Assembly (NCBI GenBank): GCA_903888515.1
Contig: CAISTY010000240.1
Location: 1-64,000, forward strand
Origin: Akkermansiaceae bacterium
Lineage (GTDB): Bacteria > Verrucomicrobiota > Verrucomicrobiia > Verrucomicrobiales > Akkermansiaceae
Direction: 5' to 3'
DNA: 64,000 bases
Below the pieces are notes generated by a model. That model ran no database searches and was not told where the DNA came from. It saw only the letters and a program-made list of their open reading frames with translations. Positions 1-64,000 of the stretch are shown here, in pieces. Position numbers and translations under genes: made by a program. How positions within the stretch are numbered: position 1 is the first letter of the stretch; each line of letters begins with the position of its first letter.

Positions 1-46
1 GGTTTTTGAAGGAATACTCATCTAATACTCCTTCATGTTGTTGGCG

Positions 47-243
47 AGGTTTCGCGCGTTTCGCGGTTCCATTAGATTCAAGATTTCCCAACCGCGAAAA
101 AACGCGAATCAACGCGAAATGAATCTGGTATTTGAGTTTCCGAGGGATCCACACTTTATTTCTGCTTCGCGTGATTTCGCGCGTTTCGCGGTTCCCATTG
201 GATCAGATTTTATCAACCGCGAAAAACGCGAATCAACGCGAAG
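47..243. repeat. Inverted 'TTCGCG' hairpin repeats, left flank of GxxExxY gene
   Basis: Two head-to-head units are visible. The left arms read TTTCGCGCGTTTCGCGGTT and the right arms read AACCGCGAAAAACGCGAA followed by TCAACGCGAA. Each left arm is close to the reverse complement of the right arm that follows it, so each pair (about 47-119 and 165-243) could fold into a hairpin. The same motif recurs at 735-770, 853-882 and, degenerately, at 63271-63304. The first 313 bases hold only these repeats and no gene I can support. Confidence 0.75.
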
Positions 244-313
244 GTTTTTGTAGTAAACAAGAGCGCTCGCTCCCGGTTTCTATATTCTTTTCAGCATCAC
301 ACGCATTCGGATT

Positions 314-697
314 ATGGAACTTATCTTCCGAGAAGAAGTGTATCAAATTGTTGGCGCCTGCATGGAGGTATTCAAGGACAAGGGACAGGGATTCGTGGAG
401 CCTGTTTATCAGGATTGCCTCGAAATCGAGTTGGCACATCAGCGTATACCATTTGACGCTCAAAGGTCATTGGACTTGTTCTACCGGAATGAGCGCTTGA
501 AATGCAGTTACATCCCTGACCTCGTTTGCTACAATAGGATCATCGTGGAGTTAAAAGCCGTCAAATGCCTAACTGACGACCATCGAAAACAGCTTCTCAA
601 CTACCTTAAAGCAACTGACCTTGAAGTAGGTTTGCTCGTCAATTTCGGCAACCCGAACGGATTAGAATGGGAGCGCATGGTGCGTTCAAAGAAGTAA
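314..697 (+). CDS. GxxExxY family protein
   Basis: The 127-residue product carries the family's signature near residues 26-33 (GFVEPVY, matching G-x-x-E-x-x-Y). It also has the conserved later block 'IPDLVCYNRIIVELKAVKCL', in which D and E-x-K resemble a PD-(D/E)xK-type nuclease core. The family is widespread in Bacteroidota, Verrucomicrobiota and Planctomycetota. Its function is not established; a nuclease-like fold has been suggested from the motif. The gene stands alone, and repeat units lie within about 75 bases upstream and 40 bases downstream. The length is normal for the family (about 125-130 residues), so it looks intact. The repeats suggest it sits in a movable or recombinogenic spot; that part is inference. 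Confidence 0.9.
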   Translation: MELIFREEVYQIVGACMEVFKDKGQGFVEPVYQDCLEIELAHQRIPFDAQRSLDLFYRNERLKCSYIPDLVCYNRIIVELKAVKCLTDDHRKQLLNYLKATDLEVGLLVNFGNPNGLEWERMVRSKK

Positions 698-734
698 CCA
701 ACCTTCGTGTTTCCAATCGAAAGAATCATATTGA

Positions 735-882
735 TTCAACCGCGAAACTCGCGAAATGACGCGAAATGAATCTAAGCATATAGAATTGATATGGTTCAAT
801 CCGAGTGGCGAGTGGGGAGCCAACATGTATATAATCCAGCATCCCATTCTTCCTTCGCGTTATTTCGCGTTTTTCGCGGTAA
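735..882. repeat. Inverted 'TTCGCG' hairpin repeat, right flank of GxxExxY gene
   Basis: An arm reading CAACCGCGAAACTCGCGAAATGACGCGAA lies at about 738-766, and the opposite-sense arm CTTCGCGTTATTTCGCGTTTTTCGCGGT lies at 853-881. These are the same arms as at 47-243, in the outward rather than inward order, so the GxxExxY gene is bracketed by copies on both sides. The rest of 698-993 holds no gene I can support. Confidence 0.7.
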
Positions 883-993
883 TTTCTCTTCATTTCAGTT
901 CTCTTCACCGTGCTACGGAGAGAATTGTGGGAATTTCGTGTTGCTGAGCCTCCTTTATTAACCCTCTCCTGCGAGACTCCAGCCTGCGTTATC

Positions 994-2280
994 ATGGCCC
1001 GCCGCCTGAACATTCTGTTATCCGCCTACTTTTGCTCGCCATACCGCGGTGGTGAATCGGCGGTGGGTTGGCAGACTGCAATCGGTCTGGCCAAACACCA
1101 CGATGTAACCGTGATCTGTGGCGATCACGCGAAGGATTCCCCCACCGCCCGTGAAATTACCCGTTATCAGGAGGAGAACGGGCTGCCGGCAGGGTTGAAG
1201 ATCGCGCACGTCCAGGCGCGTGGTTTAGCCCGTGGATTTTACCTGCTGCATCAACTTCCGGGACTATGGTTTCTCTATTATGAAGGATACCGCCGCTGGC
1301 AGAAGCAGGCTTTGGAAGAGGCAGGGCGTCTTCATGCCGGTACCCCATTCGATCTGGCGCATCAACTGACTATCATCACCCTCCGCGAACCCGGATATTT
1401 GTGGCGCTTGGGTCTTCCATGGTTCTGGGGTCCCATCAACGGAGCCGCCAACATGCCATGGCGGTTTCTATTTTCATTCGGAGTGAATGGCTGTTACCGG
1501 CATTTGAGCCGGAATGTCCTGAACTTGCTGTACACACGGTTCGCTCGTCGAAGCCGGATCGCAGCAAGCCGCGCAGCCAAGATATGGGCAGTGACTCTTG
1601 AGGACAAGGACTTGGTAGAGCGTATATGGAATGGTCATGCGGAAATCATGATTGAAACCGGGGCAACCCCCAAACCCGGAGTATCCCCGAAACGCCTGGC
1701 TGGAACGGAACCACTGAGACTGGCATGGTGTGGCAACATCGAAGCGAGAAAAGCTCTTCATATCGCGCTCTCCGCTATCGCTCAACTGCCGGATGGACGT
1801 GATGTGGAATTACATGTGATCGGGATGGGACCCGAATTGACACGGTGCCAGCGACAGACCGCAGTTCTTGGATTGACATCCAACATCAAATGGCATGGGC
1901 GCGTGAGTCATGCAGAAGCCCAAGCACTCATGGGATTATGCCACTTGCTCGTTCATACGGCATTGAAGGAAGGCACTCCCCACGTTCTTCTCGAGGCCAT
2001 GAGTCAAGGTCTGCCCGTGATCTGCCATGACTCATGCGGCATGGGAATCGCGGTGAATGAGTCCTGTGGAATCAGGATTCCCATGTACGATCCTGTTACC
2101 AGTATCGAGGGATTCAATAATGCCATTCTACGTTTCTCGGTGGAACCGGATCTTCTGGAGCAACTTTCAAGAGGGGCGCTACAGCGTGCCCGCGAACTGT
2201 CGTGGGAATCCCATATCGACAAAATCTGCAAAGCCTACCGGACGGTGCTTGATGCACCTGATCGGAATCCACAATCCTGA
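994..2280 (+). CDS. Glycosyltransferase family 4 protein
   Basis: A 428-residue GT-B fold glycosyltransferase. The donor-binding C-terminal block 'GTPHVLLEAMSQGLPVI' (around residues 326-342) has the paired glutamates typical of GT4 enzymes. The N-terminus (MARRLNILLSAYFCSPYRGGESAVGW) matches the acceptor-binding Rossmann half. The ORF track opens at 910, but the residues before 994 do not resemble the family, so I place the start at ATG 994. The role is sugar transfer from a nucleotide-sugar to a lipid-linked exopolysaccharide intermediate at the cytoplasmic membrane face; the sugar cannot be read from sequence. It is the first gene of the polysaccharide locus, 30 bases before a methyltransferase. 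Confidence 0.88.
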   Translation: MARRLNILLSAYFCSPYRGGESAVGWQTAIGLAKHHDVTVICGDHAKDSPTAREITRYQEENGLPAGLKIAHVQARGLARGFYLLHQLPGLWFLYYEGYRRWQKQALEEAGRLHAGTPFDLAHQLTIITLREPGYLWRLGLPWFWGPINGAANMPWRFLFSFGVNGCYRHLSRNVLNLLYTRFARRSRIAASRAAKIWAVTLEDKDLVERIWNGHAEIMIETGATPKPGVSPKRLAGTEPLRLAWCGNIEARKALHIALSAIAQLPDGRDVELHVIGMGPELTRCQRQTAVLGLTSNIKWHGRVSHAEAQALMGLCHLLVHTALKEGTPHVLLEAMSQGLPVICHDSCGMGIAVNESCGIRIPMYDPVTSIEGFNNAILRFSVEPDLLEQLSRGALQRARELSWESHIDKICKAYRTVLDAPDRNPQS

Positions 2281-2310
2281 TCGCACATTCCGGCTAGATC
2301 CGACATCATC

Positions 2311-2982
2311 ATGAAAACCAGGCCATTACCGCTGATTGACAAGTACCCGTGGATTGCCAACCGGGTTAGAGGAGGGAGGGTTCTGGATGTGGGTTGCACC
2401 GGCTGGCCATGGACTGTGGATCGGGCCAGTGGCGGCAGTCTGCTGCATTCCATGCTGTGCGACGTTTCCGATCAATGCGTGGGCGTGGACCTTGACGAGG
2501 AGGGCATCACACAGTTGCGGGATTTGATGCCCGGACGGGAATTCCATGTGCTCAATGCGGAACAAATGGGTTCGGCACCAGAGTTGGCAGGCACCCAGTG
2601 GGACTACATCGTCGCGGCGGACGTTGTCGAGCACATGAACAATCCGGGATTGTTTTTCGAGTCCGCATTCAAACTCCTGGCCAACGGTGGCACCTTGATT
2701 GTCACGCTTCCCATTGCCTTTTCCGCGAAACGTTTTTTTTGGCTGTTATTCACCGGACACGAACAGGTTCACCCGGATCACACCGCCTACTTCTCCGAAG
2801 CCACCTTGTCCCGGATCGGCGAGCGACACGGTTTTCAAATCGCATCCATGTTTGCGTTCCAGTGGGTCAATCCAACAATCAAGAACCGGATTTCCAATCT
2901 GCTTGCCGCACCGTTATTATGGCTATCGAGAGGCCGCTGCGCCGATGAGGTGGCTGTGGAATTTTGCAAGAAGGACTCATGA
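2311..2982 (+). CDS. Class I SAM-dependent methyltransferase
   Basis: A 223-residue protein with the SAM-binding motif I 'VLDVGCTGWPW' at about residues 24-34, an acidic residue after strand 2 ('CVGVDLDEEG'), and the late block 'LLANGGTLIVTLPI'. The pattern fits the Methyltransf_11/23 group. Within a polysaccharide locus the likely substrate is a sugar or glycan intermediate, but nothing in the sequence fixes this. It starts 30 bases after the GT4 gene on the same strand and is probably co-transcribed with it. Confidence 0.85.
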   Translation: MKTRPLPLIDKYPWIANRVRGGRVLDVGCTGWPWTVDRASGGSLLHSMLCDVSDQCVGVDLDEEGITQLRDLMPGREFHVLNAEQMGSAPELAGTQWDYIVAADVVEHMNNPGLFFESAFKLLANGGTLIVTLPIAFSAKRFFWLLFTGHEQVHPDHTAYFSEATLSRIGERHGFQIASMFAFQWVNPTIKNRISNLLAAPLLWLSRGRCADEVAVEFCKKDS

Positions 2983-3009
2983 TCGGAATCTCCATCGACC
3001 CTCAATCTC

Positions 3010-3627
3010 ATGGCAAAAAACCATATCCAACTGCTCTGCTTGGTTGCAGTCACGATACACTCCCTCGCAGACGCTGAAATCAACTCCGGTGGCGGTAAGT
3101 CTTTGGATGGCGTGATCTACAATCAATCATCCATTGGGGACCCGTTCGCAACACTCACGACTGAGTCCCACCTAACCAGCAACCATCACGGGCTGATCGA
3201 AGTAATCTATCCAATAACGCCCTCGTCCATCTCAGACGTCAATGGAAACGGACTGCCCGATGGCTGGGAAGTCCAATATTTCGGAGCACTGGGTGCCGAT
3301 CCTGCCGCCGATGGGGACAACGACGGCACCAGCAACCTGCTGGAATACCTTGCAGGCACAAACCCCAACAGCCCGTCTTCGGTATTCCGTCCTCAAGGCA
3401 CCTATATCAGCGGAGTTTTCAAACTGCCGATTCCATGCGTCTCCGGGCGGAACTATCAAATCTGGGTTTCCCGTGACTTGCAAAGCTGGACGTTGAAAAG
3501 CACACTAACCGGTAACAACCTTGAACAAATTTTCGAGTTTGACGAGACCACCATTACCTCCGGCTCTCTCCACTGTCCCATCCATCCATCCAATTACTTC
3601 TTCCGCATTCAAATCCTGATTCCCTGA
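3010..3627 (+). CDS. Secreted protein with calcium-binding-like repeat
   Basis: A 205-residue product with an N-terminal signal peptide (hydrophobic stretch LLCLVAVTIHSLADA). Around residues 78-110 it has 'DVNGNGLPDGWEVQYFG' followed by 'ADGDNDGTSNLLEYLAGTNP', the D-x-[ND]-x-[ND]-G loops seen in dockerin/thrombospondin-type calcium-binding segments common in Verrucomicrobiota exported proteins. The C-terminus contains 'YQIWVSRDLQSWTL', a lineage-typical motif also present in the gene fragment near 56.6 kb. It is probably surface-associated or extracellular. I do not recognise a specific function. Confidence 0.7.
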   Translation: MAKNHIQLLCLVAVTIHSLADAEINSGGGKSLDGVIYNQSSIGDPFATLTTESHLTSNHHGLIEVIYPITPSSISDVNGNGLPDGWEVQYFGALGADPAADGDNDGTSNLLEYLAGTNPNSPSSVFRPQGTYISGVFKLPIPCVSGRNYQIWVSRDLQSWTLKSTLTGNNLEQIFEFDETTITSGSLHCPIHPSNYFFRIQILIP

Positions 3628-3646
3628 ATCCAACACCCTAAACCGC

Positions 3647-5440
3647 GTGAAAAGATTCCGGTATCTCCTCACTTTCGCCGCCGCGATCTTCATGGCTTGT
3701 TCTGCGCCTGCTACAGTGCCGTCTGCGATCAACTATCAAGGACGACTGACCGATGCGGCAGGCGTTCCGCAAGGCGGCATCAAATCAATGAGCGTTAAAA
3801 TCTTCGACGGCTCCACCGCCGGCATACTTCTCTATTCGGAGACGGTAGGCAATGTCGCCATTGATGCGAACGGGGTTTATGGTTTCCAGTTTGGCGCCAG
3901 TGGCATCCTGGGTGCATTGGCAAGCGGCTCCGAACAGTGGTTGGAACTGAGTGTCAATGGTGTCCCGCAAACACCACGGCAGAGGTTGCTGGCGGTTCCA
4001 TTCGCAATGATTGCCGGTGGTCTCCCTGATGGCACGGTTACGGCTCCGATGATTGCCAACGGCGCCGTCGGTGCCAGCAAGCTTTCGCCGGGTGCGGCAT
4101 CCGCCAATCTTTCACTTCCGGGACCATTCGCCAACCGCGCCGAAGCGATCGCCGGTGGGGTGGGTGATGGATCGCTTTACTTCAAGCCAGATGGATCAAT
4201 TTGGAGGGTTGCACTATTTCAACCACTGACAAAATTCTGCGCGGTTGGAGACTCGATCACCGACAGGTCGACCTACTATACACAGTCTGGATATGACGCG
4301 ATATGCTACTGCAACAGTGGGTGGGCTGCGATCCTCGAGCAGTTAGCCAATCGAAAGATCGTTTCAGTCGGCCCGACGGTGATGAACCCCTCCAAGGTTG
4401 GCGTATACTATAATCGCGATCACGGATATTCTGGTATCACCGCTTATTTCTACATGAACGGATCTCCGTTTCTGCCAAGTGGATTCCACCCGATCGACGA
4501 CGCTATTGCCTCGAACCCGGATGTCTATATTGCCCACATCGGCACGAATGACCTTGATCAAGCTGCCGAGACTATAGCGCAGCGCGTGCGTGCGGTATGG
4601 GCAGCACTCACAGCCACAGGGAAACCCGTTATCGGCACCGACATTCTGCAACGCGCCGCTTCCCACAACGATCCGATATCCCGCGACAAAATCATCGCCG
4701 TGAATGCGATCCTTCGCTCCAGTTGGCGGACTGCCGGGCTGACGTCTTATCGCCAGTGGGACGACCTCATCGACAAGGATCCAGCCACCGGATATGCTGC
4801 CAAGTCGGAATTCCCAGAACCCGCCGACGGCATCCATCCGAGCATGCGAGTGAGTCTAAAACTGGCCCACGATCTTCACAGTTTGCTGCGTCCCTATTAT
4901 GCAGGCATCTCACCAGTCGCGCCTGCTTACGGTGACACCAGGTGGGCGACATTGTTTTCCAATGTCACAGGTGGGGTAACACTAGCGACGGGCTGGGCAC
5001 AGTCTTTTTTGGGTAATGTGGGAACGGATGTGATTTTCTCCAAAATCCAGGATAGTCAAGGAGTTTGGCAGAGGGTCCAAATCGTTAATGAAAATGCCTG
5101 GTCTACGACAAAAGGAATTTACACAGCCAAAGCTGCCGGAGCAACGTTCAGTCCAGGCGTTCGATGCGTTGCCACTGCTAGAATTAGAGTACCGGCAGGA
5201 ACCAATCTGAATGGCATCGGGTTGTCAGTTCAATGTGTTGGGGCGGCCGTTCCTTGGCTGTATCCTGTTTTTTCAACCGGGGCAGCGGTTTCGTCTCCAA
5301 TCGGTGAGTATGATGTGACGATTTACTCAGACCCCTTCACGATTCCCGCAGGAACCACCCAACTGCAGTTTCTTATCAATCCATCCAGCGGGTCGGGCAC
5401 TTTTGATTTTCAAAATGCCGGTGTTTTCAAATGTTTGTAA
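3647..5440 (+). CDS. Secreted SGNH/GDSL hydrolase with N-terminal adhesin-like domain
   Basis: A 597-residue exported protein starting at GTG 3647. After a signal peptide comes a domain of about 140 residues (INYQGRLTDAAGVPQGG...), then an SGNH hydrolase. Block I is VGDSITD near residue 200 (nucleophile Ser), block III is GTND near 299, and block V is DGIHPS near 394 (catalytic Asp and His). The last 180 residues form a beta-rich tail without a family I know. SGNH enzymes remove or transfer acyl groups on glycans and lipids. Its place among polysaccharide genes suggests an extracellular glycan esterase or O-acetyl modifier; that is inference. Confidence 0.8.
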   Translation: MKRFRYLLTFAAAIFMACSAPATVPSAINYQGRLTDAAGVPQGGIKSMSVKIFDGSTAGILLYSETVGNVAIDANGVYGFQFGASGILGALASGSEQWLELSVNGVPQTPRQRLLAVPFAMIAGGLPDGTVTAPMIANGAVGASKLSPGAASANLSLPGPFANRAEAIAGGVGDGSLYFKPDGSIWRVALFQPLTKFCAVGDSITDRSTYYTQSGYDAICYCNSGWAAILEQLANRKIVSVGPTVMNPSKVGVYYNRDHGYSGITAYFYMNGSPFLPSGFHPIDDAIASNPDVYIAHIGTNDLDQAAETIAQRVRAVWAALTATGKPVIGTDILQRAASHNDPISRDKIIAVNAILRSSWRTAGLTSYRQWDDLIDKDPATGYAAKSEFPEPADGIHPSMRVSLKLAHDLHSLLRPYYAGISPVAPAYGDTRWATLFSNVTGGVTLATGWAQSFLGNVGTDVIFSKIQDSQGVWQRVQIVNENAWSTTKGIYTAKAAGATFSPGVRCVATARIRVPAGTNLNGIGLSVQCVGAAVPWLYPVFSTGAAVSSPIGEYDVTIYSDPFTIPAGTTQLQFLINPSSGSGTFDFQNAGVFKCL

Positions 5441-5497
5441 GCAGACGCGATTCTAACTCCTCATCGCCGGTCATCGTTATTCAGTATTACCAGTTCG

Positions 5498-6298
5498 ATG
5501 AAAATCATTGCTTTGATGACCTGTCACAACCGGCGTGACAAGACGCTGGACTGCCTTCGGTTGCTTGCCGCGCAGAAGCCATGTGGTGCCGAGCTTGAGG
5601 TGATCGTGGTTGATGATGGATCGACCGATGGCACGGCGACTGCCATTGCCACGGAATTCCCGGATGTTCGCATCCTCGAAGGTAATGGCTCGCTGTATTG
5701 GTGTGGTGGCATGAGAATGGCATGGCGGGCTGCGGCGGAAGAGGATCCGGATTTTTACCTGTTGTTGAATGACGACACCCATCTTTATCCAGATGCGCTT
5801 CAAACAATCAGCGCGGTTTCCCATGATCATGATGACAAGGCCATCGTTGTCGGAGCCATCTGCGACCCGGATACGGGTGAGGTTACATACGGAGGACTTC
5901 GGTCCCCGCATGGCCTGATCCCCGCTAACGGGCCGACAGAGCCGTGTCACACCTTCAACGCCAACTGCGTCCTCATTCCCCGGTCCGTATATCATATTCT
6001 GGGACCGCTGCATGAACGATATACCCACGGCATGGGCGACTACGATTACGGATGGCAGGCGACCAGACGCGGCATAAAGCTTGTTCAAACCGGGAAGTAT
6101 ATAGGTACCTGCATGCTCAACTCCACGGGAGAAACATGGCGCGACAGAACATTGCCAAGGCGCAAACGCCTGCAGCTTCTCGAGAGTCCCAAAGGATTTC
6201 CTTTTAGGGAGAGGGTGTGTTTTAATTTCCGAAACTCCGGGTGGAAATGGCCGCTTTATGTCCTGAGCCCTTTAATCCGCATTGTCTTCGGAAGATAG
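5498..6298 (+). CDS. Glycosyltransferase family 2 protein
   Basis: A 266-residue GT-A glycosyltransferase. The nucleotide-binding 'VVDDGSTDGT' lies at about residues 37-46 and the metal-binding DxD-type 'LLNDDTHLY' at about 88-97. The 'GSLYWCGGMRMAW' segment is typical of the rhamnosyltransferase-like GT2 subgroup. No transmembrane helices are evident, so it is presumably a peripheral cytoplasmic enzyme acting on the lipid-linked polysaccharide intermediate. It follows the SGNH hydrolase by 57 bases. Confidence 0.88.
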   Translation: MKIIALMTCHNRRDKTLDCLRLLAAQKPCGAELEVIVVDDGSTDGTATAIATEFPDVRILEGNGSLYWCGGMRMAWRAAAEEDPDFYLLLNDDTHLYPDALQTISAVSHDHDDKAIVVGAICDPDTGEVTYGGLRSPHGLIPANGPTEPCHTFNANCVLIPRSVYHILGPLHERYTHGMGDYDYGWQATRRGIKLVQTGKYIGTCMLNSTGETWRDRTLPRRKRLQLLESPKGFPFRERVCFNFRNSGWKWPLYVLSPLIRIVFGR

Positions 6299-6366
6299 GG
6301 GTGCGCGAATTTGGACCGCTGTGTGTGCTTCCTTATTTAGAGGGATCAATCAAACGTTGACCTGTT

Positions 6367-7662
6367 ATGATTAAGATTGCCATTGTGTGTGAGGCGTTTA
6401 CAAGAACGATGTCCGGAGGCAGGGCAGCCTATGCACTGGCAGAGGGATTGAAATCACTTGGCGCACATGTCGAAGTGTGGCTTACCCACAACTCTACTGG
6501 CAGAGATGGTTCCGCAGATGCGGAGTTCGGCACGATTTCCGTCAACGAGGATGACGCAACCGCGCACATGTTCCGGAAGGCAGCCGTTTCCCGCATGTTT
6601 CCCGTTTCCGTGCGCCAAGGATTCAGGGTGCTGCTGGCCACGGAACGCATGTGCATCCTGTTCACCAAAAAGTCATCGTACGGAAAATTATTGGAGCGAT
6701 TCCGCCCCGATCTTGTGCATTTTGCTTCTTTTAATTTCACCAAACCTGCATGGATGATCGATGATGCTCTTGAGGCAGGCGCGAAAGTTTTGCTCCAACC
6801 GTGGGTGATGCGATTCGCATGCCATCAGGGATTCGCATACCGCGACGGAAAAGAATGTTTGGAATGTTTTGCCGGAACATTCCGGAATGCGATCAAGCGC
6901 AAGTGTTGCGGATGGATGAGTGGATTGATCGCGGGACAGGTCCGTGCCAATCTCAGGAATTCCTCCCGCAACGCCTCATGGTTTTTGTCGAGTAATTCCG
7001 ACATGGATCATAAGCTGGCGCTATATGGTGTAGCAGAAGAGAAAATACTGCATCTTCCGCTGCCATTCGAATCGAACGGTTTGGAAAACATGGTTGCCAG
7101 GGATGACGGATATTTTATTTACCATGGCCAAGTAACCGACTACAAGGGGGTCCATGTCATCAAACGCCTTCTTGACTCCAATACGAATGTCAGGATTTTC
7201 ATATGTCCGCCATTTGGTCAGGAGACCCTGCTCCAAAACTTCGGCATTACGGAGGGCGATCATCCTAATCTTCGGATTATAAGGGGCGTTAACTGGTCGA
7301 ATGGCCTCGAACAATATCTTGCGAATTCCAGAGGCGTTCTCCTTCCCACCCTTTGGCCAACGACTGTTGAATATGCTTTGCTGGAAAGCCTGGCATTAGG
7401 CAAGCCGACCATCGCATTTGCCATCGGGGCGCACAAGGATTATCTATTGGATCGAAGTAACGCAATGGTTGCTGATCCTCAGGACATCGACGGCTATTGC
7501 CAACGTGTGGCGGAAATCAATAGCAACGCCGAATTACGAAGCACCGTGAGTAGTGGCGCTAAGGAGACTTACAACCGATATTGGTCAAAGGAAAACTGGC
7601 GCACAAGTCTGGCTGCTTGTTATTCCATGGCTGGTGTTAGCTTTCCAAACTCCCGGGTTTAG
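6367..7662 (+). CDS. Glycosyltransferase family 4 protein
   Basis: A 431-residue GT-B enzyme. The C-terminal nucleotide-sugar block 'VEYALLESLALGKPTIAF' (about residues 333-350) contains the GT4 E-x7-type motif. The middle has a cysteine cluster, 'CHQGFAYRDGKECLECF' plus a later 'KRKCCG' (about residues 150-182), which occurs in a GT4 subgroup and may bind metal or form a structural loop. It lies 68 bases after the GT2 gene on the same strand and is part of the polysaccharide locus. The transferred sugar is unknown. Confidence 0.87.
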   Translation: MIKIAIVCEAFTRTMSGGRAAYALAEGLKSLGAHVEVWLTHNSTGRDGSADAEFGTISVNEDDATAHMFRKAAVSRMFPVSVRQGFRVLLATERMCILFTKKSSYGKLLERFRPDLVHFASFNFTKPAWMIDDALEAGAKVLLQPWVMRFACHQGFAYRDGKECLECFAGTFRNAIKRKCCGWMSGLIAGQVRANLRNSSRNASWFLSSNSDMDHKLALYGVAEEKILHLPLPFESNGLENMVARDDGYFIYHGQVTDYKGVHVIKRLLDSNTNVRIFICPPFGQETLLQNFGITEGDHPNLRIIRGVNWSNGLEQYLANSRGVLLPTLWPTTVEYALLESLALGKPTIAFAIGAHKDYLLDRSNAMVADPQDIDGYCQRVAEINSNAELRSTVSSGAKETYNRYWSKENWRTSLAACYSMAGVSFPNSRV

Positions 7663-7708
7663 CGGCGCGTGAGGAGGTGTCGCTGGACCGGTTTTTAAGA
7701 TCACATCC

Positions 7709-9088
7709 ATGAACTCCACCACTTCCCGAGTCCCTTGGAAGACAGCAGCGTCATTTGTGGCGGGCCTGTTGTGGATTTTCTGCATCAGCATGGTGGACTG
7801 GCTGTCCGGGCCGGAAATCTCGCTTTCTGTATTTTACTTGCCGGCGATCATCTGTGTCGCCTGGTTTTCAGGACGCAGGCTGGCGACGGTGGCTGCGGTT
7901 TGTGCCGCATTGGCATGGTTGGCGGCCGACAGGGCAAGTTCGGCGGTTTATTCGAATCCCTGGATCCCGCTCTGGAACGCATCCATTCGATTCGGGTTTT
8001 TCATTATCACGGGGGTGCTCACCTCCGAAGTGAGGACACGGCACATCACCGAGGCAGCCCTGGTGGAACAGCGGGGCATATTAAAATCCATTCTCGACAG
8101 CATGGCGAGCGGGGTTCTGGTGGTGGGTGGCGACCGCAAAATCATTGTCTTCAATCCGGCGGCGGAGAAGATCTTCGGCACATCTCCGCTGGGAAGGACT
8201 GTTGACGAGTGGCTGATAGAAGTGGACGAGTTGATGTTCCCCGCAGGTCCGTCAGGCATCACTGCCGACAATGACCTCGGCAAGATCGCGTCCGGACAGG
8301 TTTATGGCAAATGCGAGGTTTCCGTCCGCAGTCACGGCCACACCGATGACACCCGGCTGGAACTGACCGCCCTACCGCTGCTCGGCGGCACGCTGGACAA
8401 ATCCGGTTCGATCATTGTGTTCAACGACATCACCACGCAGAGAGAGTTGGAGAAACAAATCGACCAGGTCATCGAGAGCGAGCAGCAGCGGATTGGACAG
8501 GATTTGCACGATGGATTGTGTCAGCACCTGGTAGGTGTCGCCTTCGCAGCGGGCACCCTGCAGTCTGATCTCGAAAGCCGTGGACTGCCAAATCACGCCG
8601 GGTCAGCAGGGCGCATTGCATGGATGATCAACGGGGCTATCAGTCAAGCCCGGAGTCTCGCTCATGGACTGTATCCGGCAGGGCTGGAATCCGGACTCGA
8701 AACCGCTCTCCGCGCATTGGCGGACGCCACACATGAGTATGCGGGCATTTCATGCGAATATAGACGCAGTGGACCGGAATTCATTCCGGATGCCGGAACC
8801 GCGATCCACCTTTACCGCATCGCTCAGGAGGGGGTCACCAACAGCCTGTGCCACGCCACCGCTAAACATATAGTCATCGCGATCGACAACCGGGACAAGG
8901 ATTTCGAACTTTCAATCAGCGACGACGGGACCGGCATGGATGCGGCGTCGGCCAAGCGGCGGGGAATCGGCAGGAATATCATGCAATACCGCGCCAATCT
9001 GATAGGTGGAAGGCTTGACATTCTTTCGTCGCACGGCAAGGGAACCCGTGTTTTGTGCACCGCCCCCCATTCCGCCCGCAACGCCTAA
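7709..9088 (+). CDS. NarL-type sensor histidine kinase with PAS domain
   Basis: A 459-residue membrane kinase. About four hydrophobic helices occupy residues 10-110. A PAS domain follows (SMASGVLVVGGDRKIIVFNPAAEKIFG, about 130-160), then a HisKA_3 dimerisation helix with the phosphoacceptor in 'GQDLHDGLCQHL' (about residue 265), and a HATPase_c domain ('ISDDGTGMD', about 403-411; 'GIGRNIMQYRA'). HisKA_3 kinases phosphorylate LuxR-type regulators, and the next gene encodes one, five bases downstream. The ligand is unknown. Its position inside the exopolysaccharide locus suggests local control of polysaccharide synthesis. Confidence 0.92.
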   Translation: MNSTTSRVPWKTAASFVAGLLWIFCISMVDWLSGPEISLSVFYLPAIICVAWFSGRRLATVAAVCAALAWLAADRASSAVYSNPWIPLWNASIRFGFFIITGVLTSEVRTRHITEAALVEQRGILKSILDSMASGVLVVGGDRKIIVFNPAAEKIFGTSPLGRTVDEWLIEVDELMFPAGPSGITADNDLGKIASGQVYGKCEVSVRSHGHTDDTRLELTALPLLGGTLDKSGSIIVFNDITTQRELEKQIDQVIESEQQRIGQDLHDGLCQHLVGVAFAAGTLQSDLESRGLPNHAGSAGRIAWMINGAISQARSLAHGLYPAGLESGLETALRALADATHEYAGISCEYRRSGPEFIPDAGTAIHLYRIAQEGVTNSLCHATAKHIVIAIDNRDKDFELSISDDGTGMDAASAKRRGIGRNIMQYRANLIGGRLDILSSHGKGTRVLCTAPHSARNA

Positions 9089-9092
9089 AAGG

Positions 9093-9782
9093 ATGAAGCC
9101 GCCGGATCCATCACCAGTCGCCTCGCCCAAGCGGGTGTTTCTCGTGGATGACCATCCGATGGTTCGTGAACATCTGGCACTGATGATAGAGCAGCAGTCG
9201 GACATGCGGGTTTGCGGCGAAGCAGTGGACCTTCCCCAAGCGCTTGAGGGAATCGGCCTGACACAGCCGGATATCGCAATCATCGACATCAGTCTCAGCT
9301 CGTCCAACGGGCTGGATTTGATCAAGGAAATCAGATCACGAGGATGGAGCGTGCCGATTCTCGTTCTATCGATGCACGAGGACAGCCTTTATGCGGAACG
9401 GGCTCTGCGTGCCGGGGCGCTGGGATATATCAACAAACAGGAAAGCTCAAAAAACATTCTGATGGCCATCCGCCGGGTGATTGACGGACAAATCCATGTG
9501 AGTTCCAAGATATCGGAGATTCTTTTGAAACGGGTGATCAGTGGTGCGGAGAAAACGGACATGTCCCCGGTGGCAATGCTGGCGGACCGGGAGCTCGATG
9601 TTTTCCAATTGATCGGACGCGGCCTGAGCACCCGCAAAATCGCGGAATCCCTCGGACTGAGCATCAAGACCATCGAAACCTACCGCGGACGGATCAAGGA
9701 GAAACTCCTCATCAATGATGGTGTCCAGTTGCTGCGCAGAGCCATGCAGTGGGTGGAGGAATACGACGCCCGAGATCGGTAG
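9093..9782 (+). CDS. NarL/FixJ-type response regulator
   Basis: A 229-residue regulator. The receiver domain has 'VFLVDDHPMVREHL' at its start and the phosphoacceptor Asp in 'IAIIDISLSS' (about residue 63). The LuxR-type helix-turn-helix is 'LADRELDVFQLIGRGLSTRKIAESLGLSIKTIETYRGRIKEKL' (about 168-212). The track opens at 9006, overlapping the kinase; the ATG at 9093, five bases after the kinase stop, gives the normal family N-terminus. It is the cognate partner of the kinase. Its stop codon lies inside a 31-bp intergenic repeat copy (9778-9808). Confidence 0.93.
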   Translation: MKPPDPSPVASPKRVFLVDDHPMVREHLALMIEQQSDMRVCGEAVDLPQALEGIGLTQPDIAIIDISLSSSNGLDLIKEIRSRGWSVPILVLSMHEDSLYAERALRAGALGYINKQESSKNILMAIRRVIDGQIHVSSKISEILLKRVISGAEKTDMSPVAMLADRELDVFQLIGRGLSTRKIAESLGLSIKTIETYRGRIKEKLLINDGVQLLRRAMQWVEEYDARDR

Positions 9783-9851
9783 GGCGTGGCGGCCCGCCGC
9801 GCCGTGATGTTCCTATCAACGGTAGGGCGTGGCGGCCCGCCGCGCCGTGAT
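9778..9851. repeat. Two copies of a 31-bp GC-rich direct repeat
   Basis: GGTAGGGCGTGGCGGCCCGC followed by CGCGCCGTGAT occurs at 9778-9808 and again at 9821-9851 with no mismatch, separated by 12 bases. A third identical copy lies at 11946-11976. The first copy supplies the stop codon of the response regulator gene. The unit has a GC-rich near-palindromic core (GGCGGCCCGCCGCGCC). Confidence 0.9.
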
Positions 9852-9936
9852 TTTTCGGCAGGTAAGGGTTTCCCCCACAGGAATATCAGCTTGCCGCGAT
9901 ATCGACTCAACCTGAAACATCATTCAATATCACCGC

Positions 9937-11823
9937 GTGTGCGGCATCAATGGAATTGTAACAAAAGCGGGAGTTCGTTCGGAAATCGCCCTGCGTGACG
10001 ATGTTCTTGCGATGAACCGCGCGATCCTCCATCGGGGGCCGGACGGGACAGGCAGTTTTGCGGAGCACTGCGCGGCCCTCGGTCATGTGCGTCTGGCGAT
10101 CCTGGATCTGAGTGCGGATGGCGCACAGCCGATGCATCTCGAGAGCAGTTCGCTGGTGCTGGTGTTCAACGGAGAGATTTACAACTATATCGAGTTGCGG
10201 GACGAGCTGTCGGCAAAGGGGCGGATTTTCCACACCCGGTGCGATACCGAAGTGATCCTGCATGCATTTGAAGAGTGGGGCGAGGAATGCGTGAAACGCT
10301 TCAACGGGATGTGGGCGTTCGCCATCTGGGACCGGATCACGCAGCGTCTTTTCATCTCCAGAGACCGCTTGGGAGTGAAGCCGCTCTATTTCAAGGCGGA
10401 GAGGGATTCGTTCATTTTTTCCAGTGAGTTGAAAGGCATCACCGCGGTTAGATCGCTCACCCAAGCGAACCGGGGAAAGGTTCACGACTATCTTGCCTAC
10501 GGATACCGGGTCAACGACGGCCAGACTTTCTTTGCCGAGGTCAATGAATTGCCGCCCGCCCACAATTTGACTTTGGAGAATGGGATTTGGACCATTTCAC
10601 GTTACTGGTGTCTGCCAGCACGAGAGACCCATCAGCAATTATCAAACAACCAGGGGGAAGAACGTCGTCATGCGTTGCGCGAATTGCTGGGAAACGCCGT
10701 TCGCTTGAGGTTCCGAAGCGATGTTCCAGTGGCGCTGATGCAGAGTGGAGGATTGGACTCCTCGATCATCGCATGCATTGTGAATGATCTTCTGGCAAAG
10801 GGAGATTTGGAAACAGGACAGGTGTTGGCGCTGACCGCGCATTTTCCTGGCTCTGAATACGACGAGGTGGATGCCGTCAAACGATTGTTGTCGCCACTTG
10901 CGCATATCGATCTGAAAACAGTTGAACTTAGCGGGAGCCACCTTGCGGAGCACCTGCATGAATTTATCAGAGAAATAGGGGAACCCGTGGCGAGTCCGAC
11001 GAGTTTTGCGCACTGGTCGCTGATGAAGGAGCTTAAAAAGCAGGGAATCAAGTGCGTGATCAACGGGCAAGGTGCGGACGAGGCGTTTGCGGGTTACGTG
11101 AGGTATATCATCGGGTATCGTCTGCTGGATCTGTTCTTTTCCCGTCCATGGTCGCTGCCGCGTCAGATCATCAGCCTGATGCGCCGGAACCGTTTCAGCC
11201 TGAGCTATATTCTGGCGCAGTTTTTCAAGGCGCTGGCGGGTCGGCGCGCCGCCGCGCATGTGAGATCAAGGGTGGAGAGAGTCAATGATGTGCTCAATCC
11301 TGAATTCCGCAAGGAACACGATTCCCGCCTTCCTGATCTGCCAATGTCCATTGGCCCGGACAATCTCGACCAGCATCTGCGCAGGCAATTGGAGTATTAT
11401 GGATTCAATCAGATTCTGCACTACGAGGATCATTCCTCCATGTCCCAGGGAATCGAAATCCGCTCGCCTTTCGTTGACTATCGGATGATGGAATTTGCTT
11501 TTTCTCTTCCGGATACGGATAGATTCGATCATGGCAGGACAAAGGCAATGATGCGGGATGCATACAAGGGTCTGGTTCCGGATTTCATTGTGGAAAGCAC
11601 CGTGAAGATCGGTTTCCAGACGCCATCGGATGCATGGCTGACTTCTCCGGGGATGAAATCCATATTCGATGAATTTTGCCACGGCAGCCTGCAATGCCGG
11701 ACCATCTGGGACGAAACAAAGATGAAAAAGAGGTTTGCCGACCAAAAGCCCGGCAACTTTCCGCTGTGGCGGTTTCTGAATGTGGAGCTATGGGCCAGGG
11801 AGTATGGCATCACTAATCTGTGA
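9937..11823 (+). CDS. asnB: Asparagine synthase (glutamine-hydrolysing)
   Basis: A 628-residue two-domain enzyme starting at GTG, so Cys2 (M-C-G-I-N-G) becomes the N-terminal nucleophile of the class II glutaminase domain. The synthetase half has the ATP pyrophosphatase P-loop 'MQSGGLDSS' at about residue 268-276. It makes asparagine from aspartate, ATP and glutamine. In polysaccharide loci such paralogues are common and are thought to amidate a sugar acid or related group rather than feed protein synthesis; the context favours that here. Full family length, and no second copy in the window for comparison. Confidence 0.9.
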   Translation: MCGINGIVTKAGVRSEIALRDDVLAMNRAILHRGPDGTGSFAEHCAALGHVRLAILDLSADGAQPMHLESSSLVLVFNGEIYNYIELRDELSAKGRIFHTRCDTEVILHAFEEWGEECVKRFNGMWAFAIWDRITQRLFISRDRLGVKPLYFKAERDSFIFSSELKGITAVRSLTQANRGKVHDYLAYGYRVNDGQTFFAEVNELPPAHNLTLENGIWTISRYWCLPARETHQQLSNNQGEERRHALRELLGNAVRLRFRSDVPVALMQSGGLDSSIIACIVNDLLAKGDLETGQVLALTAHFPGSEYDEVDAVKRLLSPLAHIDLKTVELSGSHLAEHLHEFIREIGEPVASPTSFAHWSLMKELKKQGIKCVINGQGADEAFAGYVRYIIGYRLLDLFFSRPWSLPRQIISLMRRNRFSLSYILAQFFKALAGRRAAAHVRSRVERVNDVLNPEFRKEHDSRLPDLPMSIGPDNLDQHLRRQLEYYGFNQILHYEDHSSMSQGIEIRSPFVDYRMMEFAFSLPDTDRFDHGRTKAMMRDAYKGLVPDFIVESTVKIGFQTPSDAWLTSPGMKSIFDEFCHGSLQCRTIWDETKMKKRFADQKPGNFPLWRFLNVELWAREYGITNL

Positions 11824-12291
11824 TGCAGGTGCCATGTGGCAAGTGGGTTCAATTGCTGAAGGGTGTTTTCGAAGTCGTATGTGGCGATAAGAAGGTGAGG
11901 GCAGCAGTCGGCGAGCCGCGTCAGGTCCGTCATACTCTATCAAATGGTAGGGCGTGGCGGCCCGCCGCGCCGTGATATCTCCAAAGAGTGAAGCGGTTCA
12001 TGCGCCGCGCATTCGCCCCGCCCAAGCGGGCGGAAAAGTGGGCGGCCCGGGCCGAGCCGCCCTACCGGTTGAGCCACCCTACCAATGCCCGTGCCTAGGG
12101 AATGCCTGGTGGCGCGCATCTCGACAGACTAATGGTGGACGACCGGAATCAATTGGGGCGAATCATTGGCTTTCCATTGACATGGCGCTCTCATCGAGAG
12201 CGCACCACCTATTGGGAACTTTCGATCTTTGACGATTCGATAGACCCATCATCTCTTGCGTCTTGAGTCTTCAAGTCTTGTGTCTGCGCCC
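11824..12291. repeat. Repeat-bearing intergenic region
   Basis: This 468-base gap has no gene I can support. It holds the third copy of the 31-bp repeat (11946-11976), a degenerate inverted relative (GCCGAGCCGCCCTACC near 12052-12067), and a TCTTGCGTCTTGAGTCTTCA-type element at 12254-12285 that recurs at 20378-20409. Confidence 0.6.
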
Positions 12292-13074
12292 ATGCTCTTC
12301 ACCATCATCACACCATCGCTCAATTACGGTCGCTTTCTGGGCGAGTGTTTGGAGAGCGTGGCATCGCAGGAAGGAGTGACGTTTGAGCATCTGGTGATTG
12401 ATGGCGGATCGACCGATGACAGCGCGTTGGTGGCGGCGCGGTTTCCGCATGTAACGTGGTCACAGGAACCGGACCATGGGGCGTCCGAGGCGATCAACAA
12501 GGGGTTTGATAGAGCACGGGGCGACTGGGTGATGTGGCTCAACGCGGACGACATACTCATGCCGGGCACGCTGTTGAAAGTGGCGGAATATGTCAGATCG
12601 CATCCGGAGGTGGATGTGGCACACGGTGATTGTGTGTTTGTCGGCAGCGACAGGTTGTTGATCCGGCGGAAGTATGATCATCCGATGGACGAGATGACCT
12701 TGTTGTTTGGCGGGTGTTGGATTCCATCGACATCGACGTTTTTGAGCCGACGGATTCTCGCGGACGGCAAGCGGCTTGACCAGCGACTGCGCAACAGCTT
12801 CGACTGGGAGTTCTATCTGAAGCTGTTGCGTTCGGGATACCGTTTCGGCTATCTGGCCGAACCGTTGGCAGAGTTCCGCTGGCATGAGCGGAATCTATCG
12901 GTTTTGCATGACACGCGGCGGCGTGCGGAAGATCGGCAACTCCAGCGGAGGCATTTGGCGGAGCGGGGTTGGCCGGAATTTTTGGGATGGCGGTTGGTTT
13001 TGGCGCTGCTGCGGCCAGTGTTGAAAGTTTGGCGGGTGGCGCTGCGGTGGCGGACCCATCGCCGCCTGCATTGA
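12292..13074 (+). CDS. Glycosyltransferase family 2 protein
   Basis: A 260-residue GT-A enzyme with 'LVIDGGSTDDS' (about residues 34-44) and the metal/nucleotide motif 'LNADDILMPG' (about 83-92). This pattern matches the WcaA-like GT2 group with a D-G-G-S-T/D-A-D-D signature. The track opens at 12256, but ATG 12292 gives the family-typical start MLFTIITPSLNYG. It sits 21 bases before the UbiA-family gene and is likely co-transcribed with it. The acceptor and sugar are unknown. Confidence 0.88.
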   Translation: MLFTIITPSLNYGRFLGECLESVASQEGVTFEHLVIDGGSTDDSALVAARFPHVTWSQEPDHGASEAINKGFDRARGDWVMWLNADDILMPGTLLKVAEYVRSHPEVDVAHGDCVFVGSDRLLIRRKYDHPMDEMTLLFGGCWIPSTSTFLSRRILADGKRLDQRLRNSFDWEFYLKLLRSGYRFGYLAEPLAEFRWHERNLSVLHDTRRRAEDRQLQRRHLAERGWPEFLGWRLVLALLRPVLKVWRVALRWRTHRRLH

Positions 13075-13095
13075 AGCCAGCGGCAAACATTTATC

Positions 13096-13980
13096 ATGAA
13101 CCCAGAGCAATCCATTCCGGGGCACGAGCGATTTCCGCCGCTCCTTGCCTTGATGCGTCCGCAACAATGGACCAAGAACCTTGCTTGTCTCGCGGGCGTG
13201 TTCTTTTCAGGCAAGATCGGCGATGCCACCGCCCTGAGCAACGCCGCAGGTGCGACCGCCGCGTTTTGCCTGCTCTCAAGTTGTACCTATATCTTCAATG
13301 ATTTTATGGATCGAGAAGCCGACCGACGGCATCCGGTCAAGTGCGGGCGTCCGCTCGCTCGGGGTTCTGTCAGTTTGGCCGCAGCCGCGCTGCTGGCATT
13401 CGTCCTGGCCACGGCAACCATGGTGCTGCTGTGGTTTCTACCCGCTGGCGTGGCGCAGGTTGCGGGGGCCTACCTTGCGCTGAGTGTGGCCTATTCGCTG
13501 GGTGGCAAGAAATTGGTGGTGCTCGACGTGTTGATGATAGCGATCGGCTTTGTTCTGCGCATTCTGGCGGGCACGGCGGCGAGCGGGGTGGAGGCGAGTA
13601 ATTGGATTCTGGCCTGCGGTTTTTCCATAGCCCTGTTTCTCGGATTTTCCAAGCGACGTGCGGAACTTGCGGCCATCAATCCGAGCATGACACGAGCGGT
13701 GCTGAAGAATTATAGCATCGGTTTGCTCGACAGGATGTGCATGGTGACGGCGGCTCTAACACTGTGCTCGTATCTGCTGTTTACAATTTTGGCCCACGAG
13801 GGCAAGGAGTTTCTGCTGACCTTTCCACCCGTGGTGTTCGGCACGCTGCGCTACCTGTATCTGCTGAATGAACGTGGATGCGGCGAGGCGCCGGAACTGG
13901 TGCTGTGGCATGACCGCTCCATTCAAGCGGCGATCCTGGTGTGGGTCGCACTGTATGCGCTGGTGCTCTACGAAATGTAG
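13096..13980 (+). CDS. UbiA-family polyprenyl-phosphate transferase
   Basis: A 294-residue integral membrane protein with about eight hydrophobic segments. The first Asp-rich motif is 'NDFMDREADRRHPVKCGRPLA' (about residues 68-88). This form, with N-D-x2-D-x-E-x-D-R-x-H-P-x-K-x-R-P, is characteristic of decaprenyl-phosphate phosphoribosyltransferase-like members. Those transfer phosphoribose from PRPP to a polyprenyl phosphate, giving a lipid-linked pentose precursor. In this locus it could provide an arabinose- or ribose-type donor. A prs gene (PRPP supply) lies 8 kb away, but that may be coincidental. Confidence 0.8.
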   Translation: MNPEQSIPGHERFPPLLALMRPQQWTKNLACLAGVFFSGKIGDATALSNAAGATAAFCLLSSCTYIFNDFMDREADRRHPVKCGRPLARGSVSLAAAALLAFVLATATMVLLWFLPAGVAQVAGAYLALSVAYSLGGKKLVVLDVLMIAIGFVLRILAGTAASGVEASNWILACGFSIALFLGFSKRRAELAAINPSMTRAVLKNYSIGLLDRMCMVTAALTLCSYLLFTILAHEGKEFLLTFPPVVFGTLRYLYLLNERGCGEAPELVLWHDRSIQAAILVWVALYALVLYEM

Positions 13981-14029
13981 GATGGGTGCGTGGCAAACGC
14001 CAGTGCAAGGCCCGCCACGCCTATGGAAT

Positions 14030-16429
14030 CTACCTGGATTCCGGTTTTTCTTCGGCGGAGGACCGGAGATCGGCCTCCACCCTGGCACGGCGGTGAGGAG
14101 GGACGAGGTCGGAGCGCCCGGCAAGGTAGAGCCAGGAACTCAAACTCAGGGTGGAAACGGCATCTCGATGGGCACGCGCGGTGAACTGGAGGAAAAAGGC
14201 ATTGGCAGCGGCTTCGCTGGCAGTGCGTGGCGGCAACACGGGTTGCGGAATGAAAAACAACGCCAAGGCCAAAGCCAATTGTGCAAGGCAAGCGCCCACC
14301 AACATTCGCGAGGGTTGTAAAAAGCGAGCCAACAGCACGAACAAGGCGGGCAGCGCCGGGGCAAGATACCCGGGATGGACACACAGGTAGCCAAAGACCA
14401 CGAACAGCACGCCACCCGCCAATGCGGCGGGCAGCAGCAGGGACCAGTCAGGCGCGATGACGCCTGGCATCCGCCGTGAGCGCACGAGGGCGAGCAACGG
14501 CAGCAAGGGAAGCGCAAGCAAGAGCCACCAACCCGCACGCAGGATATTCATACCACCGGTTTGCCAGCCGCCACCGGTTAGAAATCCGGAACGGGCGTTG
14601 TCCGCATGCAAGGCTGCGGAGGCTGCCCGGTAGGCGTCCCAACCACCATAGCATTGTGCGGAAATCCAGATCAACAGGCCGAGCAACACGCCGCCAACAA
14701 CGGCCGAAATCCAGAACTGCGGCAGGCGGTAGTCGCGCAGGAGCACCAGCAGCAGAAACGGTCCGGCCATCATCACGGAGGACATGCGGAAGGATGCCGC
14801 GCAGACGACGGTCGCGAAAAGCGCCGGATGCCACCCACGAGTTGAGCGGGTGGGACGAGGCAGCGAGGCGAGATAAACGAGGATGCTGCCTAACAGCAGA
14901 TCGGAGGCATGGGATGTGCCGGTCGTGGCGATATTCAGGCAAACCCAATTGAACGCATAAGCGAGGGTGAGGGCACCGGCTGCCGCAAGAGTGGTGTGAC
15001 GCTTGAGCGCCGCGAAGACCCCTGCGATGGACGCCAGATAACAGCCTGCCGAGATCAGTTGCAGCGAGCGGTAAGGTGAATCAATCAAGCGATGGATCAG
15101 GTTGGCCAGATATAGAAACCCAATGGAGCCGGGCGGATGGACGACCGGTCGTCCTTCGGCGACGGCAGCCGCACAGCCTGAGGCATCGATCCAAAACGGG
15201 CGCGGACTCAGATAGGACGCGAGAACAAGTGCCGCCACCACCATGATCCACAGTGGGCTCCGCCATGCGGCAGTGGCACGCTGGGGAGAGCTTGCCGACT
15301 GCGCTTGATCCAACATGGGCTGACAATGCGCGAATTTCCGATACACCCACATGGCCAAGGCTATGCCGACGGCATCGCATGCGAGATCGAGCACATCTAA
15401 CATATCAAAGCCGAAGCCGAAGCCCGTTTGGGCAGCCTCGATGGAGACCGCCAAGCCGATAGCCAGAGCGATGGCGGATTTCCGACCCACTAAAAGCGCC
15501 ATTCCCAATGTCGGAACAAAGAGCAGGAACACGTGCAAAAACAGCCTCAGTTTGGCCAGTTGATCTTTCACCTGAATGATCCAGCTACCCTGTAGCGGGA
15601 TCTTTCCCAACACTTCGTTACTTGCCATCGATGGCGCAGCCGATCGTTGATCCGGCACTTGTTTCGCCACGGGTGTGGTCAACGTGATGGAAGGTCCGAT
15701 TTGGAATGGAATCACCAACGGTCGCAAGGTTTTCCAGGGGCCGGGAACTGCGAAGTAGACCGCTATTCCAAGGCAGATGGCGGCAGCGGCCATCCTCCTC
15801 CACAGCGACCACCTGTTCCATCCCGCCAGTAACATCACGAGCCATACGAACCAACCCACCAGCAATCCCCAACGACCGTATTTCCACGTCGCGCGCTCCT
15901 TGACGGGAGTGATCTCGAATTTTGAAATCGTAAATTCGCCTGCGGCGCCGAGATGTTCGACGCGCAACACCGGAATCGCGGATCCCGAGGAGGGTCTCAG
16001 AACAAGGGTGATATCGCCACTGGTCTGGTCGTCGCGCAGCGAATGCACGGGGTCCGTTTCCTCACTGGCATGCCCGTCTGATGAGCGCCACTCGATCAAG
16101 GCGCGCCCGTCCTCCCATAGCTCCCGGCCACACGTCAATTTGCTGGCTGCCATGCTGAAGCGGACCCGCAGTGCTGCCACCGCCGGAAACCCGGGTAACC
16201 CGATGCGCACCGCAGCGCGCCGTTGCTCCGGTGCATACCTCAGGCGCAGCGCCGGTTGATCGCTACTTCCCAGCCACTCCGCACCCGGTGGCAGTCGCGG
16301 CGAGATTTCCCGCAAATCGGCCAAGTTCAGGCTGGGAGCATTCGGCACAAGCTCAAAGCGATCACTCCACAGCAAGAGCAGCCCTGCGATCAGCAACAGG
16401 AACGTGATTGCAAGCACAACGCGGCGCAT
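14030..16429 (-). CDS. Large membrane protein: VanZ-like region plus glycosyltransferase-like C-terminus
   Basis: About 799 residues with many transmembrane helices. A first anchor helix (VVLAITFLLLIAGLLLLW) precedes an extracytoplasmic region of roughly 180 residues. A VanZ-like helical block then follows, 'LFVPTLGMALLVGRKSAIALAIGLAVSIEAAQTGFGFGFDMLDVLDLACDAVG'. The C-terminal half has about ten helices and the loop 'DASGCAAAVAEGRPVVHPPGSIGFLYLANLIH', resembling polyprenyl-phosphate-sugar-dependent (ArnT/PMT-like) transferases. It could glycosylate polymer on the outer face of the membrane using the UbiA-derived lipid donor; that is inference. ATG 16429 is preferred over the track's 16471 because the anchor helix follows it at once. 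It lies on the opposite strand to its neighbours. Confidence 0.65.
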   Translation of the reverse strand: MRRVVLAITFLLLIAGLLLLWSDRFELVPNAPSLNLADLREISPRLPPGAEWLGSSDQPALRLRYAPEQRRAAVRIGLPGFPAVAALRVRFSMAASKLTCGRELWEDGRALIEWRSSDGHASEETDPVHSLRDDQTSGDITLVLRPSSGSAIPVLRVEHLGAAGEFTISKFEITPVKERATWKYGRWGLLVGWFVWLVMLLAGWNRWSLWRRMAAAAICLGIAVYFAVPGPWKTLRPLVIPFQIGPSITLTTPVAKQVPDQRSAAPSMASNEVLGKIPLQGSWIIQVKDQLAKLRLFLHVFLLFVPTLGMALLVGRKSAIALAIGLAVSIEAAQTGFGFGFDMLDVLDLACDAVGIALAMWVYRKFAHCQPMLDQAQSASSPQRATAAWRSPLWIMVVAALVLASYLSPRPFWIDASGCAAAVAEGRPVVHPPGSIGFLYLANLIHRLIDSPYRSLQLISAGCYLASIAGVFAALKRHTTLAAAGALTLAYAFNWVCLNIATTGTSHASDLLLGSILVYLASLPRPTRSTRGWHPALFATVVCAASFRMSSVMMAGPFLLLVLLRDYRLPQFWISAVVGGVLLGLLIWISAQCYGGWDAYRAASAALHADNARSGFLTGGGWQTGGMNILRAGWWLLLALPLLPLLALVRSRRMPGVIAPDWSLLLPAALAGGVLFVVFGYLCVHPGYLAPALPALFVLLARFLQPSRMLVGACLAQLALALALFFIPQPVLPPRTASEAAANAFFLQFTARAHRDAVSTLSLSSWLYLAGRSDLVPPHRRARVEADLRSSAEEKPESR

Positions 16430-16601
16430 GGCGCGCCAAAGGCAACACTCCCGGCGGCGGATGCCAATCAAAATCCCGCGGAAACTCCTGCAATGGAACC
16501 TTGCAATCTTACTGTATTATGCATGATTGCTGTGGGCAGGATGTGCAGGATGGTTTCGTCTTGACTTATGCCAGTCTCTTTTGATTTCCGTTCGAACGCC
16601 C

Positions 16602-18002
16602 ATGAGTCGCAATAAAGCCTTCAGCATCCAGGCGCTCCAGTTGACCGACGCGCTGTTGGTGTGGCTGGCATTCTGGCTCGGCTGGCAAACCCGCGATCTG
16701 GTGCGGATCTGGCTCGGCATGAAGCTTGATTCTAACACCTTCGGCGACACGATCAACTGGATGATATACATCGCGGTTCCTTTCACGCCATTGGTTCTGG
16801 AGCAATTCGGCTATTACGACCATCTCCGGACCAAGTCCACAGGCACGGCGATCAAGCAACTGCTCACCGGCCTGATGGTGATGGCGCTGATCATCAGTAT
16901 GTACGCGATCTTCGCGCAGGTAACGGACATGAGGCGCTTGGTGCTCGGCAGCGGATTACTGCTGGTGTTTCTGGTGCTGCTGGTGCGCGACCGCATCACC
17001 AACTTCCGCCTGCGACGCAGCGTTTTGTCAGATTCCGCCAAGGAGCGGGTGATGATCGCCGGATCCGGCGATGAGATGAACTCGCTGCTGGCCGGGTTAG
17101 ATGCCGAAATCACCGAGGGATGGCATATTGTCGAGCACTTTGATCTGGGGGAGCAGCCGGTGGAGGAACTGTTCACCCTGCTGAAAAACGAAGCGGTGGC
17201 ACGGGTGATCTTCGTGGCCAGGAATACGGAGTTCGAGAAAGTCGCGCAGGCGGTGGAAGCCTGCGAATTGCAGGGTGTGGAAGCGTGGATCTCCGCTTCT
17301 TTCATTCGCACACAGATCGCACGGCCGGTGTTCGATTCGGTGGGGGACAAGCCGATGTTGGTGTTGCGTTCGACGCCCGAATTGTCATGGGAGCTGTTGT
17401 GCAAAAAAATCTTTGACCGGTTGGGGGCGGTATTGATCATCCTGATCACCCTGCCGTTGTGGCTCATCGCTGCGATTGGGATCCGCCTGAAAAGTCCGGG
17501 AGCCCCGGTATTATTCTCGCAGATGAGGGCCGGCCGTTATGGCCAACCGTTCAGGATGTGGAAATTCCGCACGATGGTAGCAGATGCCGAACAACTTCTC
17601 GAAGAGATCAAAGAGCAGCATGGCAACCAGATGGCAGGACCCGTTTTCAAATTGGATAGAGACCCCAGGATTTTCCCCTTCGGGGCATGGTTGAGAAAAC
17701 TGAGCATCGATGAACTCCCACAACTTTTCAATGTGGTGAAAGGAGAGATGAGCCTCGTCGGTCCGCGACCCTTGCCGCTTTACGAAGTCGCAGCGTTCGA
17801 TGATCTATCCCATCGGCGGCGCCTGAGTGTGAAACCCGGCATCACCTGTGAATGGCAGGTCAGCGGACGCAATCAAATCACGAGTTTCGATGAGTGGGTG
17901 GAAATGGATCTCCGCTATATCGACAACTGGTCGCTATGGCTCGACTTCACGATCCTTCTGCGGACGATCCCTGCCGTGTTGTTTGGCAAGGGCGCGAAAT
18001 AA
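16602..18002 (+). CDS. Exopolysaccharide polyprenyl glycosylphosphotransferase
   Basis: A 466-residue protein. The N-terminal half has four to five transmembrane helices and a CoA-binding-like domain. The C-terminal bacterial sugar-transferase domain shows 'CKKIFDRLGAVLIILITLPLW' (about 266), 'RMWKFRTMV' (about 317), 'SIDELPQLFNVVKGEMSLVGPRPL' (about 368) and 'VKPGITCEWQVSGRN'. This is the WbaP/EpsE-type enzyme that starts repeat-unit synthesis by moving a sugar phosphate onto undecaprenyl phosphate. The start at ATG 16602 gives the expected N-terminus; the track's 16527 adds an unlikely leader. It is the priming enzyme of the locus. Confidence 0.92.
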   Translation: MSRNKAFSIQALQLTDALLVWLAFWLGWQTRDLVRIWLGMKLDSNTFGDTINWMIYIAVPFTPLVLEQFGYYDHLRTKSTGTAIKQLLTGLMVMALIISMYAIFAQVTDMRRLVLGSGLLLVFLVLLVRDRITNFRLRRSVLSDSAKERVMIAGSGDEMNSLLAGLDAEITEGWHIVEHFDLGEQPVEELFTLLKNEAVARVIFVARNTEFEKVAQAVEACELQGVEAWISASFIRTQIARPVFDSVGDKPMLVLRSTPELSWELLCKKIFDRLGAVLIILITLPLWLIAAIGIRLKSPGAPVLFSQMRAGRYGQPFRMWKFRTMVADAEQLLEEIKEQHGNQMAGPVFKLDRDPRIFPFGAWLRKLSIDELPQLFNVVKGEMSLVGPRPLPLYEVAAFDDLSHRRRLSVKPGITCEWQVSGRNQITSFDEWVEMDLRYIDNWSLWLDFTILLRTIPAVLFGKGAK

Positions 18003-18098
18003 CAAAAGCTGAAATGTGGGAAGCGGAAGGCTGCAAAAGCTTCGCGCTTCATGTTCAACTTGATTTCAGCATTCAGCTTGCAACCTTTCCCCACTCCC

Positions 18099-20291
18099 AT
18101 GCCCGTCATTTCCTCCATTTTTCTTGTTATCGCCTTGGTTCTTGCGGTGGTGGTGGGTCCGCAAACCCGGCCGTGGACATGGGGACCGGCGATGGCGGTG
18201 CTGGGGCTTGCCGTTTTGGCGGCGGTGCCGTCGTTTTGGAAACGGGGCAAAGCGCCGGCGGACTTCGGCTGTATCGCCATGGGAGCACTCACCGCCGCTT
18301 GGTTTGCCTGGCGGGCATGGGTTTCCCCGGTGGTCCAACTGGGACAAGCCGACCTCCTGCTCGTCGGCGGAGCGGTGGGCGCTTTTGTCAGCATCCGTGC
18401 CATCGCCGGCAATGCGCTCGCGGAACGCATTCTGGTTTGGGGCGTCGCCCTTTTGTTATCGGCAAATGTGTTAGTCATCGGCCAACAAATGACGGATCCG
18501 ACATTTTCTCCCGTTTTCAGGATGCGTGGAGTCGCCTGGCCTTCCGGCTTCTTTGCCGCCTACAACGAGGCCGCCAACTATCTGATTGCCTCGTCGATGT
18601 TGGTTGGGGGGGCGGCGTTGTTCGGACGCCACTCGCTGCCGACCCGCATGCTGTGGCTCCTCATTGCCATTGCGGGACTTGCCGGGGTTTGGTTCACGCG
18701 CTCGCGAGGCGGCATTTTAGGTGCGGCGGTGGCATGCGGGGTATTTGCGGTGATTGCCCTGATGATAGGGAAACGGCGCAACGCCCGTTGGTTCGCCCCG
18801 GCCTTGATTGCCATTCCGGTGATGGGCATGGTGATCGGGGCATTTCTGATCATGGGCTGGCAGGATGCCCAGGCAAAGCGGCTTGCCGGGAGCGGGATCG
18901 AGAGATTGCTGGACAATGATTGCCGCCTTTACTTCCTCGGCACCGCCCTATCGTGCATCCATCTCCATCCACTGGTTGGCGGCGGCAGCCGGAGTTTCAG
19001 TTGGGAATGTTTCCGATTTCTGGACGGAAAAACCAACGGCCATCTCATCACCCTCAAGCCGGAGGTGGTTCACAATGAACTGGTCCAATCCGCCACCGAT
19101 TACGGTCTTGCGGGAACCGGGCTGCTGGTGGGTTTGCTCGGAGCGCTGGCCTTGGCAGCCGTCTTGCGGGTTTTATTTGAAGAAACGCCACAGAACCGCG
19201 ATGCGGGGGATGCATGGCGGATCGGGGCTCTGGCGGGTCTCGCCGGCATGTTGGTTCAATCGTGTTTTACTGCTGTTTTCCACATGCTGCCCGGCATACT
19301 TCTGCTAGGCATTTGCCTGGGTCAGTTATCCCGGTCCGCGGAACGATCCGCCAACATGCAAACCCTCGTTACCCGCAGTCTCCTGGTGATCACCGCACTT
19401 TCCTGCGTCGTCCTGCTGATTCCCGCCGGATGGAAGGGCATCCAGGTGACCCGCATCCTGTGGCCCACGCATTTCAGCAAACAAATCACCGTCTCTGCCG
19501 AGTCACGGATCGATGCCCTCAGCGAAGCGATCGCACTCTGGCCGCAATCCGCTTTCTATCAGGAACGCGCGGCCGTTTTCCAAACGAGCGCCGGCACCCA
19601 CAAGGATGCCGCTTTCCGGGAACCCGCCCAACGGGCGATCGACGACTATCAGGAAGCCTCGCAGCTCCATCCGTTCGATCCCGCCCTCGCGGTCAACCGT
19701 GCGAATCTACTCAGCCTCATGCCGAGCGATTCCGCAGCGGAGGAATGTTATGCCAAGGCGATCGAATTGCAAGGTGGGATGGAGCCCGCCTTCCGCAGTC
19801 ATTTTTCCTGTGCCAGCCACTATTTGCGCAAGGGCTTGCGGCAATTCCGTCCCGAAGATCCGGGACCCGCACACGCGGCGCTCGAACGGTCTGCGGAACA
19901 GATCGAGATGTCAGTTAGAAAAATGCACTGGGTCCTTGGAGACATGACCGCGCCGAGGGTTGCCATTCACGAAAATCTGGGAAGAGTCCGCGAAGCCGTG
20001 GGCGACCGCGATGGAGCATTGGAGTCCTACAACTTCGCGGCCCCGCTCCCTGGCGGTGCCCACGTCCATTACCGGGCGGCGGTTGTAATTGGGAAAATGG
20101 CGGTCGCGGAGTGGTCGCAGCGCCGTCCTGCCGCAGCACTCACCCATTTCATGGAGGCCCGGAAACGGCTTGTACAGGCAGGCAATGCGCTGCCCGTGGA
20201 TGTCACTCCCGGCCAGCGTGCCGAATTCCTCGGCTACCTCGACCGGATGATCGCGTTTCTGATAGGCGCGAAAACCGAACCCGCCAAGTAA
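18099..20291 (+). CDS. O-antigen ligase/polymerase-like membrane protein with TPR tail
   Basis: About 730 residues. The first ~440 form roughly 12 transmembrane helices. The Wzy_C-type loop carries 'HPLVGGGSRSFSWECFRFLDG' (about 290) and 'VHNELVQSATDYGLAGTGLLVG' (about 323-344), the conserved H-N-E...G-x-x-G segment of O-antigen ligases and polymerases. The C-terminal ~270 residues are helical, with tetratricopeptide-like spacing (AIDDYQEASQLHPFDPALAVNRANLL; AEECYAKAIELQ). It probably polymerises or ligates the exopolysaccharide at the outer face of the membrane. The track start at 18051 is possible; ATG 18099 places the first helix directly at the N-terminus. Confidence 0.85.
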   Translation: MPVISSIFLVIALVLAVVVGPQTRPWTWGPAMAVLGLAVLAAVPSFWKRGKAPADFGCIAMGALTAAWFAWRAWVSPVVQLGQADLLLVGGAVGAFVSIRAIAGNALAERILVWGVALLLSANVLVIGQQMTDPTFSPVFRMRGVAWPSGFFAAYNEAANYLIASSMLVGGAALFGRHSLPTRMLWLLIAIAGLAGVWFTRSRGGILGAAVACGVFAVIALMIGKRRNARWFAPALIAIPVMGMVIGAFLIMGWQDAQAKRLAGSGIERLLDNDCRLYFLGTALSCIHLHPLVGGGSRSFSWECFRFLDGKTNGHLITLKPEVVHNELVQSATDYGLAGTGLLVGLLGALALAAVLRVLFEETPQNRDAGDAWRIGALAGLAGMLVQSCFTAVFHMLPGILLLGICLGQLSRSAERSANMQTLVTRSLLVITALSCVVLLIPAGWKGIQVTRILWPTHFSKQITVSAESRIDALSEAIALWPQSAFYQERAAVFQTSAGTHKDAAFREPAQRAIDDYQEASQLHPFDPALAVNRANLLSLMPSDSAAEECYAKAIELQGGMEPAFRSHFSCASHYLRKGLRQFRPEDPGPAHAALERSAEQIEMSVRKMHWVLGDMTAPRVAIHENLGRVREAVGDRDGALESYNFAAPLPGGAHVHYRAAVVIGKMAVAEWSQRRPAAALTHFMEARKRLVQAGNALPVDVTPGQRAEFLGYLDRMIAFLIGAKTEPAK

Positions 20292-20377
20292 AGGCGGAAG
20301 GCGGAAACATCGGGATGTGAAGTTCCGCGCCGTATTGGCTATCCAACTGATGTTAGAGTGCGGAAAGACGCTTCTTC

Positions 20378-20409
20378 TCTTGCGTCTTGTGTCTTCAAGT
20401 CTTGCGTCT
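20378..20409. repeat. Second copy of TCTTGCGTCTTG-type element
   Basis: The stretch TCTTGCGTCTTGTGTCTTCA followed by AGTCTTGCGTCT matches 12254-12285 with only a few substitutions. Both copies lie in gaps between polysaccharide genes. It overlaps the region just downstream of the EpsI stop and could form part of a convergent 3' end. No function is known to me. Confidence 0.6.
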
Positions 20410-20411
20410 TC

Positions 20412-21140
20412 TCAGTGCTTGATCTGATCCCAATCGATCTGATCTTCCGCGAATCCGGTCAGGAATTGGCGGAGTTTCTCATCCACTTCCGTCTCGGTGA
20501 CTTCCTTTTCGATCCACGGGATTTTGCCATACCACATGGAGGTTGAAACATAGGCCCAGCGCTGATCCATGCCACGCAAGAGGCGGTCTTTCATGTCAAT
20601 CAACGTGCGCTCAAGGTGGTCGTTCGTGACCCGGTCATGGCCCACGAAAAAGTAATACGTCACGCAATTGAATTGGGGCGACTTGCTCCGCTCGCCGGTC
20701 GTCTGGATCGTTTGCACCGAGCGCAGGCGTTTGACATCCAACCCGCGGCCGTTTGCCAGCTTTAGCCTGACATTGCCGGATGCGGTGATGGTATGCCCTT
20801 GGGTAGGCATGCAGCGTTCCGGGCGATGGATCGAGTTGTTCAAATCATACCCCGAAAGCACTATGGAAAGATCCACGCGGTCAGGAACCAGATACCCTTC
20901 GAGGTTGATCTCGCCCGACCGCGGACGCAGACAGATGGCCTTCGAAAACTCCGTGTCAGAAGACAACGCACTCAGTTCATCCTTGTTTGCGGAGAGCGTT
21001 TGGAACGACCACCCGCCGGTGGAACCGGGCAGTTCCATTTTCACCGCCGAACCGGCGATTTCGCCGGCGCCGGGCAGGAAATAGACCGCGCCCAGCGCCC
21101 CGCCTAACACAACTGGCAGCCACCATGCGTTGCATTTCAT
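20412..21140 (-). CDS. Exosortase-associated EpsI family protein
   Basis: A 242-residue protein with one N-terminal membrane anchor and an extracytoplasmic EpsI/DUF3485 domain. The hallmark stretch is 'SGYDLNNSIHRPERCMPTQGHTI' (about residues 93-115), including the conserved H-R-P-E-x-C. It is encoded directly after an exosortase, with an ATGA overlap (stop of one, start of the other), so the two are translationally coupled. EpsI proteins accompany exosortases in exopolysaccharide loci, and their exact role is unsettled. No frameshift or missing core motif is seen. Confidence 0.92.
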   Translation of the reverse strand: MKCNAWWLPVVLGGALGAVYFLPGAGEIAGSAVKMELPGSTGGWSFQTLSANKDELSALSSDTEFSKAICLRPRSGEINLEGYLVPDRVDLSIVLSGYDLNNSIHRPERCMPTQGHTITASGNVRLKLANGRGLDVKRLRSVQTIQTTGERSKSPQFNCVTYYFFVGHDRVTNDHLERTLIDMKDRLLRGMDQRWAYVSTSMWYGKIPWIEKEVTETEVDEKLRQFLTGFAEDQIDWDQIKH

Positions 21141-22147
21141 GATTCCGGAAGATGGGATGTGGGTTCGTTGGCGTCATCCGGCCCGGTGACCATCACCCGC
21201 TGGAGTTGCCGTCGGTTCGCTTTCTTCCATGGCAGTCCGCCTTCCAGCAGCGCATGGATGACTAACAGGAGGGCCAGAGAAAACGGATAGAAAAGCAGCA
21301 GGCCGGACCAATCGTGCCAGGTATTGCGCGCCCATTTCGCGTCACCGTATTCGGCGATCACGAAAATTGAAGTCACGCGCAGCGAATTGCCGAGGATCGC
21401 GAGGGGGAATGCCGATAGAAAGAGCACCACGCGTTTCCACAGCGCCATATCCGCGAGGCAGGCCCATGCGCCTGAAATCATCAGCAAGGCCATCAACGAG
21501 TTGATTCCGCTGCACCCTTTGGCAATTTCCAAGGGTTCCCACCCGCTGTGCACTGAGGAGATCATGTTGCCCTGAACGAGCGTCTGTACTCCGCACAGTG
21601 CGGCTCCGTGGTGCGCCAACGACGTCGCCAACAACTGCAAGTGGATGGTGGCCTGCTGGAAACCCGGCAACGGAATGGCCAACCAGAAGAAAAACAACGG
21701 GAACAAAAGGATCTTGGCCACCCGCCATCCCCAGAAATACCACGCCGAACCCCATAACAAAAATGGCAGGGCTCCGATCGCAATCCGCGGCTGAAGCGTG
21801 CGGTAAGCGGCCGCATACAACAACGCGCCCCCTAACACCACGACCAAGCCCCACGCGCTGCCCATCCCTGCGGCGGCTTTGAGGCTCTTGAAGCGATGAA
21901 TCACCAAGCCCGCGATGATCAAGGGAAACAACGGCCCGTGTTCGAAATCGTTTTCCCCGTTCCAAGCGCTCCACAGCCAAGCGAAGGCGGATTGCGCGCG
22001 GTTCGCTCCGAAGCAGGCTGCAAATCCATAGAACCATAGCAAGATCAGCACCGCCATCATCAGCGGGTATCCAACGGAGCGGCACACGCTTTCTCCGTGG
22101 TGATTTTGCGGTTCGTCGATCGTGGACGCGGATGGATGGGTTGACAT
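21137..22147 (-). CDS. Exosortase
   Basis: A 336-residue integral membrane cysteine protease/transpeptidase with about eight helices. The catalytic residues are all present: Cys in 'IAKGCSGINSLMALL' (about 212), Arg in 'ILGNSLRVTSIF' (about 255) and His in 'NTWHDWSGLLLFYP' (about 275). Exosortases cut and re-attach proteins bearing C-terminal sorting tails (PEP-CTERM or the VPDSG type) during export to the cell surface. No protein with such a tail is visible in this window, so its substrates are encoded elsewhere. It is divergent from prs (88 bases between start codons) and coupled to epsI. Confidence 0.95.
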   Translation of the reverse strand: MSTHPSASTIDEPQNHHGESVCRSVGYPLMMAVLILLWFYGFAACFGANRAQSAFAWLWSAWNGENDFEHGPLFPLIIAGLVIHRFKSLKAAAGMGSAWGLVVVLGGALLYAAAYRTLQPRIAIGALPFLLWGSAWYFWGWRVAKILLFPLFFFWLAIPLPGFQQATIHLQLLATSLAHHGAALCGVQTLVQGNMISSVHSGWEPLEIAKGCSGINSLMALLMISGAWACLADMALWKRVVLFLSAFPLAILGNSLRVTSIFVIAEYGDAKWARNTWHDWSGLLLFYPFSLALLLVIHALLEGGLPWKKANRRQLQRVMVTGPDDANEPTSHLPES

Positions 22148-22235
22148 CGACGGAAGGGAATTGGAGGATTGGCAAGCAAAGTATTGCCGATTGGCTCTCC
22201 GCTGTCAACAATCGTCGCGCCATCTATTCGCTCCC

Positions 22236-23162
22236 ATGAAACTCATCAGTGGAACCGCCCACCGCGCCCTTGCCGAACGCATTGCCGAGAGCCTCGGACA
22301 AACGCTTGCCGACGTCCAAGTCACCGCCTTCCCCGACGGCGAGACCTCGGTCCAAATCAATGAAAATGTTCGCGGGCAGGATGTTTTCATTATCCAGCCG
22401 AGTTGTCCGCCGACCAACCACAACATCATGGAGTTGCTGATCATGGTGGACGCCGCCCGCCGTGCCAGTGCCGAGCGCATCACTGCGGTGATGCCGTTTT
22501 TCGGATATGCCCGCCAGGATCGCAAAGACCAACCGCGCGTCCCCATCACTGCCAAGCTGGTTGCCAACCTGCTCACCTCCGCCGGTGTCAACCGGGTCCT
22601 CACCATGGATCTCCACGCCCCGCAAATCCAAGGGTTTTTTGATATTCCCGTGGATCACCTCTACGCCAAATCCGTGCTCATCGGCTATCTGCGCCAGCGC
22701 CATCCGGACACCTCGAACCTCACCGTCGTCTCACCCGACGTCGGCGGTGTCAAAATGGCCCGTGCTTACGCCGAAGTTCTCGGAACCGAACTCGCCATCG
22801 TCGCCAAACACCGCGTGAACCCCAACCATGTGGAAGCCATGAACGTCATCGGTGAGATCAACGGGCGGGATATCCTGCTCGTCGATGACATGACCGAAAC
22901 GGCCGGCACGCTCATGGCCGCTGCGGCCATCCTCCATAAACACGGAGCCAAACGGATTTACGCCGGGGTGTCCCACGCGATTCTCGGGGAACTCGCCCAC
23001 CAGCGGATCCGCGACTCCGTCATTGAGGAGGTGATCACCACCGATTCCGTCCCGCAGGCGGCCGGTCCGAAAGTCAAGGTGGTCGGTATCGGCCCTTTGC
23101 TGGGTGAGGCCATCCGCCGCATCCACGACGGCCAATCGATCACCTCGCTGTTCACCGTTTGA
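22236..23162 (+). CDS. prs: Ribose-phosphate pyrophosphokinase
   Basis: A 308-residue cytosolic enzyme making PRPP from ribose 5-phosphate and ATP. It shows the family order: N-terminal 'FPDGETSVQINENVRGQDVFIIQ' (regulatory flexible loop region), the ATP-binding 'FFGYARQDRKDQPRVPITAKLVANLL', and the PRPP-binding loop 'LLVDDMTETAGTL' (about 213-225). The start is ATG 22236 (MKLISGTAHR); the track's longer version overlaps the divergent exosortase. It begins the conserved run prs-rplY-pth. Confidence 0.96.
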   Translation: MKLISGTAHRALAERIAESLGQTLADVQVTAFPDGETSVQINENVRGQDVFIIQPSCPPTNHNIMELLIMVDAARRASAERITAVMPFFGYARQDRKDQPRVPITAKLVANLLTSAGVNRVLTMDLHAPQIQGFFDIPVDHLYAKSVLIGYLRQRHPDTSNLTVVSPDVGGVKMARAYAEVLGTELAIVAKHRVNPNHVEAMNVIGEINGRDILLVDDMTETAGTLMAAAAILHKHGAKRIYAGVSHAILGELAHQRIRDSVIEEVITTDSVPQAAGPKVKVVGIGPLLGEAIRRIHDGQSITSLFTV

Positions 23163-23293
23163 AGACTTAGGCTGGTGAATTTCAGGGTTTGCGCACCTTC
23201 GAAGCACCGCCACCGGCTCTTGGAAACCCCTCGTTTGGGGGACAACACGGCTTTCACGCCCCGCGGATAATTTCCGCCACAGTGAACAATTTT

Positions 23294-23322
23294 TTGACAA
23301 GTGCGCTGCGGATCGTTACAGA
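23294..23322 (+). promoter_or_regulatory. Candidate sigma-70-type promoter for rplY
   Basis: TTGACA at 23294-23299 and TACAGA at 23317-23322 are separated by 17 bases, about 67 bases before the rplY start codon. The -35 box is a perfect consensus and the -10 is weak. The rest of the 23163-23388 gap shows nothing further. Confidence 0.45.
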
Positions 23323-23388
23323 ACGCGGCCCGCACCGGATTTCCGGAATTTTCCAGCACCCGATTTCAACTCCAACATCCTTACCGCC

Positions 23389-24063
23389 ATGGCCAAGAAA
23401 ACATCCCTCAAAGCAGCAACACGTGTCGAGACCGGAACCGGTCGGCTCAACCAAATGCGCCGCGACGGCTGGCTGCCTTCCGTGATCTACGGACGCGGCA
23501 CCGAAACTAAAAACCTCAAGGTCAATGCCAAATCCTTCACCGAACTGCTCGCCAAGAGCAGTTCGGATAATATCGTCATCAATCTGGAAATCGATGGTGA
23601 AGGCACCCGTTTGGCGTTCCTGCAAGCCATCCAACACAATCCACTTTCCGGTACTGCCACGCATGTGGACTTTCTCGCCATCGACGAGAATACCGAAATC
23701 ACCGCGCACATCCCGGCCCATCTCAACGGTGAATCCCCCGGCGTCAAGAGCGGCGGCGTCGTCGAGCAATACGTCCACGCCATCGAGATCATCTGCCTTC
23801 CCGACGATCTTCCCGATACCCTCGAGATCGATATCAGTGGCCTTGAACTCGGTGATTCACTCCACGTCGGTGATATCATCTATCCGAAGGGTGTCCGCCC
23901 GACCCACGCTGCCGACGTCGTGATCGTTCACATCGGCCATGCAGGATCCGGAACCGAAACGGAAGAGGCGGGGGCTACCGCCGCCGCTGCGGCCACCACC
24001 GAGGCCACGGCAAGCGCCGCAAGTGCTGCCACCCCGGCAGCCGCCCCGGCAACCAAGCCTTGA
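23389..24063 (+). CDS. rplY: 50S ribosomal protein L25, general stress protein Ctc type
   Basis: A 224-residue long form of L25. The N-terminal 5S-rRNA-binding domain includes 'GTGRLNQMRRDGWLPSVIYGRGTE' (about 15-38), and the C-terminal TL5/CTC beta domain follows (about 95-180). The tail is a low-complexity Ala/Thr/Glu stretch (about 185-224). It binds 5S rRNA in the large subunit. The order prs-rplY-pth is widespread in bacteria and supports the call. Confidence 0.95.
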   Translation: MAKKTSLKAATRVETGTGRLNQMRRDGWLPSVIYGRGTETKNLKVNAKSFTELLAKSSSDNIVINLEIDGEGTRLAFLQAIQHNPLSGTATHVDFLAIDENTEITAHIPAHLNGESPGVKSGGVVEQYVHAIEIICLPDDLPDTLEIDISGLELGDSLHVGDIIYPKGVRPTHAADVVIVHIGHAGSGTETEEAGATAAAAATTEATASAASAATPAAAPATKP

Positions 24064-24217
24064 TCCCGGAGGTGTCCTTGCGTTTTCACACACCCGGGCG
24101 GAGCCTGCCCCGGGGACGTGTTTGTGATCGTGGATTGAGGATCGTGGATGAAGAAGTTTCCTCTTGATCTTCCATCTGCCATCCACAATCCACAATCTCC
24201 CATCCATCATCTTCCAC

Positions 24218-24838
24218 ATGACTTTTTCCCTCATCGTCGGCTTGGGCAATCCGGGGCGGCAATATGCGGAAACCCGGCACAACATCGGGTTCATGATGCT
24301 CGACCGTCTGGCTGCGGTTTCCGGTGCGTGTTTTCAGTCCGTGCCAAAGTGGCAATGTCATCTCGCCAAGTTGCCGGATGGCGGCACCCTGCTGCTCAAG
24401 CCCCAGACCTTCATGAACCTGAGCGGCCGCGCCATCCAACAGGTGCTCGCATTTCACAAATGGCCGCCGGAATGCATGCTGGTCATATACGATGATGCCG
24501 CCCTCCCGCTAGAAACCCTGCGGTTCCGCGAAAAAGGCTCCGCCGCCGGCCACAATGGCGTCAAATCCATCATCGAACACCTGGGCACCGACGTTTTTGC
24601 CCGCCTCAAAATCGGCATCGGTGGCAGCCAGTCCGACAGCATGACCGGCCACGTGCTGGGAAAATTTTCACCCATGGAGCGCCCGCTCGTCGAAAACACG
24701 CTTGCCACCGCGCTCGATGCCGTGCAACTTGCGCGTTCCCAAGGGATCGCCGCTGCGGCGAACCGCTATCACATCCGCATCCATCCACCCCAACCACACC
24801 CCGATGAGCCGCAAATACCAGGGCCTGATCGTCCTTAA
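24218..24838 (+). CDS. pth: Peptidyl-tRNA hydrolase
   Basis: A 206-residue enzyme that frees tRNA from stalled peptidyl-tRNA. It has 'LIVGLGNPGRQYAETRHNIGFMML' at the N-terminus, containing the conserved N and the catalytic His of 'TRHNIGF', then 'KPQTFMNLSGRAI' and 'YDDAALPLETLRFREKGSAAGHNGVKSII'. ATG 24218 (MTFSLIVGLGNPG) is preferred over the track's 24164, whose leader is translated intergenic repeat. Its 3' end overlaps the rpsF start by 35 bases, implying translational coupling. Confidence 0.96.
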   Translation: MTFSLIVGLGNPGRQYAETRHNIGFMMLDRLAAVSGACFQSVPKWQCHLAKLPDGGTLLLKPQTFMNLSGRAIQQVLAFHKWPPECMLVIYDDAALPLETLRFREKGSAAGHNGVKSIIEHLGTDVFARLKIGIGGSQSDSMTGHVLGKFSPMERPLVENTLATALDAVQLARSQGIAAAANRYHIRIHPPQPHPDEPQIPGPDRP

Positions 24839-25091
24839 CACCAAATCCCTCGAAGGCAGCGTTGACGACCTCGTCACCGCCATTGCCAAAGAACTCGAAG
24901 CCGAAGGCGCCAAAGTTGAAAAAACCAACTCTCTTGGCCGCCGTCAATTCGCCTACAATTCCCGCCACCTTGAGGCCGGTCACTACGTCAAGTACACCTT
25001 CCAAGGCGCTCCCGACACGATCACCAAAATTCAGGATCGCCTGCGCTTGAACGGATATGTCCATCTGCAACATTACCAACGCATCGCTTGA
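24804..25091 (+). CDS. rpsF: 30S ribosomal protein S6
   Basis: A 95-residue protein starting MSRKYQGLIVLNTKS, with 'NSLGRRQFAYNSRHLEAGHYVKYTFQG' in the middle, the usual S6 core. It begins inside the end of pth (35-base overlap, different frame). ssb follows after 71 bases. In most bacteria rpsR and rplI complete this group; here the strand switches after ssb and they are missing. Confidence 0.95.
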   Translation: MSRKYQGLIVLNTKSLEGSVDDLVTAIAKELEAEGAKVEKTNSLGRRQFAYNSRHLEAGHYVKYTFQGAPDTITKIQDRLRLNGYVHLQHYQRIA

Positions 25092-25162
25092 TTGAAAAAT
25101 TGTTCGCAGGAACAGTTTTTTGACTTGTGATTCCCGACCCCTCATTCACACTCCCCACCACT

Positions 25163-25630
25163 ATGGCCAATCTCAACAAAGTCATGCTCATCGGGAATCT
25201 CACCCGTGATCCCGAATTGCGCTACACTCCCAGCGGCAAAGCCGTGGCGGACATCTCGCTCGCGATCAACCGCGTCTGGAACAACGAACAGGGACAGAAA
25301 CAGGAGGATACCATCTTCGTCGATGTCACCCTCTGGGGACGCCAAGCGGAACTCGCCCAGCAATATCTCTCCAAGGGCCGTTGTGCCTACATCGAAGGCC
25401 GCCTGCAAATGGATACCTGGGACGACAAGGAAACCGGCAAAAAACGCAGCAAACTCAAAGTCGTCGGCGACCAGTTGCAGTTCATGCCCGATGGCAAGGG
25501 CGGCTCCGGTGGCTCCCCCCCCCCATCCCAAGGCGGCCCGCAAGCCTCGCAGCAACGCTCCGCCCCGCCGCACGGCGCCACGGCCGCTCCTGCTAACGAG
25601 TTCCAAGAGGAGGACGACATCCCCTTCTGA
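25163..25630 (+). CDS. ssb: Single-stranded DNA-binding protein
   Basis: A 155-residue protein with an N-terminal OB fold (MANLNKVMLIGNLTRDPELRYTPSGKAVADISLA, then 'TIFVDVTLWGRQAELAQQYLSKG', about 1-110). A Gly/Pro/Gln-rich linker follows, then the acidic C-terminal tip 'EEDDIPF' that recruits replication and repair partners. It coats single-stranded DNA in replication, recombination and repair. It follows rpsF and is closed by a strong intrinsic terminator. Confidence 0.96.
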   Translation: MANLNKVMLIGNLTRDPELRYTPSGKAVADISLAINRVWNNEQGQKQEDTIFVDVTLWGRQAELAQQYLSKGRCAYIEGRLQMDTWDDKETGKKRSKLKVVGDQLQFMPDGKGGSGGSPPPSQGGPQASQQRSAPPHGATAAPANEFQEEDDIPF

Positions 25631-25652
25631 TTTCACCCCATCGATCTTCCCC

Positions 25653-25685
25653 AGCGGGGCCGCTCACGTGGCCCCGCTTTTTTTG
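25653..25685 (+). terminator. Rho-independent terminator after ssb
   Basis: AGCGGGGCC and GGCCCCGCT form a 9-bp perfect stem around the 8-base loop GCTCACGT, followed at once by a run of seven T. It ends the rpsF-ssb transcript 23 bases after the ssb stop. Confidence 0.92.
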
Positions 25686-25756
25686 CGTCCATCTGCCAGC
25701 CACGACGCAAGCGTCCTGAAATCGCCCCATGGTCAGCGTGGCATTTGGATGTCGTA

Positions 25757-27583
25757 TCATCCCGAAGCACTTCGGCTTCCGATGGGTGCCTGGCAGGCTG
25801 CGGATCGGCATGGAGCGGGTGGTTTGGCGCCATGGGCATGCGCCCACGCCCACAGGCAACCTAACAGGGCGAGGGAGATGACACCCCAATCGCCGATGAG
25901 GGCGTAGAGGGAGAACGCGGGATGGAGCGGGATGGCGAGTTCGGTGAGCAACGAGCCGCGGGTGAAGTGGCTGCCCCGGGCATCCAGCAGAACCTGTACT
26001 TTGCCTGTATCCGGATGGGCGGTGGAACCGGTGGAATCGATGGCGGCGCTGACGCCGGTGTTGGCGCAGCGGATCATCGGGCGGCGCAGTTCGATGGCGC
26101 GGAATCGGGCGTTGGCGTAGTGTTGGTCGGCGGCGGGTGATTGTTTGAACCAGCCATCGTTGGTGACATTGACGATCACCTGCGGGCCGGGGCGGACGAA
26201 CTTGCGGGTGAGGCGCGGTATGGTGTCCTCGAAGCACACGGTGGGGATCGCGCCGATGACCGTGCCGCAGGCGTTAGGGACTAACAGCGGCTCGTCCGAA
26301 ACGCCGGAGGTGAACGATCCGCCGTATTCCACACCGGCCTGTTGCGCGTAGATTTTTTTCAACAGCGGGATGGTCTCCACAAACGGAATGGTCTCGCCAA
26401 AGATCACCAGATGGCGTTTCCGATAGGTCTGCAACACGTCATCCGGAGACATCACGGCAAGCGAATTCCAGATGCGTCCATGATCTTTCATCACCAGTTC
26501 GCCGCCGTCGCCGACAGGCTCGGCCTCCAGCTCGTTGATACCGTAAATCAACGAAAACCGCCCGGGCTTGCGCACTTGCGCGATGGTTTCCAGGTTCTCC
26601 CGCCACATCCCCCAATCGCCGCTGGCAGAGCGCAGGATTCTTCCCGTCAGGGCCGACTCGGGCCACAGCACCCAGTCCGGCCAACTCATCGCAACTGCGC
26701 CCTCGTCGGTTTTCCCCATGGCCTCCTTCAAGCGGGCGAAGTCATTCCCGGCGAGGCCATTGAGTGCTTTGAGGGTCTCTTCTTCATAGGCCGAATGGAC
26801 ATCGAAAGCATCCCACAACACGCGCGCCGCGTCCTGCGGAATGTTGATTTGCACGAGCAGTGTTTTCAACCTGACGGATTCCTTGCGGCGCTCGGTGGTG
26901 ATCCGCACGAGTCCATAACAGACGAGCAGCCCCATGACCGCCGCCAGGAACCCGATGTCCAACAGCGTCCGGCGCTGACCGCAGCGCTCCCCTTCTATCA
27001 GACGTGCCCCCGCCTGCACCATCACCGCCTGGAAAAACACCGGCACCATGGCAAGCCCGGTCACCCCTAACAAATCAGCGGCCTGGGCCATGACCGGGGT
27101 TTCGTGGAATGCCACGCCCAGTCCGTTCCATCCGAAGCCGGTAAACAACCAACTGCGCAGCCATTCGAGGCCGGCCCACAGCGCCGCATGGCAGAAGGCC
27201 ACGCGCAGACTGCGGCGCATCACTGCAAAGCGATTTGCCGCCGGATCCGGTGCTTGTCTCCACGGGTTCCCGACACTTGCCGCGAAGGCCCCGAACACGC
27301 CCCAGAACAGCCCCAGATAGATCGGCAGCACTAACAGGCCGAGCGGAGAAACCACCGCGAGCCATCGGAATTGGACCCAGCAACTCAGCGTGCCCGCCAG
27401 CCATCCCAATCCAAATCCCTTCCAGCCCGCGCGTTTGCCATCGACCGACCACAGCGCGGCTAACAGCGGCACCAGCGCCACCCACACCAGTGCCGACATC
27501 CGGAATGGCGGAAACAAAACAGCCACCAGCAACCCGCTTGCCATGACCGCTGCGATTTGCATCCATGCCGGACGATTCCTCAT
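25757..27583 (-). CDS. lnt: Apolipoprotein N-acyltransferase
   Basis: About 608 residues. The N-terminal ~230 residues form several transmembrane helices. The C-terminal carbon-nitrogen-hydrolase domain has the expected triad: Glu in 'LWPESALTGR' (about 306), Lys in 'YRKRHLVIFGETIPF' (about 388) and Cys in 'VCFEDTIPR' (about 447). The enzyme N-acylates the amino-terminal diacylglyceryl-Cys of lipoproteins in the inner membrane, as expected for a diderm. I chose ATG 27583 over the track's GTG 27619. It has extra length near the C-terminus after the last helix. The gene lies head-to-tail after the amidase gene. Confidence 0.92.
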   Translation of the reverse strand: MRNRPAWMQIAAVMASGLLVAVLFPPFRMSALVWVALVPLLAALWSVDGKRAGWKGFGLGWLAGTLSCWVQFRWLAVVSPLGLLVLPIYLGLFWGVFGAFAASVGNPWRQAPDPAANRFAVMRRSLRVAFCHAALWAGLEWLRSWLFTGFGWNGLGVAFHETPVMAQAADLLGVTGLAMVPVFFQAVMVQAGARLIEGERCGQRRTLLDIGFLAAVMGLLVCYGLVRITTERRKESVRLKTLLVQINIPQDAARVLWDAFDVHSAYEEETLKALNGLAGNDFARLKEAMGKTDEGAVAMSWPDWVLWPESALTGRILRSASGDWGMWRENLETIAQVRKPGRFSLIYGINELEAEPVGDGGELVMKDHGRIWNSLAVMSPDDVLQTYRKRHLVIFGETIPFVETIPLLKKIYAQQAGVEYGGSFTSGVSDEPLLVPNACGTVIGAIPTVCFEDTIPRLTRKFVRPGPQVIVNVTNDGWFKQSPAADQHYANARFRAIELRRPMIRCANTGVSAAIDSTGSTAHPDTGKVQVLLDARGSHFTRGSLLTELAIPLHPAFSLYALIGDWGVISLALLGCLWAWAHAHGAKPPAPCRSAACQAPIGSRSASG

Positions 27584-27634
27584 GCCCCGAGCATTCACAG
27601 GGATGCCCGCCGGGTCCACTGCGAAAAACCGGAA

Positions 27635-28684
27635 TCAATTGGGTGCATGGACCGTCTGCCTGCCACCCACCGCAAAGCGGTATTTCGAGATCGCCTCGAC
27701 CACCCCCTTGGCCAACGCGTCCTGATACTTCGGGTTTTCGAGCAAACGAGCTTCGTACGGATGGGTCATGAACCCGCCCTCTAGCAGAATTGCGGGGTGC
27801 CGCACGCCGGAGAGCACACTGAAGCGCGCGTGCTTGATGCCGCGGTCGAACGTGTTGTTTTGGAGTCGGCGGAGGATGGACCCGTGGACGGAGGTGGCGA
27901 GCGCGATGTTCGCCGAGTCGTGTTCGTTGCCGGCACGCACATGATTGTCCGCCGCAATGGCACTGCGACCGTAGTGGGATACCCCGGGCGGTGAGAGTGT
28001 GAACGTTTCAATGCCGCGCGCATCGCGGCCACCCGAATTGAAATGGAGGCACACGAAAATCGCGTTTTCCCTGATGGCGTTGGCGAAATCGACGCGTTCC
28101 TCGAGTGACAGGAAGCGGTCGTTGTCGCGGGTCATGACGACCTTGTATCCTTGCGCCGCCAACGTTGATTTTATCCGCTTGGCAAGGTTGAGGTTGTAGG
28201 TGGCCTCCGTGTTCAAGGCATTTGTGGCACCCGAATCCTTGCCGCCATGTCCCGGATCGAGGATCACCGTGCGGAAATCCCCCGCGTTCTTGATGTAATT
28301 CGGCCGCAGCACCGGATCGATCAGCTTCGCCAGATCCATCCGCGAGACGTACACCTTGTCACCCACCGAGGCGACCGCATGCGTGAACACGAATTTGACC
28401 CCGTTCATCAAACATTCCTTGCCGCCGATCTTGAGATGCATCTCCACCTTCGCGTTTTCAAGCACGATGGAATTCCCGCTGCGTGTGAGCTTGGTGAATT
28501 GGTAGAACTGCTTGATGCTATCGACCGTGACATAATCGCGCCCATCGATTTTCGCGAGTTCCCAACCCGAAACCGTCGCGGCGGAAAGCACCGGACCCGC
28601 CACCACATGCCCTAACAAAACCACCGCAATCACGCGGCACGCCAACGCGATCGGCAGAAAGACAAGCAGGGAGCGGTGTGGCAT
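27635..28684 (-). CDS. N-acetylmuramoyl-L-alanine amidase
   Basis: A 349-residue exported zinc amidase. A signal peptide is followed by a domain of about 100 residues resembling a copper-amine-oxidase-like or AMIN-like stalk (VDSIKQFYQFTK...VSRMDLAKLIDP). The Amidase_3 catalytic domain then shows 'VILDPGHGGKDSGA' (about 141-154, metal His), Glu in 'TEATYNLNLA', His in 'FVCLHFNSGG' (about 212) and the catalytic 'ILLEGGFMTHP' (about 300). It cleaves the amide between MurNAc and the stem peptide, in cell separation or wall turnover. Confidence 0.92.
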   Translation of the reverse strand: MPHRSLLVFLPIALACRVIAVVLLGHVVAGPVLSAATVSGWELAKIDGRDYVTVDSIKQFYQFTKLTRSGNSIVLENAKVEMHLKIGGKECLMNGVKFVFTHAVASVGDKVYVSRMDLAKLIDPVLRPNYIKNAGDFRTVILDPGHGGKDSGATNALNTEATYNLNLAKRIKSTLAAQGYKVVMTRDNDRFLSLEERVDFANAIRENAIFVCLHFNSGGRDARGIETFTLSPPGVSHYGRSAIAADNHVRAGNEHDSANIALATSVHGSILRRLQNNTFDRGIKHARFSVLSGVRHPAILLEGGFMTHPYEARLLENPKYQDALAKGVVEAISKYRFAVGGRQTVHAPN

Positions 28685-28870
28685 CGGAAGTGATGCACTC
28701 TTAAGCTTGGATCAACCCGTTGACAACCGGATTTGTCGGGGATTCCGGATGCCCGCCGGGTCATTGTCGGGCTGTGGCAGCGTTTTGTAACGGCACATGA
28801 GAATGGCGGGAAAGCAGGAAAAATGCGGAGCGGCAGGCTATATTGGCTGGTAATTCTGCTGGAAATCCCA

Positions 28871-29455
28871 AGAATCCGCCACCGCTGCCGTGCTAACAGG
28901 CACCGCCACCTATTCCACCACCGGACTCACGTTCATGTTAGCCGCCAAGTCCAAGGTTCTCATTCCGCTCGTCCTGCTGCTCTGCACCTTGACGTTGGCA
29001 CTCCAACACGTGATGACATCCAACGCAAGAAGCACCCAAGCGGACGCACGAGCAGATCAGGCGCCAGCACCCCGCGTGACCAAGCTGAGTGACCGAAGCG
29101 AAGTTCTTTCCGTGGAGGAGTTCTGCAAGAGACTTGTCGCGGCGAAAAAGAATGGCACCGAAGACGGGGTGCGCAGCTCAATTGGGAAAGAAACCAGTGG
29201 CTTTAGCGCCGATCAAGGACACTTCGCTGGAGGTGCGCCTCGCGATGATGAAGCGCATTCTCAGCCACCCTGAAATCGTTGGTCCGAGCGGAGAGATTCG
29301 CGACGACGCCATCGGACACCTGCGCAAAAGAGCCTATTTTTCTCCCCCAGAGCTCCTCAAAATCGGCACCGAGTTGGCAGAGGTCATTCCCGATGGAGGA
29401 AAAGCCTCAAAGGCCGTTGAAAAGCGCAAGGAAGAAGCCGACACCAACAAATAGA
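28871..29455 (+). pseudogene. Truncated, frameshifted copy of a membrane-tailed sigma factor gene
   Basis: The translation from about 28871 (VLTGTATYSTTGLTFMLAAKSKVLIPLVLLLCTLTLALQ) closely parallels the segment of the sigma-factor gene near 30520 (VLTGTAAYSTTGLTLMFAVKSKALIPLVVLLCALPLALQ). No sigma domains precede it. After 'KRLVAAKKNGTEDGVRSSIGKE' near 29185 the reading continues in the +1 frame ('PVALAPIKDTSLEVRLAMMKRILSHPEIVG...EEADTNK', stop near 29454). It is therefore the 3' part of a duplicate that has lost its 5' end and gained a frameshift. The two ORF-track entries 28890-29273 and 29089-29454 are its two halves. Confidence 0.75.
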
Positions 29456-29621
29456 CATCTGACGGAATCCTGTCTATTCCTCCAAGCCGGACCAGGCGCT
29501 CCTCACAACGGTCCACAGGTCCAAGATTCCGCATGAAGGTGGAACCACATACCACTGTTAGAACCGCCGCATCCAAGGGTTTGTAGTCCCGCCTTCAGGC
29601 GGACATGAGAGTGAAGATGCC

Positions 29622-29659
29622 GGGACATCCTGATGTCCGATCGGACACCAGGATGTCCC
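29622..29659. repeat. 38-bp near-perfect palindrome in a repeat-rich gap
   Basis: GGGACATCCTG is paired with CAGGATGTCCC around a perfect inner palindrome TGTCCGATCGGACA, with a single mismatched pair. The gap 29456-29887 also holds a GTCCCGCCTTCAGGCGGACA hairpin near 29586 and a GCGGTGGGAAGCGTAGCGCC-type element near 29690. All three look like dispersed intergenic elements. No gene is supported here. Confidence 0.7.
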
Positions 29660-29887
29660 AACAGAAAATTCGAGACCTGGCGTGGAGTGCGGTGGGAAGC
29701 GTAGCGCCACACCGCTTTGGCTAAATCCCAACAAGCACTGCACCCTAATCAAGGCACAGTCCGTATGCGGGATCCGGTGTTCCTACATGGAGCCGTTCCC
29801 GGCACACGGGCGAGCGGTTGCGCCTGCGACTTTGTCGAAAATAGTTGTCCACATCGCCCCCCGTGTTGGTGTTATATGGTGTAAAGC

Positions 29888-31617
29888 ATGACGGACACCG
29901 ATGAATTACTTTTGCAAACCTTCGCCAGCACCCGCGATGAAAAGGCCTTCCGTGCCCTAGCGGACCGTTACCTCGGCCTGGTCTTTCATACGGCCATGCG
30001 CCGCACCAACCACCGCCAACTCGCCGAGGAAATCGGCCAGAACATCCTGTGCGCCCTAGCGAAAAAGGCCTCATCGCTAGCAAAAAATCCCGAGCGGCTT
30101 CCGGCATGGCTGCACCGCGCCACCCTCTACGAATCGTCCAAAGCCATGCGTGCGGAAACCTCCCATCAGCGGCGCCAACTCCTCCACATCCCCGCCGCAT
30201 CCCCGCCGCATCCCCACCGGACGACGCCGCGTGGATCGACGCCATCCCCCATCTGGATGCGGCACTCGACCAACTGCCCGATCCGGACCGCCATGTGTTA
30301 TTGCTCCACTTCTTCGAGAACCGTTCGTTCCCCGGCATCGCCCGCTCGCTCGGCAAATCCACCGTCGCCGTGCAAAAACAAGCCGAACGCGCCCTCCAGA
30401 AACTCGCCCGCCTGCTCCGCGCCAAAGGCGTGACCCTAACCGCCACCGCGCTCGCTACCGGCCTCTCCGCCGAGTTCGCCAAGGCCGCCCCTCTAACACT
30501 CGCGCAATCCGCCACTGCCGCCGTGCTAACAGGCACCGCCGCCTATTCCACCACCGGACTCACCCTCATGTTCGCCGTCAAATCCAAGGCCCTCATCCCG
30601 CTCGTCGTCCTGCTCTGCGCCCTGCCGCTGGCGCTCCAACAGGTCGCGATTTCCAACGCGCAAACCCGCATCGCGCAGCTCCAGGCGGGACCACCCGCCA
30701 CACGGACCGCCAATTCCACCACCACGAAGGCCACGGTCAAAACCAATCCCAACAACCTCAGCGCCTGGAAAGACCTTGCCCGAAGGATCGCCTTTCTCGA
30801 ACATGTGGGCGGGGGATCGGCCCGCGAACGCGCGGCATTGGCGGCAAAAATCAAGGACGACGCCCAGCGCGAGAAAATCATGGCCAAACTGAGGCCCCAG
30901 CTACCGGCGACCACTCGCGATGGCAAGTACCCCCCCAAGCCAACCATGAAAATCTCCGCTACCATCACGATGTTGGTCATCGTCGCCTCCGTCACGCTGG
31001 GCTGGCACCAGCGGATCGCTCTCAACCAATTGCACGACGTGGAGCAAGCCATGCTTGCCAAAGCCACAAGCCTAACCGCTGGCGCGAAGTCCGTCGGCGA
31101 TTCCCCTACTCCAGGCACCAGTAAGTCCCGTCCCGACCGCGAGGCTGAGGCGAGATCGACCGCGGGCGACCTGATCGCAACACTCAAGGAGGCGCGAAAA
31201 CCGGTTCAAGACGAACCCTATCGGAACCTGGAGAAACGGGTCGAAACGGTACTGGACCAGACCTATCAAATGAATGGTTCGCAGCTTCAGGCTCTGCTCG
31301 AGAAACTCCGGAATGACCCGGACATGAAGCCTTTCCCACGCCTGGCAGCGATACGCTCTGCCATCATGAGCTTATCCGACACCGATCCGGCGGCGGCCAT
31401 GGCCGTTCTAACTGAAATGGCCGGCCAGTTGGGCGACTCTAGCACCACGTTTGAGCATGTCATCGGGAAATGGGCGTCAACGGACCCGCTAGCCGCGCTG
31501 GCATGGATGCGGGGAAATGCCGCCACGGGCAAGGTCATCGATGTCCGGGACGTCCCATCCCCTTATCGGCATGACGTGGCCAATTTACGTAATCGCCGAA
31601 AATCGCTTGGCATCTGA
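29888..31617 (+). pseudogene. Sigma-70-family factor with membrane anchor and helical tail, broken by an 11-bp duplication
   Basis: Frame 1 (29888-30198) encodes sigma region 2 (LLLQTFASTRDEKAFRALADRYLGLVFHTAMRRTNHRQLAEEIGQNIL). Frame 2 (about 30205-31617) encodes region 4 (AALDQLPDPDRHVLLLHFFENRSFPGIARSLGKSTVAVQKQAERAL), a first membrane helix, a second start-like block 'MKISATITMLVIVASVTLGW', and an extracytoplasmic helical tail with 'TDPAAAMAVL' and 'TDPLAALAWM' repeats. The break falls exactly at tandem copies of an 11-bp unit. Deleting one unit restores 'HIPAASPPDDAAWIDAIP' and one continuous frame. The C-terminal part after 30949 looks like a second protein fused on. Confidence 0.82.
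30187..30219. repeat. 11-bp tandem repeat causing a frameshift
   Basis: CATCCCCGCCG occurs at 30187-30197 and 30198-30208, followed by CATCCCCACCG (one mismatch) at 30209-30219. The unit length is not a multiple of three, so a change of one unit shifts the frame of the sigma-factor gene. Confidence 0.95.
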
Positions 31618-31653
31618 AAATAAGAGGGGTAAGCTGTGACGAAAGTTCACATC

Positions 31654-31851
31654 ATGAGTACGCTCGTAGAAATCGAAACCGCCGCAGATTCCCTTTCTCC
31701 CGAGGAGAAGGAACAATTGCTCCGTTTTCTTGCTATCCGCTTGAGGACGGAACGTCTGCAACCGGCGTTGCGGATCTATACGGACCACGAGGTCGCCACC
31801 ATGCTCGCTGAGGATGAGGCGGAGGGAGAACAACTCCGCAGGAACCGGTGA
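31654..31851 (+). CDS. Putative antitoxin of a PIN-toxin pair
   Basis: A small acidic protein of 65 residues (71 if GTG 31636 is used). It contains 'ADSLSPEEKEQLLRFLAIRLR', an amphipathic helix typical of short antitoxins that accompany PIN toxins in Verrucomicrobiota and cyanobacteria. The last bases overlap the toxin start (GTGA), so the pair is translationally coupled. Its role would be to bind and neutralise the downstream ribonuclease and to autoregulate. The DNA-binding fold is not identifiable by eye. Confidence 0.6.
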   Translation: MSTLVEIETAADSLSPEEKEQLLRFLAIRLRTERLQPALRIYTDHEVATMLAEDEAEGEQLRRNR

Positions 31852-32270
31852 ACATATTTCTCGATAGCAGTGTGGTTCTCGCCGCGTGCCTTTCCGCCAC
31901 TGGCGCATCGAGACTGGTATTTGACCTCGCCGCCCGGCAACGCTGGCAACTCCTTGTCTCACCATGGGTTCTGCATGAAGTCCGCGACAACCTTGTTGGA
32001 AAGCCACCCGATGCATCCCGTACTTGGGCTGCGCTTCGTGGTCGCGTCACCGTTGAAGGTGACGAACTCACCTTCAACTGGCCACTTGCCTTCGACGTGG
32101 CCAAGGACAAGCCCGTCCTGATCACCGCGCTGGCCTATGCCGACGTATTGCTCACGCTCGACCGCCATGACTTCCGAGGTTTGTTAGGAAGAACGGTTTA
32201 TGACCTGCGGGTGCTCACGCCTGGCGGGTTCCTGCGTGCCGAGCGCGATGCGGATCGCTTGGTTGAATGA
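31848..32270 (+). CDS. PIN-domain toxin (VapC-like ribonuclease)
   Basis: A 140-residue protein starting at GTG 31848. It has the PIN signature: 'NIFLDSSVVLAACLS' (first acidic residue, about 5), a central Glu ('VLHEVRDNL', about 43), and the late acidic cluster 'ALAYADVLLTLDRHDF' (about 93-108). PIN toxins cut RNA, often tRNA or rRNA. The four-base overlap with the preceding small acidic gene supports a toxin-antitoxin module. It lies amid decaying sigma-factor copies, a typical accessory setting. Confidence 0.75.
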   Translation: MNIFLDSSVVLAACLSATGASRLVFDLAARQRWQLLVSPWVLHEVRDNLVGKPPDASRTWAALRGRVTVEGDELTFNWPLAFDVAKDKPVLITALAYADVLLTLDRHDFRGLLGRTVYDLRVLTPGGFLRAERDADRLVE

Positions 32271-32468
32271 GCTAATGCCGCACCCGCTAACCATGATGCG
32301 AAGCCAGTGGTCCAGGGGTGCCGTGACCGGCGGACAGCGTAAACTCCCACAGAGCACTTCCTCCATGCGGCCGGAGGCCGCCCACCCGCGTCAAGGCGCT
32401 TGGGAAAGCGCCTCTCCAGACCGCATCGTCGGCCTGCTAGACGACGGCAATCCGGGTGGCGAATCCCA
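32271..32468. other. Gap between toxin gene and sigma-factor remnant
   Basis: These ~200 bases hold no gene I can support. Short ORFs on both strands have no coherent composition. Confidence 0.5.
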
Positions 32469-33410
32469 TCATTTGATGTCATGTTCCTTGGCAAAGGACG
32501 CAGCGCCCTCCCTGTCATCTTTCGGCCAGTTGCTGTGGATGTTCCTGAGCGTGTTGTCCCGGTAGTTGCCTGGCGGCAGGGTCATGATCCATTGCATGGC
32601 GGTTTGCGGATCGTGTTTGAAGATGGTCTGCGCGTAGCCGCGGATGGCGGCGTTTTTGACCGGCCCCTCGGGAGCGGAAACCAGCCATTTTCCTGCGGCT
32701 TCATAGTCACGTCTCGTCCAACTGCTAATCATATCCATGATGCAACCATCGCCCTTGCCAGGAGGGAAGTTTTTGCCCATCCATTCGATCCATCGGCCTG
32801 TGTCCTCGACGATGCCATTGCTCAGATTTTCACAGAATCGATTGAGTTCCATTGGATTCATTTTCGCATCTTCAACCCATTGGCTCGCATCCGCGAAGCT
32901 CACCTTCCGCAGCCCCTGCGAAAAATAGCCGAGATTATCATCCACCGCTTGAGAGAGTGGCGGAATGCTCCATCACAAATGCCAGTGCGGCGTGGGGGGC
33001 CTTTCTAGCGTAACCCCTGAGCAAAAGGACCGCCTGCTCAGCCCGCTTCTTCTCATCGAGTTCCCGGCTGGCAAGCACGTCGGCAATGAGTATCTTTAAA
33101 CTGGCTGCATCCAGTGCTGCACCTTATCGATCAGATCCCGGGTTTTCATGACGGTGGTGACGTGCAGCCAACCAGCGAGTGTCGGGTGCGTGGTGAGCGA
33201 TTGCGCTTTTTGGGCAAGCTGGATGAAGACGAGTTGCGAGGCGTCCGCTGCCAGGGTGTCATCGCCACAGGTTCGTTTCGCCGCCATGTGGACAAGTGTG
33301 GCATAACGGGCGACAAGGGCACCAAATGCCGATTCACGGCGATGCGCGACCCAAGCGGCGAGCAGTTCGGAATCGGATGCGGCTGACGTTTCCATGTCCT
33401 GTAGTATCAT
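32469..33410 (-). pseudogene. Remnant of another membrane-tailed sigma-70 factor
   Basis: Three fragments in different frames on the minus strand form one decayed gene. (a) From about 33410 to 33096 is sigma region 2 ('SDSELLAAWVAHRRESAFGALVARYATLVHMAAKRTCGDDTLAADASQLVFIQLAQ'), ending at a stop after 'HWMQPV'. (b) From about 33098 to 32938 is 'SLKILIADVLASRELDEKKRAEQAVLLLRGYARKAPHAALAFVMEH'. (c) From about 32945 to 32469 is 'DNLGYFSQGLRKVSFADASQW' to 'DPQTAMQWIMTLPPGNYRDNTLRNI'. Region 4 and the membrane anchor are absent, consistent with an internal deletion joining (a) to (b), and a frameshift separates (b) from (c). Confidence 0.72.
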
Positions 33411-33565
33411 GGGAACATCGCGGGAAAAACAGGACAAAAAAAAATTCGCAGTTTTTCCGTGCCGGGCTAGTGGCATAGGGATGGAACGAGTGGTCAGTTG
33501 AAGACCACGGCAGTGGAGGACAGGCGGGACGCCCGTTTTCCAAGACAGCCGGGACGGCTATCCTC

Positions 33566-34411
33566 CTAGACCATGTCCCCTAGCAGCGCCTCTGTTAGAC
33601 GGATGGCGTGCACGTTCGGGCGGACCGCATGCACCCGGTGGAGCATGACTCCCATGCGGCGCGCCTGCGCGGTGATCACAGCCGTCGGCGTGTCGCGCAG
33701 GGCGGGAGGATCGTCCGCTCCGATGAGGTGGCCGATGCATGATTTCCGGGACACCCCGAGCATCAATGGCCGGCCCGGCGGGCAGAGCCGATCCAACGAG
33801 CGCAGCAGCGCCAGATTGTGATCGAGGGATTTGCCGAATCCAATACCCGGATCGAAGCACAGCGTTTCGGGATGGAGGCCGGCGTTGCCGAGCGCCGCCA
33901 TGCGTTCGACGAAGAAGGCGCGCACTTCGGCCACCACATCCTGATAGTGCGGCGCGGTTTGCATGGTTCGCGGTTCGCCCTGCATGTGCATGACCACCAC
34001 TCCACAGGTGTTAGAGGCGCAGACACCCGGCATCCCGGGATCCGCACGCAGGCCGCTCACGTCGTTCACAATGTCCGCTCCGGCGGCAAGGGCGGCAGCC
34101 GCGACGGCGGCCTTGGTGGTATCGATCGAGATCCATCCATCCCACTCCGCCCGCAACGCGGCGACCACGGGGATGGCGCGCGAGATTTCATCATCTGCGG
34201 AAACCGGGGAGGCACCGGGGCGTGTCGATTCGCCGCCCATATCGATGATGGTCGCGCCCTCGGCGATCATCCGGCGGGCGTGAACGAGCGCGGCTGACAT
34301 GTGAGCATGGTGGCCGGCGTCGGAAAATGAATCCGGCGTGAGGTTGAGGATCCCCATCACCTGTCCATGCCGGGTGAGATCCAGTGTGCCACGTCGTGTT
34401 TTCCAAAGCAT
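33566..34411 (-). CDS. folP: Dihydropteroate synthase
   Basis: A 281-residue folate-pathway enzyme joining p-aminobenzoate to the pterin pyrophosphate. It shows 'GILNLTPDSFSDAGHH' (about 20-35), 'IIDMGGESTRPGASPVS' (about 60), 'IVNDVSGLR' (about 116), 'VVMHMQGEPRTMQ' (about 135) and 'DPGIGFGKSLDHNLALL' (about 180), the standard motif order. The track begins at 34690, but ATG 34411 (MLWKTRRGTLDLTRHG) gives normal family length and clears the divergent gene starting at 34464. Confidence 0.94.
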   Translation of the reverse strand: MLWKTRRGTLDLTRHGQVMGILNLTPDSFSDAGHHAHMSAALVHARRMIAEGATIIDMGGESTRPGASPVSADDEISRAIPVVAALRAEWDGWISIDTTKAAVAAAALAAGADIVNDVSGLRADPGMPGVCASNTCGVVVMHMQGEPRTMQTAPHYQDVVAEVRAFFVERMAALGNAGLHPETLCFDPGIGFGKSLDHNLALLRSLDRLCPPGRPLMLGVSRKSCIGHLIGADDPPALRDTPTAVITAQARRMGVMLHRVHAVRPNVHAIRLTEALLGDMV

Positions 34412-34463
34412 CGGAGCAATTGGCGGCTTGCAGCGACCGCCCGGTGCGATTACTTTGCCCTGC

Positions 34464-35063
34464 ATGAAGCCGCTGGCAACTTGGAAAATTCTCTGCGTCG
34501 TCGCGGGTTTGATGGTGGCGGTTGTCTGCCAGGCGAAAGAGCCGGCCAAGGACCTCATGGAGGTGGAGGGTCCGAACGTCCGTGTGATGCGCCATGAAGA
34601 CGGATCGCGCACGACGTTCACCCGCACTCCCGACGCCCGGACGCTCACCAAAAAGAAATTCTCCGCCAATGGCGTGCTGACCATGCTCACGGTTTACCGG
34701 ATGGACGCCAACGCCAACCCGATCGGCTGCAAGATTTTCGACGGCCAGAACCAGTTGCTCTACAAAGTCAGCTACGGCTATCGCAAGGTGGACGGGCAAC
34801 TCGTCGAGGAGCGCATGTTTGATGCCCGCGTCACGCGTCGCGATCCGAACACCGGCAAGGAAATGCCGGTGCAGAGGATATGTTATCTTTACGATGCCCA
34901 AGGCAACCGCAGCGCTCCGATCGTTTACAACCTGCTTCCGGGCAAGACCATGGAACAGGTGTTCGGCGTGAAATCCTCCGCGCTGGAAACCAACCCGTTC
35001 AAGCAAGGCGCTCCCAACGTTCCGGTCAATCCCAAGGCAAAACCGGTGGGCAAGGTACCCTGA
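34464..35063 (+). CDS. Exported protein of unknown function
   Basis: A 199-residue protein with a clear signal peptide (ILCVVAGLMVAVVCQAK). The mature part has 'GPNVRVMRHEDGSRTTFTRTPDARTLTKKKFSANGVLTMLTVYRMDANANPIGCKIFDGQNQLLYKVSYGY', a repetitive beta-strand style reminiscent of MORN/toxin-antitoxin-like beta repeats, and a Pro/Lys-rich C-terminus. I do not recognise the family. It is divergent from folP (52 bases between starts) and followed 81 bases later by acyP. Confidence 0.7.
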   Translation: MKPLATWKILCVVAGLMVAVVCQAKEPAKDLMEVEGPNVRVMRHEDGSRTTFTRTPDARTLTKKKFSANGVLTMLTVYRMDANANPIGCKIFDGQNQLLYKVSYGYRKVDGQLVEERMFDARVTRRDPNTGKEMPVQRICYLYDAQGNRSAPIVYNLLPGKTMEQVFGVKSSALETNPFKQGAPNVPVNPKAKPVGKVP

Positions 35064-35144
35064 ATCATCCGGGCTTTTCCTCCCGCGCCATCGCCTGATA
35101 GACTCCCCGCGAGGATGATCCCGGAAAAGGAATTCTAACCACGC

Positions 35145-35420
35145 ATGATCGCCAAACGAGTCATCTTTGAAGGCCGCGTCCAGGGCGTCGGCTTCCGCTA
35201 TACCGTGAAAAACCTGGCACGCGGCTTCGACGTCTGCGGCGGAGTAAGAAACCTGCCCGATGGCAATGTTGAACTCAAGGTCATGGGCGAGCCGGATGAA
35301 GTCGCATCCTTCATCCGCGAAATCATCGTGGAGTCCCCGCTCGCCCACAACATCAGGAACCATTACACCGAAATCATTCCTGCGTTGGAAAACCACGCGG
35401 GCTTCCGGATCGAACGTTAG
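35145..35420 (+). CDS. acyP: Acylphosphatase
   Basis: A 91-residue enzyme with both family signatures: 'EGRVQGVGFRYTV' (about 7-19, catalytic Arg in 'GFRY') and 'GGVRNLPDGNVELKVMGE' (about 30-47, catalytic Asn). It hydrolyses carboxyl-phosphate bonds such as those in acetyl phosphate. Normal length and intact. Confidence 0.95.
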   Translation: MIAKRVIFEGRVQGVGFRYTVKNLARGFDVCGGVRNLPDGNVELKVMGEPDEVASFIREIIVESPLAHNIRNHYTEIIPALENHAGFRIER

Positions 35421-35441
35421 ATTTTCCCAACACGCCATCCC

Positions 35442-36503
35442 TTACTCGGCCAGCATGTCCTGGAAAACCTGGATGTTCGCGGCTGCGGACTTGCGCAGGG
35501 CGGCGCGGAATTCGGTGATCGCATGGCGGCGTTTGACGGCTTCGAGTGCGGCGAGGATTTCGGGTTGCGCCTGATCGAATGTCCGCGGCGCGGCGGATTT
35601 GCGGCCGGTCACTTCGACGAGATGCCAGCCGAGACGGGTGCGGACCAGAGTCGGCTGATGGATGGCCAGCGGAAAAACCGCAGCGGCGAAATCTGCGGGC
35701 AGACGCGCGCGCGTCATCCATCCGAGCGATCCACCATGGTCCTTGGTGGCGGAATCCTCACTGATTTCCTTGACGAGGGTGGCAAAATCCCGGCGCCCTT
35801 CTGTTAGATCAGCCAGGGCCGCCGCAAGTTTCGCCTTCGCCACGTCCGGCGGATGATCGAGCGTCGGGATGAAAATATGGCGGGCCTCGATGCGTTCGGG
35901 CCATGCGAGTTGCTGCTGGTTTTCCTCAAACCATTGCCGCGCTTCGTCATCGGTGATGCGGACGAGCGTGTCGATCTCGGATGCGACGTATTTTTCCTGC
36001 TGGATGCGGGCGGCGAGACGGTTGCGCAGATCCTGCATGCTGGCAATGCCTTGGGATTTCATCGCGCTTGCCATGGCATCTGCCGATTCAAAGCGTGTGC
36101 GGAACCGCTCCAGCCGCTCATGGATTTCCTCGTCGCTGACCTTGAGTGATGCGGCGATGTCCCCGGCTTTGACACGCAACAACTCGTGATCGATCAAGGC
36201 ATCGAGAGCGGATTCCAGCGCGGCTTTTCGATCTATCGGAGTGAGCGCCTCCATGGATTTCCCTTCGAACCAGAGGCTTTCGCGCACCGCTCGGTCGAGT
36301 TGGCTGCGGGTGATTTGGTAATCGAAAACGCGGGCGACGATGTCCTGGGACCGCGCATTGGCGTTGCCCCCCAGAGTGGTGGAAATGGTGTGATCGATCC
36401 CGCGTCGCAGCGGCCCCTTGAACACGCAAAGGTCACCGGTTAGATAAGCGATGACCGCCCCATAAATGACGAGACGCAGGGTGAATTTGCCGAGTGGGGA
36501 CAT
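35442..36503 (-). CDS. SurA/PrsA-type parvulin peptidyl-prolyl isomerase
   Basis: About 353 residues. An N-terminal membrane anchor (LRLVIYGAVIAYLTGDLCVF) is followed by a helical SurA-like chaperone domain ('AGDIAASLKVSDEEIHERLERFRTRF'). The parvulin rotamase domain comes next ('EARHIFIPTL...DFATLVKEISEDSATKDHGGSLGWMTRARLPADFAAAVFPL', about 205-300). It probably assists folding of exported proteins outside the inner membrane. The start is ATG 36503; the track's 36641 adds an unlikely leader. Confidence 0.86.
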   Translation of the reverse strand: MSPLGKFTLRLVIYGAVIAYLTGDLCVFKGPLRRGIDHTISTTLGGNANARSQDIVARVFDYQITRSQLDRAVRESLWFEGKSMEALTPIDRKAALESALDALIDHELLRVKAGDIAASLKVSDEEIHERLERFRTRFESADAMASAMKSQGIASMQDLRNRLAARIQQEKYVASEIDTLVRITDDEARQWFEENQQQLAWPERIEARHIFIPTLDHPPDVAKAKLAAALADLTEGRRDFATLVKEISEDSATKDHGGSLGWMTRARLPADFAAAVFPLAIHQPTLVRTRLGWHLVEVTGRKSAAPRTFDQAQPEILAALEAVKRRHAITEFRAALRKSAAANIQVFQDMLAE

Positions 36504-36713
36504 ATCAGGAGAGCCGGGCGACGTGAGTCGTTCGCCGCGTAACCGATTCAAGCCTTCAATGGAAGCCAAATGATTGCTGGATTTCCCGCAACCATCCATC
36601 ACCCCGATCTTGCAGCACACCTGGCATGTCCTTATGAACACGCTGGCATTTTCCCGCGAAATATCTTGGCGAAGCGGAGTGGATAGCTATTTTCGCGCTC
36701 GACGGATTGTCCC

Positions 36714-37970
36714 ATGATTCTGACCAAATCCCCCATTTCCCAGCATGATCCAGCCGGACCCGCTCCCTCGCAGTCCTCGATGCTGCGGTTTGCCCGTCGC
36801 TTCGGCCCTCATTTCCCCGCCATCCGGTCCGGTCACCGGCTCTTGCATCGGCGCGCACCCCAAGAACTCGTTCCCAGCAGTCCCTATTATCTGATTGATG
36901 AGAGGAAACTTTTGAAAAACCTGGAGATCATCCAACAGGTGCGCGAGCTCACAGGAGCGAAATCGGTTCTTGCCCTGAAGTGCTTTTCCACCTGGTCGGT
37001 GTTCGGGCTCATGCGCGATTATTTGGATGGGACGACCAGCAGTTCGCTCCTTGAGGCCCGGCTGGGCCATGAAAAATTCGGCAAGGAAGTGCATGCCTAC
37101 AGTGTCGGATTTTCACGCGCGGAGGTCAGGCAGGTTAGTGCCTTTGCGGATAAAGTGATTTTCAATTCCATATCCCAGTTGAAACGATATGGCCACGAGG
37201 CGCGTGGCGTCAAGCTGGGCCTGCGGGTTAATCCCGGGGTCAGTCATTCTCATTTCGATCTGGCAGATCCGGCCCGGCGGTTTTCGCGGCTCGGGGTGAC
37301 GGACCATGCCGCGCTGATGGAAGTGGCACCCCAGCTCAGCGGGGTGATGTTTCATTTCAACTGTGAAAACGACCAGTTCATGAGTTTCGCGGCAGCACTC
37401 GACGCGATTGGAAAATCTTACGGTCCCGTGCTAAAAAAAATGCAGTGGGTCAGCTTGGGCGGCGGGTTGTCTTTCACAAAAGACGGATATCCCCTGCGGC
37501 AGTTCTGCCGACGCCTGAAACAGTTCAGCAAGGAGTTTGACGTTCAACTGTATCTGGAACCCGGTGAGGCCGTCATTACGGGCTGTGCAGAACTCGTCGC
37601 AACCGTGCTGGATGTCGTGCATAACGAAATGGATATCGCGATTCTGGACATCTCGGTCGAGGCGCATATGCTGGATCATCTGATCTATCAAACCAGTCCC
37701 GAAATCAATGCGCCCGGGCCGGGCCGCCACCCCGTTCTGATTGCGGGCCGATCCTGCCTTGCGGGTGACGTGTTCGGAACCTACAAACTCAATCAACGGC
37801 TGCGTCCCGGCACGATCATCCGTCTGGCCGATGCCGCCGGCTACACCATGGTTAAGAAAAACTGGTTCAACGGCTTGCCCATGCCGTCTATTTGCGTGAG
37901 AAGGCTCAGCGGAAAGCTGGATATCGTTCGCCGCTTCAGCTACAGGGATTACGAGGAAAGTCTGTCATAA
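36714..37970 (+). CDS. nspC: Carboxynorspermidine decarboxylase
   Basis: A 418-residue alanine-racemase-fold PLP enzyme. It has the PLP lysine in 'SVLALKCFSTWSVF' (about 88), 'LEPGEAV' (about 281), and the C-terminal catalytic block 'AGRSCLAGDVFG' (about 344-355) with the 'NWFNGLPMPSI' ending typical of NspC. It decarboxylates carboxy(nor)spermidine to the polyamine. The N-terminus is about 30 residues longer than usual, and ATG 36780 is a possible alternative start. It is followed 13 bases later by the partner dehydrogenase, forming a two-gene operon. Confidence 0.92.
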   Translation: MILTKSPISQHDPAGPAPSQSSMLRFARRFGPHFPAIRSGHRLLHRRAPQELVPSSPYYLIDERKLLKNLEIIQQVRELTGAKSVLALKCFSTWSVFGLMRDYLDGTTSSSLLEARLGHEKFGKEVHAYSVGFSRAEVRQVSAFADKVIFNSISQLKRYGHEARGVKLGLRVNPGVSHSHFDLADPARRFSRLGVTDHAALMEVAPQLSGVMFHFNCENDQFMSFAAALDAIGKSYGPVLKKMQWVSLGGGLSFTKDGYPLRQFCRRLKQFSKEFDVQLYLEPGEAVITGCAELVATVLDVVHNEMDIAILDISVEAHMLDHLIYQTSPEINAPGPGRHPVLIAGRSCLAGDVFGTYKLNQRLRPGTIIRLADAAGYTMVKKNWFNGLPMPSICVRRLSGKLDIVRRFSYRDYEESLS

Positions 37971-37983
37971 CCAAGAATTACTC

Positions 37984-39366
37984 ATGAAACAGAATGTATT
38001 GATTATAGGTGCGGGCGGAGTCGCCCATGTGACGGCCCACAAAGCGGCCATGAACAACGACGTGCTCGGAGATATCTGCATTGCATCGCGAACCCGGTCA
38101 AAATGTGACGAGATTATCGAGAGTGTGAAACGGATGGGACACCTCAAGGATCCATCCAAAAAACTCTATTCCCGACAAATTGACGCCCTCGATATTCCCG
38201 CAACCATCAAGCTGATCAAGTCAACCAAATCCGGAATCGTGATCAATCTCGGCAATGCGTTCATCAACATGTCCGTTCTGGAGGCGTGCTTGGAGACCGG
38301 TGCGGCTTATCTGGATACTGCGATACATGAGGAGCCCGACAAGGTTTGCGAGGAGCCGCCGTGGTACGCCAATTACGAATGGAAGCGCAAAGAACGTTGC
38401 AAGGAAAATGGCCTGACCGCCATTCTGGGCGTGGGGTTTGATCCCGGCGTTGTAAATGCCTATTGCGCGTTGGCTCGGAAACGCTACTTCGACAAAATTG
38501 ATACCATTGACATCATGGACGTCAATGCCGGCAGCCATGGCAAGTATTTCGCCACCAACTTCGATCCGGAAATCAATTTCCGGGAATTCATCAAGGTGTG
38601 GACTTGGATTAACCGGCAATGGCGGGAATTCCCGACGCACTCCGTCAAGCGTGTCTATGATTTCCCGGTGGTGGGCCCTCGTCCTATTTACCTCAACGGG
38701 CATGATGAGTTGCATTCGCTGTCAAAAAACATGGACGCCAACAGCATCCGGTTCTGGATGGGTTTCGGCGACCACTATATCAATGTATTCACGGTGTTGC
38801 GCACCCTTGGATTCCTGTCTCATTTGCCGGTAACCCTCACCACAGGACAGGAAGTGGTGCCGCTGAAAGTCGTTAAAGCCCTGCTGCCTGATCCCAAAAC
38901 ACTGGCGCCAGGCTATACCGGCAAAACTTGCATCGGCAATTTCGTCAAGGGATGGAAGAATGGCAAACAGCGGGAAGTGCTTATCTATCAGGTTTCCGAT
39001 CACCACGAATGCTACCGGGAAATCGAATCGCAGGGGATCAGCTACACTGCGGGCGTTCCTCCGGTAGCGGCGGCGATGCTTGTGGCGAAGGGTATTTGGG
39101 ATTCGAAAACCATGGTGAACGTGGAGGAACTCGACCCCGAGCCCTTTATCGCCATCCTCGACAAGATAGGACTGCCCACGGTCGTCAAGGAGATCAAGCC
39201 CGGCAGCAAGTATTCGTTTGATGGAACGGTGCGTGATCTGCAGACCGAACTCGCCGAATCCACCGCTACAGTCACCGTTTCGGCCGCCAATCCCATGCTG
39301 GCACTGGCGTCACGGCCTGCGGCGAAATCGCCTGGCAAAGCGACCAGGCCCAAAAAGAAATCATGA
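37984..39366 (+). CDS. Carboxynorspermidine synthase (saccharopine-dehydrogenase family)
   Basis: A 460-residue NAD(P)-dependent enzyme. The Rossmann motif is 'VLIIGAGGVAHVTAHKAAMN' at the N-terminus, with 'ARTRSKCDEI' as the second-strand region ('CIASRTRSK'), and the family-typical 'AILGVGFDPGVVNAYC' (about 145-160). It condenses aspartate semialdehyde with a diamine such as putrescine and reduces the adduct to the carboxy-polyamine. It pairs with NspC immediately upstream. A Lys/Pro/Ala-rich tail of about 30 residues (PAAKSPGKATRPKKKS) looks like a disordered extension. Confidence 0.9.
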   Translation: MKQNVLIIGAGGVAHVTAHKAAMNNDVLGDICIASRTRSKCDEIIESVKRMGHLKDPSKKLYSRQIDALDIPATIKLIKSTKSGIVINLGNAFINMSVLEACLETGAAYLDTAIHEEPDKVCEEPPWYANYEWKRKERCKENGLTAILGVGFDPGVVNAYCALARKRYFDKIDTIDIMDVNAGSHGKYFATNFDPEINFREFIKVWTWINRQWREFPTHSVKRVYDFPVVGPRPIYLNGHDELHSLSKNMDANSIRFWMGFGDHYINVFTVLRTLGFLSHLPVTLTTGQEVVPLKVVKALLPDPKTLAPGYTGKTCIGNFVKGWKNGKQREVLIYQVSDHHECYREIESQGISYTAGVPPVAAAMLVAKGIWDSKTMVNVEELDPEPFIAILDKIGLPTVVKEIKPGSKYSFDGTVRDLQTELAESTATVTVSAANPMLALASRPAAKSPGKATRPKKKS

Positions 39367-39379
39367 AGGACGGCGGCGC

Positions 39380-40522
39380 CTACCGGTTGATATGCACGAT
39401 TTTGGCGGGGTGGAACCCGTTGAAACGCGTTGCGGAGGCCACACTGTAGGCACCGATGTTGCGGCTATACACGAGATCACCGCGTTTGAGATTGGTGGGG
39501 AGTTCCTCGGACATCGAGATGACATCAATGGCATCACAAGTCGGCCCGAAAACCGTACAGATCTCCGTGGGTCCCTTCTTGAATGCCTTCAGGTGATATT
39601 GACAATGGTCAAAGATGATACCCGAGAAGGTGTTGTAGACGCCGTCATCAATGTAATAACAAAGTTTGCCGTTGCGCACGGCCTTGCCGATCACCCGCGC
39701 AACCGCCGTCCCCGCCGTGGCCACCATGAACCGGCCGGGTTCTGCCAGGATTTGAATGTCCTTGGGAAAGAGCCGGTTCAGTTCGGCATTGATCTTGCGG
39801 GCTAGTTCGCTGAAGGGCTTGACGGTTTTGTCGTAAGGAACCGGGAACCCGCCGCCAATATCCAGCAGGTTCATTTTGGTATAACCGCGGCCCTTGGCTT
39901 CCTCGTAAATATTTGCCGCGAGATTGATGGCTTGCACGAAATTCTCAAAGTTGGTGGTTTGACTGCCGACGTGGAAACTAAGACCTTCCACGACCAAGCC
40001 GGCCTTGGCGGCGGCAAGAATGAGATCCACGGCTTCCCCGGATGCCGCACCACACTTTGACGAGAGTTCGCACATCGCCCCGGTATTGGGAACACTCAGC
40101 CGCAGGACGAGCCCGGAGTTGGGGGCATATTTCCTGATCTTCCCAATCTCTTCGAGGTTGTCATAGGTGACCAGTGCTTTGTATTGATCCAACTCGCGCA
40201 ATGCGTCGTTCTCCTTTACGGGATTGGCGTAGATGATTTTATCCCAGATCCAGTCCTGCCGTTGTTTGGAGGGCATGTGTTTGATCTGCTCATGCACAAT
40301 ATTGAATTCCGGCATGGAGGCGACGTCAAAACTCGCCCCCGCTTCAAAAAGGGTTTGCACGATGGCAGGATCGGGGTTGGCCTTGACCGCATAGTAGGCT
40401 TGGACCCGGGGCAGGTATTTTTTAAAGGCGGAATAGTTACGCCTGAGAACGTTGTGATCCACAACAAAGAGGGGGGTGCCATGAGTTTTCCCGAGTTGCT
40501 GAAGCACTTTCAATGTATCCAT
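39380..40522 (-). CDS. Type III ornithine/lysine decarboxylase
   Basis: A 380-residue alanine-racemase-fold PLP decarboxylase. The PLP lysine is in 'QAYYAVKANPDP' (about 45), 'LDIGGGFP' binds the phosphate, 'LAEPGRFMV' lies at about 260, and 'VFGPTCDAIDVI' (about 326) holds the catalytic Cys. This is the ornithine decarboxylase pattern; substrate preference for ornithine or lysine cannot be settled by eye. It would supply putrescine to the two enzymes encoded convergently 13 bases away. The start at ATG 40522 is preceded by AGGAAAG, a good ribosome-binding site; the track's 40834 is too long. Confidence 0.9.
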   Translation of the reverse strand: MDTLKVLQQLGKTHGTPLFVVDHNVLRRNYSAFKKYLPRVQAYYAVKANPDPAIVQTLFEAGASFDVASMPEFNIVHEQIKHMPSKQRQDWIWDKIIYANPVKENDALRELDQYKALVTYDNLEEIGKIRKYAPNSGLVLRLSVPNTGAMCELSSKCGAASGEAVDLILAAAKAGLVVEGLSFHVGSQTTNFENFVQAINLAANIYEEAKGRGYTKMNLLDIGGGFPVPYDKTVKPFSELARKINAELNRLFPKDIQILAEPGRFMVATAGTAVARVIGKAVRNGKLCYYIDDGVYNTFSGIIFDHCQYHLKAFKKGPTEICTVFGPTCDAIDVISMSEELPTNLKRGDLVYSRNIGAYSVASATRFNGFHPAKIVHINR

Positions 40523-40783
40523 GGTGATAACTTTCCTGTCGATTTTCAGTTGCAAAGACGCTTCAGCATTGCAGCTCCCCGCCAGGGAAACAAGAAACAA
40601 TTTCCAAACAGCATGGCGGGGCGCAGTCATCCCGTGCGCTCGTTTCCGGAGTTGCGGCTGCGGAGGCGCCGCATGACGGACATGACCCGGAATACCCGCA
40701 TGACCGCAGCCGCAGATCCTGCGGCAACTTTCCCGCCAAGGACACCCAATGGGTGCAAAACGATTGGAGTGAGTCCACTGGCC

Positions 40784-43438
40784 ATGATAGAAGACCGTCT
40801 GTGGGACAGTAGGACCGTTGTGAAAAGAATCCATTCGACACTCTGGCGAACGGCCCTGCTAGTGTTATTTTGCGTCACATCCGGGTCGGACTTCGCGGAG
40901 GGTGCCGACCCGCCACCAGCCAGCTTGCCCGCCTGGCCTTTTCAAATCGGCGCCGGTCAGCGGCCGGGAACGTACTGGTGGTGCCCCGGCAGCGCCTTCA
41001 CCAAGGATGACATCGATTACAATCTGCAACGCTTCCGGGATGGCGGTTTCGGCTTTGTTCACATGATCCCGATCTACGGCGCGCGCGGTGCCGAAGATCG
41101 CGACATCACTTACCTCTCGCCGCAGTGGATGGAGATGCTCAACCACACCGTACGCAAAGCACAGTCGCTCGGACTGTTTGTCGACATGACCACCGGCACC
41201 GGCTGGTGTTTCGGCGGGCCCAACCTGCCGACCGACGCCATCGACGCGAAGGCCCGCTATGATGCGAGGAGCAACACCGTGAACTTGGTGCCCGCAATGA
41301 AGGTCAAACGCCCCGCGCCAGGGGGGGAAGGCGCGATGATCAATCCCTTCTCGCCGCGTTCGATGGAACTCTATCTGGAACGCTTCTCGCAGGCCTTCGA
41401 CGCATCGAAGGCCGCCACACCGCGTGCGCAGTACCATGATTCTTTCGAGTATAAGGGCGATTGGAGCACCGAACTGCCAGACGAGTTCAAGGCCCGCCGC
41501 GGCTATGACCTGCGGGAACACCTTGCCGGATTGTTCGACAACAACGCCGCCGGCGATCGCGACCAACTGTCGCGCGTGAAGTGCGATTACCGCGAAACGC
41601 TGGCCGAACTGCATCTCAACTCGATCCAACAATGGACCGACTGGGCGCATCAGCGCAACATGGTGACGCGCAATCAGGCGCACGGCGCACCGGCTAATCT
41701 GCTGGACGTGTATGCCGCCTGCGACATCCCGGAGACCGAGATGTTCGGTGCGCCGGAGTTGCCTATCCCCGGTTTCCGCCGCGACCCGGCGATGTGCCGC
41801 GCCGCCGATTCCGACCCGCGTATCTGCATGCTGGCCTCGTCGGCCGCGCACGTCGCACACCCGCCGGGCCGTCAACTCGTCAGTTCCGAAAGCTGCACCT
41901 GGCTGCGCGAGCACTGGCACACAAGCCTGGCACAGATCAAGCTGCACTTGGACCTCTTTTTCCTAACCGGCGTGAACCAGATGCTCTTCCACGGTTCCTG
42001 CTACTCGCCGAAGGATGCGCCCTGGCCCGGGTGGTTCTTCTATGCCTCGACCAAGATGGACTGGCGCAATTCCATTTGGCGCGACGTGCGGTTTCTAACG
42101 GATTACGCCGCTCGCTGTCAGTCGGTTCTGCAGGCCGGGCAACCGGCGAACGACGTGTTGCTGTACTGGCCGATTCACGACCTGTGGATGAACCCTGACG
42201 GCATGACGATCCCGCTGACGGTTCACTACAATGGATGGATGGTCAAACAACCGATCGGCAGGGCGGCCGAAGCGCTGCTGGCACAGGGCTTCGCATTCGA
42301 TTTTATCTCGGACCGGATGGTCGAAAGCCTCAAGTTTGCAGACGGGAAATTGGCGGCACCCGGCGGGACGTATCGGGCGCTGGTCGTTCCCGCCTGCAAG
42401 CATATGCCCGAGGCGACGCTCAAACGGTTGGCCGACCTGCGTGCGCAGGGCGCGACGATCATTTTCGAAAAAGCCATGCCTGCGGATGTGCCCGGTCTGC
42501 CGGACTTGGAGAAACGCCGCGCTCAACTGGCGGTCGATCGCACGCGCCTGGAGAAGTCCGGCGCCATCGTGGCCGATGATGCAATCGCGGGTTTGACGAA
42601 GGCCGGGATTCCGCGTGAAACCATGGTCGATGCGGGCTTGCGATTTATCCGCCGCAGAACCAACAACTCACACTGGTACTTCATTGCAAATCACACGGCG
42701 AAGGCATTCGATGGCTGGCTGACGCCGGGCGTTCCGTTAGTCTCGGCGACACGCTTCGATCCGATGACCGGGACGTCAGGTCGCTTGGCATGCAAGGCGG
42801 CGGCGGAAATCACCCAGGTCTATCTGCAACTGGAGGCAGGCGAGACAGCCATCCTCTGCGCGGACACGAAAACCGTGCAGGGTCCCGCGTGGCCGTATAT
42901 GAATCCTTCTGGCGAACCGGTGGTATTGAGCGGCGAGTGGGCAGTCGAGTTCATTGACGGCGGACCCGTACTGCCCGCTCCATACAAGATGAAGGATTTG
43001 GTTTCATGGACGAGCGCACCCGATGTGAAGGCGCAGGCCTTTGCAGGCACGGCCCGCTACACACTGCGATTCCGCGCGCCGCAAGACACTGCCGACGACT
43101 GGCTGCTCGACTTGGGCGACGTGCGCGAGAGCGCGCGGGTGCGCTTGAACGGGAAGGACGTCGGCAGTCTGATTGCGATTCCCTTCAGGACAAGGGTCGG
43201 TGAGTTCCTGAAGACGGGCGGCAACACGCTGGAGATCGAAGTCACCAATTTATCCGCCAACCGGATCCGCGATCTGGAACTCCGCAAGGTGGATTGGAAA
43301 ATCATGAAGGACGCCAATATCGTCAACGTGAACTATCAGAAGTTGGAACCCGACACATGGCCGCTGGAGCCTTCAGGCTTGCTCGGGCCGGTGAAGCTGA
43401 TCCCGCAGATGCGATACATCCCCGGGACAGGCAGATGA
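40784..43438 (+). CDS. Secreted glycoside hydrolase, GH106-like (alpha-L-rhamnosidase type)
   Basis: About 884 residues with an N-terminal signal (LLVLFCVTSGSDFAEGA). The first half matches the GH106 pattern: 'YWWCPGSAFTKDDIDYNLQRFRDGGFGFVHMIPIYG', 'TGTGWCFGGPNLP', 'INPFSPRSMELYLERF' and 'HDSFEYKGDWS', where the acidic residues are expected at the active site. A C-terminal galactose-binding-like beta domain ('YTLRFRAPQDTADDWLLDLGDVRESARVRLNGKDVG') follows. It would release terminal rhamnose from plant or algal polysaccharides in the periplasm or outside. The track start at 40184 is rejected because it runs through the antisense decarboxylase gene. Confidence 0.82.
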   Translation: MIEDRLWDSRTVVKRIHSTLWRTALLVLFCVTSGSDFAEGADPPPASLPAWPFQIGAGQRPGTYWWCPGSAFTKDDIDYNLQRFRDGGFGFVHMIPIYGARGAEDRDITYLSPQWMEMLNHTVRKAQSLGLFVDMTTGTGWCFGGPNLPTDAIDAKARYDARSNTVNLVPAMKVKRPAPGGEGAMINPFSPRSMELYLERFSQAFDASKAATPRAQYHDSFEYKGDWSTELPDEFKARRGYDLREHLAGLFDNNAAGDRDQLSRVKCDYRETLAELHLNSIQQWTDWAHQRNMVTRNQAHGAPANLLDVYAACDIPETEMFGAPELPIPGFRRDPAMCRAADSDPRICMLASSAAHVAHPPGRQLVSSESCTWLREHWHTSLAQIKLHLDLFFLTGVNQMLFHGSCYSPKDAPWPGWFFYASTKMDWRNSIWRDVRFLTDYAARCQSVLQAGQPANDVLLYWPIHDLWMNPDGMTIPLTVHYNGWMVKQPIGRAAEALLAQGFAFDFISDRMVESLKFADGKLAAPGGTYRALVVPACKHMPEATLKRLADLRAQGATIIFEKAMPADVPGLPDLEKRRAQLAVDRTRLEKSGAIVADDAIAGLTKAGIPRETMVDAGLRFIRRRTNNSHWYFIANHTAKAFDGWLTPGVPLVSATRFDPMTGTSGRLACKAAAEITQVYLQLEAGETAILCADTKTVQGPAWPYMNPSGEPVVLSGEWAVEFIDGGPVLPAPYKMKDLVSWTSAPDVKAQAFAGTARYTLRFRAPQDTADDWLLDLGDVRESARVRLNGKDVGSLIAIPFRTRVGEFLKTGGNTLEIEVTNLSANRIRDLELRKVDWKIMKDANIVNVNYQKLEPDTWPLEPSGLLGPVKLIPQMRYIPGTGR

Positions 43439-43665
43439 GGACCTTTATCACCGGCCATACGCGTGTTCCTATCAGGACGTCATGTCCGGACCGCGGCAAC
43501 CACCACCCCGTGTTTCGCGCTCCCGGATCCGCATCCTGACTTTCCCAGGCACGCCAACCCCAAGGGCAAATTCGTGGCAATCGAAACATTTTTCCGGTTG
43601 CCGTGATAAAACATGCCTCCAAGTCAGTATTGTGAGTGAAACAAACCCCATCACCGGAAACCATC

Positions 43666-45045
43666 ATGCACACATCCCCATTGAACCATCCGTCAAGACG
43701 CACCTTTCTCAAACAATCCGCCGTGGCGCTCGGCGTGCCCTTTGCCGCACCCCAGATCCTTGCCAAGCCGGTGGCCGGGGCCAACGAGAAGATCAACTTC
43801 GCCTGGGTCGGCTTCGGCAATCAGGGCGGCGCGGACATGAATGCCTGTGCCAACGGCCACAACATGGTCGCGCTCTGCGACTGCGACCCGAGCATCCTGG
43901 ATCGTGGCAAACAGAAATACCCCGACGCGAAACTCTACACGGATTTCCGCAAGATGCTCCGCGAAATGGGTGACAAGATCGACGCCGTGGGCGTCGGCAC
44001 CCCGGATCACACCCACTTCGCCATCGCCTACATGGCGATGAACATGGGCAAGCATGTGTTCGTCGAGAAACCGCTGGTGCATTCGCTGTGGGAGGCGCGC
44101 ACCCTGCAACAGCTCGCCGTGAAGAAAAATCTCGTCACCCAGATGGGCAACCAAGGCCACGCGTTCGAAGGCGCGATCCTGATCAAGGAGTGGTACCAAG
44201 CCGGGCTGATCGGCGAGGTGAAGGAAGTCATTGCCTGGACCAATCGTCCGAAGTCGGGCTGGGGATTCAATGGCAACGTGATGACCGAGTTTCCAAAGGC
44301 AGAACCACCGCCGCAGGGCATGGACTGGGACCTGTGGCTGGGCCCGTGCCTCAAAAAACCCGGCTTCAGCCGTGCGTTCCATCCCACGACGTGGCGCCCG
44401 TGGTGGGACTTCGGCTGCGGTGGCCTCGGCGACATCGGCTGCCACACCATCGACACCCCCTACTGGGCGCTCGACCTCGGCGCGCCGGACAGCGTGGATG
44501 TGGAAATGCATGGCGAAGTCAATCCCATCCACACACCTAACGGATCTATCGTCACCTTCAATTTCCCCGCGCGGGGCAACAAGCCGCCAGTGCGGGTGAA
44601 ATGGTATGAGGGACCCAGCGTGCCGCAAGCGCCGGCAGGTTACGACGGCAACCCGCCAGGTGGTGAGGGTGGCTTGATCATGGTCGGCGAGAAAGGCGGG
44701 ATCTTCCACGGTGGCATGCGCCCGGGCAGCCCGGTGCTCTATCCCAAAGAAAAATGGGAAACCTACCGGACGAGCGGTGACAAGCAGGTTCCCAAGACGC
44801 TGCGGCGCCCCGGTGGGATCCACCGCGACTGGGTGGAGGCTATCAAGAATGGCACCAAGTCCTGCTCGGACTTCAGTTACTCCGGTCCGCTCACCGAGGC
44901 GATCCTGCTAGGTTCGCTGGCGATCCGCACCGGCAAGACGGTCAAGTGGGATGCGGCGAAAATGGAGATCATCGGCAACCCGGAAGCCACGAAACTGATC
45001 AACCCGGAAGCCCGCGAGGGCTGGCGTCCCAAGGATCTCGTATAA
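43666..45045 (+). CDS. Tat-exported Gfo/Idh/MocA family oxidoreductase
   Basis: A 459-residue protein with a twin-arginine signal (PSRRTFLKQSAVALGVPFAAP). The dinucleotide-binding 'FAWVGFGNQGGADMNACANG' (about 44-63) and the conserved 'GKHVFVEKPLVHS' (about 127-139, catalytic-type Lys) follow. The GFO_IDH_MocA C-terminal domain carries 'DFGCGGLGDIGCHTIDTPYWAL'. Members with Tat signals are abundant in Verrucomicrobiota and Planctomycetota. They are thought to oxidise or hydrolyse sugars in the periplasm, some acting as glycosidases by an oxidative mechanism. The substrate is unknown; the setting is glycan catabolism. Confidence 0.88.
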   Translation: MHTSPLNHPSRRTFLKQSAVALGVPFAAPQILAKPVAGANEKINFAWVGFGNQGGADMNACANGHNMVALCDCDPSILDRGKQKYPDAKLYTDFRKMLREMGDKIDAVGVGTPDHTHFAIAYMAMNMGKHVFVEKPLVHSLWEARTLQQLAVKKNLVTQMGNQGHAFEGAILIKEWYQAGLIGEVKEVIAWTNRPKSGWGFNGNVMTEFPKAEPPPQGMDWDLWLGPCLKKPGFSRAFHPTTWRPWWDFGCGGLGDIGCHTIDTPYWALDLGAPDSVDVEMHGEVNPIHTPNGSIVTFNFPARGNKPPVRVKWYEGPSVPQAPAGYDGNPPGGEGGLIMVGEKGGIFHGGMRPGSPVLYPKEKWETYRTSGDKQVPKTLRRPGGIHRDWVEAIKNGTKSCSDFSYSGPLTEAILLGSLAIRTGKTVKWDAAKMEIIGNPEATKLINPEAREGWRPKDLV

Positions 45046-45073
45046 TTCAAAAGCCGTACAACATAACAACCTC

Positions 45074-46222
45074 ATGCAAACCAAAGCATTCACACTCGCA
45101 ACCCTCGCTCTGTTAGGGGCGTGCGGAACCACGTTGGCCGCCGATAGCAAGTTCGAAGGCAACAGTCTCAAACCGTTCCTGGGTGAACCGAAACTGGACA
45201 TCCAGCAGGTCTTCAAGGGCGACCGCTTTCCCAACGTCGTCACGGCAGTCGACGGCACGGTGCTGGCGGTCTGGGGCGGCGTGAAGGTGCGCCGCAGTGA
45301 AGACGGCGGCACGACCTGGGGGGAGGAGATCATGGTCGGAAAGGGTCACATGGGCAGCGGCGTCACGGTCAACGAGCGCAACGGCGAGATCTTCGCCTTT
45401 GTCGGCAAGGGTCATCCCCCGACTGCTGAAACCGTTTACCGCAGTCAGGACAACGGCAAAAGTTGGGCGGTCGTCGATGCGGTGATCAAACCCGACAGCA
45501 AGGGCAATAAACCGGAAATGCACATGAACGAACACGGCATCACCCTGCGCCACGGCACGCACAAGGGTCGCTTGGTCCGCCCAACCCGCTACTATGGAAA
45601 GACAAATGCCCGCAGTGAGTGGCCTGAACATTACACCAACGCGATCTATAGCGACGACGACGGCAAGACCTGGCTGACCAGCGAGCCGTTCCCGGCATTA
45701 GGCACCGGCGAGGCCACCGTGGCGGAACTCTCCACCGGAAAGATCTATTATAACTCGCGCCGCCACTGGACGCCGGAGGGTGTCAACAATCTCACGCGCT
45801 GGACGGCGTGGAGCGACGACGGCGGGGCAACCTGGAAGAATCTGGAGGAATGCACGGTGCTCCCTGACGGGCCGACAAACACCGGCTACGGCTTAATGGC
45901 CGGCTTGGTCCGTCTGCCTGTCAAGGACATGGACATCCTGATCTACAGCAACGTCGAAAGCGCGACCGGACGCGACAAAGGTACCGTATGGGCCAGCTTC
46001 GACGGCGGCAAAACCTGGCCGCTGAAGCGTTTGGTCACCCCGGGTGCCTGCGCCTATTCCTCGCTCGACGCTGGCCGCCCCGGCACCAAGAGCGAAGGCT
46101 GGATCTACCTGTTCTATGAGGGCAGCGGAGGCCAGATGGCTCGCTTCAACCTGAGCTGGCTGCTTCAGGGCGAAAAGACCGGCAACGGCGAGGTGCCGAA
46201 GTCGCTGACGAATTTGAAGTGA
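45074..46222 (+). CDS. Sialidase-like (BNR repeat) exported protein
   Basis: A 382-residue protein with a signal peptide (lipoprotein-like 'LALLGACGTTLAA', so possibly lipid-anchored). At least five Asp-box repeats are visible: SEDGGTTWG, SQDNGKSWA, SDDDGKTWL, SDDGGATWK and SFDGGKTWP, marking the blades of a six-bladed sialidase beta-propeller. An Arg-containing 'RLVRPTRYYG' follows the third box. It may release sialic acid or related sugars, or be a non-catalytic propeller. It lies 28 bases after the Gfo/Idh gene, in the same orientation. Confidence 0.8.
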   Translation: MQTKAFTLATLALLGACGTTLAADSKFEGNSLKPFLGEPKLDIQQVFKGDRFPNVVTAVDGTVLAVWGGVKVRRSEDGGTTWGEEIMVGKGHMGSGVTVNERNGEIFAFVGKGHPPTAETVYRSQDNGKSWAVVDAVIKPDSKGNKPEMHMNEHGITLRHGTHKGRLVRPTRYYGKTNARSEWPEHYTNAIYSDDDGKTWLTSEPFPALGTGEATVAELSTGKIYYNSRRHWTPEGVNNLTRWTAWSDDGGATWKNLEECTVLPDGPTNTGYGLMAGLVRLPVKDMDILIYSNVESATGRDKGTVWASFDGGKTWPLKRLVTPGACAYSSLDAGRPGTKSEGWIYLFYEGSGGQMARFNLSWLLQGEKTGNGEVPKSLTNLK

Positions 46223-46314
46223 CCGGTGATCTGTTATCCGTTATCGGTGATCAGTTATCAGTTATAAGTAATGAATGCTCGTGATGATGATTCATTGACA
46301 GGAAAGGACTGCAT

Positions 46315-46782
46315 ATGATATTTGACAGGCTGGACAACGCGCGAACCTACGGTGTGTTAGGAGCACGCTTCGCCACTGCCTTCGACTGGCTGGTCAGGAG
46401 CGAGCCCGGAATGCTCGCCGTGGGCAGGTATGATATCGACGGCTCGGACGTCTATGCCCTTGTTCAGGAATACTGTTCCAAGGCGCCGGAAAACGGGATG
46501 TGGGAGGCACACCGGCAATATGTCGATCTGCAATATGTCGTCAGCGGCGAGGAGCATATCGGCTTCGTCCACCTTTCCAGAACGGTTCCCGGCGAATACG
46601 ACGCGGCCAGGGATTTTCTCCCCTTGCAGGCCGAATGCGATTTCAAAATCAAGCTGGTCGCTGGCGATTTCGCGGTGCTTTTCCCTCATGACGCCCACAT
46701 GCCCTGCATGTCCATCGATCCGGTGCAACCCTCCCAAGTGCGCAAGATCGTCATTAAAATCAGGGTCGCCGACGGCGCTTGA
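46315..46782 (+). CDS. YhcH/YjgK/YiaL family protein
   Basis: A 155-residue cytosolic protein of the DUF386 family. It has the metal-ligand-type segments 'GMWEAHRQYVDLQYVVSGEEHIGF' (about 62-85) and 'FAVLFPHDAHMPCM' (about 121-134). Relatives act in sialic acid or other sugar catabolism, and one member is a sialic acid anomerase. Its place directly after a sialidase-like gene fits that theme. The stop codon is one base away from the next gene's start. Confidence 0.88.
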   Translation: MIFDRLDNARTYGVLGARFATAFDWLVRSEPGMLAVGRYDIDGSDVYALVQEYCSKAPENGMWEAHRQYVDLQYVVSGEEHIGFVHLSRTVPGEYDAARDFLPLQAECDFKIKLVAGDFAVLFPHDAHMPCMSIDPVQPSQVRKIVIKIRVADGA

Positions 46783-46783
46783 A

Positions 46784-48760
46784 ATGGCACATGGAATGAC
46801 GGCGCGATTTCCGCTGATATCCACGTTGTTCATCAGTGGGTGCCTGTTAGTGCCAACCGGTCTCGGCGCCGAGGACGGGTACAGCCAAGCCGTGCAGAGA
46901 GGAATCCGCCTGCGCGAGGCTCCGCTCCTCGACTTTCCGGTCCGCAAGAGTATTCATGTGAAGACGTACGGAGCCATCGCCGGGGATAACAATACGGATA
47001 CCCGTGCGATCCAGCAGGCCATCGACGATGCGGTTGCCGGCGGTGTGCCGACCTTGATCGAGTTCGATCAGGGAATTTACCGTCTCGATGTATCCGATGG
47101 TCAAACGGCTCTGCGGATCGACAAGGCCGCAGATCTCATTTTCGACGGCAAGGGATGTGAATTCCTGATCCTGGATCCGACCAAGCAGTTCATGAGCATC
47201 CGGCGGTCCGAGAGAGTGATCCTCAGGAACTTTTCCGTCGATTTCGCAGTCCTGCCGCACACACAGGGGTGGGTGACGGCGGTGGACCAGGATGCCGGGA
47301 CTCTGACCGTCAGGCTCGACCCGGCTTACCCTGATCTCGATCAGCCCCATTTTCGTCAAGCCGCTTACAAATGGGGTTTTATCAAGGATAAGAACGATCC
47401 GATGTCCTTCAAGGAGGGAACAGAGTTCAGGATTTATCTAACGGGATGGTCGCGGCTGGAAACGGGCAGCTACCGTCTCAAGGTTCAAAACAAGAGCCCA
47501 CTGAAAACCGTCGAGGTGGGTGATCCATATGTGCAGATTTCCAGAGTGGACGGGGCGCTTCTATCCGCTTCACGTTCCCAGGACGTCACTTTCGCGGATC
47601 TGAGGATATACGCATCTTCCAACGCTGTTCTCGCCACCAACTATTGCAACCGGCCCAATTTTATTCGCGTCAAGGCGGCCCCCAGGGCAGGACGGTGGCT
47701 GACCTCCGGTGCCGACGGTTGTTTCAATTTCGGCGGACGGGAAGGCCCCTGGGTCGAGGGCTGTTATTTCGAAGCTCTCGCCGATGACAACCTGATCATC
47801 AAAGGCTATCCGGCGTATTGTATCAATGTCGTCGATCCCCATACCTTTGACCTGGTTCATGCCAGGCTCCGGTTTGATTGGCACCAGCCCGCTCTCGAGG
47901 CCTACCGCCGCCGGGATAAGAATCATAAATGGATGGTCCAACCCGGAGATACTCTAACCGTCATGGATCCCGTAGAACGGGCGCTCACATCCAGACCCGT
48001 TGTTCTCGAAGTCAATGATCTCGCCAACGGAGTGAGGGTGCGCGTCGACCGGAAAATCCCCGGGCTGAGAGCCGGGACCGATTTCGAAAAGGCCGCGACC
48101 TTCTTCAATGATGATGCGTGTCTTGCGGGATTCGTCGTTAGAAACAACGTGTTCAAGAGTGCCGTCCGCTTCGGTTTCCTGCTCAAAAGCCATGACGGCC
48201 TGGTCGAAAACAACCTCTTCGAACGGCACAGCGACCAGTCGATCTGCGCCCTCAACACCTATCAGGAGTACAACAACATTCCATCCAACCTGCTCATCCG
48301 CGGCAACACGTTTCGCTTGGCCAGCGGCTGGCCGGTCAGGACCGCCTCGACCGCTCAGCACAAATTGAATCCCAATCGCAACATTTTCGGCGTCGTCCAG
48401 GCTTCGGTCAACTGGCCCGTCGGGCAGTGGGATATCGAGGAATCCGGCCTGCGCGCAATCCGCAATCTCTTCATCGAGGACAATCGGTTCGTCAATTGGT
48501 GGCAGAATCCGGCCGTAGCCGTCAACAACGGCCTCCATGTCCGAATCACCGGCAACACGTTCGAACTCGATGCAGCGCACGCCGCCACCGCCCTGACCGG
48601 CGCGCCGATCGCGGTCAAAGTCGTCAACTCGACCGACGTTCTCATCGAGAACAATACACTGTGTGGACCCGGATTGAATCTGCTAGACGGCATCCGGGTT
48701 GCCGGCTCAGGCAACGTGATCAACCGCAACAACAAGGTGGGCAAGCCAGCGGTGCCTTGA
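46784..48760 (+). CDS. Lipoprotein with right-handed parallel beta-helix (polysaccharide lyase/hydrolase-like)
   Basis: About 658 residues with a lipobox (LFISGC), so probably lipid-anchored. The mature start 'VKTYGAIAGDNNTDTRAIQQAIDDAVAGG' is the pectate-lyase-superfamily/GH28-type opening. Long runs of beta-helix coils follow (for example 'GFVVRNNVFKSAVRFGFLLKSHDGLVENNLFERHS' and 'ALNTYQEYNNIPSNLLIRGNTFRLASG'). It probably binds or cleaves a polysaccharide at the cell surface. No specific enzyme family can be assigned. The track's 46430 start overlaps the YhcH gene; ATG 46784 or 46796 is the likely start. Confidence 0.8.
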   Translation: MAHGMTARFPLISTLFISGCLLVPTGLGAEDGYSQAVQRGIRLREAPLLDFPVRKSIHVKTYGAIAGDNNTDTRAIQQAIDDAVAGGVPTLIEFDQGIYRLDVSDGQTALRIDKAADLIFDGKGCEFLILDPTKQFMSIRRSERVILRNFSVDFAVLPHTQGWVTAVDQDAGTLTVRLDPAYPDLDQPHFRQAAYKWGFIKDKNDPMSFKEGTEFRIYLTGWSRLETGSYRLKVQNKSPLKTVEVGDPYVQISRVDGALLSASRSQDVTFADLRIYASSNAVLATNYCNRPNFIRVKAAPRAGRWLTSGADGCFNFGGREGPWVEGCYFEALADDNLIIKGYPAYCINVVDPHTFDLVHARLRFDWHQPALEAYRRRDKNHKWMVQPGDTLTVMDPVERALTSRPVVLEVNDLANGVRVRVDRKIPGLRAGTDFEKAATFFNDDACLAGFVVRNNVFKSAVRFGFLLKSHDGLVENNLFERHSDQSICALNTYQEYNNIPSNLLIRGNTFRLASGWPVRTASTAQHKLNPNRNIFGVVQASVNWPVGQWDIEESGLRAIRNLFIEDNRFVNWWQNPAVAVNNGLHVRITGNTFELDAAHAATALTGAPIAVKVVNSTDVLIENNTLCGPGLNLLDGIRVAGSGNVINRNNKVGKPAVP

Positions 48761-48880
48761 CGGGGTAAGGCGCTGAAGAGTGAGCGGCAGGATGCCGGTG
48801 TTCCCCACCACAAGAGTGAACGGCAGCGTTGGCGTGCCGGGCGGTCCGTGGGGGGGGGGATATGGCGGTTGCACCTCCCG

Positions 48881-50281
48881 TCAAGGTGCCGCTTCCAGTA
48901 TGTAAGCATCCTTGCCGTCCTTGACCAACCAGCCATGGGTGGCGAGTTCGGCACGCAGGGTGTCGGAAAGCGCCCAGTTTTTGGCCTTGCGGGCTTGCCA
49001 GCGGGCTTCTGCCAGATCGCGGATCTCTTGCGGGATCTCTGCGGACCCGGTGGGAACCTCATCGGGCAGAATCAGACCGAGTGCGTGCAGCAGGCGCTTG
49101 AATCCGGCAAGGGCTGCGGCGGCATCTTTCCCTGTCAGACTGGAGGCTTCACGCAGCCCGACAAAGAGCCCGCCGAGCGCGGCCGGCGTGTTGAGGTCGT
49201 CGTTGAGGCTGTCCCAGGCGGCTTGGAACGGTCCGAGCCCGGCGGCGGGATCCAACAGCGTGTCGGACCCCATGTTGGCGGCCATGGTGCGGGCCCCCTT
49301 GGCGAGTTTGGCAAGTGCCTCGCGTGCTGCTGTTAGCGAATCGAGGGTGAAATTCAACGACTTCCGATAGTGGCCGCCGAGCAGGACATAGCGGACCTCC
49401 ATCGGCGAGAAACCGCGGCTTTCAAGATCCGATAGAGTGTAAAGATTACCGAGGGATTTCGACATTTTCCCGCCATCGACGAGCAGGTGGGCGAGGTGGA
49501 ACCAGTGTGCGGCGAAATGCCCGCCACAGGCACACACGCTCTGGGCAATCTCGTTTTCATGGTGGGGGAAAACCAGATCGACGCCGCCCGAGTGGAGGTC
49601 GAACGAAGCGCCGAGGTATTCTTGGATCATCGCCGAGCACTCGAGGTGCCAACCGGGGCGGCCATCGCCCCACGGTGATGGCCAATAGTTGGCCCCGTCA
49701 TCCGGGCGGCGGGCTTTCCATAACACGAAGTCGGAAACGCTGTCCTTCTCGTATTCATCGGCGTTCGCGCGGGTGTTCTGGGTTTTTCCGAGATCCAATT
49801 CACGTTGGTCGAGCCGCGAGAGTTTGCCGTAGCCGGGAAATGAGGCGATCTTGAAATAGACCGATGCATCGTCGGATAGATACGCGTGACCTTTCGCTAC
49901 CAACTCCCCTATCATGGCGATTTGCTGTGGAATGTGAGCGACCGCCCCCGGTTCGATGTGCGGCGGCAACATGCCGAGTTGCGCGCAGTCGGCATGGAAT
50001 TGCGCCGTCCATGCCGCGGTGAAATCCGCTAGAGATTGGCCGGCCTTGTGGGAATCGCGGATGGTTTTGTCGTCCACGTCGGTGATGTTACGGACGTGGA
50101 ATGTGCGGGTGCCGCCGGTTTCCAAGGTGCGCCGCAGCACGTCCTGCAATACGAAGGTGCGGAAATTTCCAATGTGCGCCGGCCCGTAAACGGTGGGCCC
50201 ACAACAGTAAAACCGATAGGTCGAGCCATCCATCGGGCGCAGCGCGCGTTCGGTCCGGGTCAGCGTGTCAAATAACCGCAT
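48881..50281 (-). CDS. cysS: Cysteinyl-tRNA synthetase
   Basis: A 466-residue class I synthetase. It has the zinc-site Cys in 'YCCGPTVYGPAHIGNFRTF', including the HIGN form of the HIGH motif (about 34-37), later zinc ligands near 'WHLECSAMI' and 'GGVDLVFPHHENEIAQS', and the ATP motif 'GGKMSKSLGN' (about 269-278). It charges tRNA-Cys. The start is ATG 50281 (MRLFDTLTRTE); the track's longer ORF has no family similarity upstream. Confidence 0.96.
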   Translation of the reverse strand: MRLFDTLTRTERALRPMDGSTYRFYCCGPTVYGPAHIGNFRTFVLQDVLRRTLETGGTRTFHVRNITDVDDKTIRDSHKAGQSLADFTAAWTAQFHADCAQLGMLPPHIEPGAVAHIPQQIAMIGELVAKGHAYLSDDASVYFKIASFPGYGKLSRLDQRELDLGKTQNTRANADEYEKDSVSDFVLWKARRPDDGANYWPSPWGDGRPGWHLECSAMIQEYLGASFDLHSGGVDLVFPHHENEIAQSVCACGGHFAAHWFHLAHLLVDGGKMSKSLGNLYTLSDLESRGFSPMEVRYVLLGGHYRKSLNFTLDSLTAAREALAKLAKGARTMAANMGSDTLLDPAAGLGPFQAAWDSLNDDLNTPAALGGLFVGLREASSLTGKDAAAALAGFKRLLHALGLILPDEVPTGSAEIPQEIRDLAEARWQARKAKNWALSDTLRAELATHGWLVKDGKDAYILEAAP

Positions 50282-50411
50282 GACCGGGGTGTAGTGAACG
50301 GAAAGCCAGGAGTCGAGCGCGAAGAACGGAAAGCGGTGAGCGGCCACCTTCCCGGATCTTCTCCGGTGTCATTTATTTTTGAGACAACAGGGTGCAAGGG
50401 TCATTGGGCAC

Positions 50412-51491
50412 TCATTTTCTGCTCGTAATTTCCCTGAACAAAGCGGTTTCCTTGGGATCAAACGGAGATCCGTCTTTCCGCAACAGATCATGAAACCAAC
50501 GTTGCGGCTCGGGAGCATCCTTTTTGGTGCCCCATGCGTAGATCGTCTGAGTCTTGCCGGAAACGAGCCCCCAGTTGTAGCAGCCGACATTCTCTTTCTT
50601 GAAGATAGGCAGGCACGCATTTACCTCGCTGTGACCACGCCGCAGCCATTCCGTGCAGATCACCGCGCGGCCGTGCTTTTTCAAATCGCGAATCTCTGCC
50701 GAAAGCTTACCCGCATCATGGTAGTTGTGGAACGTAATGACATCGGATGCGGCAAGCTGGAAGTCGTTCAGTTCCCGATTCCCGAACCATATCCCCGCAC
50801 TGAGCGGTTGGTCTGGTTTGGCAGCACGGGCCCACTCAAATGCCTTCTTCAGGAGGGGTAGTGATCTGCTTTCCTGGCCGCTATTGCCTGGCTCATTGTA
50901 CAAGTCCCACAAGAGAATGCGTTTGTCCCGAGCGAACGTGCCGATGACATCTTTCACGTACCGCTCCAGCCGAGGCCAAGACTCGGGATTGTTGACAACC
51001 GACTTGCCGGGACTCTGCAACCAGCCGGAATTATGGATGCTGGGGACCGGCTCCGGCTGCTTGCCAATTTTCGGGTTGCCGTTCCAGCAGTCGTCGAAAA
51101 GCACGAACATGGGTCTAATACCGTACTTCTCAGCTATGCCAAGGAACCCTTCGATACGATTCTTGAACCCCTTGGCATCCGCTTCCCATGCCAAGTCATG
51201 GAGATAAACCCTGACCGTATTCATCCCGAGATCAGACGCCCACTTCAGTTCTCTGTCGATGCTAGCGGGGTCGAATGTGTCGCTTTGCCACATTTCAAGC
51301 TGGTTGATCGCAGTGCTGGGAATGAAGTTGCAGCCAACCAGCCAGGGCTGTTTGTCGTACCATTGGTTTGCCTTTTCTGCTGTCCACCGGTTCATTTCGG
51401 TGGCTGGTCCAGACTTTGTTTCTTCGGCATGGGCAGGCAAACTGGACATTGCACCCAAAATCACGATCATCAGCATAAAAATGTGTCTCAT
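50412..51491 (-). CDS. Secreted GH5-like glycoside hydrolase
   Basis: A 359-residue exported protein (signal peptide MIVILGAMSSLPAHA) with a TIM-barrel glycosidase pattern. The acid/base Glu is probably in 'LWDLYNEPGNSG' (about 197-208) and the nucleophile Glu in 'AVICTEWLRRG' (about 277-287), both clan GH-A hallmarks. 'LGMNTVRVYLHDLAWEAD' fits strand 2 of the barrel. The substrate is unclear; cellulase or mannanase-like proteins of family 5 share this layout. It fits the glycan-use theme of the 40-49 kb block but is separated from it by cysS. Confidence 0.82.
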   Translation of the reverse strand: MRHIFMLMIVILGAMSSLPAHAEETKSGPATEMNRWTAEKANQWYDKQPWLVGCNFIPSTAINQLEMWQSDTFDPASIDRELKWASDLGMNTVRVYLHDLAWEADAKGFKNRIEGFLGIAEKYGIRPMFVLFDDCWNGNPKIGKQPEPVPSIHNSGWLQSPGKSVVNNPESWPRLERYVKDVIGTFARDKRILLWDLYNEPGNSGQESRSLPLLKKAFEWARAAKPDQPLSAGIWFGNRELNDFQLAASDVITFHNYHDAGKLSAEIRDLKKHGRAVICTEWLRRGHSEVNACLPIFKKENVGCYNWGLVSGKTQTIYAWGTKKDAPEPQRWFHDLLRKDGSPFDPKETALFREITSRK

Positions 51492-51532
51492 TTCGTTCTC
51501 CTTTTCAGTTCTTGCACCACAGTGTTAATCAG

Positions 51533-51640
51533 CGACCGGTCGGGTTTGGGGAGTGATACACGACGCGTCGTGTATCAGGGGGCAAACCCGACCCGGAAGT
51601 GCTGGACTTCGTCCAGCGCCGCCGTAAAACGGCGTCAGAC
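51533..51640. repeat. Nested palindromic element
   Basis: A perfect 24-bp palindrome, TGATACACGACGCGTCGTGTATCA, lies at 51554-51577 inside an outer pair GTCGGGTTTG / CAAACCCGAC. Two further hairpins follow: GCTGGAC-TTC-GTCCAGC at 51601-51617 and CGCCGT/ACGGCG at about 51620-51634. The following bases to 51797 carry AGAATTCT palindromes but no gene I can support. Confidence 0.85.
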
Positions 51641-51797
51641 AAGCCCCTTCTATCGACCCCGCGCCGTTTCCGCAAGAGAAATTCTTCGACAGAGAATTCT
51701 TCGGCTTTCTTCACCGCATGGATTAACCGCCAAGTCGCCGCCAAGGGATGCGGATGAGGAGGTCACGGGTCACGAGTTGATGGGTCATGGGTGAAGA

Positions 51798-51951
51798 GAT
51801 TGAGGATTGAGGATTGAGGATTGAGGATTGAGGATTGAGGATTGAGGATTGAGGATTGAGGATTGAGGATTGTGGATAGTGGATAGTGGATAGTGGATAG
51901 TGGATAGTGGATAGTGGATAGTGGATAGTGGATAGTGGATAGTGGATAGTG
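51798..51951. repeat. Two fused heptanucleotide tandem arrays
   Basis: Ten copies of GATTGAG (51798-51867) are followed by one hybrid unit GATTGTG (51868-51874) and eleven copies of GATAGTG (51875-51951), in perfect 7-base register and without interruption. Six more GATTGAG copies lie at 63134-63175. Being 7 long, the arrays stay open in several frames, producing the spurious 'NPQSSIL' and 'STIHYPL' repeat ORFs in the track. Confidence 0.97.
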
Positions 51952-52055
51952 GATGATCTTCGATCCACGATCCTCGATCTCCTATCTCCGAGGGGAGGAT
52001 AGCCGTCCCGGCCAATACTGTTCAATTAGCATTTGAAAGCCACTTTCTTGTCGAG

Positions 52056-52415
52056 TTATTGATGTGCCGCCACGCTCCTCTGCTTTGATTGTCGATTGAA
52101 GGTTGTTGATTTTTGATTGGTGAAGTGAGCTTGCTTGGCGCGGATGCTCGGTTTCAAGCTCAGAGCATCATCCCACCGCAAACCCCAATTCTCGATGCAC
52201 ACCCTAACTGAACAACCCACATTCTCATTCTGGACGGCGCGGGAGTATCCCCAACCGTCGGAACAATCAAGGCAGCCTGCAATCACATGGCCAAGCTCGA
52301 ACTCCGCAGTGTCATCAAGGGACAAGACGACCCACTCACCGCTCGCGTGGCATGACTCAGCAAAAACGCCTCGATCATTCTTCGCTGTCAGTGTAATCTT
52401 TCGATATGGGACCAT
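52056..52415 (-). CDS. Small orphan protein, possible integron cassette gene
   Basis: A 119-residue product, MVPYRKITLTAKNDRGVFAESCHASGEWVVLSLDDTAEFELGHVIAGCLDCSDGWG..., with a compact N-terminal ~95 residues of ordinary composition and a weaker basic C-terminus. I do not recognise it. It begins 15 bases after the stop of the preceding minus-strand gene with no attC-like site between them, so the two would share one cassette. The C-terminal ~20 residues may be read-through into repeat DNA. Confidence 0.5.
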   Translation of the reverse strand: MVPYRKITLTAKNDRGVFAESCHASGEWVVLSLDDTAEFELGHVIAGCLDCSDGWGYSRAVQNENVGCSVRVCIENWGLRWDDALSLKPSIRAKQAHFTNQKSTTFNRQSKQRSVAAHQ

Positions 52416-52430
52416 TGTGCGGGAGATGGC

Positions 52431-52757
52431 TCACATCATGACAGCAAACACAATCGCGGCAACGCTCAGGCATAGAGAAATCACGGAAAAGATCGCCAAA
52501 AACCGCAATCGCGACTCCTGCGACTCATTCAATTCCGTCTGGACTCTCAATTCGTTCGCGGTCGCTTGTAACTGCTCCAAGGCGCTTGCGACTACTTCTC
52601 CCATGCGGAGTAAGTCTTCTTCTAGCTTCTTGATTCTCTCTTCCGGTGCCCCGCTTTTAGGGAGAGATCGCCGTTCTCCGAGTGTTGCTACGATACCGCT
52701 TGCAGATGCGATCAGCGGGGTGAGTGCCTTGATGATTGGAATGATCTGGATAGCCAT
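52431..52757 (-). CDS. Small coiled-coil membrane protein, possible integron cassette gene
   Basis: A 108-residue product starting MAIQIIPIIKALTPLIASASG. A hydrophobic N-terminal helix is followed by a coiled coil (EERIKKLEEDLLRMGEVVASALEQLQATANELRVQTELNESQ, about 38-82) and a C-terminal membrane helix (AIFSVISLCLSVAAIVFAVMM). The size and layout resemble holin-like or membrane-stress proteins, but no family is assigned. The start codon lies 14 bases after GTTGTGC, the 3' edge of an attC-like structure. The track's start at 52850 runs through that structure and is rejected. Confidence 0.6.
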   Translation of the reverse strand: MAIQIIPIIKALTPLIASASGIVATLGERRSLPKSGAPEERIKKLEEDLLRMGEVVASALEQLQATANELRVQTELNESQESRLRFLAIFSVISLCLSVAAIVFAVMM

Positions 52758-52771
52758 ATTATATTTTTTCC

Positions 52772-52866
52772 GCACAACGTTTTTGTGATGGCGGCCGCGT
52801 GGTTGAGGTGATTCAGCGGGGTGGTTGAGGAGCTTCTGGCGGCTTGCCATCCACTACTTGTTCTGC
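52772..52866 (-). other. attC-like recombination site (95 bp)
   Basis: Read on the minus strand it begins GCAGAAC and ends GTTGTGC. The arms GTGGATGGCAAGCCGC and GCGGCCGCCATCAC pair with two extra bases on the 5' arm only. An unpaired spacer (AAGTA opposite the AAAAA-type stretch) separates this inner stem from the outer AAC/GTT boxes. Outer box, spacer, inner box with extrahelical bases on one side and a variable loop is the layout of integron attC sites. The outer 7-mers deviate from the textbook GTTRRRY. Confidence 0.55.
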
Positions 52867-52871
52867 CTGGG

Positions 52872-53189
52872 TCAATCGTCGATCTCCTCGAGTAGCGTCT
52901 TCAATGCTTTGATCAATTGTGCTTTGGCATCCGTCTTGTCGTCAACGTGCTCGGTATATGCGACACTCTTGATTCCTAGCCTTCCCTTAACGATCTCCGA
53001 TGTGGGATCATGGGATAGCACAATATCTGCAACCATCTGCGGATCGACGGCTTCAACCACCAAGGTGGATTTGTTCCGCATCTTGACCGTGAGGATGTCG
53101 CCTTCTATGCGGCCGGATGCGACCTCCCATGAATTCCAAAGGAGTTTGACCGTGGGTTCTTTGTCGGTGATGATTACAAGTCGTCTCAT
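52872..53189 (-). CDS. Small orphan protein, possible integron cassette gene
   Basis: A 105-residue product, MRRLVIITDKEPTVKLLWNSWEVASGRIEGDILTVKMRNKSTLVVEAVDPQMVADIVLSHDPTSEIVKGRLGIKSVAYTEHVDDKTDAKAQLIKALKTLLEEIDD. The beta-strand-rich N-terminal half and helical acidic C-terminus look like a real folded protein. I do not recognise the family. The start lies 15 bases after GTTCTGC, the 3' edge of the 53205-53331 structure, and the stop is followed 5 bases later by the next structure. This is one ORF per attC-like site, as in a gene cassette. Confidence 0.6.
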   Translation of the reverse strand: MRRLVIITDKEPTVKLLWNSWEVASGRIEGDILTVKMRNKSTLVVEAVDPQMVADIVLSHDPTSEIVKGRLGIKSVAYTEHVDDKTDAKAQLIKALKTLLEEIDD

Positions 53190-53204
53190 ATTATATTTGT
53201 TTTT

Positions 53205-53331
53205 GCAGAACGATGAGCACATCCACCACTAGGAGCGGGGGCGGGCGCGGATCAAGGGGTTGATGTTGCAAATACGGAATGTCATGGTAACAGAACGGCT
53301 CCTAGTGGTTGGATGATGCGGCTTGTTCTCC
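53205..53331 (-). other. attC-like recombination site (127 bp)
   Basis: On the minus strand it runs from GGAGAAC to GTTCTGC. The 5' arm GCATCATCCAACCACTAGGAGC pairs with the 3' arm GCTCCTAGTGGTGGATGTGC along 20 pairs, leaving exactly two extra bases on the 5' arm. A mismatched spacer (AAGCC opposite CGATG-type bases) separates it from the outer AAC/GTT boxes. The loop is about 58 bases. Length and layout match VCR-type attC sites. Confidence 0.62.
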
Positions 53332-53351
53332 GGTCTTTTTCTATGTGCGGG

Positions 53352-53801
53352 TCATTTGGGCCAGAGTTCTTCATTGCTTCCGCTCTCGTAGCTCACTGAC
53401 GCATCAAACTCCCACTCAGATTCATCCTTGCCAGTGAGCCTCGCCCACGCATTACGTTGGGGATAAAGCAAGGCCTCACACCATCCATCAAGTGTCTTTG
53501 GCATCAGTTGTGGATTCGCTAGCGTCGCTTCATAATGCTCCTTACCCTGTGCCACTACAAAACACCTTGCATACAGGAATGCATCGTCGGAATCTCCCGA
53601 CTCGCCAGACTCATTGGCGAACACCTCGCCATCAAGCGCATACAAGCACTGTGACAAATGCTCCTCAAATGCTTCCAACTCTGTGATCGGTAGTGATGAG
53701 AGTTGTTCTTCGAGTGGCGCAATAGCCGTATCTTCGTCGCCTACAAGAAGGGCCTCTTTGTCGATGCTCTCGATGTGATGCCAAAATTCGTCGCGTGTCA
53801 T
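53352..53801 (-). CDS. DUF4240-like protein, possible integron cassette gene
   Basis: A 149-residue acidic protein starting MTRDEFWHHIESIDKEALLVGDEDTAIAPLEEQLSSLPITELEAFEEHLSQCLYALDGEVF. The F-W-x-x-I-E opening, the L-x-x-L-x-x-x-E-L-x-x-F-E block and the 'FLYARCFVVAQGKEHYEATLANP' segment match the DUF4240 pattern seen in bacterial immunity-type and cassette genes. Its function is unknown. The start is ATG 53801, 16 bases after GTTCTCC (minus strand), the same arrangement as in the two downstream genes. The 127-bp attC-like site follows 20 bases after the stop. Confidence 0.7.
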   Translation of the reverse strand: MTRDEFWHHIESIDKEALLVGDEDTAIAPLEEQLSSLPITELEAFEEHLSQCLYALDGEVFANESGESGDSDDAFLYARCFVVAQGKEHYEATLANPQLMPKTLDGWCEALLYPQRNAWARLTGKDESEWEFDASVSYESGSNEELWPK

Positions 53802-53817
53802 AGGTCTTCTTTTTCTT

Positions 53818-53923
53818 GGAGAACAGTGTTGTTCGCCGTGAGGAGGGTGGATAAGTGTTGCGTGGGGGACAAGCGAATTCTGATAATCGATCACGCGGCA
53901 CGCTGATTTACAGACGGTTGGGA
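53818..53923 (-). other. Possible diverged attC/attI-like region
   Basis: GGAGAAC (plus strand 53818-53824, minus-strand GTTCTCC) sits 16 bases before the DUF4240 start, exactly as the outer box does in the two better sites. A possible partner GTTGGGA lies at 53917-53923, with a weak inner pairing (CGCCGTGA with TCACGCGGC). The arms match poorly, so this could be a decayed attC or the edge of an attachment site. The rest of 53924-54165 has an imperfect ATATCCATGGATAC palindrome and no gene I can support. Confidence 0.3.
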
Positions 53924-54165
53924 CTTTGGTTTTGATGCCAGGAATTTCAGGTGGGTTGTTTTTTCAGGAATTGCAAATCAAACAGATATGCCTTCCTCAA
54001 GGTGATGCGATTTCTTGGATACACGGAATATCCATGGATACGAATGATGCGTATTTTTGATTGCCGCGCCCGCGCGCATCCACCATAACCGTCGCTCCTG
54101 TAAACGCCGTGGTGACTGTGTTGCGGCGGCACAACAACAAAGCAAACCAACAGACAGACATCCAC

Positions 54166-54609
54166 ATGAGCAACCACATCCCAATGATCAGTTCCGCCGT
54201 CGCGGGACCTCTCGGCGTCATCCACCTGCCCCGCCTTTGGCAGAAAGCCTCCCTCGAAGCCTGCGGCAAGCTGCACCCCGACTATCCGGGCATCGGCAAA
54301 GGTTACGACAGCATGGTCCTCGCCGCCCTTGGCCTGAGCGAAGCCGCCGTGCGCGAGTTCATCAAGAGCAAGAAGCCCAGCTACACCCAGTTCGAAGCGT
54401 GGATCAAAACCCAGCCGGGCGTGAAGCTTGACAAGGCCACCATCTACAAAAACAACGTCGCCATTCAGGGCTACATCCACGACGACGCCACTCGCCAAGA
54501 CATCCTCGCCGCCTGCGGCCTCGCCGATGACGGTTCGGTAAACCCCGGCGCGGTCGATCTCAACAACCTCGACGACTGGGCGACCTTCCATAAGGAAGTC
54601 CTCTCCTGA
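54166..54609 (+). CDS. DUF5069 domain-containing protein
   Basis: A 147-residue soluble protein matching DUF5069. It has 'IHLPRLWQKASLEACGKLHPDYPGIGKGYDSMVLAALGLSEAAVREFI' followed by 'YTQFEAWIKTQPGVKLD' and a C-terminal 'DLNNLDDWATFHKEVLS'. The family is common in Verrucomicrobiota and has no known function. The start at ATG 54166 is preferred over the track's 54061, whose leader is non-family. It is followed 19 bases later by an MBL-fold gene, and the two are probably co-transcribed. Confidence 0.82.
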   Translation: MSNHIPMISSAVAGPLGVIHLPRLWQKASLEACGKLHPDYPGIGKGYDSMVLAALGLSEAAVREFIKSKKPSYTQFEAWIKTQPGVKLDKATIYKNNVAIQGYIHDDATRQDILAACGLADDGSVNPGAVDLNNLDDWATFHKEVLS

Positions 54610-54628
54610 GTCTCGCGGCTTTCATTTC

Positions 54629-55441
54629 ATGCAAATCCCACTCGAAGACACCGCCGCCGACATCGTCGGCAAGGCCATGCGCGGCCTTCAGATCACCGAC
54701 GAGCAGGTAGCCGCCCAGGCCGGTGTCGCCGCCGCCGCCGTCGCCAGCCTGCGCGAGGGTGCTTACGACGAAACCACCGCGCGCGCCGTCGCGGCGGTGC
54801 TGCACGTCGGGGCCGACGCGCTTTCGGCGATGGGCCACAAAGCATGGCGTCCCCGGCCCGTCGAGATCGCCGGCCTCGCGTGCTTCAACACGCACTTCGA
54901 GGACATGACCGTGAACAGCTACCTCGCCTTCGACCGTGCCAGCGGCCAGGCCGTCGCGTTCGACACCGGCGCGGATTGCAGCGGGATGCTCGAGTTGCTC
55001 GCGCGGGAAAAACTCACGCTCAAGCTCATCCTCATCACCCACACCCACACCGACCACATTCTCGAACTCGACCGGCTCAAGGAGAAAACCGGCGCGCCCG
55101 CGTTCGTCAGCGACCGCGAACCGCTCGACGGCGCGAAGCCTTTCGCCGCAGGGCGCGAGTTTTCGTGCGGCGCTCTCCGCATCGGCACACGGCTCACGTG
55201 GGGCCACTCACCGGGTGCCATTACCTACGTCATCTCCGGCTTGGAAAAGCCCGTCGCCATCGTTGGCGACGCCGTCTTCGCCAGCTCCATGGGCGGTGGC
55301 GGCATCTCCTACGCCGCCGCCCTCCGCACCAACCGCGAGGAAATCCTCACCCTCCCCGACGCCACCGTGCTCTGCCCCGGTCACGGCCCGCTCACCACCG
55401 TCGGCGAGGAAAAGGCGCACAATCCCTTCTTCACCGCCTGA
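54629..55441 (+). CDS. MBL-fold metallo-hydrolase with N-terminal helical domain
   Basis: A 270-residue protein. Residues 1-70 form a small helical, helix-turn-helix-like segment ('ITDEQVAAQAGVAAAAVASLREGAYDETTARAVAAVL'). Residues 80-265 are a metallo-beta-lactamase fold with the metal motif 'LITHTHTDHILEL' (about 135-147), a later His in 'TWGHSPGAITY' (about 192), Asp in 'AIVGDAVFASSM' and 'LCPGHGPLTTVGEE'. This resembles the glyoxalase II/hydroxyacylglutathione-hydrolase-like group. The natural substrate is unknown. A DNA-binding-like start fused to MBL is uncommon. Confidence 0.82.
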   Translation: MQIPLEDTAADIVGKAMRGLQITDEQVAAQAGVAAAAVASLREGAYDETTARAVAAVLHVGADALSAMGHKAWRPRPVEIAGLACFNTHFEDMTVNSYLAFDRASGQAVAFDTGADCSGMLELLAREKLTLKLILITHTHTDHILELDRLKEKTGAPAFVSDREPLDGAKPFAAGREFSCGALRIGTRLTWGHSPGAITYVISGLEKPVAIVGDAVFASSMGGGGISYAAALRTNREEILTLPDATVLCPGHGPLTTVGEEKAHNPFFTA

Positions 55442-55480
55442 TTTTTCACCCACAACCTCAACCTCAAAACCTCATCAACC

Positions 55481-56380
55481 ATGTCTGAAAAAATTGGATT
55501 CGTCGGTGTCGGTCGCATGGGAGCCAACATGGCCCGCCGCCTCAAGGAGTGCGGCTACAACGTCACCGCCGTCCATGACGTGAACCGCAAAGGCGCCGCC
55601 GAACTCGCCGCGGAAATCGGCGCGGAAGCCTGCACCAAACTCGCCCGCGTCACCGAGTTGAGCGACATCGTCATCACCGTCGTCACCGACGACAAGGCGC
55701 AGCTCGCCATCTTCACTAACAAGAAAGACAACCTGCTGCAAGGCGCGGAAGGCCGCGCGTTCATCAACTGCGCCACCATTTCTCCGAAGACCCACGTCAA
55801 GGTCGAGAAGCTCGCCAAAAAAGCCGGGGCCTCCAGCCTCGAAGCCTGCATGGCCTCGTCCATCAACCAGGCCCGCGACGGCACGCTCTATCTCATGTGC
55901 GGCGGCGAAAAGGGCGTCTTCGACAAACTCAAGCCACTCCTCACCACGCTCTCCGACGAAGGCAAGCTCCTGCGCTATATCGGCAAAGCCGGCCAGGCCG
56001 CGCAGGTCAAGGCGCTCGTCAACATGGTGATGAACATCAACACCGCCGGCCTCGCCGAAGGTCTCGGCCTCGGCGCCGCGCTCAAGATCGACCTCAAGAC
56101 GCTCATGGAAGTCTTCTCCCAAACCGGCGCCAACAGCCGCGTGCTGGTGACCGACGGCGAAGACATGGTCAACCGCGACCACTCCTGCTTTTTCAGCGCC
56201 GCCCACGCCGCCAAGGACAGCGGCATCGCCCTCAATCTGGCCAGGGAACGGAAGCTCAACCTCCCCCTCGCCGCCGCCACCCTCGCCCAATACACCAAGC
56301 TCACGAAGCTCGGCTTCGGCGGACTCGACAAGAGCGGCATCGCCGAACTCACGTTCAAAGGCCGCGGGAAGAAGAAGTAG
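55481..56380 (+). CDS. NAD(P)-dependent beta-hydroxyacid dehydrogenase family protein
   Basis: A 299-residue enzyme of the 3-hydroxyisobutyrate/tartronate-semialdehyde reductase group. The Rossmann start is 'IGFVGVGRMGANMARRLKECGYNVTAVHDVNR'. The substrate-binding 'LEACMASSINQARDGTLYLMCGG' has a variant of the usual D-A-P-V-S-G-G. The catalytic Lys is in 'AAQVKALVNMVMNINTAGLAEGL' (about 180). The changed substrate loop suggests a non-standard hydroxyacid. It is the last gene of a same-strand run with the MBL and DUF5069 genes. Confidence 0.85.
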   Translation: MSEKIGFVGVGRMGANMARRLKECGYNVTAVHDVNRKGAAELAAEIGAEACTKLARVTELSDIVITVVTDDKAQLAIFTNKKDNLLQGAEGRAFINCATISPKTHVKVEKLAKKAGASSLEACMASSINQARDGTLYLMCGGEKGVFDKLKPLLTTLSDEGKLLRYIGKAGQAAQVKALVNMVMNINTAGLAEGLGLGAALKIDLKTLMEVFSQTGANSRVLVTDGEDMVNRDHSCFFSAAHAAKDSGIALNLARERKLNLPLAAATLAQYTKLTKLGFGGLDKSGIAELTFKGRGKKK

Positions 56381-56738
56381 CAGGCCGCGTTTTTCTCCGC
56401 CCTCCTGTTGCCAGCAGGAAAGCCCGGCTCGGGCCATGTCTTTGAAAAAATCACCCCGGTCCCGGGGACCTAACGGACGGGCCGCCCGCACGCGGTCAGT
56501 GGAAGTGGAGATGTCGGCGTTGACTTCATAAAGGTGGAAGGTCTTGTCATTTTTCGGCCGGAAGCAGAACACGACGCGCTTGCCATCATATCCCCAGCTC
56601 CGCCTACGGCACCCAGTTCGTCGTTCAAACCTCCAGAGACCTCCAGACGTGGACGGATGTTCTGCAATTCTTTGCTTGCCTTCCCAATGCGGAACCGTTA
56701 ATTTCTAGGCAGATTGATTGATTCCAATCAAAAGTCCG
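56381..56738. pseudogene. Gap with two gene remnants
   Basis: On the minus strand, about 56500-56600 reads 'SWGYDGKRVVFCFRPKNDKTFHLYEVNADIS', a single TolB/PD40-type propeller repeat without start or stop. On the plus strand, about 56597-56665 reads 'YGTQFVVQTSRDLQTWTDVLQ', the motif found at the C-terminus of the secreted protein at 3010. Both are isolated pieces of larger genes, so this gap looks like a junk-yard of decayed exported-protein genes. Confidence 0.6.
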
Positions 56739-59198
56739 ATGTCCATTCTCCTCTATCTGCTTCCTCTCGGGTTGATTTTCGACTTGGTCGGGTATTTGCC
56801 CCCGGCGGCACGTTTGTTTCTGTTATACGGTTTGCTGGCGCTGCCGCTGTGCCTCAAGCCGTCGAAGCAGGCGGGATGGCTGGCGTTGGGACTGGGGTTG
56901 GTCGTGGGGTTGCGTGCCGCCTTGCCGCTGCCGCTGGTGGCGGAGACGGCGTTGTTTCTGGGGATCCATCTGGCGATTTGGACGGTCATGGCACCGGTCC
57001 CGCGGGCGCTGCGGTTGGGGGTGGTGGCCTACGCGTTCATGCATTTGTTCCTGTTCGTTGCGCCGTTGGGCCATCCCGCTCTCGAAGCGATGACAGCGGC
57101 GGGCAACCGTGTTTCACAATGGATCGCCGACCAGCCATTCCATCTGGGTCCAACCTATCAGAATCTCGGCAGCTTCCTGTTGTTTCTGGTTCTATCAATC
57201 TTCAGTTGGGACGGATCGAGGGTGGCCCCGCTGCGCACCGCGAGTTTCGTGTTGGTCGCCATCCTGCTCAACGCGCTGGCCGCAGTGCTGCTGATCGACC
57301 GGGTGGATTTTGCCGCTGATTTCGCCTGGACGCTGAAGTTCCGGGATGCCTTCGGGTTCGCGGAGTTATGGAAGCGCATGCTGGGCATGGCGGTGCTTGT
57401 GTTCCCGGCATTTCTGTTTCTGGCTCATCTTGCCGCCTATCTGATTCTCCATTATACCAGCGCACCGCGATCTAACGACGACTCCGTCCCGCTGCCGGGT
57501 TGGGCCGCACTGCGGGATGAACTGGTGCCCGGCAAGCGCCAGGTCGCGGTGGCCGCAGTGGCGGCCTTGGCGGTGCTGGTGGTGGTTCCACCGACGACAT
57601 GGCGTGCTCCGGATGCCGGCGATTTCATCTTTGTGGATCGGGGGGTGGTGAGTTTCACCAAGCCCGATTACACGCGTTACGGCGAGTCGGCCGGCGGGAT
57701 GTTCGGGATGTTTCCCGAATACGTGCGTCTGTTTGGTTCCAAGGCGGAGGTGGTCAAGGATGTCCCGGCAACCCTTGTTCCAACGAAAACCCTGGTGCTC
57801 ACAAATCTCGACCAGGATTTCGGCGCGGACACGCGCCGGCGGATCTGGGACTTCGTGGCTGCGGGCGGCAAGTTATGGGTATTGGGAGACCACACGTTCA
57901 TCAAGGATGAAAAAACCACCGCCACCGGCGCATCCGTCCCCCCCCCCACCGGCGGACCTGTCAGGAAAGGGATCAATCATCTCAACGAGATGCTGGCCCC
58001 GACACATATCTCGTTCAACAACGATTCGGCGCAGTTTTTTCCACAGGGCTGGTTTCATTCCTATCGGTTTCTCCAGGGAACGCCGTTTGCCACGCTGCGG
58101 GATGATGCCGAGAACCGTCCGGGCATTTTGGTGGGAGCCTCCCTCGAACTGGGTGTTCCCGCGTATCCGTTGGTGTTAGGGCGCTTCGGATATTCCGACT
58201 GGGGTTTGGAAACGCCGGTGGGAGATCGCGGCTACCTTGGAGATTTCAAGTATCAGCCGAGCGAGCGTCTGGGCGACTTGGTGCTGGTGGCGGGTGAGTG
58301 TTACGGCAAGGGCCGGGTGCTGGTTTTCGGCGACACCTCCAGCTTCTTCAACAACAACCTGGCACGCTCCTTCGAACTGCTGCGTGCGTGCCTCGGGTGG
58401 TTGGGCGGATCCAACTGTTTTACTTTTTTCGCGTCCGCCGCGGGGCATTGGATGGCGGCCGCGCTGGTGCTGGGATTGGTGGGGTTGGCATTTTGGTGGC
58501 GGGCGTTTCCGCTGGGTGCGGCCGCCTTGTTAAGCGCCGGGTTGGTTTCCGCGTTGTCGCACGGCACGGGCGGACTGCCGCGTTATGACGAAAAGCTGGC
58601 CCGCAAGCATTTGGCGATGATCGATTTCTCGCACCAACCGAACGCATCGAAGCACTCGGCGATGGATAGCGGGCTATACGGGCTGTCCATCAACCTGCTG
58701 CGCCATGGCCAGATACCGATCATCGCCAATACGTGGGATCCGCACACCCTCGACGTGGCAAGATACATGGTGATGAACGCGCCGCGGCGACCTATTACTT
58801 CCGGCGAGCGGCGCGATCTGATGCGTTTCATGGAGCGTGGCGGAACCGTGATTCTGGGCTGCGGCTACTTGGATGCCGAAGGGTCCCGCGAGTTCCTCGA
58901 ACCGCTCGGCTGCCGGATCGGCAACGTGCCGCTCGGGCGCTTCTTTGATCGTCAGGCATTCGGGCAGACGGTCTCGTTCATGAGCGCTTGGCCGCTTGAA
59001 AAAGTCCCGGACAACGCCAAGGTGCTTTGCGCCTATGACGACTGGGCGCTGATCGTTTCGGTGCCGGTGGGCAAGGGCGAACTCGTGCTGATCGGCGACT
59101 CGGAATTTTTGCAGAACCGCAACGTGGAGGGACATAAAAACCACGATCCCGCCAACACCGCTTTCATCAAAAACCTCCTGGATTCCATCAACCGATGA
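56739..59198 (+). CDS. Giant membrane protein with repeated GATase1/DUF4350-like domains (operon gene 1)
   Basis: About 819 residues. Residues 1-290 contain roughly eight transmembrane helices, starting MSILLYLLPLGLIFDLVGYLPPAARL. Two soluble alpha/beta units then flank another helix pair (about 565-615). The first has 'TLVLTNLDQDFGADTRRRIWDFVAAGGKLWVLGDHTF' and ends 'GKGRVLVFGDTSSFFNNNLARSFELLRACLGWL'. The second has 'RFMERGGTVILGCGYLDAEGSREFLEPLG' and ends 'GKGELVLIGDSEFLQNRN...AFIKNLLDSI'. The 'GG.L..LGD' plus 'G.G....GDS.F' pairing resembles DUF4350/ThuA-like glutamine-amidotransferase folds without an obvious catalytic Cys. Function unknown. It overlaps the next gene by ATGA. Confidence 0.72.
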   Translation: MSILLYLLPLGLIFDLVGYLPPAARLFLLYGLLALPLCLKPSKQAGWLALGLGLVVGLRAALPLPLVAETALFLGIHLAIWTVMAPVPRALRLGVVAYAFMHLFLFVAPLGHPALEAMTAAGNRVSQWIADQPFHLGPTYQNLGSFLLFLVLSIFSWDGSRVAPLRTASFVLVAILLNALAAVLLIDRVDFAADFAWTLKFRDAFGFAELWKRMLGMAVLVFPAFLFLAHLAAYLILHYTSAPRSNDDSVPLPGWAALRDELVPGKRQVAVAAVAALAVLVVVPPTTWRAPDAGDFIFVDRGVVSFTKPDYTRYGESAGGMFGMFPEYVRLFGSKAEVVKDVPATLVPTKTLVLTNLDQDFGADTRRRIWDFVAAGGKLWVLGDHTFIKDEKTTATGASVPPPTGGPVRKGINHLNEMLAPTHISFNNDSAQFFPQGWFHSYRFLQGTPFATLRDDAENRPGILVGASLELGVPAYPLVLGRFGYSDWGLETPVGDRGYLGDFKYQPSERLGDLVLVAGECYGKGRVLVFGDTSSFFNNNLARSFELLRACLGWLGGSNCFTFFASAAGHWMAAALVLGLVGLAFWWRAFPLGAAALLSAGLVSALSHGTGGLPRYDEKLARKHLAMIDFSHQPNASKHSAMDSGLYGLSINLLRHGQIPIIANTWDPHTLDVARYMVMNAPRRPITSGERRDLMRFMERGGTVILGCGYLDAEGSREFLEPLGCRIGNVPLGRFFDRQAFGQTVSFMSAWPLEKVPDNAKVLCAYDDWALIVSVPVGKGELVLIGDSEFLQNRNVEGHKNHDPANTAFIKNLLDSINR

Positions 59199-61627
59199 TT
59201 TTTCTATCCATTCTAGCCAAGACCCTCGCGCTGGCACTGGGGCATCTCTACCCGTGGCTGGAGGCGAGTTGCGGGGTGCCGCGCTTTCTAACGGATTGGT
59301 TCTGTTGTGGCGGACATCTCCACCCATGGCTCGCAGGGGCGTGCTGGGTGGGTGGCGCGGTGTTGGACGTGCGGATCACCAGGAAGGCCATGGACGATGC
59401 TTCATTCACCAAGGTGCTGCGCAACGTGATTGTGCTCAATCTCGCGGCTTTGGTGATCGGTTGGGCGGCGCTCAACGCGTGTGATTACGCGGCGATGCGT
59501 TGGAAGGATGGCATCCCGGTTCTCGCCAGTCTCGTGGGAGGATTGCTCAGCCTCACCGGGCTTTCGGTGGGTGCCCATGGCGGGATGGTCCATCTAACAA
59601 CAATGGCCGGTCCGCTGGAATACGCGACGTCGATCGACCACTTGGCATTGAAAGTGCCTTGTTTGTTTTTCGTTCTGAGCGGGGTTTGGCTGTTGTGGGC
59701 GGAAACGACTCTTCAAAGCGTGCTGCGCAAGGCCGGGATCATCGCGGGCATTCTGCTGGCCGTCACGGTCGTTTGTGCGGGATGCAAGGTGCTGCTTTTC
59801 CTGGGCTTGTTTGATTTCGTCGGTTACGAGAGCGAGGAACTGCCGTTCCGTCCGTTCATGGGTGAAGCGGCCGGGGCATGGCTGTATCTGCCATTCCTGT
59901 TAGGTGCCGGTGCGTTGATCGGACGCATGCTGGTGCCGCCCGCCGTGCCGGAGGCGCCGTCATCCGGCATGCCGCGCGTCCTGCGCTGGAGTGCGGTGCC
60001 ACTCATGCTGGTGTTAGCCGGCATCGTTTGCTGGGAACCACTGGGAAAACCCAAACCCAAGACCGGCAAGTGCGTCATCAGCAGCTATCACGCCCAATGG
60101 TCGCGCTGCGACCGGCCCTACGACCGCGAATGGTATGGCGCGGATTCGGGATATAACTATGCGGTCCTGAAACGGTTTTTCGGGGAGTTTTATCCGGTAG
60201 TCGAGGCGGGTGGAGGGCCCTTGATCGCCAAGGATCTGGAAGGTGCCAGCACGCTGGTGATATATGATCCCGACCGACGCTTCAACGAGGAGGAGATCAT
60301 GCTGGTCCGCGAGTTCGTCCGCAGCGGTGGCGGACTTTTCCTGATAGGCGACCACACCAATGTGTTCGGCGGCACCTCGCACATGAACGAGCTGTGCAGT
60401 CCGTTCGGTTTCCAGTTCCGCGACGACGTGCTGTTCGATCTTGACGAGGATTTCCACCAGATGATGTACCCGCCACAGGAGCCATCACGATTCTGGCACG
60501 GCTTGTCATTGTTCAAACTGCGGGGTCCCGCCTCGATCCGCCCGACGTCCTTCTGGACGCGCAGCATCTATCAGACATACCATTCGAAAGGGGTGCGGGC
60601 GATCTACTCGGTGAACAATTTCTATCCGCCGCCGCACGACAATCCCAAGATGAAGACGGGCACGTTTTGCGTGTCGGCCGCTTCGCGTCATGGCTGCGGC
60701 CGGGTGGTGGCGTGGGCCGATAGCACGATTTTCTCCAATTTCGAGATCTTCTATCCGGGGAAATACGAATATTTGCTCAACACCATGGAATGGCTCAACC
60801 ACAAGGATGATTCGTTTGGCGGAATCGTAAGGCGGATTACGCCTATCCTCGCGCTGGCAGGACTCGCGCTCTTCCTCGCACGACGGCGCGAACCGCGGGT
60901 GTGGTTGACCACGGCCGTGCTGGCGGTGGCGTGCCTGGGCGCGGCACGCATCACGAGCTTGTGGGTAGAGCGACAACAGGCGGCGTTTCCCGCACCGGTC
61001 CGCAGCGCGCAACTGGGACAACCGGCGCAGCCGGTCGAATGGGTATTTTTTGGTGCTCACGCCAAGGATCCCGGGCACAACGTGTGTGGATTCGTTAGTA
61101 ATGAGCCTTATGACCAGCGCTACGAGGTGTTCATCCAGTGGGTCATGCGCAGCGGGCCGTATCCCGGGTTCTACTTGCTGGATAAATGGGCTGACAACGG
61201 GTTATACAAACACCTGCATGAGTCGGATGCGACCACCACCGCGCTGGCCTTGATCGTGCGCAAGCCGGACGACCTCGCGCAATTGGATGCATTGGGGAAG
61301 GTTTCCAAGCGGGCGAAGGATCCGCTGTTGCTCATGTTTTCCAAGACGATTTCCGCAGCGGATGCGGTGGATGGCATCAAACGTGCCGGGCTGGTGAAGG
61401 ATGCCGGGGCATTGGCACGGGTCGCGGAGGCATGGCCGGCCAATGAGGTGGTCATCAGCGACGGCGAGCGACGCTTGTTAGTGGTTGCTGGTGCCGAGCG
61501 CTTCAGCGACCAGGCGATGGGGATATCCGAAAAGGTGGTGCCCGATGCCGGGCAACGGGCGTTATTCAATCAGGCTTTCGGGGTGATCGACCGCTTGTTC
61601 GGGCGAGGTCCATTGGGAGAAAAATGA
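59195..61627 (+). CDS. Giant membrane protein with GATase1/DUF4350-like domain (operon gene 2)
   Basis: About 810 residues. Around ten transmembrane helices lie within residues 1-290, followed by one soluble alpha/beta unit: 'STLVIYDPDRRFNEEEIMLVREFVRSGGGLFLIGDHTNVFGGTSHMNELCSPFG', then 'GCGRVVAWADSTIFSNFEIFYPGKYEYLLNTMEWL'. Two or three further helices and a C-terminal domain follow ('VEWVFFGAHAKDPGHNVCGFVSNEPYDQRYEVFIQWVMRSGPYPGFYLLD'). It shares the '(D/E)FV..GG.L..(L/I)GDHT' motif with gene 1, so the two look like diverged paralogues that may work as a complex. The start overlaps the gene 1 stop. Function unknown. Confidence 0.72.
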   Translation: MIFLSILAKTLALALGHLYPWLEASCGVPRFLTDWFCCGGHLHPWLAGACWVGGAVLDVRITRKAMDDASFTKVLRNVIVLNLAALVIGWAALNACDYAAMRWKDGIPVLASLVGGLLSLTGLSVGAHGGMVHLTTMAGPLEYATSIDHLALKVPCLFFVLSGVWLLWAETTLQSVLRKAGIIAGILLAVTVVCAGCKVLLFLGLFDFVGYESEELPFRPFMGEAAGAWLYLPFLLGAGALIGRMLVPPAVPEAPSSGMPRVLRWSAVPLMLVLAGIVCWEPLGKPKPKTGKCVISSYHAQWSRCDRPYDREWYGADSGYNYAVLKRFFGEFYPVVEAGGGPLIAKDLEGASTLVIYDPDRRFNEEEIMLVREFVRSGGGLFLIGDHTNVFGGTSHMNELCSPFGFQFRDDVLFDLDEDFHQMMYPPQEPSRFWHGLSLFKLRGPASIRPTSFWTRSIYQTYHSKGVRAIYSVNNFYPPPHDNPKMKTGTFCVSAASRHGCGRVVAWADSTIFSNFEIFYPGKYEYLLNTMEWLNHKDDSFGGIVRRITPILALAGLALFLARRREPRVWLTTAVLAVACLGAARITSLWVERQQAAFPAPVRSAQLGQPAQPVEWVFFGAHAKDPGHNVCGFVSNEPYDQRYEVFIQWVMRSGPYPGFYLLDKWADNGLYKHLHESDATTTALALIVRKPDDLAQLDALGKVSKRAKDPLLLMFSKTISAADAVDGIKRAGLVKDAGALARVAEAWPANEVVISDGERRLLVVAGAERFSDQAMGISEKVVPDAGQRALFNQAFGVIDRLFGRGPLGEK

Positions 61628-61665
61628 GTTGCATTGGAGAACCAACCACGTAGTTTATACAGACC

Positions 61666-62451
61666 ATGTCAAATCCGATCAAAGGAACGCAGGTTGTCGT
61701 TGCCATGATGGCATGGTGGGTGCCGGTGGCCGTGGCAGGGGTGGCGGTTGTGGCGGTGATCAGCTACATCCGCTCCCAGGAAACACATGCCGCAAGTGGC
61801 TCACCGCTTTACGGCAAGGCGGTGAAGGAGGCTATCGAAGGACTCAAGAATCCCGGCGCGAAGGCAGTCGTCGCGAGGCCGCCATTGGCGGCGGGTCTCT
61901 CGCCGGACGAACACTATTGGTGCGAACAATGTAAAGCCTATCACAAACGCCAACCCGGCCAAGCGCCACCGGCAGCCGGTGCAACTCCACCGCCGGTCGC
62001 AGGAGGAATTCCGGATCCGCTGGCAGTCCCGCCAGCCGCCCAGCCGGGCGGCCAAGCGGCTGCGGTGATTCCGCCGCTCCCGGCAGGTCTCGACCCGGCA
62101 GAACACTATTGGTGCCCGAACTGCAAAACCTATCACAAGCGCGAATCGGCACAGCCGAAACCAGAGGCATGGCGTGGAGTGCCTTACAAGCTGAATTTGC
62201 CGCCCGCCATTCCCGCAACTGTTCCAGCCATTCCTTCTGCTCCCAGCACCCCGGCCACACCTGCGGCTCCGGTCACTCCGGCAGTTCCCGGAGCACCTAT
62301 TGCGCCCGCTACTCCTGTGATACCCCCCACACCTGTGATACCCTCCCCACCTGCTCCACCAGTCAAACCCGAAACACCCGTTGCTCCGGGGACAAATCCT
62401 CCGGCGACTCCGCCACTTGTGCCGCCGGCGTCCGGAACCAGCGGGAAATAA
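61666..62451 (+). CDS. Membrane-anchored twin zinc-ribbon protein (operon gene 3)
   Basis: A 261-residue protein. One membrane helix near the N-terminus (VAMMAWWVPVAVAGVAVVAVISYI) is followed by two copies of an unusual short motif, 'AGLSPDEHYWCEQCKAYHKRQ' (about 77-97) and 'AGLDPAEHYWCPNCKTYHKRE' (about 142-162). Each contains C-x-x-C and a flanking His on both sides, as for a small metal-binding knuckle. The C-terminal ~90 residues are a Pro/Ala/Thr-rich repeat. It starts 38 bases after gene 2 and is probably in the same transcript. No family recognised. Confidence 0.7.
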   Translation: MSNPIKGTQVVVAMMAWWVPVAVAGVAVVAVISYIRSQETHAASGSPLYGKAVKEAIEGLKNPGAKAVVARPPLAAGLSPDEHYWCEQCKAYHKRQPGQAPPAAGATPPPVAGGIPDPLAVPPAAQPGGQAAAVIPPLPAGLDPAEHYWCPNCKTYHKRESAQPKPEAWRGVPYKLNLPPAIPATVPAIPSAPSTPATPAAPVTPAVPGAPIAPATPVIPPTPVIPSPPAPPVKPETPVAPGTNPPATPPLVPPASGTSGK

Positions 62452-62535
62452 CGCGGGATGTCATACCCACTAACCGAACGCGTGAGCGACGGTGAAAAGC
62501 GAGTAGTAGTAATGCCACCGCTATCAGCCTGAAAA

Positions 62536-63102
62536 ATGATGGTCCCGCCCCGCCCAACCCAACTCGCCCACAGAATTCTCAGAGAGGCGATTCTCAATGG
62601 CGATACCGTCATCGACGCCACCGCCGGTCATGGACACGACACGGTTTTCCTCGCGGAATGCGTGGGAGCAAGCGGTCGGGTACTGGCCTTCGACGTCCAG
62701 GAAATCGCCATCCAGTCCGCCCGCACGAAGGTGGAAATGGCGGGTCTGACATGCAGAGTGGAGTTTCATCAAACCAGCCACGCGCGGATGGCGGAACACG
62801 CGCAGGCAGGCGCGGTATCGGCGGTGATGTTCAATCTCGGTTATCTGCCGCGCGAGAATCACGCTCTGACCACGATGACCTCTGAAACCCTGAAGGCACT
62901 GGCGGCCGCAACGGATTTGCTGAAAGCGGGAGGCCTTCTATCAGTGATCTGTTATCCAGGGCATCCGTCCGGAGTGGCTGAAACGGCCGCAGTGGAATCA
63001 TGGCTGGATGCGCAAACCGCCCGCGGGTGGCGAATCGCGAAATACGGAATGCTCGGAACACGCATGCCCTCTCCCTCCCTGTTTGTTGCCAGAAAAACCT
63101 GA
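62536..63102 (+). CDS. YtqB-like class I SAM-dependent rRNA methylase
   Basis: A 188-residue enzyme with SAM motif I 'TVIDATAGHGHDTVFLAECVG' (about 24-44), 'VLAFDVQEIAIQSARTKV' (about 49-66) and the catalytic-region 'AVMFNLGYLPRENHALTTMTSETLKAL' (about 95-121). This order and N-x-G-Y-L-P motif define the YtqB/MraW-like rRNA methylase family (PF06962). Bacillus YtqB has been linked to methylation of the tRNA wobble position, so the RNA target is open. ATG at 62536, with a second possible start three bases on. Confidence 0.9.
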   Translation: MMVPPRPTQLAHRILREAILNGDTVIDATAGHGHDTVFLAECVGASGRVLAFDVQEIAIQSARTKVEMAGLTCRVEFHQTSHARMAEHAQAGAVSAVMFNLGYLPRENHALTTMTSETLKALAAATDLLKAGGLLSVICYPGHPSGVAETAAVESWLDAQTARGWRIAKYGMLGTRMPSPSLFVARKT

Positions 63103-63133
63103 GGAATCCCGGCCAACCCGATGGGTCGGAAGA

Positions 63134-63175
63134 GATTGAGGATTGAGGATTGAGGATTGAGGATTGAGGATTGAG
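63134..63175. repeat. GATTGAG heptamer array (six copies)
   Basis: GATTGAG repeats six times from 63134 to 63175 in perfect register, then decays to GATTGAA. It is the same unit as the first half of the array at 51798. It lies 32 bases after the methylase gene stop. Confidence 0.95.
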
Positions 63176-63199
63176 GATTGAAGAGGAAAGAGAAGAACG

Positions 63200-63304
63200 G
63201 AGCTCAGGCATTCCTGGGAGCTCAGGCATTCCTGCCTGAGTCTTTCTTCATAAGAGGAAGAGAAGATTTTTCAACCGCGAAGGACGCGAAGGACGCGAAG
63301 GAAG
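63200..63304. repeat. GAGCTCAGGCATTCCTG direct repeat with hairpin, and CGCGAAGGA repeats
   Basis: GAGCTCAGGCATTCCTG occurs at 63200-63216 and 63218-63234. The second copy is part of the hairpin CTCAGGCA-TTCC-TGCCTGAG (63221-63240). A CAACCGCGAAGGACGCGAAG relative of the first-kilobase repeats lies at 63272-63304, so that element family occurs at both ends of the window. Confidence 0.8.
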
Positions 63305-63615
63305 AGTTTTTTGTTGGAAGAGGAAGAGAATTTGAACAGGAGGGAACGGAGGGTGCCAAATGGAGGGATTTTCAAGCAGATCTTTGACGATTTATTTGCT
63401 TTGATTTTTGAATTGATTGAATTGAAAAGAGCGCTGGGACCCCATCCTCCGTTCCCTCTGTTTGCTCCTGTTACTGATCCGGAATGTGGTGCTAGAAACC
63501 CATTTGAACGGTCGCACTCTCAGGTAGGCCGACCAAGGACGGTAGTTTGCACGGACGGATGCAACAGGAAAACATCTCGCATCTGGGGCCGCTCACAATC
63601 GATCCAGCGGACTCC

Positions 63616-63786
63616 TCACCCCCATTCCTTCCAAAATCGCGTGCAGGTCTCGCGCCCCAGGCGCAGTCCGTGGGCGCTGGTAAACTTCTCCAGCCAACCC
63701 AGCAACATCGCAAATGCGGGTGCTTCCCGCTGCCGCACATCGCTCGAAGCCTCTAGAATCTTGAAAGCGCGATTATCGTGTGGTTA
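63616..63786 (-). pseudogene. Possible tyrosine-recombinase N-terminal fragment
   Basis: An open stretch of about 56 codons on the minus strand, bounded by stops, reads 'PHDNRAFKILEASSDVRQREAPAFAMLLGWLEKFTSAHGLRLGRETCTRFWKEWG'. The helical 'LLGWLEKF' and 'GRETCTRFWKE' recall the N-terminal SAM-like domain of Verrucomicrobiota site-specific integrases, but the match is from memory of the pattern and there is no start codon or catalytic domain. The remainder of 63787-64000 has three GGTCTCT heptamers (63804-63824) and a short reading 'RHALFAFILRMDQQAWKQALENHARQQIPHR' with no recognised family. Confidence 0.25.
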
Positions 63787-64000
63787 GGTCAGGTTTGCTA
63801 TCTGGTCTCTGGTCTCTGGTCTCTGGGGTCTGAGGCGAAGCCTCGCTAGATCCTTCGACTATGCTCCGTCTTATCGATGAGGGATCTGCTGACGAGCGTG
63901 GTTCTCGAGTGCCTGCTTCCACGCTTGCTGATCCATTCGCAAAATGAATGCGAACAAGGCATGACGCACCAACCGGCCATGAGCTTTTCAAATTCATTTC

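Follow-up and report, generated by a model that had tools for sequence, protein, structure and literature searches.

A gene-cassette array with an attI-like site and no integrase gene beside it, in an Akkermansiaceae genome that carries many related leaders

Results and Discussion

Layout of the cassette array

The window analysed here comprises the first 64,000 nucleotides of contig CAISTY010000240.1 (denoted C240) of an Akkermansiaceae bacterium. Positions 52056 to 54063 hold a series of small genes, two intergenic palindromes and a leader sequence (gamma, one of three leader families described below), all on the reverse strand:

53822..54063, minus strand: putative attI platform (gamma leader), 89-90% identical to C138:1-240 and C164:32655-32895
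53824-53822, minus strand: predicted crossover triplet GTT of the window attI
53211..53823, minus strand: cassette 1, which runs from the TT in attI up to the G preceding the next GTT; start box TTCTCC, perfect with its own R'' box GGAGAAC
53352..53801, minus strand: DUF4240 gene of cassette 1, 149 aa; PF14024, E 6.6e-23 (Pfam)
53205..53331, minus strand: predicted attC of cassette 1 (site A); covariance model 54.0 bits, E 1.4e-10; DNA fold z -2.9
52778..53210, minus strand: cassette 2; start box TTCTGC, perfect with its own R'' box GCAGAAC
52872..53189, minus strand: ORF2 of cassette 2, 105 aa; no family found
52772..52866, minus strand: predicted attC of cassette 2 (site B); covariance model 61.0 bits, E 3.1e-12; DNA fold no better than shuffles
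52431..52757, minus strand: ORF3 of cassette 3, 108 aa; no family above the cut-off
52414..52420, minus strand: GCACAAT, remnant of the R'' box of cassette 3 (predicted GCACAAC); the rest of its attC is absent
52056..52415, minus strand: ORF4, 119 aa, past the last recognisable site; no attC before or after it

The original prediction, made from the sequence alone, described this region as an integron-like array of four genes, three of which start 14-16 bases after a GTT[CG]T[GC]C box. The spacing was borne out: GTTCTCC (53824-53818, minus strand) lies 16 bases ahead of the ATG of the DUF4240 gene at 53801, GTTCTGC (53211-53205, minus) lies 15 bases ahead of the ATG of ORF2 at 53189, and GTTGTGC (52778-52772, minus) lies 14 bases ahead of the ATG of ORF3 at 52757. 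The expectation of one DUF4240-like product among otherwise unfamiliar ones was also met, and searches of Rfam, PADLOC and NCBIfam gave no match for the window cassette genes. The count of four, by contrast, has to be reduced, because ORF4 is not bounded by any attC and was not shown to be an intact cassette. Given the start box GTTGTGC, cassette 3 should carry an R'' box GCACAAC; since only GCACAAT is present and no attC follows it (a search of 49800-52700 with filters off found none), the attC of this cassette is broken. The array thus consists of an attI, which the original prediction had missed, two intact cassettes and a third with a broken attC, and is therefore partly decayed.

The intergenic palindromes as attC sites

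Sites A and B are imperfect palindromes bounded by outer AAC...GTT boxes and containing a mismatched spacer, as the original prediction had it. Both show the R''-L''-L'-R' layout, and bases without a partner occur on one arm, the 5' arm. A scan for pairing arms at high stringency recovered only site A in the scanned sequences, with no hit in 486 kb of shuffled DNA; a looser scan recovered site B. Free DNA folding, the check that had been proposed for both sites, was supportive for site A (z -2.7 to -2.9) and unsupportive for site B (z 0 to -0.55), whose attC fold is not its minimum-energy fold. An Rfam search gave no family match.

Covariance models were more decisive. The first (R1) was built from six seed sites, two of them from the window, with trimmed arms, a filler loop and one row padded by one base, and found 46 sites at E < 0.02 in the genome. 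The second (R2) was built from 60 natural sites and excluded the two window sites; its members had first been found with R1, and its independence from the window sites is good but not complete. It was R2 that gave the bit scores and E-values listed above. Judged from these models, sites A and B are attC sites, as had been proposed, in the absence of any recombination data.

Further similar sites are plentiful. We counted at least 79 distinct attC sites on 33 contigs of the genome, of which only extracted stretches were examined, and attC matches were present in 63 of 73 genomes of the genus. Neither of the window R' boxes, GTTCTGC and GTTGTGC, fits the consensus GTTRRRY, and this had prompted the suggestion of a divergent attC family, or else of another structured spacer with the same shape. 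GTTSTGC is no separate attC family: of the 44 R' boxes in this genome, only 7 agree with GTTRRRY and 26 have C as their fourth base, and boxes ending in CTGC and GTGC are found again at other loci. It is therefore the consensus that differs here, not membership of the integrons.

Cassettes as units

An integrated attC is a hybrid, with its R'' box and stem coming from one cassette and its R' box from the next, while in the free cassette circle the start box of a cassette meets its own R'' box. It follows from this hybrid nature that a start box should pair more closely with its own R'' box, although hundreds of bases separate them, than one half of a site pairs with the other. In the window, the R' box of site A (GTTCTGC) derives from cassette 2 and that of site B (GTTGTGC) from cassette 3, and the mismatch observed inside each of the two sites is as expected of such a hybrid. 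Between leaders and the first attC behind them, 3.86 of 4 variable pairs matched on average, with 18 of 21 pairs perfect; between consecutive attC sites, start box and own R'' box matched in 3.26 of 4. In neither comparison did any of 20,000 shuffles reach as high a value. Pairing within the attC sites of the genome was 2.48, against 2.22 when shuffled. The leader statistic excludes the window's own leader pair, which was separately found to be perfect. Cassettes 1 (TTCTCC/GGAGAA) and 2 (TTCTGC/GCAGAA) both pair perfectly with their own boxes, and cassette 3 is the only one broken. Such perfect matching is, as far as sequence can tell, the signature of units that were once circular.

An intact integrase beside a sister attI

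The two sister copies of the window leader differ in what follows them. On contig C138 the leader directly adjoins an intact, divergent integron integrase gene (C138:274-1542, locus L010, 423 aa), whose product scores 293 bits against TIGR02249 (cut-off 265) and aligns over residues 119-416, the catalytic part, with IntI4 (2A3V). On C164 the leader runs into two other cassettes and no intI is present. All three gamma copies diverge at about the same base (CAATCAAAAA), just ahead of the start of the C138 intI. From this homology we infer that 53822-54063 is an attI site of the same family as that of the genome's intact integron. Because the assembly is a draft in 309 contigs, a larger array belonging to C138 may be missing from it; C138 itself starts inside attI, at the crossover triplet, as would be expected if the assembler met several continuations there. 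A search of the leader for promoters of the sigma-70 consensus gave none, other promoter types lying outside its scope. A narrow pattern of start box plus A-rich leader retrieved the window alone, being too specific.

Among the integrase matches listed, none lay on contig C240; there is only a short remnant, outside the array, near the right end of the window. The original prediction had left a choice between an attC cluster lacking an integrase and an array whose integrase lies elsewhere. The former covers the two attC sites with no intI at the array, and falls short in that the array has its own attI; the latter agrees with the intact IntI found beside a sister attI. We are highly confident that the window contains an integron platform without an integrase gene of its own, served by an integrase encoded elsewhere in the genome, with activity in trans being inferred.

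In the mechanism that we propose, cassettes would move as circles, recombined via folded single-stranded attC sites, and an IntI acting in trans would insert these circles at the GTT of attI. The C138 IntI is the best candidate enzyme for the gamma family; that the same enzyme also recognises the alpha and beta families is inferred. Solitary attI copies may serve as alternative docking sites and cassettes may be expressed from the leader, two further inferences for which, as for recombination in trans, there are no activity data.

Two side observations concern the integrases of this genus. At the N-terminus of its IntI proteins, that of C138 included, lies an additional domain of some 115 aa without a Pfam match. 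In the relative G026, at 1501-1725 of contig C9 (L024), a partial gamma leader is followed by an intI cut off after the first few dozen codons, which is a snapshot of integrase loss.

Many leaders in one genome

By locating the start of each attC cluster via its predicted box, we found a small number of repeated leaders at the cluster starts, most of them ending in ...ACT/GTT (the slash marking the crossover). There are about 28 near-full-length leaders (11 alpha, 14 beta and 3 gamma), together with several partial alpha copies and one short fourth gamma copy. GTT is invariant in the 14 beta and 11 alpha copies. Over the ten bases directly ahead of it, identity is 0.99 in beta and 0.93 in alpha; past GTT, identity drops to 0.49 and 0.55, respectively, and then to about 0.25, each copy opening onto a different cassette. 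A further alpha copy (C128:10959) has GTC in place of GTT. Integrase traces adjoin a few leaders, namely a 97-aa IntI remnant beside the beta leader on C50 and weak C-terminal matches to an IntI-type gene preceding the leaders on C118 and C185. The leader units have rather fixed 5' ends and occur among other short dispersed repeats, a setting that suggests copying of the leaders as units, although intI may instead have been lost at many loci. Rather than being kept together, the integrase and the docking sites seem to be dispersed across the chromosome.

Other properties of the leaders were noted in passing. The beta unit has inverted repeats, identified by eye (GTGATATCCG...CGGATATCAC), which we weighed as a possible hint of a transposon-like origin. 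Alpha leaders (for example G000:C42:183-353) contain a long palindrome ahead of the crossover, whose sequence varies by subfamily while palindromy is kept; this may be an operator or an RNA hairpin. On C50 (L101:2276-3964) a 562-aa reverse transcriptase, judged from its sequence to be of the group II intron type, lies just past an attC, within a cassette array.

Leaders and arrays in relatives

Position in related genomes also marks the alpha and beta leaders as putative attI sites. In G026 and G032 the beta leader has a divergent intact intI on one flank and the cassette side on the other. In G006 and G069 an IntI-type integrase gene has the alpha leader on its 3' side, in the same orientation. 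The well-assembled genome G018 (7 Mb in 70 contigs) carries beta leaders at nine scattered places, mostly followed by arrays; two of these fall within one 266-kb contig, so that fragmentation does not explain the scatter. The complete relative G004 has a classical array of about 110 attC sites and several smaller arrays. No relatives of the window cassette genes were found in the loci examined, and an empty-site comparison via the neighbouring DUF5069 gene was uninformative, its neighbours not being conserved in relatives.

How the window array may have arisen

The usual description of an integron has a single integrase, a single attI and a single array, along which expression declines. The genome studied here may depart from this scheme as a distributed integron, in which one or a few integrases serve dozens of solitary attI sites, multiplied as leader units of about 160-240 bp, and many cassettes are first at once. 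We judge the chances of this proposal to be even. The most serious competitor of an array served in trans is an inert relic, in which a complete integron lost the intI beside its attI and the array now decays in place with no integrase acting on it. This remains possible, and we consider it doubtful. Integrase remnants do adjoin leaders and arrays elsewhere in the genome, and also in relatives, and the attC of the third cassette is broken; yet the same genome has an intact IntI with a cognate attI, the boxes of both intact cassettes are perfectly matched, similarity among the three gamma copies ends at one and the same base, just ahead of the intI start, and about 28 separate losses of intI would be required genome-wide.

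An IntI acting from another place could also have left the cassettes at a random, attG-like site, which would account for the lack of intI at the window array; integrase-less clusters are known to arise in this way (PMC8618304; attG work cited in PMC11023631). We regard this as very improbable: what precedes cassette 1 is no random site but repeats, over 240 bp, the attI stretch adjoining the C138 intI. Although contradicted at this locus, such insertion may account for single cassettes elsewhere. As for an ordinary operon with structured spacers that merely resemble attC, the common strand of all the genes and the failure of site B alone to fold better than shuffles would be compatible with it. 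The matching of boxes hundreds of bases apart, the attI common to the window and an intI locus, the covariance-model E-values of both sites, the lack of any Rfam match and the absence of relatives of the cassette genes in the loci examined refute it for practical purposes.

Comparison with known integrons

Integrons are known from many phyla, and their integrase-less clusters have been ascribed to off-target insertion, loss of intI or rearrangement, not to repeated attI units (PMC8618304). Repeated attI platforms, if the proposal of a distributed integron is correct, would add a further origin, and about 28 of them with at least 79 attC sites would provide many first positions at once. The aligned leader repeats also supply attI sites, which are poorly described outside class 1 (PMC9024848); one attI per integron has been a working assumption (PMC3607928). 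We found no report of many solitary attI sites in one genome, most subscription journals being outside the search.

The window array resembles sedentary chromosomal integrons (Vibrio, Xanthomonas, G004) in its attI, its one-arm unpaired bases in attC, its matched boxes and the integron-subfamily IntI of its genome. It differs in having a platform without intI, and its genome differs in having about 28 near-full-length leaders instead of one or few attI sites, short arrays at many loci and R' boxes that mostly do not fit GTTRRRY. CALIN elements (attC clusters without an integrase) likewise have attC sites, here two, with no integrase nearby, but the window has in addition a recognisable attI of the family of the genome's intact integron. 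Integrase-less clusters are also found at seven loci in several species of Xanthomonas (PMC12444791). Insertion at attG sites (Loot et al. 2024, cited in PMC11023631) is similar in that an integrase in trans places cassettes at many chromosomal sites; those are degenerate genomic sites, whereas the docking sites here would be copies of attI leaders. In the delta-attI-type cassettes of mobile integrons an attI also lies away from its platform, but in those it is a truncated attI that takes the place of the terminal attC of a resistance cassette, while here whole leaders stand ahead of chromosomal arrays (PMC12901181). The inverse integrons of Treponema (PMC3607928) resemble the arrangement in G006 and G069. 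They belong to another genus, and the window's genome shows only weak C-terminal remnants before two leaders.

Other features of the window

Between the array and the neighbouring gene lie tandem short repeats, GATTGAG and GGATAGT (window 51780-51960), and related intergenic repeats precede many leaders elsewhere. Further along, a partial alpha leader (51592-51687, minus strand) lies ahead of a glycoside-hydrolase-like gene (50412-51491) and reads AACACTG/TGGTGC at the expected crossover, rather than GTT. No attC was found after this gene, which could have been captured as a first cassette or could belong to the host and use the alpha leader.

A second, decayed integron lies at the right end of the window (63604-63762, minus strand, and 63949-64000, plus strand) and continues on C240 to 64794. 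The first of these segments, which six different IntI sequences hit at E 0.001 to 0.075, is a remnant of an IntI N-terminal domain, and an attC array begins about 190 bases past it on the opposite strand. The attC at 63949 is cut by the window end, where it reaches only E 0.07 with model R2; on the contig it is complete.
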